Shown here: positions 1-45,873 of the stretch, piece by piece
How positions within the stretch are numbered: the stretch's first letter is position 1
Layout: each line of letters starts with the position of its first letter
DNA from: Alphaproteobacteria bacterium
GTDB lineage: Bacteria; Pseudomonadota; Alphaproteobacteria; Thalassobaculales; Thalassobaculaceae
Length of the DNA: 45,873 nucleotides
NCBI GenBank assembly: GCA_013203465.1
Contig: JABMNR010000022.1
Span: 1 to 45,873 of the forward strand
Direction: 5' to 3'
Position numbers and translations under genes: made by a program
Notes under the pieces: model-generated
Database searches by the model: none
Seen by the model: only the letters and a program-made list of their open reading frames with translations
What the model was told of the DNA's origin: nothing

Positions 1-312
1 ATGCAACAGCGGTTGCAGATCGCCCGCAATCTGGTGACCAAACCGCGTCTGGTGTTCATGGACGAGCCGACCAGCGGCCTCGACGTCTCGGTCCAAGCCC
101 GCCTGCTGGATTTGATCCGGGGATTGGTCGGCACGCTCGGCATCGCCTGCGTCGTGGTGACCCACGATCTCGGCGTGGTGCGCCTGCTGTCGCACCGGTT
201 GATGGTGATGCGCGGCGGCCGGGTGGTGGAGCATGGGTTGACCGATCAGGTGCTTGACGACCCGCAACACCCCTACAGCCAACTCCTCGTCTCCTCGATC
301 CTGCCGGTGTGA
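1..312 (+). CDS. phnK: C-P lyase ABC-type ATP-binding protein PhnK, 3' part
   Basis: This is the C-terminal 103 residues of an ABC ATPase whose 5' end lies before the window. The visible part starts inside the ABC signature region (MQQRLQIARNL, normally preceded by SGG). It then has Walker B (VFMDEPTSGLDV, about residues 18-29) and the H-loop (VVTHDLGVV). PhnK binds the PhnGHIJ core that cleaves the carbon-phosphorus bond of ribose methylphosphonate; it is soluble and not a transporter subunit. The call rests on the end of the protein resembling Opp/Dpp-type ATPases, as PhnK does, and on phnL and phnM following directly. The first ATG in the window is internal, not the true start. Four bases separate its stop from phnL. 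Confidence 0.9.
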   Translation: MQQRLQIARNLVTKPRLVFMDEPTSGLDVSVQARLLDLIRGLVGTLGIACVVVTHDLGVVRLLSHRLMVMRGGRVVEHGLTDQVLDDPQHPYSQLLVSSILPV

Positions 313-316
313 CATC

Positions 317-1030
317 ATGAACCACGACGACGACAACCGCATGATCTCCGCCAAGGGCCTGGGCAAACGCTTTGTCCTGCACAACCAGGGCGGCGTCACC
401 ATCAATGTGTTCGATGGTCTCGATCTCGACGTCGGGCGCGGCGAGTGCCTGATCCTCACCGGCCCATCGGGTGCCGGGAAATCCAGCCTGCTGCGCTCGC
501 TCTACGCCAACTACAAGGCCCAGTCCGGCTCGGTCGGTATTCGTCACCGCGACACTTGGGTCGATCTGTGCGCGGCCGAGCCGTTCGAGGTCTTGGAGGT
601 ACGGCGCGACACCGTCGGCTATGTCAGCCAGTTCCTGCGGGTGATCCCGCGCGTGCCGACCATGGATCTGGTCACCGAGCCGTTGATCGCGCGCGGCGAG
701 GAAGCCGAAGCGGCGCGGGACAAGGCCGCGATCCTGCTGACCCGGCTGCGTATCCCCGAGGAACTGTGGGGCTTGCCACCCGCCACCTTCTCCGGCGGCG
801 AGCAGCAGCGGGTGAACATCGCCATGACCTTCGTGCAGGATTATCCGATCCTGCTGCTGGACGAACCCACCGCCTCGCTCGACCCGGATAACCGGCAGAC
901 CGTGGTCGAGCTGATCCGCGAGGCGCTCGATCGCGGGGCGGCGATCGTCGGCATTTTCCACGACGCCGACGTACGCGGCGCCGTCGGCACCCGTGAATAC
1001 CCGATGGAACGCCCGAGGAACGCGGCATGA
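317..1030 (+). CDS. phnL: C-P lyase system ATP-binding protein PhnL
   Basis: A 237-residue ABC ATPase, the usual PhnL length. Walker A is GPSGAGKS at residues 49-56, the signature FSGGEQQRV is near 158-166, and Walker B (ILLLDEPTASLD) follows near 177. PhnL is the second ATPase of the C-P lyase complex and is thought to dock on PhnK; its exact role in making ribose 1-methylphosphonate 5-triphosphate is not settled. The ATG at 317 lies four bases after the phnK stop. An ATG at 341 is an alternative start just before the conserved fold. The 3' end overlaps phnM by four bases (ATGA), which indicates translational coupling. Confidence 0.93.
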   Translation: MNHDDDNRMISAKGLGKRFVLHNQGGVTINVFDGLDLDVGRGECLILTGPSGAGKSSLLRSLYANYKAQSGSVGIRHRDTWVDLCAAEPFEVLEVRRDTVGYVSQFLRVIPRVPTMDLVTEPLIARGEEAEAARDKAAILLTRLRIPEELWGLPPATFSGGEQQRVNIAMTFVQDYPILLLDEPTASLDPDNRQTVVELIREALDRGAAIVGIFHDADVRGAVGTREYPMERPRNAA

Positions 1031-2172
1031 ACCTTACCGCCACCCTGACCAACGCGCGGCTGGTTTTGGCCGACGAGGTGGTCGTCGGCACCGTGCGGAT
1101 CGAGAATGGCCGCATCGCCGATGTCACACCCGGCGCCACCGGGATCACCGGCGCCGAGGATTTGGACGGTGACTATCTGATGCCGGGCCTGATCGAGCTG
1201 CACACCGACAATTTGGAGAAGCACGCCCAACCACGGCCGAAGGTGCGCTGGCCGACCTCCTCCGCCCTGCTTGCCCATGACGCGCAGGTGGTGGCCGCCG
1301 GCATCACCACGGTGCTGGACGCGATCGCGGTCGGCGGCACCTTGTCGGACGACATTCGCGAACATCTGATGCGCGAATCCTCCGAGGCGATCCATGCCTT
1401 CCGGGCCGATGGCCTGCTGCGCGCCGACCACCACCTGCACATGCGCTGCGAGGTGGCGAACCGCGACGTGTTGCGGCTGTTCGAGCCGTTCAAGAACGAT
1501 CCTCTGGTCCGGCTCGTCTCGCTGATGGACCACACACCGGGCCAGCGGCAGTTCGTCAATCTCGACAAGCTGCGGGTCTATTACAAGGGCAAGCACGGGA
1601 TCGACGAAGACGCTTTCCAGACGATGATCGTCGATCGCAAGGAGGCCCAGGGGCTCTATTCCGACAAGCACCGCCGCGCCCTCGCCGAGATGGCGCGCGC
1701 CGCCGGTCATGTCCTGGCCAGCCATGACGACGCGACCGAGGCGCATGTCGAGGAAGCGGTGGAACTGGGCCTGACCATCAGCGAATTTCCAACCACCATC
1801 GAGGCCGCCAAGGCGGCTCACACGCACGGCCTGCGCACCGTCATGGGCGGGCCGAACGTGGTGCGCGGCGGCTCCCACTCCGGCAATGTCTCGGCCGGTG
1901 AGTTGACCGAAGTTGGCGTGCTGGACGCCCTGTCGTCGGATTATGTGCCCTCCAGCCTGCTGCACGGCGCCTTGCTGCTGCACGACCAGCATGGCCTGTC
2001 CCTGCCAGCCGCTATCGCGACGGTGACCCGAAACCCGGCCGACATGATCGGCATGACCGATCGCGGCCGCATCGACGCCGACGCCCGCGCCGACCTGATC
2101 CGGGTGAAACGCCTGAACGACGGCGTGCCGGTGGTCCGCCGGGTATGGCGCGAAGGCATGCGCGTGCTCTGA
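1027..2172 (+). CDS. phnM: Alpha-D-ribose 1-methylphosphonate 5-triphosphate diphosphatase PhnM
   Basis: 381 residues, the normal length of this amidohydrolase-superfamily enzyme. PhnM removes diphosphate from ribose 1-methylphosphonate 5-triphosphate, giving the 5-phosphate that PhnJ cleaves. The metal-binding entry motif is LIELHTDNLEKH, near residues 57-68. Later family motifs are LRADHHLHMRCE, SLMDHTPGQRQF, LASHDDAT and ISEFPTT, together with the MGGPNVVRGGSHSGN segment typical of PhnM. It overlaps phnL at its start and the acetyltransferase gene at its end by four bases each, so it sits within one tightly coupled operon. Confidence 0.96.
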   Translation: MNLTATLTNARLVLADEVVVGTVRIENGRIADVTPGATGITGAEDLDGDYLMPGLIELHTDNLEKHAQPRPKVRWPTSSALLAHDAQVVAAGITTVLDAIAVGGTLSDDIREHLMRESSEAIHAFRADGLLRADHHLHMRCEVANRDVLRLFEPFKNDPLVRLVSLMDHTPGQRQFVNLDKLRVYYKGKHGIDEDAFQTMIVDRKEAQGLYSDKHRRALAEMARAAGHVLASHDDATEAHVEEAVELGLTISEFPTTIEAAKAAHTHGLRTVMGGPNVVRGGSHSGNVSAGELTEVGVLDALSSDYVPSSLLHGALLLHDQHGLSLPAAIATVTRNPADMIGMTDRGRIDADARADLIRVKRLNDGVPVVRRVWREGMRVL

Positions 2173-2798
2173 TGGCGGGCAAGCAGCTTCGTGCCGACGG
2201 GCCGTGGATTCACCCCGAGGCCAGGGTCGACGACAGCAGCTTCGGCGGCTGGACCGAGGTCGGCGCCCGCTGCAGCGTGGTCGAGACCACCATGGGCGAT
2301 TACAGCTACGTGGTGTCCGACTCGCAAATCATCTACGCCACCATCGGCAAGTTCGCCAACATCGCCTCCCACGTCCGGATCAACCCGGGCAACCACCCGA
2401 TCTGGCGCGCCTCGCTGCATCATTTCATGTACCGCGCCAACGATTATGGGTTGGGCGAACCCGAGGAGGGCTTCTTCGACTGGCGCCGCTCGACCCCGGT
2501 GAGCGTCGGCCACGATACCTGGATCGGCCACGGGGCGGTGATCATGCCCGGCGTCTCGATCGGCCACGGGGCGGTCATCGGCTCCTCCGCCGTGGTGACC
2601 AAGGACGTGCCGAACTACACCCTCGTCGTCGGCGTGCCCGGCGCGCCGCTGCGCCGCCGGGTGTCCGAGGCAACCGAGGAAAAACTGCTGCGCCTGGCCT
2701 GGTGGGATTGGCCGCACGACCTGTTGCGCGAGCGCATGGCCGATTTTCGCGCCCTCGACGCCGAGGCTTTCGCCGCCAAATACGATCCAAGCGGATAG
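2172..2798 (+). CDS. Phosphonate-cluster hexapeptide-repeat acetyltransferase
   Basis: 208 residues with the left-handed beta-helix repeats of the LbH/chloramphenicol-type acetyltransferase group. Repeats run from about residue 10 to 60 (VDDSSFGG, VGARCSVVET, MGDYSYVVSD, IYATIGKFANIA) and again from about 110 (VGHDTWIGHGAVIMPG, IGHGAVIGSSAVV). The inserted loop holds NHPIWRASLHHF, with the catalytic-type histidines. This family is common inside alphaproteobacterial phn operons. It may do the same job as the GNAT protein PhnO, acetylating aminoalkylphosphonates, but that is inference. The ATG at 2172 overlaps the phnM stop (ATGA). The phnN start follows six bases after its stop. Confidence 0.85.
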   Translation: MAGKQLRADGPWIHPEARVDDSSFGGWTEVGARCSVVETTMGDYSYVVSDSQIIYATIGKFANIASHVRINPGNHPIWRASLHHFMYRANDYGLGEPEEGFFDWRRSTPVSVGHDTWIGHGAVIMPGVSIGHGAVIGSSAVVTKDVPNYTLVVGVPGAPLRRRVSEATEEKLLRLAWWDWPHDLLRERMADFRALDAEAFAAKYDPSG

Positions 2799-2804
2799 AC
2801 CAGC

Positions 2805-3371
2805 ATGGCGCGCGGCACGCTGTTCCTGGTGGTCGGGCCGTCCGGGTCGGGCAAGGACACCTTGATCGACGCCGCGCGGGCGGCCTTGTCCGGCGATCCC
2901 ATGGTGGCGTTCCCGCGCCGCGAGATTACGCGCTCGGCCGAGGCCGGGGGCGAGGATCATATCGCGGTCGACGCCGACACCTTCGACGCCCGACAGGCCG
3001 CCGGAGCCTATGCCTTGTCCTGGACCGCCCACGGCCAAGGCTACGGCATCCCCGTGTCCATCGAGGACCAGTTGTCGTCGGGGCGCGGGGTCGTGGTCAA
3101 CGTCTCCCGGGGGGTGTTGGACACCGCGCGCCGACGGTTCAATCCGGTCCGTATTCTCAGCTTAGTGGTCCCGGAGGCGGTCTTGCGTGAGCGCTTGATC
3201 ACGCGCGGCCGTGAAACACCAGAGGCGGTCGACCAGCGCGTCGCCCGCGCCGGAGCGTTTACCGTCTCCGGCGACGACGTATCGGTGGTGATGAATGACG
3301 GTCCCCTGGAACAGACGATCGAGCGGTTTCTCGCCGCGCTTCGTGCTTGCACCGCCGGGGGAAGCCGTTAA
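2805..3371 (+). CDS. phnN: Ribose 1,5-bisphosphate phosphokinase PhnN
   Basis: 188 residues, guanylate-kinase-like P-loop fold. The P-loop GPSGSGKDT lies at residues 11-19. ITRSAEAGGEDH (about 44-55) fits the substrate-binding region, and the RETPEAVDQRV segment near 140 is characteristic of the family. PhnN phosphorylates ribose 1,5-bisphosphate to PRPP, closing the C-P lyase pathway. The gene is the last recognisable phn gene here. Twelve bases separate its stop from the following hydrolase gene, so the two may be co-transcribed. Confidence 0.93.
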   Translation: MARGTLFLVVGPSGSGKDTLIDAARAALSGDPMVAFPRREITRSAEAGGEDHIAVDADTFDARQAAGAYALSWTAHGQGYGIPVSIEDQLSSGRGVVVNVSRGVLDTARRRFNPVRILSLVVPEAVLRERLITRGRETPEAVDQRVARAGAFTVSGDDVSVVMNDGPLEQTIERFLAALRACTAGGSR

Positions 3372-3383
3372 GGTCCCGGCCCC

Positions 3384-4412
3384 ATGAAAAGCACAGTGGA
3401 TTACGTTCTCGGCGAGACCCTGCCCGAGCCCGGCACGGCGATCGAGGTGGCGAACGGCGTGCGGTGGATTCGCATGCCCCTGCCGTTCGCCCTCAACCAT
3501 GTGAACCTCTATCTGATCGACGACGACGAAGGCTGGGTGCTGATCGACACCGGCATCGCCACCGATCAGACCAAAGCGCTGTGGGAGCGCGTGCTGGAAA
3601 CCCAGCTCGACGGCAAACCGATCAGCCAGATCGTGGTGACCCACTTCCATCCCGACCATATGGGATGCGCCGGGTGGATGCTGGATCGCACCCCGGCACA
3701 GTTCTGGATGACCCGCTCGGAATGGCTGTCGGCGCGGGCGATCCGGCTCGACGACAGCGACGAGTTGTTGGACGGCATCGCCGCGTTCTACCGCCGTACC
3801 GGTTTGGGTGACGACACCGTTTTCGACCTGCGCGCCATGGGCAACACCTACCGCCGTCAGGTCTCGCCGATCCCGCTGATCTATCAGCGGATCGCCGCCG
3901 ACACCTGCCTGGAAATCGGCGGTCGGCGCTGGATGGCGGTGATCGGCGCCGGCCATTCGCCGGAGCACGCCTGCCTATACTGTCCGGAAGCCGGTCTGAT
4001 GATCGGCGGCGATTTCCTGCTGCCGCGGATCTCGCCGAACATCTCGGTCTGGTGGAACGAGCCGGACGGCAACCCGCTCAACGACTATCTGCGGTTTCTC
4101 GACCGCTTGGACGTGATCGCCGACGAGACCCTGATCCTGCCGTCGCATGATCGGCCGTTCCGTGGTGTGAAGCCCCGCGCCGTCGACCTGTCGACGCACC
4201 ACGACCAACGCTGCGACCTGGCTTTGGATATCTGCCGCAAGCCGGCGACCGCCGCCGAGGTGATGACGGCGATGTTCAAGCGCACGCTGGACACCCATCA
4301 GACCCGGTTCGCCATCGGTGAGGCGTTGGCGCATCTCAATTTCATGCTCGATCAAGGCCGGTTGGCGCGGCATCTGTCGAGCGACGGCGCCTGGCGTTTC
4401 GTCGCGGCTTGA
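3384..4412 (+). CDS. MBL-fold metallo-hydrolase
   Basis: 342 residues. The metallo-beta-lactamase signature THFHPDHMG lies near residues 87-95, with the preceding strand WVLIDTG near 53. A further metal histidine is in GAGHSPEHACLYC near 190, then GGDF near 212 and LPSHDRPF near 255. The C-terminal region is helical. This architecture is common in uncharacterised glyoxalase-II-like hydrolases. It follows phnN by 12 bases and may belong to the same transcript. PhnP, the phosphodiesterase of C-P lyase clusters, is also an MBL protein but is shorter and differs in motif spacing, so I do not call this PhnP. Substrate unknown. Confidence 0.85.
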   Translation: MKSTVDYVLGETLPEPGTAIEVANGVRWIRMPLPFALNHVNLYLIDDDEGWVLIDTGIATDQTKALWERVLETQLDGKPISQIVVTHFHPDHMGCAGWMLDRTPAQFWMTRSEWLSARAIRLDDSDELLDGIAAFYRRTGLGDDTVFDLRAMGNTYRRQVSPIPLIYQRIAADTCLEIGGRRWMAVIGAGHSPEHACLYCPEAGLMIGGDFLLPRISPNISVWWNEPDGNPLNDYLRFLDRLDVIADETLILPSHDRPFRGVKPRAVDLSTHHDQRCDLALDICRKPATAAEVMTAMFKRTLDTHQTRFAIGEALAHLNFMLDQGRLARHLSSDGAWRFVAA

Positions 4413-4422
4413 GGGCCTCGGG

Positions 4423-5451
4423 TCAGTCCTCGGCCGATCCGACCACGCCGCTGACCAGGTTCTCCCGATACAACGCCGCCTCGTCGAGCCAGGCTCTGGC
4501 GGGCTCGAACCGTTCGATCACCCGCGCGATCCGCTGTTCCAGAACGCGGCGCAACGCCTCGGCCTCGGCGACCGTAATCCGCTCGAACCGCAGCGCATCG
4601 CCCGGACGCAGCCGACCGAGGCGCGGCACGTCGGCGGAGATCACGGTGCCGAGCTTGGGATAGCCGCCGGTGGTCTGGTGATCGGCCAACAGCACGATCG
4701 GCCGGCCGTTGCCCGGCACCTGGATCGCCCCCGTCGCAATGCCGTCGGAAACGATGTCGTGCCCCCGCGCGTGCTCAAGCACCGGGCCGTCGAGCCGAAT
4801 GCCCATGCGGTCGGCCTCGCGTGACGCGGCGTAACCTTCGGCAAAAAACCTTTTGATCGAGGCCTCGGTGATGTAATCGTCCTGCGGTCCAAGCACGACC
4901 CGGAACGGCCCCACCTCGTCCAACCAAGACAGGTCGGCGCAGCGCCGCTCCTCACGCTCCGGCACGGTGTCGAGCGCCAGCGGAAGCGCGTCACCGCCGG
5001 CAACCGGGCGGCCGTCGACACCGCCGATGCGGGCCCGGGCGTAGGTTGATCGGCTGCCATAGACCGCCGGCACATCGATTCCGCCCTCAACCGCCAGATA
5101 GGCGACCCCGGTGTCGGACAGCCCGCCAATGCGAAACCGCTGGCCGCGTTCGAGCCGCGCGGACTCATACGCTGGAATGCGGGCCGGGCGATCCGCCAGC
5201 AACTCGATCGGCGCGGCCGTGCCGACCAGGGCGATGCGGATCGCCTCCGCCGTTACCTCCAACGTCGGCCCCATCACCCGCAGCTCCAACGCCGCCGCAT
5301 CCGGCGGATTGCCGACCAACGCGTTGGCGATGCGTAAGGCGACCGGGTCCAACGCGCCGGATGGCGGCACACCGAGGTTCTGGACGTGGGGCCGGCCAAG
5401 ATCCTGAACTGTGGGCGCGAAACCGGCGCTCATGACGCGAAGCCCGCTCAC
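4423..5451 (-). CDS. pxpC: 5-oxoprolinase subunit PxpC (biotin-dependent carboxyltransferase family)
   Basis: About 342 residues. The N-terminus (SAGFAPTVQDLGRPH, then GVPPSGALDPVALRIAN) is the hallmark of the KipA/PxpC family, as are EGGIDVPAVYGSRSTY near 125 and VLGPQDDYIT near 180. PxpC works with PxpB and PxpA in ATP-dependent opening of 5-oxoproline (pyroglutamate) to glutamate. The GTG at 5451 overlaps the pxpB stop (GTGA), which is why I chose it; an ATG at 5433 is an alternative. It ends ten bases from the convergent MBL hydrolase gene. Confidence 0.92.
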   Translation of the reverse strand: MSGLRVMSAGFAPTVQDLGRPHVQNLGVPPSGALDPVALRIANALVGNPPDAAALELRVMGPTLEVTAEAIRIALVGTAAPIELLADRPARIPAYESARLERGQRFRIGGLSDTGVAYLAVEGGIDVPAVYGSRSTYARARIGGVDGRPVAGGDALPLALDTVPEREERRCADLSWLDEVGPFRVVLGPQDDYITEASIKRFFAEGYAASREADRMGIRLDGPVLEHARGHDIVSDGIATGAIQVPGNGRPIVLLADHQTTGGYPKLGTVISADVPRLGRLRPGDALRFERITVAEAEALRRVLEQRIARVIERFEPARAWLDEAALYRENLVSGVVGSAED

Positions 5452-6197
5452 GATACCGCCACCTCGGGTTCGACGCCGGTTTCGCCAGCCGCAACCCGTG
5501 TCCACAACTCATCGTAGGCCGCTTGGCCGACCGGCTCGAACCGGATGCGATCACCGGCCGCCAGCAGGATAGGCACCGCGCGGCGCAGATCGAACAACTC
5601 GATCGGCGTGCGTCCCAGAATGTGCCAACCGCCCGGCGACTCACTTGGATAGACATTGGTGAGATTGGTGGCGATCGCCACCGATCCGGCCGGCACCCGT
5701 ACCCGCGGTTCGGCCCGGCGCGGCAGCTCAAGTTCCTTGGCCAGAATGCCGAGATAGGGCAATCCCGGCAGGAACCCCATCATGTAGACGTCGTAGGTCG
5801 TCTCGCTGTGCAACGCGATCACCCGATCGGGCGACAGCCCGGTGCGCTCCGCGACCTCGTCGAGATCGGGGCCGACCGCGCCACCGTACAGCGTCGGCAG
5901 ACGCCACAGCCGGCCACGCGACATGTCGCCCGGCGGATGGGAGAGGACATCGCGCAGCGCCGCTTGCAGTGCCTGCGCCGAGGTGACGAGCGGATCGTAG
6001 TGCACCATCAGCGAACGGAAGGTCGGCACCAGGTCGACGATGCCGTCGATCGCCGCCTCGCGCGCCGCGGCGGCCAACCGGGTCACACGGTGGTTGACCG
6101 CCGGATCGACGACATCACCGAACTCGACCACCAGCGCGGTATCGCCGGCGGCAAGAAAGCGTGGACTGACGGAGGCGGATTGGACCTCGGCGCCCAT
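5448..6197 (-). CDS. pxpB: 5-oxoprolinase subunit PxpB (KipI family)
   Basis: 249 residues from the ATG at 6197. The PxpB/KipI signature is present: FLAAGDTALVVEFGD at the N-terminus, VPTFRSLMVHYDP near 60, and the family motifs YDVYMMGFLPGLPYLG near 125 and SVAIATNLTNVYPSESPGGW near 163. It is the partner of PxpC in the oxoprolinase complex. In-frame codons upstream reach 6272, but they would run into the divergent pxpA promoter area, and the conserved fold begins shortly after 6197. The spacer to pxpA is 78 bases and must hold both promoters. Confidence 0.93.
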   Translation of the reverse strand: MGAEVQSASVSPRFLAAGDTALVVEFGDVVDPAVNHRVTRLAAAAREAAIDGIVDLVPTFRSLMVHYDPLVTSAQALQAALRDVLSHPPGDMSRGRLWRLPTLYGGAVGPDLDEVAERTGLSPDRVIALHSETTYDVYMMGFLPGLPYLGILAKELELPRRAEPRVRVPAGSVAIATNLTNVYPSESPGGWHILGRTPIELFDLRRAVPILLAAGDRIRFEPVGQAAYDELWTRVAAGETGVEPEVAVS

Positions 6198-6208
6198 GGA
6201 CCTGACCC

Positions 6209-6231
6209 TTGGCTGTGGTGTTAACTGCCAA
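6209..6231. promoter_or_regulatory. Inverted repeat in the pxpB/pxpA divergent spacer
   Basis: TTGGC at 6209-6213 and GCCAA at 6227-6231 form a five-base inverted repeat with a 13-base spacer that contains GTTAAC. It sits between the divergent start codons of pxpB (6197) and pxpA (6276), where a shared operator would be expected. The arms are short and the regulator is unknown, so this is only a candidate. Confidence 0.25.
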
Positions 6232-6275
6232 CCGTCCGCAATTCGGCGGCCGCATTTCCCTAGGATGGGCACGGC

Positions 6276-7052
6276 ATGACACGCAAGGTCAATCTCAACG
6301 CCGACATGGGCGAAGGCTTCGGCGCCTACGACATCGGCAACGATATCGGCATGTTGGAGATCATCAATTCAGCCAACGTGGCGTGCGGCTTTCACGCCGG
6401 TGATCCGAACGTGATGAGCAGGGTCTGCCGTGATGCCAAGGCCAAGGGCGTCTCGATCGGCGCCCATCCGGGGTTCAACGATCTCTGGGGCTTCGGGCGC
6501 CGTTCGATCACGATGCCGGTCGCGGATGTCGAAACCATGGTGATCTATCAGATCGGCGCGCTGCAGGCGATCGCCCGGGCTAACGGCACCACGGTCAGCC
6601 ATGTGAAGATTCACGGCGCGCTCAACAACATGGGAGCGGTCGATCCGGATCTGGCGTTGAGCCTCGCCCGCGCCGTCAAGGCGGCCGATCCGTCGCTGAT
6701 CTTCCTGGTGCCGACCGGCTCGGAACTGATCGCGGCGTCGGAGACACTCGGTTTGGCGTACGCCTCCGAGGTGTTCGCCGACCGCACCTATGACGACAAT
6801 GGCGATCTCACCCCGCGCAGCCAGCCCAACGCCATGATCCACGACCCAAAAGAGGCGGTGGACCGGGTTCTGCACATGATCGAGCACCAGGAAGTCATCT
6901 CCACCTCGGGCAAGGCCATCCCCGCCAAGGTCCATAGCATCTGCGTGCATGGCGACGAGCCGACGGCGGTCGCCGTGTCGACGGCGGTGCGCGACGGCAT
7001 CCGCGCCGCCGGGGTTGAGCTGGCCGCCCTGCCCGACATCGATCTGCGCTAG
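6276..7052 (+). CDS. pxpA: 5-oxoprolinase subunit PxpA (LamB/YcsF family)
   Basis: 258 residues, standard length. The N-terminal signature VNLNADMGEGFGAYDIGND is almost textbook, followed by NVACGFHAGDPNVM (about 33-46), IGAHPGFND near 63 and KIHGALNNMG near 112. The C-terminal SICVHGDEPTAV is also conserved. PxpA is the catalytic partner that with PxpBC converts 5-oxoproline to glutamate using ATP. It is divergent from pxpBC rather than in one operon with them. The start of the M24 hydrolase gene lies eight bases after its stop, so those two are very probably co-transcribed. Confidence 0.95.
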   Translation: MTRKVNLNADMGEGFGAYDIGNDIGMLEIINSANVACGFHAGDPNVMSRVCRDAKAKGVSIGAHPGFNDLWGFGRRSITMPVADVETMVIYQIGALQAIARANGTTVSHVKIHGALNNMGAVDPDLALSLARAVKAADPSLIFLVPTGSELIAASETLGLAYASEVFADRTYDDNGDLTPRSQPNAMIHDPKEAVDRVLHMIEHQEVISTSGKAIPAKVHSICVHGDEPTAVAVSTAVRDGIRAAGVELAALPDIDLR

Positions 7053-7060
7053 ACCCGAAC

Positions 7061-8236
7061 GTGAAACCCGCTTTTGCCAAGACCGAATACGACGCACGCC
7101 TGGCCAAGGCCAAGACCCGCATGGCCGATGCCGGGGTCGATGTGCTGGTCGTCACCGAACCGGCCAACATGGGCTGGCTCACCGGCTACGACGGCTGGTC
7201 GTTCTACACGCCGCAATGCTTGCTGGTGGCGCTGACGCTGGACCAGCCGGTGTTGATCGTGCGCGGCATGGACGCCAACGCCGGCAAGGTCACCACCTAT
7301 CTCGATCACGGCAACATCCTGGGATACCCGGACCATTACGTGCAGCAGCCCGACCGCCATCCGATGGATTGGGTGGCCCAGGAGATGGCACGGCGCAACA
7401 TCGCCACGGGTCGGGTCGGGCTGGAGATGGATAGCTACTATTTCTCGCCCATGGCCTACGAGCATCTGAAGGCCGGTCTGCCAAACGCGACCGCCGTGAA
7501 CGCCAACAGCCTGGTGAATTGGGCTCGCGTGGTGAAATCCCCGGCCGAGATCGCCTACATGCGCGAAGCGGCCCGGATCGTCGAGGCGACGATGGCCGTC
7601 GGCATCGAGCATGTCCGCCCCGGCACCCGCCAATGCGACGCGGTGGCGGCGATCTACCAGGCCCAGATCCGCGGCACCGATGGGGTCGGCGGCGACTATC
7701 CATCGCTGGTGCCGATGCTGCCGACCGGAGTCGGCGCCTCGACCCCGCATCTGACATGGTCGGACGAGGTGTTTCGCGAGGACGAGGCAACGATCCTGGA
7801 GCTGGCCGGCGTGCGGCGGCGCTACCATTGCCCGATGGCGCGTACGGTCTCGTTGGGCAAACCGCCGCAGAAATTGGCCGATGCGTCGGCCGTGATCTGC
7901 GACGGCATCGCCGCCGCGCTCGACGCCGCCAAGCCCGGCGCCACCTGCGAGGAGGTTGAGCGGGCGTGGCGCGGCGTGCTGGCGCGATCCGGGTTCGAAA
8001 AAGAAAGCCGGATCGGCTATTCGGTGGGGCTCAACTACCCACCCGATTGGGGCGAGCACACCATGAGCCTGCGCCCCGGCGACACCACGGTGATCAAGCC
8101 GAACATGACCTTTCACATGATCCCCGGCCTGATGCTCGACGATTGCGGCATTGAGATTTCCGAGTGTTTCCTGATCACCGAAACCGGCGCCGAATGCCTG
8201 TGCGATTTCCCCCGCCCGCTGGTGGTGAAGCAATAA
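7061..8236 (+). CDS. M24-fold hydrolase of the ectoine hydrolase (DoeA/EutD) type
   Basis: 391 residues from a GTG start. A creatinase-type N-terminal domain (to about 150) is followed by a pita-bread M24 domain. Where metal-dependent M24 peptidases have two Asp ligands (D.G...GY..D.TRT), this protein reads LELAGVRRRYHCPMART, so both ligands are replaced. The same pattern, together with WLTGYDGWSFY near 41, GYPDHYVQQ near 88 and GLNYPPDWGEHT near 325, is what I recall for DoeA/EutD, which opens the ring of ectoine. No doeB/eutE deacetylase gene is in view. The gene follows pxpA by eight bases, suggesting a substrate linked to cyclic amino-acid turnover. The exact substrate is inferred. Confidence 0.75.
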   Translation: MKPAFAKTEYDARLAKAKTRMADAGVDVLVVTEPANMGWLTGYDGWSFYTPQCLLVALTLDQPVLIVRGMDANAGKVTTYLDHGNILGYPDHYVQQPDRHPMDWVAQEMARRNIATGRVGLEMDSYYFSPMAYEHLKAGLPNATAVNANSLVNWARVVKSPAEIAYMREAARIVEATMAVGIEHVRPGTRQCDAVAAIYQAQIRGTDGVGGDYPSLVPMLPTGVGASTPHLTWSDEVFREDEATILELAGVRRRYHCPMARTVSLGKPPQKLADASAVICDGIAAALDAAKPGATCEEVERAWRGVLARSGFEKESRIGYSVGLNYPPDWGEHTMSLRPGDTTVIKPNMTFHMIPGLMLDDCGIEISECFLITETGAECLCDFPRPLVVKQ

Positions 8237-8385
8237 TGCGGGCGATTCTTGCATCGCAGAGCGGTTAGAAGGATGAAACGTGCTGCTGAGCGAGCCCCGC
8301 CTTTGGCTACCCTCACTCTTCGTACAACACCATCCGTTTCGGATAGTGCGGAGCCAATCCATCTCACACGGAGTCACATAACCCC

Positions 8386-9495
8386 ATGATCGATAGCGCG
8401 ACTTACGACGCTGCGGAGCAACGCGCGCGTGAAGCTGTCTCGTCCTGGGTATGGCAAAGCATGCTCACGACGTCAGCGTTCGATGTGAGCGGCTTTCCAA
8501 AACGCATCAGTACAATCCACGAATTACGCGGTTTGGTGGATGCGATGGACCACCGGCGCTTTCATTTGTTCATGAGGGAATTAAATGGTCTGGCGCCCGA
8601 TGAACAGCAACACCTTCTTCGCGTACTGGCCACGTTCTGCCGTTTTTCAGCGGAAACATTTCACGACGATACCGTGATCCTGCCGCTCAATACAATCATG
8701 GCTAGCTTTTTAAGTTACCTGAAACTATCCGGGTTACCAAAACAGGCCACGATACTCGAGATTGGCGCAGGGACCGGTTATCTTCCATTTTTCACTGAGT
8801 CGGACACGCGATTTCAACGCCGCATCCAGGTTGAAGTCACTCAAAGCCTATACATCCTTCAATCGCGGGTGAACGCCTACCTGTTCCGCGATAGCTTTCA
8901 TGATGCCGCCATGGCTCCCCCACCTGCTGCCAAGGTCGGTGCGCTGGTGGAGCGTATGAGGTCTCGAGGGCGCCTGCACGAGCAACCCATGACCTTACAA
9001 GTGCCGCGCCAATCACGAACTGTTCAGTATCCTTGGTGGTTGGTCGACCAAGCATTTGATAGGACATGGCGGTACGACGTCGTGGTGTCGAACGGTAATA
9101 TTGCCGAAATGACTTTCGGCGCCTTCGACTATTACTTTGAGAATTTACGGCATTGCTTGCAGCCTGATGGGGTCATTCTCATAGACGATCTCGGCGCCCC
9201 GGGCGACACCGGATATCCACCGCGCCTCCGACGTTTTCTGGAAATCGGGTTTCGGCCGCTTGTTTATGTCTTGCCTACGTTTGAATTCAAACCGTTCACG
9301 CGGGTGAATCTGCTTCTGGTCGCAGAGGAGCATCCGCACTGGAACGACGCCGCGACCGACTTCTCGAAGCAGCATTTTCCCAGTGACCTTCCTATCACTC
9401 GCGCTGTCTATGGGCTCGATCGACCACGAGGCGCGTTGCTTACCCGGGAAGAACTAGTCGAATGTTTCCTTGCCTTCAACGCACGCGCGGCTTGA
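8386..9495 (+). CDS. Uncharacterised class I SAM methyltransferase-like protein, copy 1
   Basis: 369 residues, not matched to a named family. A helical N-terminal region of about 115 residues precedes motif I, ILEIGAGTGYL at 123-133. EVTQSLYILQSR follows at the position where the ribose-binding acidic residue is usual, and a later strand DVVVSNGNIAEM is near 230. Together these indicate an SAM-binding Rossmann fold. The next gene has the same layout, with motif I at residue 125, the xVTQS/DATQS segment, a PWW motif and a DVVVS strand, so the two are diverged tandem paralogues. Both begin with ATGATCGATA and carry ACGGAG 12 bases before the ATG. Codon and base use is visibly less GC-rich than in the neighbours, suggesting transfer. 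Substrate unknown. Confidence 0.75.
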   Translation: MIDSATYDAAEQRAREAVSSWVWQSMLTTSAFDVSGFPKRISTIHELRGLVDAMDHRRFHLFMRELNGLAPDEQQHLLRVLATFCRFSAETFHDDTVILPLNTIMASFLSYLKLSGLPKQATILEIGAGTGYLPFFTESDTRFQRRIQVEVTQSLYILQSRVNAYLFRDSFHDAAMAPPPAAKVGALVERMRSRGRLHEQPMTLQVPRQSRTVQYPWWLVDQAFDRTWRYDVVVSNGNIAEMTFGAFDYYFENLRHCLQPDGVILIDDLGAPGDTGYPPRLRRFLEIGFRPLVYVLPTFEFKPFTRVNLLLVAEEHPHWNDAATDFSKQHFPSDLPITRAVYGLDRPRGALLTREELVECFLAFNARAA

Positions 9496-9549
9496 ACACT
9501 TGGCATTGCGTGCTGCCTTGTCCTCCCCCCGACGGAGCCCGATCCTGCG

Positions 9550-10650
9550 ATGATCGATATCACCGCCTATGACGTAATTGAACGCCGCAGGCGTTTGGAT
9601 TTTGGCACCGGCGTCAACATGGCTTTCGCACCAGTCACGTTCCGCGAGCGCGGATTCCCCGACCGGATCGACGATTACGCCGAGTTGCCGCAGTTCACCG
9701 AGAACATGAACCTGCTCGCCGGTCCCAATCCATGGCTCGAGGCAATGCGCGTCACCATGCTGGAGGCGGCGATCTTGAACAACGTCAACGCCGCGGTGCT
9801 TGATTTCAACGCCCGCGCCTGCGGAAAGCGGATCGCCCCCTTGAGCTCGTCGGCGACGATGTTGCCGTTGCTGCGGTTTCTGACCGCCTTCGCCGATCGG
9901 TTCCACGATGGCCGGCTCAACGTTCTGGAGATCGGCCCCGGTGCCGGCTATTTGGGCCTCATGCTCGCCCAGGCGGGTCATCGCTATGTCGCCACCGACG
10001 CGACGCAAAGTTTCTACATCTGGCAGAATGCGTTGTGGGAGCACGTCATGCCCGGCGCAGTCACCGAAACCGCGTTCGATGACGCGCCTCCCACCACCCT
10101 AAAGACGCACATCACCCACCTACCTTGGTGGCACTTCGCGAAGCTGCGCGACGGTTTCGACTGGAACATCGACGTGGTCGTCTCGAAAGCCGTCCTCGCC
10201 GAGACCCATTCTTTTTTTCAACGGTTCCTGTTCCGGCTATCCGAGTTGCTGCTGCGCGGCGACCGTCCGAAGGCCTTCGTGTTCGACGGTGTTGGCGCTC
10301 AAACCCATGGTAACCGCGCGGACATTCACCGCCTCCTGCTCGACTATGGATACCACGCCCTCAATGCTCCCGAACTGGTAACGAAGGGACTCGATCGCCG
10401 CTTGAACTCGCGGATTGACGTCTATGCCCCCCGGGGATCCCTTTTACACGCGCACGGTTCGGCGGAAATCGAACGTGAACGACTTCCCGACATACTGCAG
10501 GGCATCACACCCAACACTCCGCTATCGGATGGTGACGATACCGTGCATTCCATTGGCCAGGTGCTGGACATCGATCCGGACGTCGCCTACCCGGACTATG
10601 AATTCTTCGAGTTTCTCGGAACCCGGACCGCATATTCAGGTCGCAAGTAG
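9550..10650 (+). CDS. Uncharacterised class I SAM methyltransferase-like protein, copy 2
   Basis: 366 residues, paralogue of the preceding gene. Motif I is VLEIGPGAGYLGLML (125-139), followed by ATDATQSFYIWQN (near 149), LPWWHF near 193 and DVVVSKAVLAET near 211. The N-terminus (MID, AYD, then GFPDRIDDYAELP near 36-48) matches the GFPKRISTIHELR of copy 1. Its base composition is closer to the host than copy 1. The gap between the two genes is 54 bases, so they are probably co-transcribed. The predicted reaction is methyl transfer to an unknown acceptor, perhaps a glycan or lipid head group; this is not supported beyond the fold. Confidence 0.75.
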   Translation: MIDITAYDVIERRRRLDFGTGVNMAFAPVTFRERGFPDRIDDYAELPQFTENMNLLAGPNPWLEAMRVTMLEAAILNNVNAAVLDFNARACGKRIAPLSSSATMLPLLRFLTAFADRFHDGRLNVLEIGPGAGYLGLMLAQAGHRYVATDATQSFYIWQNALWEHVMPGAVTETAFDDAPPTTLKTHITHLPWWHFAKLRDGFDWNIDVVVSKAVLAETHSFFQRFLFRLSELLLRGDRPKAFVFDGVGAQTHGNRADIHRLLLDYGYHALNAPELVTKGLDRRLNSRIDVYAPRGSLLHAHGSAEIERERLPDILQGITPNTPLSDGDDTVHSIGQVLDIDPDVAYPDYEFFEFLGTRTAYSGRK

Positions 10651-10731
10651 CGGCAGTAAGCACCATCTCTTGCGCTGCAGCAAAACACGCGTATTGTCCG
10701 CGCCCTCCGCTTTCCTATTCGGTGAACCCAA

Positions 10732-12561
10732 ATGACACTTCGCAACATCGCGATTATCGCGCACGTCGATCACGGCAAGACCACGCTGGTCGATGTCCTG
10801 TTGCGACAATCCGGCACCTTCCGCGTCAACGAGAAGGTGGCCGAACGCGCGATGGACTCCAACGACATCGAGCGCGAGCGTGGCATCACCATCTTGGCCA
10901 AATGCACCTCGGTCATGTGGGATGACACCCGCATCAACATCGTCGACACCCCAGGGCACGCCGATTTCGGCGGCGAGGTCGAGCGCATCCTGTCGATGGT
11001 CGATGGCGCGTTGCTGCTGGTCGACGCGTCCGAAGGCCCGATGCCGCAAACCAAGTTCGTCCTGGGCAAGGCCCTGGCCTTGGGATTGCGGCCGATCGTG
11101 GTGATCAACAAGGTCGATAAGGTGGAGCAGCGTGCCTACGAAGTCCAGAATGAGGTGTTCGACCTGTTCGCGGCCCTTGGCGCCAACGAAAAGCAGCTCG
11201 ACTTTCCCACTGTCTTCGCGTCGGCCAAGCAGGGATGGGCCGCCGAAACCCCGGACGAACCAGGACCCGACATGGCTCCGCTGTTCGAACGTATCGTCGC
11301 CCACGTCGCCGAACCGACCGTCCAACCCGACCAGCCGTTCCGCATGCTGACCACCACGATGGAGTTCGATCCCTATCTCGGTCGGCTGTTGACCGGACGT
11401 ATCGAGAGCGGCTCGATCCGACCGAATGCCCAGATCAAGGCCATGCACCGCGACGGCACGGATATCGAACGTGCGCGAGTCAGCAAGGTTCTGGCGTACC
11501 GGGGATTGGATCGTACCCCGTTGGAGGTCGCGTACGCCGGCGACATCGTGGCCATCGCCGGCTTCTCCGTGGCAACGGTCGCCGACACGATCTGCGCGCC
11601 CGAGGTGACCGAGGCGATCGACTCAACACCCATCGACCCGTCGACCATCGCCGTCACCTTCTCGGTGAACGACAGCCCGCTGGCGGGGCGCGAAGGGAGC
11701 AAGGTGACCTCGCGGATGATCCGCGACCGGCTGTTCCGCGAGGCTGAGGGCAACGTCGCCATCCGCGTGCGGGAGACCGAGGACAAGGATGCCTACGAAG
11801 TCGCCGGACGCGGTGAATTGCAGCTCGCGGTGCTGATCGAGACCCTGCGTCGCGAAGGCTTCGAGATGTCGATCAGCCGCCCCCGCGTGCTCATGCGTTC
11901 CGACCCCGATACCGGGCAGCGGCAGGAACCGATCGATGAGGTGGTGGTCGACGTCGACGAGGAGTTCTCCGGCGCGGTCATCGAAGCCGTTACCCAGCGC
12001 AAGGGCGAGTTGCTGGAGATGCGACCGGCCGGCGCCGGCAAGACCCGGCTGGTGTTCCACGCCCCGGCGCGCGGCCTGATCGGCTACCATGGTGATTTCA
12101 TGACCGCGACCCGCGGCACCGGCATCATGAATCGGGTGTTTCACGGCTACGCCCCCTACAAGGGACCGATTCCCGGCCGCCGGGTGGGGGTGCTGGTCTC
12201 CATGGAACAGGGCGAGGCCATGGCCTACGCGCTGCAGAACCTGGAGGATCGCGGCCCCTTGATGGTTGGGCCCGGCGACAAGGTCTACTCCGGCATGATC
12301 CTGGGTGAGCACAACAAGGGCCGCGATCTGGAGGTCAACCCGCTCAAGGCCAAGCAGCTCACCAACTTCCGCGCGTCGGGCAAGGACGATGCGATCGACC
12401 TGACGCCGCCAATCAGAATGACCTTGGAACGGGCCATCCCCTACATCGAGGATGACGAGCTGGTCGAGGTGACGCCGAAGTCGATCCGGCTGCGCAAACG
12501 CTACCTCGACCCGCACGAGCGCAAACGGATGTCGCGGCGCGCGGCGGCCGAGAGCGCCTGA
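10732..12561 (+). CDS. typA: Translational GTPase TypA/BipA
   Basis: 609 residues, the expected length. The N-terminal G domain has G1 AHVDHGKTT (residues 10-18), the G2 region with ERGITI, G3 DTPGHADF near 73 and G4 NKVD near 127. EF-G-like domains II, III and V follow, then the TypA-specific C-terminal domain ([43 protein letters not shown]). TypA is a ribosome-binding GTPase of the EF-G/LepA group that supports ribosome assembly and growth under stress. It stands alone on its strand between the methyltransferase pair and a hairpin. Confidence 0.97.
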
Positions 12562-12575
12562 TCCCGCGCTCTGCT

Positions 12576-12616
12576 CTGTTCCATGCCCGTCTCTCGCTGA
12601 GTCGGGCCGGGAACAG
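12576..12616 (+). terminator. Stem-loop after typA
   Basis: CTGTTCC (12576-12582) pairs with GGAACAG (12610-12616). Inside it GCCCG (12585-12589) pairs with CGGGC (12603-12607), leaving a 2x2 internal loop and a 13-base apical loop. It starts 14 bases after the typA stop. The following bases (CACATTTCGG) give only a weak U-run, so this may be a weak intrinsic terminator or an mRNA end-stabilising hairpin. Confidence 0.5.
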
Positions 12617-12675
12617 CACATTTCGGCCAGCACTGCCACGGTTTCCACGTCGTATATCGACGGAGGAGGCTCGCC

Positions 12676-13863
12676 ATGCTCGACGATACCGCTCTCTCCC
12701 AAGCCCTGCGGCCGGTTTTCGCGGAACCGCACACGGCGCGTGGCCTGCCGAACCTCTGTTACACCGATGCGGATTATCACCGGCTTGAAGCCAACCGGCT
12801 GTTCGCCCGGGACTGGATGTGCGTCGGCGTCGGCGCCGATATTCCCCGGCGCGGCGACGCGGTCGCGGTCGACGCCGCCGGCCAGCCGATCCTGCTGGTG
12901 CGCGGCAAGGACAACGCGGTCCGCGCCTTCCACAATGTCTGCCGCCACCGCGGCGCGCTGCTGGTGGAGGAGCGGCATACCGGGCCGGTGATCGTCTGCC
13001 CGTATCATTCCTGGAGCTATGGGCTCGACGGCGCGCTGGTGCGTACCCCGGAAGTCGGCGGCCTCGGTGTCCACACTTGTCCCAGCGTCGACAAAAGCAC
13101 GCTCGGCCTGCTGCCGGTACGCGCCGCGATGTGGCTTGATTTCGTGTTCGTGAACCTGTCGGGCACCGCGCCGCCGCTGGACGAGGTGGTCGCCCCCCTG
13201 GCCGACGCATGGCGCGACTACGCCACCGACCGGCTGGTGCATGGGGCGTCGTGGGGGTTGGAGCTTCAGGCCAACTGGAAGCTGGCGATCGAAAACTATC
13301 TTGAGTGCTACCACCTGCCCTGGGTCCACCCGACGCTGAACAGCTACTCGCCGCTCGACCTGCATGAGCTTGAGTTCTTCGGCGACCGGTTCTTCGGGCC
13401 GATCACCAAAGCCTACCGCGCCGACCTGCCGCCCGAGTTGACCCTGCCGACCTTTCCCGGGCTGTCCGAGGCGCGGTGGCTCAAGGGCGAGTACCCGGTC
13501 GCCTTCCCCAATCTGCTGCTCGGCATTCAACGGGATCAGCTGTTCGGCATCATCGTCGATCCGCTGGCGACCGACCGCACCCGCGAGCGCGTGCATTTGT
13601 ATTTCGTCGACGATGGTGCGGCCCGATCGGAGGTGGAGCAGGCCCGGATCGAGACCGCCAAGACGGCCATGATCGCGGATTGGAAATCGGTGTTCGAGGA
13701 GGACGTGCACATCGTCGAGCGGATGCAGCGCGGCCGTGCCAACAGCCAGTTCGACGGCGGCAAGCTGACCGCCCTGCACGACCGCTGCACCCGGCGCTTC
13801 ATGCAGTTGGTGGCCGACGGGCTGGCGCCGCACCCCGAACCGTCGGTGCAAGCCGCCGAGTAA
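12676..13863 (+). CDS. Rieske non-heme iron oxygenase, alpha subunit
   Basis: 395 residues. The Rieske cluster motif is C-R-H near residues 89-91 and C-P-Y-H-S-W near 109-114 (C-x-H ... C-x-x-H). The C-terminal catalytic domain carries NWKLAIENYLECYHLPWVHP near 200-219, with the 2-His iron site and a bridging Glu rather than the Asp of aromatic dioxygenases. A bridging Glu is known from the quaternary-amine Rieske enzymes (choline, carnitine and glycine-betaine monooxygenases), so a small cationic substrate is possible. No reductase or ferredoxin gene is adjacent. A strong ribosome site, GGAGGAGG, precedes the ATG. Substrate not determined. Confidence 0.88.
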   Translation: MLDDTALSQALRPVFAEPHTARGLPNLCYTDADYHRLEANRLFARDWMCVGVGADIPRRGDAVAVDAAGQPILLVRGKDNAVRAFHNVCRHRGALLVEERHTGPVIVCPYHSWSYGLDGALVRTPEVGGLGVHTCPSVDKSTLGLLPVRAAMWLDFVFVNLSGTAPPLDEVVAPLADAWRDYATDRLVHGASWGLELQANWKLAIENYLECYHLPWVHPTLNSYSPLDLHELEFFGDRFFGPITKAYRADLPPELTLPTFPGLSEARWLKGEYPVAFPNLLLGIQRDQLFGIIVDPLATDRTRERVHLYFVDDGAARSEVEQARIETAKTAMIADWKSVFEEDVHIVERMQRGRANSQFDGGKLTALHDRCTRRFMQLVADGLAPHPEPSVQAAE

Positions 13864-13875
13864 CGAGAAGCGTTA

Positions 13876-14886
13876 TCAGCCGGCGATCGCGTCGCGCCCT
13901 TCGATCGGATACTGCGGATCGTTGTAGCCCGGCGTCGACGGATGCCCCGGCGCCACCAGCCGGTCGATCAACGCCTCGTCCTCGGCGGTAAAGCTGTAGT
14001 CCAACGCCCGGGCATAGCTGTCCCACTGCGCCATGGTGCGCGGCCCGACGATGGATGCGGTGACGATGCGGTTGTTCAGCACCCAGCCGACCGCCAGATC
14101 GATCGGGCTGGCGCCCTTGGCCTCGGCGTGGCGCTTGATCTCCTGGGCGATCTCCAGGCTCTCGTGCCGCCATTCGGTTTGCATCATGCGGGTGTCCTGC
14201 CGGGCCGCCCGGCTGCCCTCCTCCGGGGTCACGTTCGGCGCGTATTTTCCGGTCAGCACGCCGCGCGCCAAGGGACTGTACGGCACCACCCCGAGTCCGT
14301 AATGGCGGCAGGCCGGCAGGTGCTCGACCTCCGGCATGCGGTTCATGGCGTTGTAATACGGCTGGCTGACGATCGGCCGGTCGATGCCGATGTCGTCGCA
14401 AATCCGGCAGATCTCGGCGACCCGCCAGGAGCGGTAGTTCGACACCCCGAAATATCGGATTTTTCCGGCCCGCATCAGATCGGCGATCGCCATCACCGTC
14501 TCCGACAGGGCGGTCGCGTGGTCTTCCTTGTGCAGGTAGTAGATATCGATCACCTCGGTGCCGAGCCGCTGCAAGCTGGCGTCGCAGGCCATCTGCACCC
14601 AGCGCCGCGACAGCCCGCCGCTGTTCGGATCGTCACCCAGCTTATTGGCCAGCTTGGTCGCCAGCACCCAGCGGTCGCGCTCGGCGGCGATGGCGCGGCC
14701 GACCACCCGCTCGGACTCGCCCTTGTTATAGGCGTCGGCGGTGTCGATGAAGTTCACCCCGTGGTCGCGCGCGGCGGCGATGATCGCCGCGCTGTCGGCC
14801 TCCGAGGCCGGGCCGCCGAACATCATCGCCCCCAGGCAATAGCGCGACACCTTCAACCCCGAGCGGCCCAGCGTCCGGTACTCCAT
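13876..14886 (-). CDS. Aldo/keto reductase
   Basis: 336 residues from the ATG at 14886, which has GGGGGAT a few bases upstream. The N-terminus (MEYRTLGRSGLKVSRYCLGAM) is typical of the family. The catalytic tetrad is visible: Asp and Tyr in FIDTADAYNKGESE (about 48-61), Lys in LATKLANK near 80, His in YYLHKED near 120. The NADPH-binding end includes a GPRTMAQ segment near 285. It reduces aldehydes or ketones with NADPH in the cytosol; the substrate is not predictable. It converges with the Rieske gene, with 12 bases between the stops. Confidence 0.93.
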   Translation of the reverse strand: MEYRTLGRSGLKVSRYCLGAMMFGGPASEADSAAIIAAARDHGVNFIDTADAYNKGESERVVGRAIAAERDRWVLATKLANKLGDDPNSGGLSRRWVQMACDASLQRLGTEVIDIYYLHKEDHATALSETVMAIADLMRAGKIRYFGVSNYRSWRVAEICRICDDIGIDRPIVSQPYYNAMNRMPEVEHLPACRHYGLGVVPYSPLARGVLTGKYAPNVTPEEGSRAARQDTRMMQTEWRHESLEIAQEIKRHAEAKGASPIDLAVGWVLNNRIVTASIVGPRTMAQWDSYARALDYSFTAEDEALIDRLVAPGHPSTPGYNDPQYPIEGRDAIAG

Positions 14887-15020
14887 GACGATCCCCCGCC
14901 AGTTAAAACCGCAGCCGATCATGGTCGCGGTGGGTGGAAATGTCGATTGATTTGTTTTTTCTTATTGAAAGTTAAAAATAAATCGTCTGTAAGTTTTTTC
15001 CTATAATTTTGGAGAACGAC
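14887..15020. other. AT-rich left boundary of the 15-17 kb block
   Basis: This 134-base spacer separates the divergent aldo/keto reductase and the candidate effector gene. Composition changes abruptly near 14940 from GC-rich to a long T/A-rich stretch with TTGAAA (14965-14970) and TGTAAG (14988-14993) 17 bases apart, a weak promoter candidate for the effector gene. GGAG at 15011-15014 is the ribosome site. No repeat or attachment site was recognised here. Confidence 0.4.
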
Positions 15021-15770
15021 ATGACCGAATATGCAGCCCCGGCACACGTCATCGAATTGGATGACGATGATGAAGATTTAAAGAAAGCAATTGGGTTTGA
15101 TTTTCCATCCGCGGTAACCGCAGGAACGGAAGCCGCTCTTGCGGCCAGAGTCGCTCGAGCAATCGGGTGGCGAGGAAAGTCTCTTTATAAAAAGGATAAG
15201 ACGGGCAGGAAACACGTTATTCTTTACGGATCTCGAGATCAAAGACCCAATCTTCCCGGTACTCGATACAGTGCGAATAACGCAAAAATTATCGCCGCTG
15301 GAATTGGACCTGTCGCAGCCCGCCGAGCGGCTTTCACTGTAGGCATAGTCGGCATTGTCGTATACACGGGTTACGATATCTTTCGTTTCCTTAAGGAAGA
15401 TAAGATAACCATGACCGAGCTGTTCGGAAAAATAGGCGCCGATATCGCGAAAGTCACAGTGGGCGCGGCGGCGGGCTATGCAATTGGGGTAACTGCTTCT
15501 GCAATCGCAGCAACGGCAGGGCTCACGATCGCAATCCCCGTAGCCGGGACTGTCGTGATCGGAATTGTCGTTTCGATCGGCGTGGGATTGGCATTGGATG
15601 CCCTTGATAAACAATTCAAGATTACCGAAAAACTTCAGGCAGTCGCCGAGGAGTTGTACATTACCGGGAAAAGCGCTCCAGGGTCATTGGCGAATTTGAC
15701 CACCCGCCAACAAAAGGAAATCATCAATCGGGCGTATCTTCGGGCCGGCTTCGAGCCGACGGCTCCATAA
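15021..15770 (+). CDS. Candidate pore-forming effector/bacteriocin-like membrane protein
   Basis: 249 residues from the ATG at 15021, with GGAG six bases upstream; a TTG at 15009 is less likely. Layout: acidic N-terminus (ELDDDDEDL, 12-20), a basic middle (about 48-101, including RGKSLYKKDKTGRKH), a hydrophobic segment near 103-119, then a long glycine/alanine-rich hydrophobic hairpin at about 137-194, and a charged tail (DALDKQFKITEKL). The hairpin is colicin-like, and the middle segment LPGTRYSANNAK plus the ALDKQFKITEK end resemble orphan type VI/colicin-type effectors as I remember them. There is no signal peptide, PAAR, VgrG or Hcp gene nearby. Less GC-rich than its flanks. The two following genes look like membrane immunity proteins. 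The function is inferred. Confidence 0.5.
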   Translation: MTEYAAPAHVIELDDDDEDLKKAIGFDFPSAVTAGTEAALAARVARAIGWRGKSLYKKDKTGRKHVILYGSRDQRPNLPGTRYSANNAKIIAAGIGPVAARRAAFTVGIVGIVVYTGYDIFRFLKEDKITMTELFGKIGADIAKVTVGAAAGYAIGVTASAIAATAGLTIAIPVAGTVVIGIVVSIGVGLALDALDKQFKITEKLQAVAEELYITGKSAPGSLANLTTRQQKEIINRAYLRAGFEPTAP

Positions 15771-15784
15771 ACTCGACATGAGGG

Positions 15785-15830
15785 GATAGCAGAAAATTTC
15801 GAGCCACCCCCTTCCATAGTGGCTGCTATC
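15785..15830 (+). terminator. Stem-loop between effector and immunity-like genes
   Basis: GATAGCAG (15785-15792) pairs perfectly with CTGCTATC (15823-15830). CCAC (15804-15807) pairs with GTGG (15819-15822), stacking directly on the right arm. The structure starts 14 bases after the effector stop. It lacks a clear U-run, so it could be a weak terminator, an attenuator or a stability element that separates expression of the two halves. Confidence 0.5.
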
Positions 15831-15883
15831 TAAGTATGCGCGCTGAACCATCGGCTTCGTGTTTAACGCAACAGAACGGACCC

Positions 15884-15911
15884 TTGACGTGAATAGCATT
15901 GGCAATAAACA
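15884..15911 (+). promoter_or_regulatory. Candidate promoter of the immunity-like genes
   Basis: A near-consensus -35 box, TTGACG (15884-15889), is followed after 16 bases by a poor -10 box, TAAACA (15906-15911). Transcription would start around 15918, giving a very short leader before the ATG at 15928. An own promoter for immunity genes is common in bacteriocin loci. Only the -35 box is convincing. Confidence 0.35.
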
Positions 15912-15927
15912 GTAAAAAGTAACCATA

Positions 15928-16476
15928 ATGTCTTTATTCACACGATATGGAAAATGCATTATATGGGCTTCGCACCAAAATGCAAATATAAAAATTATTG
16001 CATTAAGGTTTATTTTATCATTCCCGTTTTTAATTTTATTAGTATGGTCAATTTTTATTTTATACGAAATTTTTCAATACTATACAATAACATTAGTACA
16101 AATAAAAAACATTGATGTAATTTTAAATTTTAGTATGACTTTTTTCTATTTTTCTTGTGGAATAACATTATTTACAGTGTTCTTTGTATTAACGGTCGCC
16201 ATAATTGTTGGAAGATTAGTCTCGAATCCCTTCGTGTATTTTTATTTCATAATTGCGAGCAGCCTGGTACTCGGTCTCTATCTCGACTACAGAGTCTACA
16301 ACACCCTCCGCGATAATGGTTACGTTCCATGCGAAGACCTCGTTGGCTTCGATCCTCTTGAGCCCGGTACAACATACGGACGCTCGATCGAGGCGTGCCT
16401 CTCGGCAGCCACGCCCTCGAACGCCAGCCCCCACACCGGCCAACTCAACTCTCCGGTAACAGATACGGTCGATTAA
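15928..16476 (+). CDS. Small membrane protein, DUF1240-like, candidate immunity protein 1
   Basis: 182 residues, unrecognised by name. Three hydrophobic segments lie at about 23-50, 68-95 and 100-120. They are followed by a cytosolic- or periplasm-facing tail with LRDNGYVPCEDL (127-138) and a second Cys in EACLSA (155-160). The pattern of a membrane bundle, then GY..C, then a Tyr and a second Cys, is what I recall for DUF1240 proteins, which often occur in tandem beside effectors. The first 330 bases are extremely AT-rich, while the tail codons are host-like. The next gene starts one base after its stop and shares length and tail, so the two are paralogues. Confidence 0.5.
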   Translation: MSLFTRYGKCIIWASHQNANIKIIALRFILSFPFLILLVWSIFILYEIFQYYTITLVQIKNIDVILNFSMTFFYFSCGITLFTVFFVLTVAIIVGRLVSNPFVYFYFIIASSLVLGLYLDYRVYNTLRDNGYVPCEDLVGFDPLEPGTTYGRSIEACLSAATPSNASPHTGQLNSPVTDTVD

Positions 16477-16477
16477 G

Positions 16478-17026
16478 ATGCCCGCGACCACATGCCAGAA
16501 ACATATGCGGCGGATACGGCGAGCCCTTCGGAGAGAAGGCGTTGTCGCGTTTCCGGCCGAGTTCCGGTTGCTTCTTCTTGTACCAATTTTTCTGCTCTCG
16601 TTGATCCCCATGTATTTTATCATTTTACCGTTAGTTGATTATTTTATTATCATAAAACACATTGAATCACTTGATCCGAAAAGCATTAAATTTGAGTCTA
16701 GCTATTCATATTTTGTATATTCTTCTTTACCGTTGCTCCTTTTTTCCGAGATGGCCATTGCCAATGTTTTCATGCAACCTATGAAACTTCGTTTTTGGTG
16801 GATTATCCTGACAGTTATTCTCTTCGCATCCCTGGGAATATATCGAGACCTTCTGGTCCACGACGCCCTACGCGATGGCGGATACACATCCTGCCGCGAG
16901 CTGCTGACCGGTGTGAAAGGTGGTTTATTGAACTCGCGCTACGCCCGCTCGCCCGAGGCGTGCCTGTCGGCTACGGTGCCGCCGGCACAACCACCCGCTC
17001 CCGACCCGAAGAAGGACCAGCCATGA
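16478..17026 (+). CDS. Small membrane protein, DUF1240-like, candidate immunity protein 2
   Basis: 182 residues, paralogue of the preceding gene. A basic N-terminus (MRRIRRALRRE, 10-20) precedes hydrophobic segments at about 29-58, 77-98 and 105-122. The tail has LRDGGYTSCREL (131-142) and SPEACLSA (158-165), aligned with copy 1. It ends in a proline-rich extension (VPPAQPPAPDPKK). An ATG at 16505 is an alternative start. AT-rich in the membrane part and GC-rich at both ends. Its stop overlaps the next start (ATGA at 17023-17026), so it is coupled to the unrelated RraA-like gene. Immunity is inferred from context. Confidence 0.5.
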   Translation: MPATTCQKHMRRIRRALRREGVVAFPAEFRLLLLVPIFLLSLIPMYFIILPLVDYFIIIKHIESLDPKSIKFESSYSYFVYSSLPLLLFSEMAIANVFMQPMKLRFWWIILTVILFASLGIYRDLLVHDALRDGGYTSCRELLTGVKGGLLNSRYARSPEACLSATVPPAQPPAPDPKKDQP

Positions 17027-17745
17027 CCGCTCCCCTCTCCGCCGACACCCGTGAGACGCTCGCCACGGTCAGCACCGCGACGCTGACCACCCAGATGTTC
17101 AAGCGCGGCTTCCGCAACGTGTTCATCCAGGGGGTCGGACGGCTGACCACGGCGCACGATCGCAACATGGTCGGCCCGGCTTTCACCCTGCGCTACATCC
17201 CGGCGCGCGAGGATCTGGACGATCTCTCGGTGTTCCAGGACTACGACCATCCGCAGCGCAAGGCGATCGAGACCTGTCCCGAGGGCCATGTGCTGGTGAT
17301 CGACAGCCGCGGCGACGCCAGCGCCGCCTCGGCCGGCAACATCCTGGTCACCCGGTTGATGAAGCGCGGCGGCGCCGGCGTGGTGACCGACGGCGGCCTG
17401 CGCGACAGCCCGGAGATCGCCGACTACGACATCCCCTGCTACATGGCGGCACCCTCGGCGCCGACCAACCTGATCCGGCACCATGCCGTTGAAACCCTGA
17501 ACGAGCCGATTGCCTGCGGCGGGGTGGCGGTCTATCCCGGCGACATCCTGGTCGGTGATCTTGAGGGCGTGGCGGTGATCCCGCGTCATCTGGCCGAGGA
17601 GGTCGCCGCCGACGCCGCCGAGCAGGAGGTGCTGGAGCGATTCATCCACCAGGAGATCGCCTCGGGCAAGGCGCTGCGCGGGGTCTACCCGCCGGACGCG
17701 GCGACCAAGGCGCGGTTCGAGGACTGGAAAAAGAGCAACACGTAG
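17023..17745 (+). CDS. RraA-like family protein
   Basis: 240 residues. Family motifs: GPAFTLRYIP near 49, the GDASAASAGNILVTRLMKRG segment near 97-116, the DGGLRDSPEI catalytic-type loop (Arg-Asp) near 123-132, and GGVAVYPGDILVGDLEGVAV near 166-185. The superfamily covers the RNase E regulator RraA and metal-dependent 4-hydroxy-4-methyl-2-oxoglutarate/oxaloacetate aldolases. The conserved Gly-rich loop and Arg-Asp favour an aldolase or decarboxylase role, but this is not decisive. The ATG at 17023 overlaps the stop of the upstream membrane protein, although GC content and codon use return fully to host style here. Confidence 0.87.
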   Translation: MTAPLSADTRETLATVSTATLTTQMFKRGFRNVFIQGVGRLTTAHDRNMVGPAFTLRYIPAREDLDDLSVFQDYDHPQRKAIETCPEGHVLVIDSRGDASAASAGNILVTRLMKRGGAGVVTDGGLRDSPEIADYDIPCYMAAPSAPTNLIRHHAVETLNEPIACGGVAVYPGDILVGDLEGVAVIPRHLAEEVAADAAEQEVLERFIHQEIASGKALRGVYPPDAATKARFEDWKKSNT

Positions 17746-17762
17746 GATGCGCGGGCGGCGCG

Positions 17763-18323
17763 TTAGAGCCGCCACTCGCACCACGCGGGAGCACCGCACA
17801 CCGGGCTGACGGTGCGCTCCTGCCGATCGGGCACCTCGGTATCGGGGTTGGGCACGCCTCGCCGGTCCCAGGAATGCAGCGTCGCGCCCAGGATTCGAGC
17901 GGAGCGTCCGGTGTCGGGATCGGCGAACGGCAAGATGAGGCGCTCGCCGCTGGCCGGTCGATCGGCCTCGGAATAGATCCGCCCAATCATGTGCACCACG
18001 GCCGGCAGATCGACGACGTAGCTGAAATACTCGCGTATGCGGGGCCATGCGGCCGGCGGTGTCAGTTCGGAAAGCCGCCGGCCGGTCATATTCTGGTCGT
18101 GGGCCGAGCGGACGTGCTCCCCGGCCAGCCGGTAGCGAAAATCACGCGGCTCATCCTCCACGTCGCAGAGCCAGACGGCGTCCAACACGTCGCGAAACGC
18201 CATCGGATCGACCGCCGTGACCGGCGGCACCGCCGCGCCGTCGCGCGCCTCCAACCACCATTGCAGCAATCCGCGCAGGCGCGCATCGCGAACGTGCTCG
18301 AAGTCGGTTAGGCTGACGGGCAT
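17763..18323 (-). CDS. PAS-domain protein (PAS_5/DUF1488-type single-domain sensor)
   Basis: 186 residues. The pattern LLQWWLEARDGAAVPPVTAVDPMAF, DVLDAVWLCDVE and FRYRLAGEHVRSAHDQNMTGRRL matches the short PAS_5 (PF07310) proteins abundant in Alphaproteobacteria; the PF07310 assignment is from memory, and the DUF label in the call is the less certain part. The whole protein is one PAS-like sensory fold with no kinase or output domain, so its partner and ligand are unknown. It converges with the RraA-like gene and is divergent from the methyltransferase at 18400; the 76-base spacer is AT-rich and probably holds both promoters. Confidence 0.75.
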   Translation of the reverse strand: MPVSLTDFEHVRDARLRGLLQWWLEARDGAAVPPVTAVDPMAFRDVLDAVWLCDVEDEPRDFRYRLAGEHVRSAHDQNMTGRRLSELTPPAAWPRIREYFSYVVDLPAVVHMIGRIYSEADRPASGERLILPFADPDTGRSARILGATLHSWDRRGVPNPDTEVPDRQERTVSPVCGAPAWCEWRL

Positions 18324-18399
18324 GAAAGTGAACTCTGGTGGCGGGCGAAAGAAGAATACCTAGAATGCAATATTTTTGCTCTCACGGATAGCGCGAAGA

Positions 18400-19035
18400 A
18401 TGATCGATCATCCCTCGGCACCGACGCCAACTATCGAGTCCGCCATCGCCGCCTATGACCAACTGGCCGACACACTGGCGCCTTGCTATGCGCAGGGTAG
18501 TTCGGGCGAGCGGCTGCTGGCCTATCACGCCGATCTGCTGCCCTCACCGCCGGCCGCCGTGCTCGATGTGGGCGCCGGCAGCGGCGTGCACGCGGTGGCG
18601 TTCGCGGCCCGTGGCTATCGGGTGGTCGCGGTCGAGCCGTCCGCCGGCATGCGCGCGCAGGCCGCCCAGCTGTTCCCCGATGCCGATATCGCCTGGGTCG
18701 ACGACCGCCTGCCCGACCTGCGGGTCGTTCGCGAGCGCGGCGGACGTTTCGCCGTTCTGCTGGTGAACGCGGTGTGGATGCATGTGCCGCCCGACCTACG
18801 CGACCGGGCGATGGCGGGCCTGGCAGCGCTGGCCGAGCCGGCGGCGTTGCTGTCCGTGGCGCTGCGCATCGGCCCGGCACCACCTCACCGGCCGATGCAC
18901 CCGGTCGACCCCGACACCGTAGTCGCCGAGGCCGCCGCCCACGGGTTCCGCGAAATCCGCCGCTCCGAGCATCCGGGACCGCCGGACGCGCCGGGCGTCC
19001 ATTTCGTCCGTCTCTGCCTGCGCGCACCATCGTGA
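18400..19035 (+). CDS. Class I SAM-dependent methyltransferase
   Basis: 211 residues from the ATG at 18400; an upstream in-frame TTG at 18376 is less likely. Motif I VLDVGAGSGVHA lies near residues 49-60, the acidic end of strand 2 is VVAVEPSAGM near 70-79, and motif IV-like LLVNAVWMHVP is near 118. The fold is clear. Substrate unknown; the closest general group is UbiE/Tam-like methyltransferases. Stand-alone gene followed after 71 bases by the enoyl-CoA hydratase. Confidence 0.85.
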   Translation: MIDHPSAPTPTIESAIAAYDQLADTLAPCYAQGSSGERLLAYHADLLPSPPAAVLDVGAGSGVHAVAFAARGYRVVAVEPSAGMRAQAAQLFPDADIAWVDDRLPDLRVVRERGGRFAVLLVNAVWMHVPPDLRDRAMAGLAALAEPAALLSVALRIGPAPPHRPMHPVDPDTVVAEAAAHGFREIRRSEHPGPPDAPGVHFVRLCLRAPS

Positions 19036-19106
19036 GCGCGGCTTGCCGGGTGCGCCGGCCCTGCTAAGCTCCCGAGGCTGTTCCACCATCGCATTGGACC
19101 AACCCC

Positions 19107-19904
19107 ATGACCCTTGAGACCCTGCGCGTCGACCGCATCGGCGCCGTCGCCCGCATCGCCCTCAACCGTCCCGAGAAGCGCAACGCCGCCAACGATCAGA
19201 TGCATGAGGATTTTCGCCAGGCGTTGAGCGCGATCGAAGCCGACAAAACGGTCAAGGCGCTGATCCTGACCGGTACCGGCGACCGGGCGTTCTGCTCCGG
19301 CCAGGACCTGTCGGCCCGCACGCCGCCCGCCGACGGCCCGCCGACCCGGGATCTCGGCGCCGGGCTGGAGATGAAATACAACGCCCTGATCCGGCGGCTG
19401 CACGCCCTGCCGATCCCGATCGTCACGGCACTGAACGGGGTGGCGGCGGGCGCCGGTGTGGGGGTGGCGTTGGCCGGCGATGTGATCCTGGCGGCGCGCT
19501 CGGCCTCGTTCGTGGTGTCGTTCGCCCGTATCGGCCTGATCCCCGACGCCGGAGTCACCCATCACCTGCCGCGCCTGATCGGCGAAGGCCGCGCCTTGGC
19601 GGCGGCGCTGACCACCGATCCGATCGACGCCGAGACCGCCCAGCGCTGGGGCATGGTGTGGAAGGTGGTCGACGATGCCGCGCTTGCGGATGACAGCGTG
19701 GCGCTGGCCGACCGGCTCGGCAAACTGCCGCCCAAGGCGATCAAACTCACCCGCCAGGCGATCCGCGCCGCGATGGGCAACGACCTCGACACCCAGCTCG
19801 CCCTCGAACGCGACCTGCAGCGCGAGTGCGGCTTCTCCAACGATTACGGCGAGGGGGTGCGGGCGTTCCTGGAGAAACGGGCACCTCAGTTCACCGGAAC
19901 CTGA
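19107..19904 (+). CDS. Enoyl-CoA hydratase/isomerase, PaaG-like
   Basis: 265 residues, crotonase fold. The oxyanion-hole segment FCSGQDLSA lies near 65-73, and the second one, LNGVAAGAGVGVALAGDVIL, near 109-128. IGLIPDAGVTHHLPRLIG near 143-160 has an Asp where crotonase has catalytic Glu residues, as in PaaG-type isomerases. The ending YGEGVRAFLEKRAPQFTG is also PaaG-like. PaaG isomerises 1,2-epoxyphenylacetyl-CoA, but the rest of the paa pathway is not in the window, so the substrate is uncertain. Its stop touches the stop of the convergent GNAT gene. Confidence 0.88.
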   Translation: MTLETLRVDRIGAVARIALNRPEKRNAANDQMHEDFRQALSAIEADKTVKALILTGTGDRAFCSGQDLSARTPPADGPPTRDLGAGLEMKYNALIRRLHALPIPIVTALNGVAAGAGVGVALAGDVILAARSASFVVSFARIGLIPDAGVTHHLPRLIGEGRALAAALTTDPIDAETAQRWGMVWKVVDDAALADDSVALADRLGKLPPKAIKLTRQAIRAAMGNDLDTQLALERDLQRECGFSNDYGEGVRAFLEKRAPQFTGT

Positions 19905-20468
19905 TCACCCGGCGTTGGACCACGCCGCCGCTGGCAGCCGGTACAGCACATGCCGGCACAGCGGATGATCCGACGCCAAGGCCGGATGCTCGAAGTCCTC
20001 GGCCGGATTGCGGCTCATGCCGAGACGCTCCATCACCCGGCGGGAGCGGGCGTTGCCCAATGCGGTGAACGACACGACCTCGCTCAGACCGAGCGGGCCG
20101 AACGCGTGATCCAGCCACGCCGTGGCGGCTTCCGTGGCGTAACCCTGGCCCCATGCCGCGCGCGCCAGCCGCCAGCCGATCTCGACGCAAGGTTGGCATG
20201 GAAGGTCATAACCCGGCACGCTCAGGCCAACGAAGCCGGCGAAGCGTGGCCCGCCCTTGATCTCAAGCGCGGTAAGACCAAAGCCCAACTCCGCCATCCG
20301 TGCCTCGATCCGATCGGCCAGCGTGTCGCTCTCCGCCCGGGTCATCGGTGCCGGAAACCAGCGCATAACCTCAGGGTCGGCGTTCAAGGCGGCGAACGGC
20401 TCGCGATCCTCGGGGCGCCAGGCGCGCAGAAGCAAACGCTCGGTTTCGATGTGGAGGCGGTCCGGCAT
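19905..20468 (-). CDS. GNAT family N-acetyltransferase (RimJ/RimL type)
   Basis: 187 residues from the ATG at 20468, where the family opening IETERLLLRAWRPEDREPFA begins at once. The acetyl-CoA loop is in ARAAWGQGYATEAATAW near 96-112. ALGNARSRRVMERLGM near 143-158 is the classic RimJ/RimL segment. It acetylates an unknown amine, possibly a protein N-terminus or small molecule. It is divergent from the arsC-like gene (70 bases). Confidence 0.88.
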   Translation of the reverse strand: MPDRLHIETERLLLRAWRPEDREPFAALNADPEVMRWFPAPMTRAESDTLADRIEARMAELGFGLTALEIKGGPRFAGFVGLSVPGYDLPCQPCVEIGWRLARAAWGQGYATEAATAWLDHAFGPLGLSEVVSFTALGNARSRRVMERLGMSRNPAEDFEHPALASDHPLCRHVLYRLPAAAWSNAG

Positions 20469-20538
20469 GGCGTCGAAGTCGTAGGTGATGCTGATCAGGC
20501 TTGCTAGTGTTTCAATGTTGCCCACAAGGAGTAAGGCG

Positions 20539-20886
20539 ATGGCGGTCAAGATTTACCACAATCCGCGCTGCTCGAAATCGCGCCAAACACTGCAATTGCT
20601 GCACGATCGCGGGATCGAGCCGGAAGTGATCGACTATCTCACCGCACCGCCCAGCACCGCCGAATTGGACCGTATCCTCAAGCAGCTCGGCCGCGAGCCG
20701 CGTGACCTGATGCGCCGCAAGGACGGCGTCTACCGGGAGTTGAAGCTCGACGATTCCACCCTCGATCGGGCGGCGTTGATCCGGGCCATGGTGGAGAACC
20801 CGATCCTGATCGAGCGCCCCATCGTGATCGCCGGCTGCAAAGCGGCGCTCGGCCGGCCGCCAGAGGATGTGCTGGCGATATTATAG
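20539..20886 (+). CDS. arsC: ArsC-family arsenate reductase (glutaredoxin-type)
   Basis: 115 residues, the standard length of the small glutaredoxin-dependent ArsC family. The ATG at 20539 has AAGGAG nearby. The catalytic Cys lies in YHNPRCSKSRQTL (Cys near residue 11). The phosphate-loop Arg residues occur in the ERPIVI segment near 90-95. It reduces arsenate to arsenite with glutathione and glutaredoxin, or may be the related Spx-like/YffB protein. No arsB, acr3 or arsR lies nearby, so an arsenic role is not proved. Confidence 0.8.
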   Translation: MAVKIYHNPRCSKSRQTLQLLHDRGIEPEVIDYLTAPPSTAELDRILKQLGREPRDLMRRKDGVYRELKLDDSTLDRAALIRAMVENPILIERPIVIAGCKAALGRPPEDVLAIL

Positions 20887-20893
20887 GGCCACC

Positions 20894-22255
20894 CTACTCC
20901 GCCGCGCGGATGTTCGGTCGAGCAAAGCGGGCTTCCATCTCGCGCCGCACCCGGACGGCTTGGGTAGTTTCGTCGATCTTGACGTCGGACCAGCGCAGCC
21001 GCTCTCCTTCGCCGATATCCCGGGTCAGGGTGAAGTCGCTGGCCAGGCCGAGCGGCAGGTAACCCTCGCGCAACGACACATCGGCCGGGGCCTGCTTGCC
21101 CCAGACGCAGAACCCGCCCTCGCCGTCCAGCACCTCGCCGGCCTTCATGGGTCGCTTGGCGGTCGCCACCACGTCGGCGTTGAAACCGATCGCCGCGCCA
21201 GTCGGCTCACCCCGCAGCGCCGCCGAGGCGACCGAGATGCCGAGCTCCAACCCGATCATGTGGGTCGGCCGATACAGCGCCGCGTATTTGAACGAGCTGT
21301 CGTGGAGCATGCTGTACTCCTCGAAGCAGTAGGTGGCGTAGTCGGTTTCGGCCTCGATCACCACGTAGGTGCCGTATTGCAGATGCACCGGCACCTCCGT
21401 GCCATCCCGGTTCAACGACGAGACCACCTCGGTCGTGCCGGCGAAATCGACCTGACCACCCGCGCTTCTCGGCTTGCACACCTCCGCCAACTCAAGCCGG
21501 GAGGCCGGCGGGAAGCTCAACCCGTCGGGTTGCGGGCTGAGCCCGGTGGCGTTGCACACCGCCGTCATCTCGATCCCCGACTTGGTGCCGTCGATGAAGC
21601 TGTTGAACATTTTCGGGTTCAGGCGGCCGCGCTCCACCACCTCACGGTCCCAGCCGAAATGATCCCACACGGTATCCGGCGTCGAGCGGTGGAAGCTCGG
21701 CAAGTAGCGGGTACCCTTGCCGGCGCACACCACCTTGAAGCCGCAGGCTCGCGCCCAGTCCACATGCTCGCAGATCAACGCCGGCTGATCGCCCCAGGCC
21801 ATCGAATACACCACACCGGCGTCCCGCGCCTTGGCGGCCAGCAGCGGCCCCGCCACCACATCGGCCTCGACATTGACCATGATCACGTGCCGGCCGTTTT
21901 CGATCGCCAGCAGGCAATGCTTGATCCCGGCCGCCGGATCGCCGGTGGCCTCGATCAGCACTTCCAGCCCGTCGGCCTTGATCAGCGCCTCCGCGCTATC
22001 GGTGATGAAGGTGGACCCGCTCGCCCGCGCGTCGTCGAACGAGGTGGCGGCGAACCGTTCCTCCTCCCAACCAATATGGCGCAGTTGATCGCGCGCCCCC
22101 TCGACATTCAGGTCGGCGATGCCGAGCACATGGGTGCCGACCGTCAACCGCGCTTGCGACAAGTACATCGCCCCGAACTTGCCGGCGCCGATGATGCCGA
22201 CCTTGACCGGGTTGCCCGCTTCGGCGCGGGCCGCGAGCATGCGTGCGAGGTTCAT
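20894..22255 (-). CDS. NAD(P)-dependent oxidoreductase with C-terminal SAF-like domain
   Basis: 453 residues. An N-terminal Rossmann domain has VKVGIIGAGKFGAMY (17-31) and reads like homoserine dehydrogenase, with ATGDPAAG and NVEADVVAGP. A central domain (about 170-330) contains FGWDREVVERG and VHLQYGTYVVIEAE. The last 110 residues (MKAGEVLDGEGGF, DIGEGERLRWSDV) resemble a SAF domain, which can cause confusion with FlgA. It belongs to a widespread, poorly characterised group; a sugar-acid or hydroxy-acid dehydrogenase role is plausible. GGGAG precedes the ATG. It converges with arsC, and the katA terminator lies upstream. Confidence 0.8.
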   Translation of the reverse strand: MNLARMLAARAEAGNPVKVGIIGAGKFGAMYLSQARLTVGTHVLGIADLNVEGARDQLRHIGWEEERFAATSFDDARASGSTFITDSAEALIKADGLEVLIEATGDPAAGIKHCLLAIENGRHVIMVNVEADVVAGPLLAAKARDAGVVYSMAWGDQPALICEHVDWARACGFKVVCAGKGTRYLPSFHRSTPDTVWDHFGWDREVVERGRLNPKMFNSFIDGTKSGIEMTAVCNATGLSPQPDGLSFPPASRLELAEVCKPRSAGGQVDFAGTTEVVSSLNRDGTEVPVHLQYGTYVVIEAETDYATYCFEEYSMLHDSSFKYAALYRPTHMIGLELGISVASAALRGEPTGAAIGFNADVVATAKRPMKAGEVLDGEGGFCVWGKQAPADVSLREGYLPLGLASDFTLTRDIGEGERLRWSDVKIDETTQAVRVRREMEARFARPNIRAAE

Positions 22256-22313
22256 GGATATCTCCCAGGAAATCGGTTGTTCCGCCGTTTGCAGGCCAGC
22301 CTACAACACCACC

Positions 22314-22351
22314 GGACAAAAGAAAGCGGGGCCATCCAAGGACAGCCCCGC
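22314..22351 (-). terminator. Intrinsic terminator of katA
   Basis: On the minus strand GCGGGGC and GCCCCGC form a seven-pair GC stem (22345-22351 with 22326-22332) with a 12-base loop, followed by TTTCTTTTGTCC. It starts 36 bases after the katA stop and points leftward, so it ends katA transcription before the oxidoreductase gene. Confidence 0.75.
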
Positions 22352-22387
22352 CCACAATCGTGCCCGTACTCGTGAAGAAGGGATTCG

Positions 22388-23854
22388 TTACTCCGCCGCC
22401 TTGGCCGGCACCGGGGCTTGGAGGGCGGCCCTTACGCCGGCACCATACGCCGGGTCGGCTTGGTCGAAATGCACGAGCTGCCGCTCGACGATCTCCCGCG
22501 GCACGCCTTGCATCGCGGCGGCGATGTTGGCGAACAAGCGTCGCTTTTGGCCGTCGTCGAACAGATTGAACAGCGCCCGAGGTTGAACATAGTCGTCGTT
22601 GCCATCGCGGTGATCATACCGGTCCGCGTCGCCGGAAATCGTCAGCGGCGGCTCGCGAAAGCCCGCATCCTCCGCCGGTCCGCCCAGGCTGTTCGGCTCA
22701 TAGTAGGCGTCCGGATTGCCGGTGTCGTTGCGGAAGAACCGCATCGAGCCGTCCTTGTGATAATGGTGCACCGGACAGCGCGGCATGTTGACCGGCAGCG
22801 CCTCGTAGTGGGTGCCGAGCCGGTAGCGGTGGGCGTCGGCATAGGCGAAAATCCGCGCCTGCAAAACCTTGTCGGGCGAGAAGCCGATGCCCGGCACGAT
22901 GTTCGACGGGCTGAACGCCGCCTGCTCGATCTCGGCGAAGTAGTTATCCGGATTGCGGTTCAGCTCCAGCTCGCCGACCTCGATCAGCGGATAGTCGGCG
23001 TGCGGCCACACCTTGGTCAGGTCGAACGGGTTGTACGGGGTGTTCTCGGCGTCACGCTCCGACATCACCTGGATGTACATCGTCCATTTAGGATACTCAC
23101 CCTGCTCGATCGACCCGAACAGATCCTCCTGATAGCTCTCGCGGCTGTGGCCGACGACCACCGCCGCCTCGTCATTGGTCAGATGCTTGTGGCCCTGCTT
23201 GGTCTTGAAGTGGAACTTCACCCAAAACCGCTCGCTGCCGGCGTTGATGAAGCTGAAGGTGTGGCTACCGTAGCCGTTCATGAAGCGCGGGCTCGACGGC
23301 AGGCCACGATCGGACATCAGGATGGTCACCTGATGCAGTGACTCCGGGCTCAACGACCAGAAATCCCACATCGCCGTCGGCGAGCGCAGATTGCTGCGGG
23401 GATGGCGCTTCTGGGTGCGGATGAAGTCCGGAAATTTGAGCGGGTCGCGGATGAAGAAGACCGGCGTGTTGTTACCGACCAGATCCCAGTTGCCCTCCTC
23501 GGTGTAGAACTTCAGCGAAAAGCCCCGCACATCGCGCTCGGCGTCGGCGGCGCCCTGTTCACCGGCGACGGTGGAGAACCGCGCGATCAGCTCGGTCTGC
23601 TTGCCAACATCGGCGAACAGCCGGGCGCGGGTGTACTCGGTGATGTCCCGGGTCACGGTGAGCGTACCGTATGCCCCCCACCCCTTGGCGTGGACCACGC
23701 GCTCCGGAATCCGCTCCCGGTTCTGATGCGCCAGCTTCTCGATCAGCTGGTAGTCCTGAAGCAGCAGCGGGCCGCGCGGGCCGGCGCTCAGGCTGTTCTG
23801 GTTGTCGCCGATCGGCGCGCCGGCGGTGGTGGTCAGTATCGGACATTTGGACAT
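22388..23854 (-). CDS. katA: Catalase (small-subunit heme catalase)
   Basis: 488 residues from the ATG at 23854, with GGGAG close upstream. Catalase motifs: catalytic His in [12 protein letters not shown] near residue 55, catalytic Asn in [16 protein letters not shown] near 128, the FSTVAGEQG segment, and the heme-ligand Tyr in [15 protein letters not shown] near 337. Length fits the clade 3 small-subunit catalases. It decomposes hydrogen peroxide in the cytosol. It is a single-gene unit with a terminator behind it and an OxyR-type operator in front, so peroxide-induced transcription is expected. Confidence 0.97.
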
Positions 23855-23930
23855 GAGTATCTCCCTTCTGGCGGCGACGGAGGCCGCCGTTCGATGGGGA
23901 CACTGAAGCAAGCATCAACAAATTAGTCCA

Positions 23931-23967
23931 ATCGATTGATCCAAACAGAACGATAGGTAAAATCTAT
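23931..23967 (-). promoter_or_regulatory. Candidate OxyR operator upstream of katA
   Basis: ATAG (23953-23956) and CTAT (23964-23967) are seven bases apart and fit the OxyR half-operator ATAGnTnnnAnCTAT at every specified position. Seven bases away, 23931-23945 fits the second half-site at about six of ten specified positions. The site lies 77-113 bases upstream of the katA ATG, in the only spacer before it. The OxyR gene itself is not in the window. Confidence 0.7.
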
Positions 23968-23969
23968 GA

Positions 23970-24689
23970 TCAGGCGCGCGCCGACCCAACCGTCAGCCCG
24001 CCGCAGACATACAACACCTGGCCGGTGGTGAAGCCGGCGCGGGCGTCGAGAAAGAAGCTGACGGCGTGGGCGATATCGGCCGGCCCACCCAGACGGCCGA
24101 CCGGAATGCCGTCGATGATCTTCTGGGTGCGCGGATCGTCGGCCGGGTTCGCCGAGTGCCACAACGGGGTCTCGATGCTGCCGGGGCCGATGGCATTGAC
24201 GGTAATGCCGTCACCCGCCAGCTCCAGCGCCCAGGTCCGGGTCATGCCGTGGATCGCCGCCTTGGACGCGGCGTAGCTGGTCCGCAGCTCCTTGCCGAGC
24301 GCGGCGCGGGAGGAGATCGAGACGATCCGGCCGAACCCCGCCGCCCGCATGCCCGGCAGCAGCGCCTGGGTGATCGGGATCGACGCCCGAACGTTCAGCG
24401 CCATCACCGCGTCGAAATCCTCGACCGTGGTGTCGTCCAGCGACGTCGGCAGAACATGGCCGACATTGTGCACCAACCGGGTAATCGGCCCATCGGCCAA
24501 CACATCCTCCAGCGCGGTTCTGGTCGCCGTCAGGTCCATCAGATCGACCTCAACCCAGCGGGTCTGTACCGGCGGATCCGGCTCGACCCGATCGAGGATC
24601 ACCACATCGTAGCCATCCTCGATCAGCCGCTCGACGATGCCGCGTCCGATCGAGCGCGATCCACCGGTTACCAAGGCGCGATCCGTCAT
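23970..24689 (-). CDS. SDR family oxidoreductase (FabG-like)
   Basis: 239 residues, classical short-chain dehydrogenase. The cofactor motif TGGSRSIGRG lies at about 8-17 and LVHNVGH, the NNAG-equivalent, near 92. Ser sits in VSISSRA near 130 and the catalytic pair is YAASK near 141-145. The acidic/aromatic residues after strand 2 (ILDRVEPD) favour NAD over NADP, but only weakly. Oxidises or reduces an unknown alcohol/ketone. GGGGGAG precedes the ATG. The OxyR site for katA begins three bases after its stop. Confidence 0.92.
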   Translation of the reverse strand: MTDRALVTGGSRSIGRGIVERLIEDGYDVVILDRVEPDPPVQTRWVEVDLMDLTATRTALEDVLADGPITRLVHNVGHVLPTSLDDTTVEDFDAVMALNVRASIPITQALLPGMRAAGFGRIVSISSRAALGKELRTSYAASKAAIHGMTRTWALELAGDGITVNAIGPGSIETPLWHSANPADDPRTQKIIDGIPVGRLGGPADIAHAVSFFLDARAGFTTGQVLYVCGGLTVGSARA

Positions 24690-24756
24690 GATTCTCCCCC
24701 TATCGCCGTGCGTTGATCGCCGCCGGACGGGCCCGCCACTCGTGCGGGACGGGTGT

Positions 24757-24770
24757 GCCCGTTGACGGGC
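24757..24770 (-). terminator. Short GC hairpin behind the D-2-hydroxyacid dehydrogenase gene
   Basis: GCCCG (24757-24761) and CGGGC (24766-24770) form a compact tetraloop hairpin 11 bases after the leftward stop at 24782, in a 92-base spacer. A competing pairing ACGGG/CCCGT overlaps it. There is no U-run, so termination is uncertain. Confidence 0.3.
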
Positions 24771-24781
24771 TCGTAGTGTCC

Positions 24782-25735
24782 TTACGCCGCGATTTCACGG
24801 ACCGGCGCACCGGCCGCCCAGGCGATGATGTTCTCGACCATCTGGCCATAGAAAACCCGGTAGCTTTCCTCGGTCACGTAGCCGACATGCGGCGTGGTCA
24901 GCAGGTTCTCGATCCGCCGGTAGGGGTGATCGGCGGGCAACGGCTCCACGTCGTACACATCGACCGCCGCCGCCCGGATCGTGCCGCCGGTCAGCGCCGC
25001 GATCAGCGCGGCTTCCGTGACAATCGGCCCGCGCGAGGTGTTGACCAGCACCGCCGTCGGCTTCATCCAACCGAGTTCCGTTGCCCCGACCAGCCCCCGC
25101 GAGCGGTCGGACAGCACCATGTGGATCGACACCACATCGGCGCGGCGGAACAGCGCTTCCTTGGTGACCTTCTCGACCCCGGCTTCGTCGCAGCGTTCTT
25201 GGGTCAAGTTCGGCGACCAGGCGATGACATTCATGCCAAAGTGCGGGGCGATCGCCGCCACCATGCCGCCCAACCGGCCGAGCCCGACGAGACCCAAGGT
25301 CTTACCCTCCAGGCCCTGGCCGGTCCGGGCCTGCCAGCCGCCATCCTTCATCGTTCTATGATCGAAGGCCACATTCCGCATGACCCCAAGGATCAGCGCC
25401 CAGGTAAGCTCGGTCGTCGTGCCGCCCGGACTCTCGGTGCCGCAGCACACCACGCCATTGGCGCGCAGAGTGGTGAAATCCACCGCGTTGTTGCGCATAC
25501 CCGAGGTGATGAACAGCTTCAGATTCGGCAACCGGCTCACCACGCCGGTCGGAAACGGCGTGCGCTCCCGCATCGCACAGACGATCTCGAACTCCTGCAG
25601 CCGCGCCACCAATCCGTCGTGCTCGACCAGGTTGTCGGTGAACACCACCGGCTCGAAGCCATCGGGTAGGTTGGACCAGTCGGCGCTGCTGAGCGCGGCG
25701 TTGGCGTAATCGTCGAGAATGGCGATCTTGGGCAC
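24782..25735 (-). CDS. D-2-hydroxyacid dehydrogenase (NAD-binding)
   Basis: 317 residues from a GTG start with AAAGGAT upstream. The NAD motif LGLVGLGRLGG lies near 147-157. The catalytic Arg is expected in the GTESPGG/TEL region or SGMRNN near 78, the Glu in DVYDVEPLP near 259, and the His in LLTTPHVGYVTEES near 279. It belongs to the SerA/GyaR-like family acting on 2-hydroxy acids or their phosphates; the exact substrate is unknown. It is 23 bases downstream of msrB and may be co-transcribed with it. Confidence 0.9.
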   Translation of the reverse strand: MPKIAILDDYANAALSSADWSNLPDGFEPVVFTDNLVEHDGLVARLQEFEIVCAMRERTPFPTGVVSRLPNLKLFITSGMRNNAVDFTTLRANGVVCCGTESPGGTTTELTWALILGVMRNVAFDHRTMKDGGWQARTGQGLEGKTLGLVGLGRLGGMVAAIAPHFGMNVIAWSPNLTQERCDEAGVEKVTKEALFRRADVVSIHMVLSDRSRGLVGATELGWMKPTAVLVNTSRGPIVTEAALIAALTGGTIRAAAVDVYDVEPLPADHPYRRIENLLTTPHVGYVTEESYRVFYGQMVENIIAWAAGAPVREIAA

Positions 25736-25758
25736 AGGGCTATCCTTTATGTATCAGT

Positions 25759-26175
25759 TCAAGATGCTTCTTGATCGCGTTGTTTTTCCTGTAATATCAA
25801 ACTTGCCGAGTTCATGCAGTAGCGCTGACCGGTCGGTGCCGGACCGTCCGGGAACACATGGCCCAGATGCGCCTCGCAGCGTGCGCAGTGCACTTCGTTG
25901 CGGGTCATGAAGAACGACCGGTCGGTGTGAATGCCGACCGCGTTCTCGTCGAGCGGCGCGTAGAAACTCGGCCAACCGGTGCCGCTGTCGAATTTCGTGT
26001 CGCTGTCGAACAGCGGTTGGCCACAGCAGATGCAGGCGTAGACCCCCGGTGCCTTGCTGTCGTGGTAGGCGTTGGCGAACGGCCGCTCGGTCCCATGCTT
26101 GCGGGCCACCCGATACTGCTCGGGGGTAAGCTGGGTCTTCCACTCGGCGTCGGTTTTGGTGATCTTGTCGGTCAT
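25759..26175 (-). CDS. msrB: Peptide-methionine (R)-S-oxide reductase MsrB
   Basis: 138 residues, full length. Zinc-site cysteines are in [11 protein letters not shown] (about 46-56) and [11 protein letters not shown] near 95-105. The catalytic Cys lies in [11 protein letters not shown] near 115-125. The substrate segment [11 protein letters not shown] is conserved. It repairs R-methionine sulfoxide in proteins using thioredoxin. The gene sits 55 bases behind the CaiB-type gene on the same strand, so it may share the long leftward transcript. Confidence 0.96.
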
Positions 26176-26230
26176 CGGCGTCGCTCCGTCACTGATTGCC
26201 TAACACTATATGGGCGGCGCGCGCCTGACA

Positions 26231-27445
26231 TCAGCCCTTGCGCCGCGTCTCCAGCACCACACCCGCCTCGATCAACGCCGCGATCGCCTCGTCGGATACA
26301 CCGTGCTCGCGCAATATATCGCGACCGTGTTCGGCGAAGCGCGGCGGGCGGCGTTTGATCGACCCCGGCGTGCGGCTGAATTTGATGGGAATGCCCCAGT
26401 TGCGATAGTCGCCCATCTCGACCGCCATCTCGCGGTGCACGGTGTGCGGATGCGCCATCACCTCGGCGGTGTCGCGCATCGGACCGACCGGCAGGCCCGC
26501 CGCCAGCAACCGGTCGCAGAGTGCGTTGCCGTCCACGTCGATCAGCAACGCCTGCAACTCCGCGTTCAGCTCCGTCTGGTTGACCAGCCGATCGCCGTTG
26601 GTGGCGAAACGCGGATCCTCACCCATCTCAGGCTTGCCCAGCTCGACACAGATTTTCTTGAACGCCCGGTCGTTACCGCCGGCGACGAAGATGTCGACCG
26701 TCTTGGTCTTGAACAGATCATAAGGTGCTATGTTCGGGTGCTGGTTGCCGGTGCGTCCCGGCACCTTGCCCGACAGCACGAAGTTCGGCACATGCGGATG
26801 CATCAGCGCCAGCCCGCAATCGTACAGCGTCATGTCGATGTACTGGCCCCGCCCGGAACGCTCGCGCTCCAGCAACGCCATCAGAACGGCGTTCGACGCG
26901 TACAACCCGGTGCCGATATCGACCATCGGCAGGCCGATCCGGGTCGGGCCGCTGTCCCGGGTGCCGTTGATCGAGAAATGCCCGACCATCGCCTGGATGA
27001 TGCCGTCATAGCCCGGATACCCGCCATAAGGACCGGTGGCGCCGAAGCCGGAAATCCGGCAGTGCACCAATTTGGGAAACCGCGCCTTCAGCACATCCTC
27101 ATAGCCGAGGCCCCATTTCTCCATCGCGCCGGGTTTGTAATTCTCGATCAGGACATCCGCGCCCTCCAGCAGGGTCAGCAAAACCTCCTTGCCCTTGTCG
27201 GTCGAGAGATCGAGGCCGAGGGAGCGCTTGTTGCGGTTCACGCCGAGGAAATAGCTGGCGTCCCCGCCCTCGTCGAACGGCGGCCCCCAATCCCGCACCT
27301 CGTCGCCCTGGGGCGGTTCGACCTTGATGATTTCGGCCCCATGATCGCCCAGCAGTTGGGTGCAATACGGCCCGCCCAGCACACGGGTGCAATCGATCAC
27401 CTTGATGCCCGCCAAGGCACCGCCGGTCGTTGTGGTCTCGGCCAC
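26231..27445 (-). CDS. CaiB/BaiF family (class III) CoA-transferase
   Basis: 404 residues from a GTG start preceded by GGAGG. The N-terminus IKVIDCTRVLGGPYCTQLLGDHGAEIIKVE is diagnostic in pattern (shown in pieces: VIDCTRVLGGPYC, DHGAEIIKVEPP). Next come GVNRNKRSLGLDLS near 69 and the catalytic Asp of the family in LPMVDIGTGLYA near 170. Class III enzymes move CoA between carboxylic acids such as oxalate, succinate, carnitine or bile acids. It lies downstream of a different, two-subunit CoA-transferase, which is unusual in one operon. Substrate unknown. Confidence 0.93.
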   Translation of the reverse strand: MAETTTTGGALAGIKVIDCTRVLGGPYCTQLLGDHGAEIIKVEPPQGDEVRDWGPPFDEGGDASYFLGVNRNKRSLGLDLSTDKGKEVLLTLLEGADVLIENYKPGAMEKWGLGYEDVLKARFPKLVHCRISGFGATGPYGGYPGYDGIIQAMVGHFSINGTRDSGPTRIGLPMVDIGTGLYASNAVLMALLERERSGRGQYIDMTLYDCGLALMHPHVPNFVLSGKVPGRTGNQHPNIAPYDLFKTKTVDIFVAGGNDRAFKKICVELGKPEMGEDPRFATNGDRLVNQTELNAELQALLIDVDGNALCDRLLAAGLPVGPMRDTAEVMAHPHTVHREMAVEMGDYRNWGIPIKFSRTPGSIKRRPPRFAEHGRDILREHGVSDEAIAALIEAGVVLETRRKG

Positions 27446-27480
27446 TGAGTCCTCCGTCGTGTCGGTCGTGGATAGCGGTC

Positions 27481-28221
27481 TTACGCCGCCTTGCCCACGC
27501 CGAACACCCGTTCGGCGAAGGCGGGATAGATCTCGGCAATCTGTTCGGCCACCGGGCCACGGATCAACGCCAAGGTCTCGGCGTCAGGCGTTGGTGTCTC
27601 CGGCACCACCTCCGGGATGTCGTAGGCGAAGCCGGTCTGCTCGGCGATCTCGTTCGTGGTGTGGCCGGGATGGACGCTGCGCAGGGTGAACCGCGCGCGC
27701 GCCTTGTCGAAATCGAACAGACACCGGTCGGTGATCAGCGCGTATGGCCCGCCGGGGCGGTAGACGTTGGCGTCGCTGATCCCCGGCGAGGAGATGAAAT
27801 CCACCCGCTCGACCAGGGTACGCGGCGTGTGCTCCAGGCGGAACAGGATCACGCGCGGGACGACAAAATACAGATAGCCCGAGCCGAACGAGCCGGGAAA
27901 CCGCGCCTTGGGCCGGTCCGGATCGCCGATCGACACCAGGTTGATGTTCGCCTGGCCGTCGATCTGCGCGCCCGACAGGAAGAACGCGTCGATCCGGCCT
28001 TGCCCGGCGCAATCGAACAGCTCCTTGCCGCCGTCGGTGAAGAAATTGTGCCGCTCGGAGCCGAGCACCGACACCCGCATCGCCCCGCCGGAACGCTGCT
28101 TGGCCAGCAATGCGGCCGCCCCCGGCACCGGCGAGCTGGCGCCGACCGCCACGTGGCGCAAACCGGCCAACATCCCGGCGATGGTGGCGATCAGGATTTC
28201 TTCCGAGCGCGCGTCGCTCAT
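27481..28221 (-). CDS. Family I CoA-transferase, subunit B
   Basis: 246 residues from the ATG at 28221, which overlaps the stop of subunit A (ATGA). Motifs: VAVGASSPVPGAAALLAK near 21-38, the VLGSERHNFFTDGG segment near 50-63, DAFFLSGAQIDGQANINLVS near 78-97, and GSGYLYFVVPRV near 115. The general layout is that of glutaconate/3-oxoacid CoA-transferase beta subunits and of the IpdB hydrolase subunit. The Glu in GSERHN is a candidate for the catalytic Glu of this family, but the usual ESG/ENG context is altered. The acyl substrate cannot be read from sequence. Confidence 0.82.
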   Translation of the reverse strand: MSDARSEEILIATIAGMLAGLRHVAVGASSPVPGAAALLAKQRSGGAMRVSVLGSERHNFFTDGGKELFDCAGQGRIDAFFLSGAQIDGQANINLVSIGDPDRPKARFPGSFGSGYLYFVVPRVILFRLEHTPRTLVERVDFISSPGISDANVYRPGGPYALITDRCLFDFDKARARFTLRSVHPGHTTNEIAEQTGFAYDIPEVVPETPTPDAETLALIRGPVAEQIAEIYPAFAERVFGVGKAA

Positions 28222-29039
28222 TCCGCCGCCTCGCGCCCGCTCACGACTTCGGACAGATAGGCGGCGAACCCCTCCTCGGTCCGCGCCATCTCGGCGTAGC
28301 GCGCCAGGTGGTCGTTGTCGTTGCCGTAGCGGGTGTACAGCCCCTGCGGCCACGCGCCCTGTTTCGCCTCGGCCACGGCGGAGACGTACAGCCCTGGGAT
28401 GGTACCGGCCTTGGTCGAGGGATCGGCCATCAGGTCGTCGTCGACGATCTCCTCGACCGTGACTAGGGTATCGCGGGCCGCATGGGCCATGACCATGCAT
28501 TCGCGCCGTACGCCGATCCAGACATTGCCCTGGCGGTCGGCCTTGGGCGCGTGGAACACCGCGAGATCGGGGGTGATCGCCGGGATCGCCACGATCGGGT
28601 CACCCTCGGCGAACGGGTTGTCGATGATCCGCCAATCCGCTCGCCGGTCCAGGATGTCGGAGCCGATGAGCCCGCGCATCACGCTGAACGGCGCCCCGCG
28701 CTCGGCCGCCTGCAAGCCCGCATGAATAGCCGGGCACGTCGCATCCAGCACCCGGATCGAGCCGGCCTTCACCGCCGCCGTGAAGCGCGGTGCCAGCCCA
28801 TGCTCCCCCATGGTCACCGCCGAGGTCTCGACCGTCGCCACGCAGCCGGCGCCGATCAGCAGATCACCGTGATAGCCGAACACCGGCACACCGACGAGAT
28901 GCAAATCCTTCACGCCACGCCGGATCACCGCCCGCCACAGCGCGTTGGCGCAACCGGAATAATCCGGCGGCAGCGTGATCACCACGCCGTCGGTCACCTT
29001 GGCGGCGAGCGGGTCGATGGAACTCAGGATGTCGGTCAA
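28218..29039 (-). CDS. Family I CoA-transferase, subunit A
   Basis: 273 residues. The start is a TTG at 29039, chosen because a perfect AGGAGGTG lies seven bases upstream and upstream in-frame codons would run through the preceding gene. Motifs: LVGVPVFGYHGDLLIGAG, VETSAVTMGEHGLAPRF, DPIVAIPAITPDLAVFHAPKAD (in pieces: VAIPAITPDLAVFHAPKAD) and GNVWIGV. These match the alpha subunit of GctA/IpdA-like proteins. It acts as a heteromer with subunit B, whose start overlaps its stop. It transfers CoA to, or hydrolyses, an unknown acyl-CoA. Confidence 0.82.
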   Translation of the reverse strand: MTDILSSIDPLAAKVTDGVVITLPPDYSGCANALWRAVIRRGVKDLHLVGVPVFGYHGDLLIGAGCVATVETSAVTMGEHGLAPRFTAAVKAGSIRVLDATCPAIHAGLQAAERGAPFSVMRGLIGSDILDRRADWRIIDNPFAEGDPIVAIPAITPDLAVFHAPKADRQGNVWIGVRRECMVMAHAARDTLVTVEEIVDDDLMADPSTKAGTIPGLYVSAVAEAKQGAWPQGLYTRYGNDNDHLARYAEMARTEEGFAAYLSEVVSGREAAE

Positions 29040-29044
29040 AACGT

Positions 29045-29052
29045 CACCTCCT
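29045..29052 (-). promoter_or_regulatory. Perfect Shine-Dalgarno site overlapping the upstream stop codon
   Basis: On the minus strand AGGAGGTG lies seven bases before the TTG start of CoA-transferase subunit A. Its first bases are shared with the TAG stop of the membrane-protein gene (29051-29053). It decides the start of subunit A and suggests ribosomes can re-initiate after the upstream gene. Confidence 0.75.
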
Positions 29053-30454
29053 ATCCCTCTTGGCACAAACGGTCGAACATCTTCGGTGCCAGCGCGGGAC
29101 GGCGCAGCATACCGTTTTCCGCCCGCCAACCGGCCACGCGCTCAAGAATAGGAGCCTTTCCAACGCCGACCAAGCCCTCCAAACGGGCCCGAAAGCCCTC
29201 ACCAACCCCGACACGCCATCCGTCGGGTTCGATCCGCAAGCCGCATGGCCGGTCACCCGCCCGCCATGCGGCGACTTCCAGACGCCAATCCGGGCCTGGT
29301 CCGCCAAGCCGATCCCTGGGAGCGTGAAACGCGAGCACGCCCAGAAACACCACCGGCGCTATCAGCGCTATCCGCGGCGGCGGTACGCGCGCGAACACGC
29401 CGGCAACCGCGCTTAGCAACACCAGATTGACGAGCAAGGTGTAGCGCCCGCCGTCCCCCACCGGTAAGGCGTCAACCGCGTCATGCGGATAGGAGAACAG
29501 CGAGCCGGCAACCACGCCGGAAATCGCGACCAGCGCCACCACGACATGCGGGAGAGAACGGGTTCGACGGATCGCGGCCAGGATCACCAGCAACACGCCG
29601 TAGAAAGCCGCCGCGCCGATGTACAGCCATATCGACGGCAGCCCCGAGACGGCACGCGCCACGGCATCCGCCACCTCGAAACCGGCCGCGATCAGCGCGA
29701 CACTGCCGACCAGCAGTTCCCAAGGCAGGATCAACATCGCCTGCATCAGGATATCGAGGATCGCCCGGTCGGGACCACCGCCCCAATAGGCCCGGTAGGC
29801 CGCCATCGACACCAGGTGGGCAACAAGCACGAGGAACAGCGTTAGCGCCCGGCCGCGATCCACGGGCGCGCGCGAAAGCATCGCCTTTACCAGCATCGCC
29901 GGAAACAGCACGGCCACGGGCGGCCCGATCAAGCCGGCGATTCCGATGAAGGCGGCATCGCCCCATAGCCGGGACGTCGGATGCTCGGCCGCGTCATCGA
30001 ACAGCATGCAGATCACAGGCATCGCGGCCCAGAAGTGCATGTTCGTCGACGTCAGGGTCACTTCCGCCGCCGCCGGCACCAGAGCCAGGGCGGCGACGAA
30101 CACACTCTTGTGCGCCAAGGTGGGCAGGAAACTCAGACGAGCCAGCGCGATGTAGCCGACCACCGCCACTTGGACCATGAAGGCGACCGTCTGATGCGCG
30201 AACGCCCAGTATTCGGGCTGTATCCAGGTGGCCGCGACGAGCGCCGTCGCTCCGTTGAGTACATTCAGATAGCCCTGAAAATGGATAAACACAGCACCTG
30301 GACCACCTCCCAAGAGCGCGTTCTGCAGAAAGAACAGCCCTTCCTCGGCGTACAGGCGCGGTTGGGTGATCAGGTGTGGAAACTTCGCGGCCAGCAAGCC
30401 ACCGAACAGCAGCAGCAGAAACCCGAACCCGCCCCATCGTCGAGCAGCCGTCAT
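29051..30454 (-). CDS. Uncharacterised polytopic membrane protein, GT-C-like
   Basis: 467 residues from the ATG at 30454, which lies eight bases after the preceding SDR stop. About ten hydrophobic segments are visible between residues 9 and 395, with a soluble tail of about 75 residues at the C-terminus. Between the first two segments sits RLYAEEGLFFLQNAL (near 33-47), an acidic loop motif after TM1 of the kind found in GT-C glycosyltransferases. A glycosyl- or phosphoglycan transferase is therefore one possibility, but no catalytic proof exists. It is odd to find it inside a run of acyl-CoA enzymes. A second possibility is a transporter for the pathway substrate. Confidence 0.7.
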   Translation of the reverse strand: MTAARRWGGFGFLLLLFGGLLAAKFPHLITQPRLYAEEGLFFLQNALLGGGPGAVFIHFQGYLNVLNGATALVAATWIQPEYWAFAHQTVAFMVQVAVVGYIALARLSFLPTLAHKSVFVAALALVPAAAEVTLTSTNMHFWAAMPVICMLFDDAAEHPTSRLWGDAAFIGIAGLIGPPVAVLFPAMLVKAMLSRAPVDRGRALTLFLVLVAHLVSMAAYRAYWGGGPDRAILDILMQAMLILPWELLVGSVALIAAGFEVADAVARAVSGLPSIWLYIGAAAFYGVLLVILAAIRRTRSLPHVVVALVAISGVVAGSLFSYPHDAVDALPVGDGGRYTLLVNLVLLSAVAGVFARVPPPRIALIAPVVFLGVLAFHAPRDRLGGPGPDWRLEVAAWRAGDRPCGLRIEPDGWRVGVGEGFRARLEGLVGVGKAPILERVAGWRAENGMLRRPALAPKMFDRLCQEG

Positions 30455-30461
30455 CGCGTTG

Positions 30462-31256
30462 CTACTGCCCAAAGCCCTCGACCGCCGCGACGTAGCTATT
30501 GTAGCTGACCGCCGCGCACCAGCCGGCGTCGATCGGCAGGGTGACGCCGGTGATCGCCGCCGCCTGATCCGACAGCAGGAAGGCGATGCCGTCGGCGATG
30601 TGGTGCGGCCGGACCAGCATCTTCAACGCGCCCGAGTTCCTGATCGCCTCGGGATCACGGTGGCCGCTGTCGATCCGCGCCTGGATCGCCGGGGTGATGG
30701 TGTAGGTCGGCGCCACGCCGTTCACCCGGATGCCGTGGATGCCGTACTCGACCGCGAACAGCTCGGTCAGTTGTTTCACCGCCACCTTGGACACGGTGTA
30801 GCTAGGGATCGGCAGCACCGCGAAGCTGTTGATCGAGGCCAGGTTGACGATCGCCCCCGCCTGCCGCGCCTTCATCCGCCGGGCGGCGGCGACGTTGACC
30901 GACCAGGTGCCGCGATAGTTCACATCCATGATCCGGTCGGCCTCGGCCCGGTCCATGCGCTCGGCGGTGATGGCGTTCTGCAGGACACCGGCGGCGTGCA
31001 CCACCCCATGCACCGGCCCGATCTCGCTTTCGATCCGGTCGAATACATCCTCGACCGCCTGATCGTCGGCCACGTCGAGGGCCATGGCGTCGGCCGCCGT
31101 CCCACCCGCCCGCAACGCCTCGACCGCCGTCTCCGCGCCCTCGGCGTTGACGTCGAGCACGACGATCCGATCGCCGTCCCTGGCCAGCCGGTCGGCCGTC
31201 GCCCGGCCGATGCCGCTGGCGCCGCCGGTGATCACCGTGATGCGTTGATCCGCCAT
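30462..31256 (-). CDS. SDR family oxidoreductase
   Basis: 264 residues. TGGASGIGRAT (10-20) is the cofactor loop. VLDVNAEG with Asp after strand 2 suggests NAD. VVHAAGVLQNA near 84-94 stands for NNAG, LASINSFAV near 138 carries the Ser, and YTVSK near 152-156 is the catalytic pair. It probably oxidises a 3-hydroxyacyl-CoA or another secondary alcohol, given the acyl-CoA dehydrogenase 21 bases upstream. GGGAGAG precedes the ATG. Confidence 0.92.
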   Translation of the reverse strand: MADQRITVITGGASGIGRATADRLARDGDRIVVLDVNAEGAETAVEALRAGGTAADAMALDVADDQAVEDVFDRIESEIGPVHGVVHAAGVLQNAITAERMDRAEADRIMDVNYRGTWSVNVAAARRMKARQAGAIVNLASINSFAVLPIPSYTVSKVAVKQLTELFAVEYGIHGIRVNGVAPTYTITPAIQARIDSGHRDPEAIRNSGALKMLVRPHHIADGIAFLLSDQAAAITGVTLPIDAGWCAAVSYNSYVAAVEGFGQ

Positions 31257-31277
31257 GTCTCTCTCCCGGGCTTTTTG

Positions 31278-32441
31278 TTATCGCCGCTGATCGAACCGGC
31301 GCCCGACCAGGGCGGCGGCGATGTTGGTTTTCTGGATGTCGATGGCGCCACCGGCGATGCCCCAGCCCCAGCCGTCGCGCAACTTGCGCTCCATGCCGTA
31401 CTCCTTAGCGTAACCGTACGCGCCCATGACCTGCAGGCCGGCGCCCGCCACGTCGCGCACCATCTCGTTGGCGAAGCATTTGGCCAGCGAGCTGTCGAGC
31501 ACGCTGGGCAGGCCGTCCTCGGCGTTCTTGGCGGCGCGCCAGATCAGCAGCCGAGAGGCCTCGACCTTCATCGCCATCTCGGCCAGCTTCATCTGCACCG
31601 CCTGGAACTCGACCAGCTGCTTGCCGAACGCCTTACGCTCCTGGGTGTAGCTCAGCGCCTGATCGAGCGCCGACTGAGCGATGCCGAGGCACATGGTGGC
31701 GTTGCCGCAGCGCTCCAGATCGAACGCTTCCATCAGACGGCGGAACCCGCCATCGGCGGGCACGATCAGGTTCTCCTTCGGCACCCGCACGTCGTCGAAA
31801 AAGATGTCGGCCGACGGCACGCCGCGAAACCCCATCAACTGCTCGCGCTCGCCGAACGACACGCCCGCCAGGTCCTGCTCGACATAGAGCGCGCCGATGC
31901 CCTTGGCCCCCGGCGCGTCGGACATCTTGGCGTAGACCACATAGGCGTCGGCGTGGCCGCCGCCGGAGCACCAGCGTTTCTGGCCGTTCAGCAGGAAGTG
32001 ATCGCCCTTGTCCACGGCGCGGGTCTTCAGGTCGGTCAGGGCGGTGCCGGCGTCCGGCTCTGACATGGCGACGGCGCAGACGATCTCACCGGCGCAGACC
32101 CGGGGCACGACGCGTTTCGCCAACCCGGCGGCGGCGAAATGCTCGACCGCGCGGATCGGGCCGACCGAGGATTCGAAGATCGGGAACGCCACCGCCGGGG
32201 AGATTTTGGCGAACTCCTCCAGCACGATCAGCGCCTCCAGATTGCCGAGGCCAAGCCCGCCGTATTCCTCCGCCACGTTGACCCCGAGAAACCCCATCTC
32301 GGCATAGCGCTTGATCCATTCCCTGGGCAGCGGCTCGTCCGCCGCCTCCAGGTGCTTGGCTACATCCGGCAGCTCCTTGGCGGCGAACTGCCGGGCGGTG
32401 TCGCGCAGGCTCTCCTGCTCCTCGGTCAGGCGAAAATCCAC
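31278..32441 (-). CDS. Acyl-CoA dehydrogenase
   Basis: 387 residues from a GTG start with GGAGAG upstream; the nearby ATG at 32446 is in another frame and soon stops. FAD/substrate segment AVAMSEPDAGTALTDLKT lies near 124-141, WCSGGGHADAYVVYA near 156, and the ACAD signature 2-like GAYGYAKEYGMERKLRDG near 348-365. At the position of the usual catalytic Glu (YEGT) it has Gly (IAGGA). A Glu in FDLERCGNA near 245 matches the alternative base of isovaleryl-CoA-type enzymes. It introduces an alpha-beta double bond into an unknown acyl-CoA. Confidence 0.93.
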   Translation of the reverse strand: MDFRLTEEQESLRDTARQFAAKELPDVAKHLEAADEPLPREWIKRYAEMGFLGVNVAEEYGGLGLGNLEALIVLEEFAKISPAVAFPIFESSVGPIRAVEHFAAAGLAKRVVPRVCAGEIVCAVAMSEPDAGTALTDLKTRAVDKGDHFLLNGQKRWCSGGGHADAYVVYAKMSDAPGAKGIGALYVEQDLAGVSFGEREQLMGFRGVPSADIFFDDVRVPKENLIVPADGGFRRLMEAFDLERCGNATMCLGIAQSALDQALSYTQERKAFGKQLVEFQAVQMKLAEMAMKVEASRLLIWRAAKNAEDGLPSVLDSSLAKCFANEMVRDVAGAGLQVMGAYGYAKEYGMERKLRDGWGWGIAGGAIDIQKTNIAAALVGRRFDQRR

Positions 32442-32456
32442 GTCATTCTCTCCGTC

Positions 32457-33194
32457 TTAGTCGTCGCGAAACGTCACGAAATCGTCGAGCGGCGCGCGCT
32501 CGGTGATCAAGGTGTTCTCGGCCAGCGACCAATCGGCGTGGCCGAGCGACAGGCCGCAGACCACCGCCTCATCCTCGCCCAGGCCCAGCTCCCGCCGGAT
32601 CACGGCGTGATAGGGCGCGAAGGCGGCTTGCGGGCAGGTCTCCAACCCGTGGGCACGGGCCAGGACCATCACGTTCTGCAGAAACATGCCGTAATCCAGC
32701 CACGAGCCGATCTCCAGATCCTTGTCGATGGTGAAGACCATGCCGACCGGCGCGTCGAAGAACGTGTAGTTGCGGCCGTGCTGGGCGTGGGTGCGCTCGA
32801 AATCGCCCTTGGTGATGCCGAGCAGGCCATAAAGATCCCAGCCGACCTTGCGGCGGCGGGACTTGTACGGCTCGCGGAACTGCTTGGGGTAGTAGGCCCA
32901 CTCCCCCTTGTGCTCCTCGGCGCTGTCGAACGCCTCCAGCAACGCGGCACTTAGGCGCTCGCGGGCGGCACCGGTCAGCACATGCACTTTCCAAGGCTGC
33001 ATGTTGGTGCCCGACGGCGCCCGGGCGGCGAGGGTCAGAATGCGCTCCACCGTCGCGCGCGGCACCGGGGTGTCGAGGAAGCCGCGTACCGACCGGCGCT
33101 GACCGACGGCGGCCTCAACCGAGTTGAGCGGCCCGTCGACCGGCAGCGGGATCGTCGGGGCATTGGCGAGGTCATTGATGCGGGCGTTGGTCAT
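32457..33194 (-). CDS. Nitroreductase family protein
   Basis: 245 residues. FMN-binding nitroreductase pattern: VGQRRSVRGFLDTPVPRATVERIL (in pieces: RRSVRGFLDTPV), then AARAPSGTNMQPWKVHVLTG near 54-73, and the C-terminal GLSLGHADWSLAEN near 215. It reduces nitro groups, quinones or similar with NAD(P)H; in catabolic operons members also reduce enones or dehalogenate. It is the first gene of the leftward run (acyl-CoA dehydrogenase follows after 15 bases), so a promoter is expected in the 33195-33249 spacer, where I see no clear box. Confidence 0.9.
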   Translation of the reverse strand: MTNARINDLANAPTIPLPVDGPLNSVEAAVGQRRSVRGFLDTPVPRATVERILTLAARAPSGTNMQPWKVHVLTGAARERLSAALLEAFDSAEEHKGEWAYYPKQFREPYKSRRRKVGWDLYGLLGITKGDFERTHAQHGRNYTFFDAPVGMVFTIDKDLEIGSWLDYGMFLQNVMVLARAHGLETCPQAAFAPYHAVIRRELGLGEDEAVVCGLSLGHADWSLAENTLITERAPLDDFVTFRDD

Positions 33195-33249
33195 GGCGGC
33201 GGGAGGCTAGCCCGCCAACACGGTCCACGCCTAGCCCCTACGCCGCACG

Positions 33250-34032
33250 TCACCCGTTTGCCAGCAGCACCGATTTGACGACGATCCAGCCGCCGACGCC
33301 CAGCAGGGCGGCGAACAGCGCCTTGCGAAACAGCGTCTCCGACAGATGCGCCCGCAACCGGCGACCGATCCCCATGCCGATCAGCGCCGGCACCACCGCC
33401 ACGGTCGAGGTCACCGCCAGGTCCTGCGGGATCAAGCCACGGCCGCCAAGAGCCGCGCCCAGCCCCACCGTCGCGACGAAGAACGTCAGCCCCATGGCCT
33501 GGACCAACTGGTCGCGCGGCAAGCCCAACGCCTGGAGATACGGCACCGACGGCATCACGAACGAGCCGGTCATGCCGGTCAGCACCCCGGTCGCCAACCC
33601 GCAGCTTGGCCCCAACCACCCCTCGTGCCGGCCGGGCTTGGGCCAGGGCGGGGTGGCGAGACCGAGTACGGCATAGACCACGATCGAGACGCCCAGCAGA
33701 GCCGCGAGAATATCGGTCGCCACCAGCGTCAACGCCTCACCCGCCGCCACACTGCCGATGAACAACAGCACCAGGAATAGCCACAGCCGCCGGGTCAGCG
33801 CCCACAGCGGCGCCACACTCCCCGGTCCCTGCCAGACCTGCCAGATGTTGGTGATGAATGACGGCACCAGCAGCACCGTCATCGCTTCCTTCAGACCGAT
33901 AGTGGCGGTCAGCACCGCCAGGGTTATGGTCGGCAAGCCAAGTCCCACCGTCCCCTTCACCGTACCGGCGACCAGCAGGACAGCGAGGATCAAGACAAGG
34001 GTCAGCGGGTCGATGGCGGACAAATCAAGCAT
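33250..34032 (-). CDS. Sulfite exporter TauE/SafE family membrane protein
   Basis: 260 residues from the ATG at 34032; an in-frame GTG at 34086 is an alternative. About eight membrane segments. The family opening GTVKGTVGLGLPTITLAVL and the repeat half GLATGVLTGMTGSFVMPSVPYLQALG are clear. The family exports sulfite or other organic/inorganic anions across the inner membrane. No sulfur genes are adjacent, so the cargo is unknown. The spacer to the nitroreductase is 55 bases. Confidence 0.9.
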   Translation of the reverse strand: MLDLSAIDPLTLVLILAVLLVAGTVKGTVGLGLPTITLAVLTATIGLKEAMTVLLVPSFITNIWQVWQGPGSVAPLWALTRRLWLFLVLLFIGSVAAGEALTLVATDILAALLGVSIVVYAVLGLATPPWPKPGRHEGWLGPSCGLATGVLTGMTGSFVMPSVPYLQALGLPRDQLVQAMGLTFFVATVGLGAALGGRGLIPQDLAVTSTVAVVPALIGMGIGRRLRAHLSETLFRKALFAALLGVGGWIVVKSVLLANG

Positions 34033-34114
34033 GCGAGGGACGCTCAAGCGGTTGGCGATGGCTGACAGTACCGAATTTGCCGCCACGAGGGTTCGGCGGG
34101 CGCCGAAACGACGC

Positions 34115-34576
34115 CTATCCCTCCCGCAGCATCTCCCAATGTTCGATGCCGTCCTCGTCGTAGGGGCCGCGCACCGCGCTGTAGCCGAGGCTCTCGTAAA
34201 ACGGTTTCAGGTATCCCTGGCCGTTCAGCCGCACCGCCCGGGTGCCGAAGGTCGCTTCGGCGAACCGGTGGCATTCCGCCATCACCGCCCGGCCGAGCCC
34301 CTGTCCGCGCCCCTCGGCGGTGGTCAGGATGCGGCCGGCGGACGGCTCGGGATAATAGTCGCCGGGCCCGAACAGCCGGGCATAGGCGACCAACCGCCCC
34401 TCGCTCGGGTGTCCGTCATAGCCGAACAGGTGCCAGGCCAGCGGATCCTTGCCGTCAATCTCCGGGTACGGACAGGTTTGCTCGACCACGAACACATCGA
34501 CCCGCGCCTTCAACATGGCGTGCACCTGATCGCGGTCGAGCTGGTCCCAGCGATGCCAGCGCCAGACGACGGTCAT
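34115..34576 (-). CDS. GNAT family N-acetyltransferase, ElaA type
   Basis: 153 residues from the ATG at 34576, with GAGGGGG upstream. The family traits RVDVFVVEQTCPYPEIDGKD near 24-43 and GRILTTAEGRGQGLGRAVM near 81-99 (acetyl-CoA loop), then GQGYLKPFYESLGY near 120, are characteristic of ElaA. Acetylates an unknown amine. Its start lies 27 bases after the end of the polysaccharide deacetylase gene on the same strand. Confidence 0.9.
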   Translation of the reverse strand: MTVVWRWHRWDQLDRDQVHAMLKARVDVFVVEQTCPYPEIDGKDPLAWHLFGYDGHPSEGRLVAYARLFGPGDYYPEPSAGRILTTAEGRGQGLGRAVMAECHRFAEATFGTRAVRLNGQGYLKPFYESLGYSAVRGPYDEDGIEHWEMLREG

Positions 34577-34603
34577 GCCATCCCCCTCATCGTCGCGCAA
34601 AAT

Positions 34604-35680
34604 CTAGCGTCGCGCGTGTTTGCGCCCGCCGGCCAGACGGGCTTCCACCACCGCCGACAACGGGACGAGCGCGAACCCCGCCGCCCGCGCCCGCGGCATC
34701 CAAGCCTGCAGCACGTTCAACGTGGCGTCGCGCGGATGGCCGATGGCGATCGCGCTGCCGGTGGATCGCGCCAGGTGTTCGGTTTCGGCCAGACGCAGCT
34801 CGACCTCGGCGGCGGTGTCGGTGTTGTCGAGAAACACGTCGCGCTTGATCGTCACCACGCCCAAGGCCTCGGTCGTCGCGGCGGCGACGCTCTTCGGCGA
34901 GGTCAGCGAGTCGAGAAACAACAACCCCCGGTCACGCAGGGTCTCGGCCACCAGACGCATACCCTCCGCGTTTTCCGTAAACATGCTGCCCATGTGATTG
35001 TTGATGCCGACATAGCCCTCAAGCTGGGCCAGGTTCCAATCAAGCCGGCTCAACACCTCGATGGCGCCCAGCCGCATGTCGAGCACGTTCGGCCCCGGAT
35101 CGGCGTCGATCCCATGCGGCTGCATGGAGACATGCGCCAGCAACTCATGCCCCGCCGCCCGCGCCGCGATCGCCTGCGCCGCGACCCCTTCGGCATACGG
35201 CAGAAACGCCAGCGTCAGCGGCGCCGGCAACGTGATCGCCCGGGCCGACCGGCGGCGGTCGACCCCCAGATCGTCCAGTATGATCGCGATCATCGGCCGA
35301 TCGTCGATCGGTGGCGCGGCGACGGCGAACCGTTTCCAGCTCGGCCCGGCCTGTGTCGATGACGGCGGAGCGGATGGCGGCACGACGGGGAGCACCACGG
35401 GTGTCGAGCCGGGGTTGGCCGACCGCAATGCCGGCAGGGGGATCGCCGGCGGCTCGCTCGGTTTGATCGGCGCCGGCATCGGCACGGCGGCGGTCCGCGT
35501 TGTCACCGGTGCCCGATCGCCGTTCGGCTCGACCAGCCAGATCCCCAAGCCGAGACCGCCCAGAAACAGGCCCACCGCGCCGATTCCGATAAGGGCTACG
35601 CGAACCACCGCCCGCCGCCGCGACCCAGGCCGCGCGCGTCCCCGCGCGTGCCGTTGTCCGGTCTTGGTCTTTCGGGCCAT
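34604..35680 (-). CDS. Divergent polysaccharide deacetylase family protein (YibQ-like)
   Basis: 358 residues. A basic N-terminus (1-25) precedes one membrane segment (about 26-50), a Pro-rich linker (about 55-120) and then the YibQ/DUF610 domain: MIAIILDDLGVDR near 130-142, LTLAFLPYA near 155, HELLAHVSMQP near 175, GINNHMGSMFT near 224 and AIGHPRDATL near 310. It is anchored in the inner membrane facing the periplasm. The metal-site residues (DD, HP) are in place; activity on a periplasmic glycan is inferred. It is divergent from trpG. Confidence 0.92.
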   Translation of the reverse strand: MARKTKTGQRHARGRARPGSRRRAVVRVALIGIGAVGLFLGGLGLGIWLVEPNGDRAPVTTRTAAVPMPAPIKPSEPPAIPLPALRSANPGSTPVVLPVVPPSAPPSSTQAGPSWKRFAVAAPPIDDRPMIAIILDDLGVDRRRSARAITLPAPLTLAFLPYAEGVAAQAIAARAAGHELLAHVSMQPHGIDADPGPNVLDMRLGAIEVLSRLDWNLAQLEGYVGINNHMGSMFTENAEGMRLVAETLRDRGLLFLDSLTSPKSVAAATTEALGVVTIKRDVFLDNTDTAAEVELRLAETEHLARSTGSAIAIGHPRDATLNVLQAWMPRARAAGFALVPLSAVVEARLAGGRKHARR

Positions 35681-35709
35681 GGCGAGTCGCTTCCGTGCCG
35701 GTGACAGGG

Positions 35710-35751
35710 TTGTTAAGGTAGCATCAATGCGTTACGTCGGCATCTTAACAA
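35710..35751. promoter_or_regulatory. Inverted repeat upstream of trpG
   Basis: TTGTTAAG (35710-35717) and CTTAACAA (35744-35751) are perfect complements 26 bases apart. A 10-base palindrome, CTTGGCCAAG, follows at 35753-35762, nine bases before the trpG ATG. The spacer is 90 bases and lies between divergent genes. There is no Trp-rich leader peptide, so this is not a classical attenuator; an operator or RNA structure is possible. Confidence 0.4.
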
Positions 35752-35770
35752 ACTTGGCCAAGCGTCTGAA

Positions 35771-36409
35771 ATGTTTCTTCTCATCGATAATTACGACAGC
35801 TTCACCTACAATCTCTACCACTTCTTGGGCGAGTTGGGTGCCGATGTCACCGTGCGGCGCAACGACCGCGTCACCGTCGACGAGATCATCGCCATGCGCC
35901 CGCAAGGCATCGTGATCTCACCCGGTCCCTGCGATCCCGATCGCGCGGGGATATGCCTGGAGCTGGTCGAGCGCTGCGCCGCCAGCATCCCGATGCTCGG
36001 CGTCTGCCTCGGCCACCAGACCATGGGGCAGGTGTTCGGCGGTACCGTGGCCCGCGCGGCCATGCCGATGCACGGCAAGGTGTCCACCGTCGCCAATAAC
36101 GGCACCGGCGTGTTCGAGGACCTGCCCGATCATTTCGCGGTCACGCGTTATCATTCGCTGGTGGTGACGAAGGACGGCTGGCCCGAGGTGCTGGAGCAGA
36201 CGGCATGGACCGATGACGGCATCGTCATGGGGCTCAAGCACCGCGACTACCCCTGTTGGGGCGTGCAGTTCCATCCCGAAAGCATCGCGTCCGAGCACGG
36301 CCACCGGATGCTGGCCAATTTCCTGCGCCTGGCCGGTTTCAACGGCCAACCCCTGGCCCCGATCGACGAGATCGAGGCGCGCCTGAACCGAACCGGAACC
36401 GACGGCTGA
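35771..36409 (+). CDS. trpG: Anthranilate/aminodeoxychorismate synthase glutaminase subunit
   Basis: 212 residues, class I glutamine amidotransferase. Start [17 protein letters not shown] (3-19) is the family opening. The catalytic Cys is in [12 protein letters not shown] near 76-87, and the His/Glu pair in GVQFHPESI near 166-174. It supplies ammonia to TrpE (or PabB). trpE usually precedes trpG in related genomes but is not here; a divergent deacetylase gene occupies that place. Eleven bases separate it from trpD. Confidence 0.95.
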
Positions 36410-36419
36410 ACGGCACACC

Positions 36420-37454
36420 ATGATCGGCGATATCCAGGATATGAAGGCGTTGATCGCCCGCGTGGCCGACGGTCACAGCCTGACCGAAAGCGAGGCCGAG
36501 ATCGCGTTCGACATCATCATGTCGGGCGACGCGACGCCGGCGCAGATCGGCGGCTTCCTGATGGCGTTGCGGGTGCGCGGCGAAACCGTGGCCGAAATCA
36601 CCGGCGCCGCCCGGACCATGCGGGCGAAGGCCCTGAAGGTCGAGGCCCCCGTCGGGGCCATGGATAATGTCGGCACCGGTGGCGACGGCGCCAAGACCTA
36701 CAACATCTCGACCGCCGCCTCCTTCGTGTTGGCCGGCGCCGGTGTCATTGTCGCCAAGCATGGCAACCGGGCGCTATCCTCGCGTACCGGAGCGGCCGAC
36801 GTGCTGAGCCATCTCGGGGTCAACCTCGACTGCGACATGCGTTTGGTGAAAGCCGCGCTCGACGAAGCCGGGATCTGTTTCTTCATGGCGCCACGCCACC
36901 ACAGCGCGATGCGTCATGTCGGCGGACCACGGGTCGAGCTCGGCACCCGCACGATCTTCAACATCCTGGGCCCGCTATCGAACCCCGGCTTGGTCAAGAA
37001 ACAGCTGATCGGTGTGTTTGCCAAGAACTGGGTGGTGCCGATGGCCGAAACCCTGGCCAAGCTCGGCTCCGTCCGGGCCTGGGTGGTGCATGGCGACGGA
37101 TTGGACGAGATGACCACGGCAGGCGTCACCACGGTCGCCTCGTTGCAGGACGGCGCGGTCGAAACCTTTGAGCTCACCCCGGAGGATGCCGGCCTGCCCC
37201 GCGCCTCGATCGACGACGTGCGCGGCGGCGACCCCGCGCATAACGCCGCGGCACTGGCCGCTCTGCTCGATGGTGCGACCGGCCCCTACCGCGACATCGT
37301 GCTGTTCAACACGGCGGGTGCCCTGATCGTCGCCGGCAAGGTCGAGACTCTCAAGGACGGCGTGGCGATGGCGGCGCGCTCGATCGACAGCGGCCACGCC
37401 AAGGCCAAGCTGGAACATCTGGTGGCGGTCACCAACCGGGAGATCGCGCCGTGA
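36420..37454 (+). CDS. trpD: Anthranilate phosphoribosyltransferase
   Basis: 344 residues, full length. PRPP/anthranilate motifs are [16 protein letters not shown] near 81-96, [21 protein letters not shown] (in pieces: [16 protein letters not shown]) near 113-128, and GPLSNPG near 182. [13 protein letters not shown] near 222 binds the metal ions. It joins anthranilate and PRPP in the second step of tryptophan synthesis. Its stop overlaps the GTG of trpC by four bases. Confidence 0.97.
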
Positions 37455-38257
37455 GCGATGTTCTCGCCGAGATCTGCGCCCACAAACGCCAGGAAGTGGC
37501 CGCGCGCAAGGCCGCCCGGCCGATGGCCGAGGTTATGCGAGCCGCCCGCGACGCCGACGCCCCGCGCGGCTTTGCGGCGGCGCTCGATGCCAAGGCTGGC
37601 AACGGCTACGGCCTGATCGCCGAGATCAAGAAGGCGAGCCCGTCCAAAGGGCTGATCCGTGCCGATTTCGACCCGGCCGCCCTGGCCCGCGCCTACCGCG
37701 ACGGCGGAGCCGCCTGCTTGTCGGTGCTGACCGACGAAAAATATTTCCAAGGCGCCGACCGTTATCTTCAGGCCGCGCGGGCGGCGGTCGACCTGCCGGT
37801 CCTGCGCAAGGATTTCATGCTCGAGCCCTGGCAGATCGCCGAATCCCGGGCACTCGGCGCCGATTGCGTGCTGCTGATCCTGGCGGCGCTGTCGGATGAG
37901 CGCGCCAAGGAATTGGAGGATATGGCCTTCGACCTCGGTATGGCTGTGCTTCTGGAAGTGCACGATGACGAGGAGCTGGACCGCGCGCTGCGGCTTGGAA
38001 GCCCGCTGCTCGGCGTCAACAACCGCAATCTCAAGACCATGGCGACCGACCTCGCGACCACCGAGAGCTTGGCCGGACGGGTGCCGGACGGCCGGGTCCT
38101 GGTGTGCGAGAGCGGCTTGTCGAGCCCCGCCGATCTGGCCCGCATGGCCCGGGTCGGCGCGCGGCGGTTCCTGATCGGAGAAGCCCTGATGCGCCAGGCG
38201 GATGTCGCCGCCGCCACCCGCGCGTTGCTGGCCGATCCCCTGTCCCAAGTCGCCTGA
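37451..38257 (+). CDS. trpC: Indole-3-glycerol-phosphate synthase
   Basis: 268 residues from a GTG that overlaps trpD. (Beta-alpha)8 barrel with [12 protein letters not shown] near 56-67 (catalytic Lys), [11 protein letters not shown] near 97, [12 protein letters not shown] near 118-129 (Lys), GVNNRNLKT near 189, and [12 protein letters not shown] near 217. It converts carboxyphenylamino-deoxyribulose phosphate to indole glycerol phosphate. moaC begins 10 bases after the stop, the usual alphaproteobacterial arrangement. Confidence 0.97.
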
Positions 38258-38267
38258 CAGCGGAGCG

Positions 38268-38744
38268 ATGAGCGATTTCACCCATTTCGACGACCAGGGC
38301 AAGGCCCACATGGTCGACGTCGGCGCCAAGGAGATCACCGAACGGTCCGCCACCGCGCGCGGCTCGGTGTTCGCCGCGGCCGGGACCATCCGGCTGATCC
38401 GCGATGGCGGGGTGAAGAAGGGCGACGTGCTGTCGGTCGCGCGGTTGGCCGGAATCATGGGGGCGAAGAAGACGCCGGACTTGATCCCGCTGTGCCATCC
38501 GCTGGCCTTGACCTCGGTGGCGGTTGACCTGTCGATCGACGAGGCGCGCAACGCCATCGACATCGAGGCGACCTGTAAGCTGAAGGGCCGTACCGGCGTC
38601 GAGATGGAGGCGCTTACGGCGGTCGCCATCGCCGCGTTGACGGTCTACGACATGGCCAAGGCGATCGATCGATCAATGCGGATCGGCGAGGTTCGGCTGG
38701 TTCACAAGGCCGGCGGCAAATCGGGAGAGTTCCGTGGTGAGTGA
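38268..38744 (+). CDS. moaC: Cyclic pyranopterin monophosphate synthase MoaC
   Basis: 158 residues from the ATG at 38268, with CGGAGCG upstream. Motifs: MVDVGAKEITERSATA (15-30), GVKKGDVLSVARLAGIMGAKKTPDLIPLCHPL (in pieces: IMGAKKTPDLIPLCHPL) near 62-78, and GVEMEALTAV near 111. It rearranges the GTP-derived intermediate into cyclic pyranopterin monophosphate, the first stage of molybdenum cofactor synthesis. It overlaps moeA by 11 bases. Confidence 0.97.
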   Translation: MSDFTHFDDQGKAHMVDVGAKEITERSATARGSVFAAAGTIRLIRDGGVKKGDVLSVARLAGIMGAKKTPDLIPLCHPLALTSVAVDLSIDEARNAIDIEATCKLKGRTGVEMEALTAVAIAALTVYDMAKAIDRSMRIGEVRLVHKAGGKSGEFRGE

Positions 38745-39987
38745 CCTGCTCCCCGTCGCCGAGGCGCGAGCCCGCATTCTGGAAGCGCTGGCGCCGATGC
38801 CGGCCGAGACGGTGCCGGTATCCGAGGCTCTGGGCCGGGTCACCGCCCAGGCCATCGTGGCGCGGCGGACCCAACCGCCGGTCGCGGTCTCCGCCATGGA
38901 TGGCTACGCCGTGCGCGCCGCCGATGTCGCCACGGTTCCAGCGACTCTCGTTCGGGTCGGCGCCGCGCCGGCGGGCGGCGGCTACCCGGGCACGCTGGGT
39001 TCCGGCGAGACGGTGCGCATCTTCACCGGCGGCCCGCTGCCCGACGGCGCCGACGCCATCGTGATCCAAGAGGATGTCGACGCCAGCTCGGAGGAGGACG
39101 GCGCCAGCATCACCGTGCGCGAGGGTGTCAAGGCCGGGACGTATGTTCGCCCCGCCGGCCTCGACTTCGCGGTGGGCGACACAGGCATTGCCGCCGGCCG
39201 GCGGCTGACGGCCCGGGATATCGGGTTGACCGCCGCCATGAACGTTCCCTGGGTCGCCGTGCGGCGGCGTCCGCGTGTCGCGATCCTGTCGACCGGTGAT
39301 GAAATCGTGCGGCCGGGCGAGCTGGACGATCCAAGCCGCATCGTGTCGTCAAACGCCTATGCCCTGGCGGCCGCGGTGCGCGCCATCGGCGGTGAGGCGG
39401 TCGATCTCGGCATCGCGCCCGACGATGTCGGCGCGCTGAAAGCCATGGCCGCCGGCGCGCGCGGGGTCGACATGCTGGTGACCACCGGCGGCGCCTCGGT
39501 CGGCCGCCACGACCTGGTCCAACAAGCATTGGGCGACGACGCCTTGGGGACAGACGCGCTGCGGGTCGGGTTCTGGAAGATCGCCATGCGGCCAGGTAAG
39601 CCGCTGATCTTCGGCCGGTTCGCCGGCGTGCCGATGCTCGGCCTGCCGGGCAACCCGGTGTCGACCATGGTCTGCGCCACGGTGTTTCTCAAGCCGGCGC
39701 TGGAGCGCATGCTGGGTCTCGACGCCGACCCGGAGCCGCTTGAAGACGCCGTCCTGGCAACGGCGCTGGCCGAGAACGACCGCCGACAGGACTATCTCCG
39801 CGCCACCTCAGCGCGCGATGCCACCGGACGCCGAGTTGTCACCCCGTTCGCGCGGCAGGACAGCTCGATGATGGCCCGGCTGGCGGCCGCCGATTGCCTG
39901 ATCGTCCGGCCGCCGCACGATGCCTCCCGCAAGGCCGGTGACCGGGTTTCGGTTCTGCCGCTCGGGGATGGCCTGCTCTCGCTCTAA
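38734..39987 (+). CDS. moeA: Molybdopterin molybdenumtransferase MoeA
   Basis: 417 residues. The GTG at 38734 overlaps moaC; a second GTG directly after it (38737) is equally possible. Motifs: PVSAMDGYAV-type AVSAMDGYAVRA near 50-61, RIFTGGPLPDGADAIVIQED (in pieces: FTGGPLPDGADAIV) near 94-107, STGDEIVRPGE near 188, TTGGASVGRHD near 250 and LGLPGNPVSTMVC near 306. It inserts molybdate into adenylated molybdopterin. It completes the trp-moa-moe transcript; lexA follows after 152 bases with its own promoter. Confidence 0.96.
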   Translation: MVSDLLPVAEARARILEALAPMPAETVPVSEALGRVTAQAIVARRTQPPVAVSAMDGYAVRAADVATVPATLVRVGAAPAGGGYPGTLGSGETVRIFTGGPLPDGADAIVIQEDVDASSEEDGASITVREGVKAGTYVRPAGLDFAVGDTGIAAGRRLTARDIGLTAAMNVPWVAVRRRPRVAILSTGDEIVRPGELDDPSRIVSSNAYALAAAVRAIGGEAVDLGIAPDDVGALKAMAAGARGVDMLVTTGGASVGRHDLVQQALGDDALGTDALRVGFWKIAMRPGKPLIFGRFAGVPMLGLPGNPVSTMVCATVFLKPALERMLGLDADPEPLEDAVLATALAENDRRQDYLRATSARDATGRRVVTPFARQDSSMMARLAAADCLIVRPPHDASRKAGDRVSVLPLGDGLLSL

Positions 39988-40033
39988 GCACTCCGAGGAT
40001 CATACCAAGGATCGTGCCCGCGCGCCGTTTTGC

Positions 40034-40062
40034 TTGACCCGGAAGCGGATCAAAAGTAGAAC
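40034..40062 (+). promoter_or_regulatory. Candidate sigma-70 promoter of lexA
   Basis: TTGACC (40034-40039) and TAGAAC (40057-40062) are exactly 17 bases apart, giving a start near 40069 and a leader of about 70 bases before the lexA ATG. The -10 box contains a GAAC half-site that also forms the left arm of the inverted repeat described next. Confidence 0.6.
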
Positions 40063-40087
40063 AAACACGAATGTACCATCTTTGTTC
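40059..40087. promoter_or_regulatory. Inverted repeat at the lexA promoter, possible LexA operator
   Basis: GAACAAA (40059-40065) and TTTGTTC (40081-40087) are perfect complements with a 15-base spacer, overlapping the -10 box and the start of transcription. The usual alphaproteobacterial LexA box is a direct repeat GTTC-N7-GTTC. Here only GAAC followed six bases later by GAAT resembles it. Autoregulation through GAAC/GTTC half-sites is plausible but the arrangement is atypical. Confidence 0.4.
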
Positions 40088-40139
40088 CCGATCGATGTAT
40101 CGCTGGACAACGGTGGTGGAGCCTACGCGGGAGGACACG

Positions 40140-40877
40140 ATGCTGACCAAGAAACAGCATGAACTGTTGATGTTTGTGCACCAGCGGATCGAGGCGACCG
40201 GGGCCTCACCCTCTTTCGACGAGATGAAGGAGGCGCTGTCCCTCAAATCGAAGTCCGGCATCCACCGCCTGATCACCGCGTTGGAGGAGCGGGGGTTCAT
40301 TCGCCGCCTCGCGCATCGGGCGCGGGCGCTGGAGGTGTTACGCCTGCCCGAGCAGATGGGACCACGTGGGTGGGACGGAGCGCCGCATGTCGCCCGGGGC
40401 TTCGCGCCCAACGTCATCCCGGGAAACTTTCCGTTTCGTGGCGGCGAGATCGCGATGCCGCCCCCCGTTCCCAACCCGGGAGCGGGCGGTGAGTCCGCCG
40501 TCGAGCTGCCGCTGTATGGCCGGATCGCCGCCGGTACCCCGATCGAGGCTTTGCGCGATCCGCAGTCGACCATAGGCGTACCCGCCGGCATGGTGTCGGG
40601 CGGTGAGCATTACGCGCTCGAGGTCTCGGGTGACTCGATGGTCGACGCCGGTATTCACGACGGCGACACCGTGATCATCCGGCAGTGCGACACCGCTGAG
40701 AACGGCACCATCGTGGTGGCCCTCATCGACGATCAAGAGGCGACACTGAAGCGCTTACGCCGGCGCGGCGGCTCGATCGCGTTGGAGCCGGCGAACGTAA
40801 CGCATAAAACTCAAATTTTTGGACCTGACCGGGTCAAGGTCCAAGGCCGTCTGGTTGGCTTGATTCGAAGTTATTGA
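40140..40877 (+). CDS. lexA: SOS-response repressor LexA
   Basis: 245 residues from the ATG at 40140, with GGGAGGA upstream; an earlier in-frame ATG at 40071 lies inside the promoter and is rejected. The N-terminal winged-helix domain is [17 protein letters not shown] and [21 protein letters not shown] (in pieces, residues 38-58). The scissile Ala-Gly lies in [11 protein letters not shown] near 127-137. The catalytic Ser is in [10 protein letters not shown] near 162-171 and the Lys in [11 protein letters not shown] near 199-209. It represses DNA-damage genes and self-cleaves when RecA is activated. A Pro/Gly-rich linker of about 30 residues is longer than in E. coli. Confidence 0.97.
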
Positions 40878-40921
40878 GCGTCCCGGCCGCCGCTTGTACC
40901 GAGCCAAATGATTGTCGCGGG

Positions 40922-41227
40922 TCAGACGGCAGCTCGGTTGTTGCCAAACAGCTTGGATAGATCAGCCAGCGCGGCGCTCTTACCGGCGCGGAGTCGGCGC
41001 GACCGGGCGCGCTCGTCTTCCGCCTTGTCGATGGCGGTCATGCGAATACGCCGGCGGTTGATCGCCGAGATCTGATTGAACACCGTCGACGCCCAATTTT
41101 CCTTGCTGCGGTCCTCGACCTCGGCGGCTTCCCGGATCGCGCTATAGGCCACGTTCCGCTTGCCCACCACGTCGGACACGGACTCGGCCAATATGTTGTA
41201 ACTCCGCGTGCGAATGGGCTCGGGCAT
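40922..41227 (-). CDS. Conserved-looking small protein of unknown function
   Basis: 101 residues, strongly charged and helical, with no membrane segment or Cys. The sequence from about residue 8 to 50 (SYNILAESVSDVVGKRNVAYS, AAEVEDRSKENWAST) could form a helical bundle, followed by an Arg-rich stretch (RRRIRM, RARSRRLRAGK) and a short tail (LADLSKLFGNN). AAGGAG lies close before the ATG, and a good promoter is found about 65-100 bases upstream, so this is a real gene. It converges with lexA. Function unknown; DNA or RNA binding is possible from the charge only. Confidence 0.7.
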   Translation of the reverse strand: MPEPIRTRSYNILAESVSDVVGKRNVAYSAIREAAEVEDRSKENWASTVFNQISAINRRRIRMTAIDKAEDERARSRRLRAGKSAALADLSKLFGNNRAAV

Positions 41228-41298
41228 CGGTTACTCCTTAGGTCACCATCGCGTCCGCCGCCCGTATCCAACGGGCCGCGCATGCGACAGCGTCGTTA

Positions 41299-41327
41299 AA
41301 TATACACCCAAATGACTCAAAAGTCAT
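41299..41327 (-). promoter_or_regulatory. Promoter with overlapping palindrome for the small gene
   Basis: On the minus strand ATGACT (41327-41322) and TATATT (41304-41299) are 17 bases apart. The -35 box overlaps an inverted repeat ATGAC-N6-GTCAT (41312-41327). Transcription would start near 41292. The AT-rich 50 bases here contrast with the GC-rich flanks. A repressor site is suggested but unidentified. Confidence 0.5.
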
Positions 41328-41345
41328 ATTTCAACGACATATGAT

Positions 41346-43541
41346 CTAGCGTCCGTAGCTATCACGAATCCGTGTCCAGGGCCGTGTACCCCGTGTGCTT
41401 GCGACCGATTCCACCCACGGTAGGTGCCCCCGCAGATAGACCGCGTGCGCACCACCCCGGTTCAGTGCCGTACCATCCACGACCACCGCTGGTCCGACGC
41501 AGGGCAACCGCAAGCGCACCGGCGTGACCACGACATCAGCCCGCTCGCAGTCCTCGATCGCCGCCTCCGGCGAGGTGGGAACCGCCAACCGGCGCCCCGC
41601 CACCTCGAACACACAACCGAGACCATCGCACGCCGCCGCTGTCTCGAAGCTTTTGCCGTCCTCCATCCCCCACCGCCGAGCCCAGGACTGCCGAATGAAG
41701 CCCGCCCCGCGGCCGCTTGAAACGGCCCAACCGCCATCGTCCACGCGCACGGACACCAAGCGGCCACTCCCGTCCACCAAAGCGTCAGGCACCGGCATCG
41801 ACAACCAGAGACCGCCGCCGATGACAACACCGACAAGCCCAAGCGCCCGCCATCGGGTCCGCCATATCGCCAGCCAAGCACCTCCCAGCGCCATCGCGGT
41901 CAATCCCGCGGTCGGCAGGGGCGCGGTCGACAGCGCGTCGGGGGCGTAGCGCATGACCGCCTCGGCCACCGCGAGAGTTCCGTCGATGCCAAGCCCCATC
42001 AAGACGAGCGGCCAGGCGTCCAGCCCCACCGGCATCAGCGTCAGCGCCGCGACCCCCGCCGGCATGGTTACGAAGGCGGTAAGCGGCACCGCCAGCAAAT
42101 TCGCCACCACGCCAACCGTGGGCACCTGTTGGAAATGGTGCGCGACGATCGGAGCGGTGACGATCGCCGCCACCAACGATGTCAGGGCCACCCCAGCGAT
42201 GTAGAAGAAAGTCCGGCGAACCGATCCGGGCGCACCCTCACCCCGTCGCCGGCGACGCCATGGCCCAATCGCCTCGTACACCGCGACCAGGGCGATCACC
42301 GCCGCGAAAGACAGCTGAAAGCTCGGCCCGACGAGACTTTCCGGCGCCACCGCCAGCACACCGAACGCCGCGATCGCCACCAAACGCAGGGAAATCGCCT
42401 CGCGGTCGAGCAAAACCGCCACCAGAACCGCGCCGGTCATCACGAATGCCCGCTGGGTCGGCACCGGCGCCCCGGCCAGCACCAGGTACACCGCCGCCGC
42501 GACCAGCGCCGCCGCCGCCGCCCATTTCTTGATCGGATACCGTAGCGCAATCGTTGGCATCGCCGCCAGCATCAGGCGCAACACCACGAACACCGTGCCC
42601 GCGACCAATCCCATGTGCAGCCCGGATATCGCCAGCAGATGTGCCAAGCCGGACACCCGTAATCCCTCCAGCGTCGCGTCATCGAGCCCGGCCCGGTCAC
42701 CAACCAGCATGGCGGCGGCAACCGCACCCGTGGGACCGGGAAGATGATGACGAACGCGCTCGGCGATCATCGCCCGGGTGCGATCCACTGCTTCCACCAT
42801 GGTCTTGACCGGCGACGCCGGACGTAACTCCAGGGTCTCGATCGCGCCAGTCGCGAAGCCGACGGCGCCGATCCCCTGGAAATACGCATGCCGTTGAAAA
42901 TCGAATCCCCCGGGCGCCGTCGGCGCGGGAGGCGGGCGAAGCCGAGCCCGCAGGCGGATCCGGTCCCCGATCACGGGCATCGATGCATCCAGGCGTCGAT
43001 GGGTCACGCGGATCCGGCCAGGCGGCGGGCCGTCGTAACGGGTATCGCCGAGCCGAACATCGCCCACGGTCAGGCGCACGTCCGCCGGGCGCCGTTCAAC
43101 CGCCTCCACCCGGCCCTCCACCGAAACCCAAGCGGCGCGCGTTATGGTCGCTGTATCGAGCGTGTTGGTCCGAAGCTGCGCCATGGTGAACCCCATGCCC
43201 GCAACCGCCAGCACCGCACCAAACCACGCCAAAGACCGGTGCCGCCGAAACACAATCGTCACGGCAGCGGATGCCGCTGCCACGACAGGGCCGAGCCATG
43301 CCGGCGGCTCGACCAGCATGCCGAAATAAACCGCGATCCCCAGCGCAAACATCACCGGAAGCCACAACACCACGCGATCGGCTTCCGCCCGCGCGAAGGC
43401 GGCCGCCCACACCCGGAAGCGGTGGCGAAGCAACAACCAGACCCACCACGGCCCCGCCACGGCTCCCGGGCCGTGTCGCGTCGTCTCGCGCGGTGTGCTA
43501 AACACCCGGCGCCCCTGCTGATGCGGCTCTGGAAACCGCAT
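41346..43541 (-). CDS. comEC: ComEC/Rec2 family competence channel protein
   Basis: 731 residues from the ATG at 43541; an ATG at 43571 would add ten residues and leave only eight bases to gltX. An N-terminal DUF4131-like OB region follows two to three membrane segments. The Competence domain then carries the conserved [17 protein letters not shown] (about 300-316), [14 protein letters not shown] near 358, and about ten membrane segments. The C-terminal 140 residues keep the general MBL position but lack the HxHxDH motif, as in many alphaproteobacterial ComEC proteins. It would pass single-stranded DNA across the inner membrane. It is divergent from gltX. Confidence 0.92.
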
Positions 43542-43579
43542 CGAAGCCGCCACCCGTGAAGTGGGATCCATCCGACGTC

Positions 43580-44989
43580 ATGACCGTTGTCACCCGTTTC
43601 GCTCCCTCTCCCACCGGCTTCCTGCATATCGGCGGCGCCCGCACGGCGCTGTTCAACTGGCTGTTCGCCCGACACCACGGCGGCGCCTACCTGCTGCGGA
43701 TCGAGGACACCGACCAGAAACGCTCCACGCCCGAAGCGGTCGATGCCATCCTCGACGGGCTTGGTTGGCTTGGGCTCGACGGCGACGAACCGCCGATGTT
43801 TCAAGCGCATCAGGTCGAGCGCCATGCCGAGGTCGCACGGCGGTTGCTGGCCGAAGGCAAGGCCTATCATTGCTATGCAACACCGGGAGAGCTTACCGAG
43901 ATGCGCGAGCTGGCCCGCGCCGAGGGCCGGTCGCCCCGCTATGACGGGCGGTGGCGCGATCGCGACGTGTCGGACGCGCCGGCCGGCGTGCCGCCGGTGA
44001 TCCGGATCAAGGCGCCCCGGGATGGGTCGATGACCATCGAGGACGCGGTCCAAGGCGCGGTCACGGTCGGCAACGAACAGCTCGACGACATGATCCTGCT
44101 GCGCGCCGACGGCACGCCGACCTACATGCTGTCGGTGGTGGTTGACGATCACGACATGGGCATTACCCACGTGATCCGCGGCGACGACCATCTGAACAAC
44201 GCCTTTCGCCAATCCTTGATCTACGACGCCATGGGCTGGGATGTGCCGCTGTTCGCCCATATTCCGCTGATCCACGGACCGGATGGCGCCAAGCTGTCGA
44301 AACGGCATGGAGCGCTGGGCGTCGATGCCTATCGGGATATGGGCTATCTGCCGGAGGCGCTGTGCAACTACCTGCTGCGGCTCGGTTGGGCCCACGGTGA
44401 CAACGAAATCGTCAACCGCGAACAGGCCATCGCATGGTTCGACCTGGACGGAGTCGGGAAATCGGCGTCGCGGTTCGACTTCGCCAAGCTGGAGAACCTG
44501 AACGGCCACTATTTGCGCGAGGCCGACGACGATCGGCTGACCAGCTTGGTGGTGGAACGGTTGAGCCAGGACGCCGCGTTAACCTTGGATGACACGGCGC
44601 GGTTCCGCATACGGGCCGGCATGGCGGGGCTGAAGGCCCGAGCCAAGACCGTGGTCGAACTCGCCAGCAACGCCCGGTTCTATGCCGCCTCCGTGCCGCT
44701 CGGCTTCGACGACAAGGCGTTGACGTTGCTCACCGACGACGCTCGCCGCGTGCTTGGAGGGCTTGTGCCCCGGCTCGACGCGCTTACGTCCTTCACCGAA
44801 GCGGATACCGAGGCGGCGGTGCGTGCCCATGCCGAGGCGAATGGTGTGAAACTCGGCGCGGTGGCGCAGCCACTGCGGGTAGCGCTGACGGGATCGACCA
44901 CCTCGCCCGGCATTTTCGAGGTGCTGGCGGTTCTTGGGAAAACCGAGTCATTGCGTCGCATCAACGCCGTTTGCGGCACTGCACAATAA
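43580..44989 (+). CDS. gltX: Glutamate-tRNA ligase
   Basis: 469 residues from the ATG at 43580. Class I synthetase: the HIGH motif is [18 protein letters not shown] (6-23), [10 protein letters not shown] near 44 binds glutamate, and the KMSKS motif reads [10 protein letters not shown] near 235-244. The C-terminal anticodon-binding domain is helical. It charges tRNA-Glu and, in many Alphaproteobacteria, also tRNA-Gln for later amidation. It is the single gene between divergent comEC and gltA. Confidence 0.97.
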
Positions 44990-44999
44990 ACGATAAGAT
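44971..44999 (+). promoter_or_regulatory. Weak promoter candidate for gltA
   Basis: TTGCGG (44971-44976) and TAAGAT (44994-44999) are 17 bases apart, at the end of gltX and in the 77-base spacer. The -35 box matches only in TTG. It is the best pair I could find before gltA. Confidence 0.25.
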
Positions 45000-45066
45000 C
45001 GCGCGCCGGCGTGCCAGGAGGCATTTCGACCTGCGTACGGTCCGGGACGACACAGGGGACGAAGAG

Positions 45067-45873
<807 letters not shown>

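Follow-up and report, generated by a model that had tools for sequence, protein, structure and literature searches.

The stretch of DNA analysed here (the window; 45,873 nucleotides) is contig C229 of a genome of the order Thalassobaculales (G000), which is listed in the genome table with 4.48 Mb, 100% completeness and 2.49% contamination. The annotated part of the window comprises seven ORFs from position 3384 to 10650, and the genes and codons discussed below are given in Table 1. The central gene encodes an M24-fold protein and follows pxpA, with eight bases between the end of pxpA and the start of the M24 gene, as the sequence-only reading had stated. The two are adjacent, separate genes and not fused as claimed there, and the description of the locus as an oxoprolinase operon applies in part: pxpA shares the strand of the M24 gene, but pxpB and pxpC are orientated divergently on the other strand.

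PxpA, PxpB, and PxpC each exceed the cut-off of their family model (NF003814, TIGR00370, and TIGR00724, respectively), by which they are a predicted 5-oxoprolinase. The scores remain below the cut-offs of three PxpA equivalog models and of the PxpC equivalog NF045499 (215.5 vs. 500 bits). A single pxpA match was found in the genome (E up to 1e-20). The starts of pxpB and pxpC were picked by a codon model, and alternative earlier GTG codons are possible at 6272 and 5505, respectively. No promoter-like sites were found between positions 6100 and 8500, and the one terminator-like site in this section lies on the opposite strand at chance level. Judging by their spacing, pxpA and the M24 gene are probably co-transcribed. 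The pxpTABC genes are treated in the accessible part of PMC13274462.

Table 1 Genes and active-site codons of the pxpA-M24 locus in the window
Feature	Position	Strand	Details
Metallo-beta-lactamase-fold (MBL) hydrolase	3384..4412	+	PF00753 and PF21221
pxpC, divergent	4423..5451	-	TIGR00724 272.9 bits, cut-off 230.2
pxpB, divergent	5448..6197	-	TIGR00370 191.9 bits, cut-off 145.55
pxpA (LamB/YcsF family)	6276..7052	+	PF03746 320 bits; NF003814 349.9 bits, cut-off 226
M24-fold EutD/DoeA-family gene	7061..8236	+	GTG start, 391 aa; TIGR02993 526.9 bits
E247 codon	7799..7801	+	E255 in H. elongata EutD; first metal-Asp position
P258 codon	7832..7834	+	P266 in H. elongata EutD; second metal-Asp position
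Y320 codon	8018..8020	+	Y329 in H. elongata EutD; metal-His position
I354 codon	8120..8122	+	M363 in H. elongata EutD; a metal-Glu position
M358 codon	8132..8134	+	Trp 367 elsewhere in the family; sole fixed departure at the 97% level
S367 codon	8159..8161	+	T376 in H. elongata EutD; a metal-Glu position

Family assignment and active site of the M24 protein

The M24 protein belongs to the EutD family by fold, tree, and sequence. It carries the Pfam domains Peptidase_M24 and Creatinase_N, and its best NCBIfam match is the ectoine-hydrolase model TIGR02993. The curated cut-off of this model, 613 bits, is missed by the M24 protein (526.9 bits) and by the three further members of its subclade that were scanned (523–531 bits), whereas three scanned EutD proteins linked to EutE or EutBC score above it (616–710 bits). 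Of 386 residues aligned with EutD of H. elongata, 199 are identical, i.e., about half of the residues differ. In a PDB sequence search, the chains of the latter enzyme (6twk/6twj) were retrieved with E values of about 1e-128, and prolidases with about 1e-21.

A structure model built from 32 aligned sequences (pLDDT 91.4) was closest to solved EutD: among the 50 PDB matches listed, 6yo9, 6twk, and 6twj occupied ranks 1 to 3 (Z 54.1, 53.6, and 52.1), with 6yo9 as the best match (rmsd 1.3 over 389 aligned residues), followed by creatinase (Z 40.7) and Xaa-Pro dipeptidase (Z 39.8). The predicted fold is therefore shared over the full length with EutD/DoeA (EC 3.5.4.44; 6TWJ, 6TWK, 6YO9; Z 52–54), a structure of which was reportedly described by Mais and colleagues in 2020. 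Creatinase (creatine amidinohydrolase, 1CHM) is metal-free and likewise an M24-fold C–N hydrolase, but it differs from the M24 protein by its lower Z score and an identity of about 21%.

The metal ligands of prolidase and aminopeptidase P, which we take to be two Asp, one His, and two Glu, are replaced in the M24 protein at all five positions. In a HMMER alignment with the Lactococcus prolidase, the two Asp correspond to E247 (LELAG) and P258 (YHCPMART), the His to Y320, and the two Glu to I354 and S367. The sequence-only reading had noticed the replacement of both Asp (ELAG and YHCPMART), which is correct, and the other three ligands are changed as well. EutD of H. elongata has E255, P266, Y329, M363, and T376 at these positions and thus the same Glu and Pro in place of the two metal Asp. 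The position of E247 is presumably that of the EutD nucleophile, a Glu on which a covalent intermediate forms. Every row in the four groups compared has Glu here (9, 23, 38, and 6 rows). A conventional prolidase or aminopeptidase P, dependent on metal and similar to EutD only in appearance, would also carry both Pfam domains, but this reading, to which we assign practically no probability, is ruled out by the five replaced ligands and the clear grouping with EutD in tree and fold. The earlier assignment as EutD/DoeA-type and not prolidase is thus confirmed by the ligand positions, the TIGR02993 match, the tree, and the fold.

Column conservation was compared among 93 family rows (9 pxp-linked, 23 canonical, 38 beside an M20 gene, 6 close alphaproteobacterial, and 17 other). 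Outside the pxp-linked subclade, 41 columns show an invariance of at least 97% across the family, and the subclade keeps 40 of them. The exception is W367M (H. elongata EutD numbering, as for the other substitutions named), with Met in 9/9 pxp-linked rows and Trp in 23/23, 38/38, and 6/6 rows of three other groups. At the 90% level, five of 83 columns are changed and fixed in the subclade (D36E, A77G, D150N, E289D, and W367M). Fixed departures in the other groups tested amount to 0–6 at the 97% level and 0–12 at the 90% level, the canonical EutD clade having none at either. Because of these counts, the subclade does not stand out by its changes within the family, although it is less strict than canonical EutD. 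An altered pocket is not favoured, with one departure in 41 columns lying inside the range of the other groups.

By analogy to EutD, the M24 gene would encode a metal-free hydrolase in which E247, placed where prolidases bind metal, attacks a small carboxylate-bearing cyclic amidine at its amidine carbon. A covalent intermediate would form, from which water would then free the ring-opened N-acyl diamino acid. We are rather confident that the M24 protein performs amidine chemistry of this type.

Relatives of the pxp-linked subclade

The family tree was calculated from 97 rows by a quick search with SH-aLRT support only, the outgroup rows being very long; L065_116 (a duplicate of L058) and L030_16557 (a 321-aa fragment) were dropped beforehand. 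The tree placement proposed in the sequence-only reading grouped the M24 protein with EutD, apart from the prolidases. The nine pxp-linked proteins form one clade (SH-aLRT 100), which lies outside the canonical EutD clade (23 rows, SH-aLRT 100). Both are part of a 39-row alphaproteobacterial group (SH-aLRT 94) together with several non-canonical proteins, within which the branching order is not settled by the tree. Proteins of Bacillota and Desulfobacterota type branch outside this group.

These outer relatives, putative EutD proteins with 44–57% identity to the window protein, also score below the ectoine-hydrolase cut-off in the two cases scanned (486 and 431 bits). Among 35 relative loci, mostly of Bacillota and Desulfobacterota type but with one each from an archaeal bin and a Rhizobium bin, 29 carry a deacetylase-like M20 amidohydrolase (cluster A1), and many carry EutB-like, EutC-like, or TRAP genes. 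In contrast to the window, pxp genes are present in none of the 35 loci, and an EutE match was found in none of them. The neighbourhoods agree with the putative Gram-positive eutD-eutC-atf clusters of Bacillota, for which the accessible text of PMC13188858 gives abgB as present and eutE as absent.

The nearest relatives outside the subclade (56–60% identity) were found in five loci with mixed surroundings: L158 adjoins EutE, L156 and L157 adjoin a Rieske oxygenase, L160 is a tandem M24 pair, and L159 has no informative neighbour. In a class-wide sample of 385 genomes, at least 57 genomes had a match (E ≤ 1e-60); with up to four candidates scored per genome, the counts are lower bounds. Among these candidates, no protein with more than 60% identity was found outside the order, and none of the 20 neighbourhoods fetched contained a pxp gene.

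The gene position behind pxpA

Full-length orthologs of the M24 gene (≥80% identity) are present in nine of the 36 genomes of the order, including that of the window; G014 has a further copy truncated at a contig end, and a second, truncated copy is present in G013. In all nine cases, which cover four genera, the ortholog is located directly behind pxpA on the same strand with pxpB divergent beyond, and the gap to pxpA is 3 to 121 bases in eight of them, the start of the ninth being over-called. Among named records, the same layout was found in Thalassobaculum fulvum (L008, with the ortholog at 10001-11176; Rhodospirillales, Thalassobaculaceae) and Alpha proteobacterium BAL199 (L009). All nine M24-type loci compared have an MBL gene nearby, and in four of them a PEP-carboxylase-like gene lies between the MBL gene and pxpC. 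The M24 gene is under constraint, because its dN/dS is 0.05–0.23 (8 pairs) and its product is better conserved than PxpA (87.0, 82.6, and 80.1% vs. 76.0, 70.8, and 68.2% identity in three pairs with the window's genome). The same-strand adjacency in nine of nine orthologs and the low dN/dS indicate that the pairing of pxpA and the M24 gene goes beyond chance.

A pxpA-family gene was detected in 32 of the 36 genomes. The slot behind it is occupied by an M20 gene in 17 and by the M24 gene in nine genomes; it coincides with a contig end in two (G014 and G019) and holds neither gene in four (G001, G002, G005, and G034, of which G005 and G034 are only 62% and 77% complete). The M20 gene is of the PRK07079 type (671–733 bits with the NF005478/PRK07079 model in five scanned, cut-off 330) and lies on the same strand as pxpA, with 47–104 bases between the matched stretches. 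A gene weakly similar to microcystinase MlrC (188–201 bits, cut-off 999) follows it in two loci. In seven of eight M20-type loci, pxpA is flanked by a divergent pxpB or pxpC, and L185 ends at the contig end. The MBL gene adjoins pxpC in L179, L182, L187, and L188, is absent beside it in L184 and L186, and is out of view in L180 and L185. The PxpABC-M20 block of the sister genera thus has the same divergent layout and the same slot as the window, but its slot gene belongs to the M20 metallopeptidase family and is unrelated to the M24 gene. Since pxpA was found within about 1.5 kb of none of the 30 best M20 loci (of 68) outside the order (control 7/7), the M20-pxpA pairing may be an order-level trait; among the other 38 rows, G017, which is of the order, has such a pair.

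In a midpoint-rooted tree of 29 PxpA rows, the PxpAs of the M24-slot loci and that of G014 form one group among the PxpAs of M20-slot loci, with an SH-aLRT of 94, below 95; a second PxpA type lies outside. This looks like one swap, in the simplest reading from M20 to M24, by which the M24 gene would have displaced an M20 dipeptidase-like gene once, in the ancestor of the Thalassobaculum-like lineage. The M24 gene would owe its place behind pxpA to this displacement, and the neighbourhood of pxpA would therefore say little about the M24 substrate. It seems somewhat probable to us that the location requires no pathway shared with PxpABC; the M24 gene would probably be transcribed with pxpA without needing any chemistry in common with the 5-oxoprolinase. 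With M20 in most sister genera and M24 in one lineage, the slot swap warns against inferring a substrate from the pxpA neighbourhood alone.

The occupation of the same slot could also mean that the M24 protein functionally replaces the M20 dipeptidase-like enzyme that it displaced, e.g., in hydrolysing small peptides or amides as part of a glutathione or gamma-glutamyl turnover from which 5-oxoproline also arises. The MlrC-like gene behind M20 would fit this reading, if weakly. We regard such a replacement as unlikely: the ligands of peptide-cleaving M24 enzymes are completely lost while the EutD invariants are largely kept, and pxpA is near none of the 30 best M20 loci outside the order. Moreover, PRK07079 genes persist elsewhere in the M24-slot genomes (two in that of the window), which leaves room for the M20 function to have been retained.

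The idea in the sequence-only reading that the M24 protein and PxpABC act on a common or related cyclic compound other than ectoine was weighed against the same data. In such a route, the M24 protein would open or deaminate a non-ectoine cyclic amidine and PxpABC the resulting lactam. The conserved adjacency with its short gaps and the purifying selection on both genes are in line with this, as are the lack of detected eutE, ehuB, and ectC in the window's genome, the score below the ectoine cut-off, and W367M with the four other fixed changes, the canonical clade being free of departures. However, M24 is not a regular companion of PxpABC, because M20 holds the slot in 17 genomes of the order. 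No pxp gene lies near the relatives in either locus set described above, most family-invariant columns are kept, and the slot is explained by the swap. A single route of this kind has a low probability in our view, and non-ectoine chemistry shared by the M24 protein and PxpABC is possible but not favoured. A linkage of 5-oxoprolinase with ectoine hydrolase or of YcsF with ectoine was not reported in the literature covered, which consisted mostly of papers accessible without subscription, nor was a pairing of M20 with a 5-oxoprolinase subunit found there; the word "oxoprolinase" is absent from the accessible text of PMC13188858. We likewise found no earlier description of an EutD-family subclade in a pxpA-linked setting.

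Ectoine genes and the candidate substrate

Unlike known EutD/DoeA settings, the annotated neighbourhood has pxpA and no eutE or eutBC, and the M24 gene is the only ectoine gene among the seven annotated ORFs. The earlier statement that no ectoine partner genes are visible can be extended to the whole genome for the deacetylase EutE (no match in a genome-wide profile search) and for EhuB (no match), with the reservation of a best EutC match of 201 bits, far below the cut-off of 471.65. Ectoine synthase (ectC) was not found by genome-wide search either. These four genome-wide searches speak against an ectoine cluster elsewhere in the genome. The M24 gene is the one EutD-level match to TIGR02993, and no closer DoeA was found elsewhere (next match 128.7 bits). 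Given this single EutD-family gene and the failure to detect eutE, ehuB, or ectoine synthase, an ectoine route is therefore no more than a candidate in this genome.

Within the order, EutE above cut-off occurs in six of the 36 genomes, all of which have an EutD-family gene (16/36 overall; Fisher p 0.004); this co-occurrence is not independent, because only three genera are involved. Five of these genomes have an ortholog of the window gene (G013, G014, G028, G029, and G030), one copy being cut by a contig end. EutE was not found in the window's genome and four g10 genomes, so that five of the ten genomes with the M24 gene lack it; EhuB is absent in nine of these ten. Ectoine synthase is confined to the five g8 genomes of the order. 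Each of these has another EutD, 47–48% identical to that of the window, and the only one scanned scores above the cut-off. In four of the five, an EutC above cut-off lies next to this EutD.

A full but scattered ectoine pathway, in which the M24 protein is EutD and an EutE or M20 deacylase encoded elsewhere catalyses the second step, could be deduced from the five EutE-positive genomes with an ortholog, and the Bacillota clusters without eutE carry abgB instead (accessible part of PMC13188858). Efficient ectoine breakdown needs both EutD and EutE according to the accessible part of PMC8739950. This pathway is nevertheless improbable, given the lack of a detectable EutE in the window's genome and the four g10 genomes. 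Where EutE is present in the five ortholog genomes, its neighbourhood is unlike an ectoine cluster, as it lies away from any EutD and has an MFS transporter at a distance of up to about 4 kb. DoeB2-like M20 matches are uninformative because they were found in 33 of the 36 genomes irrespective of EutD, all of them below the cut-off.

The most probable substrate of the EutD-type hydrolase would be ectoine, 5-hydroxyectoine, or a near analogue, and it would be imported from outside the cell, since no ectoine synthase was found. The family, the retained invariants, the many relatives beside deacetylase-like M20, EutB-like, EutC-like, TRAP, or EutE genes, and the co-occurrence of EutE with EutD-family genes in the order argue for ectoine. 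The missed TIGR02993 cut-off, the lack of detected EutE, EhuB, and ectoine synthase in the window's genome, the stated need for both EutD and EutE, the position of EutE away from EutD in the five ortholog genomes, the five changes fixed at the 90% level, and the 56–60% relatives, which are mostly outside ectoine clusters, argue against it, so that a substrate other than ectoine is conceivable. That ectoine or hydroxyectoine is the main substrate appears evenly balanced to us, and we give the explanation as a whole, i.e., an EutD-type hydrolase with an ectoine-like substrate that displaced the former slot gene, an even chance of being correct. Ectoine synthesis is mentioned for other genera only in the accessible text of a Thalassobaculum paper (PMC12016528).

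EutD serves as a query or tree marker in surveys of ectoine catabolism (PMC5924519 and PMC13188858, accessible parts). The pxp-linked subclade, with an EutD-like gene in a genome that yielded neither eutE nor ectoine synthase nor EhuB, lends itself to testing the reach of EutD specificity. A very unlikely variant is that the subclade is an EutD-derived hydrolase retuned by W367M, D36E, A77G, D150N, and E289D to a glutamine-related cyclic amidine such as 5-amino-3,4-dihydro-2H-pyrrole-2-carboxylate, yielding glutamine or 5-oxoproline, which PxpABC would convert to glutamate. The M24 protein and PxpABC would then act in succession to salvage a cyclic amino-acid by-product. The pyrroline carboxylate named is reportedly formed from glutamine by ectoine synthase (accessible part of PMC5924519).

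Fixed departures in two EutD-like clades

The M24 genes of four loci (L143, L149, L150, and L153) form an alphaproteobacterial EutD-like clade, and in three of these loci a gene resembling eutE, which encodes the partner deacetylase, adjoins the M24 gene. Fixed departures, that is, group-wide changes at columns conserved in the rest of the EutD family, comprised P266G (H. elongata numbering) and four others at the 97% level, and 12 at the 90% level. As a candidate for altered specificity, this clade ranks above the pxp-linked clade to which the window's M24 gene belongs. The genes of a Bacillota EutD-like clade (see table) are often the second copy within their own cluster. Six fixed departures at family-invariant columns, W49 and D338 among them, suggest that these proteins either use a different substrate or serve as non-catalytic partners; 10 were found at the 90% level.

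Coordinates of the features described
Locus	Position	Strand	Feature
L021	8510		Bacillota EutD-like clade
L024	8319		Bacillota EutD-like clade
L025	1253		Bacillota EutD-like clade
L040	563		Bacillota EutD-like clade
L041	1730		Bacillota EutD-like clade
L042	9986		Bacillota EutD-like clade
L043	3868		Bacillota EutD-like clade
L044	1255		Bacillota EutD-like clade
L156-L157, L160, L173-L174			EutD-family loci of G414, G148, G339
L074	8952-9953		EutE above cut-off
L075	8934-9935		EutE above cut-off
L076	9001-10074		EutE above cut-off
L085	8606-9541		EutE above cut-off
L093	1394-2401		EutE above cut-off
L118	8506-10528		EutB-like/EutC-like pair without EutD
L119	9324-11325		EutB-like/EutC-like pair without EutD
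L120	8014-10018		EutB-like/EutC-like pair without EutD
Window	8386-9495	+	Weakly methyltransferase-like ORF between M24 and typA
Window	9550-10650	+	Second ORF between M24 and typA
L182	3412-4911		Weakly microcystinase MlrC-like, next after M20 behind pxpA
L180	3001-4491		Weakly microcystinase MlrC-like, next after M20 behind pxpA

EutD copies and partner genes apart from EutD

Four genomes of one family (G414, G148, G339, and G250) each held at least four EutD-family matches, a lower bound because four candidates were scored per genome. A Rieske oxygenase adjoins the EutD-family gene in L156 and L157; the top match of that in L156 was glycine-betaine monooxygenase, with a score far under that model's cut-off.

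Each of the five tabulated EutE genes is distant from every EutD, has a conserved MFS transporter no more than about 4 kb away (5/5 loci), and comes from a genome in which the window's M24 gene has an ortholog. In L118 the EutB-like/EutC-like pair has an ABC transporter ATPase of the opine/dipeptide type beside it. The three tabulated pairs may act on some other hydroxy-amino acid.

Genes behind M24 and M20

The two ORFs downstream of the window's M24 gene share 24% identity across 250 residues and possibly represent a mobile or fast-evolving insert. The GC content of the stretch holding the first is low (0.53-0.55), and the ORF at the equivalent position in Alpha proteobacterium BAL199 (L009, 11207-12316) is 39% identical to it. 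The genes following M20 in L182 and L180 matched MlrC with 188-201 bits against a cut-off of 999.
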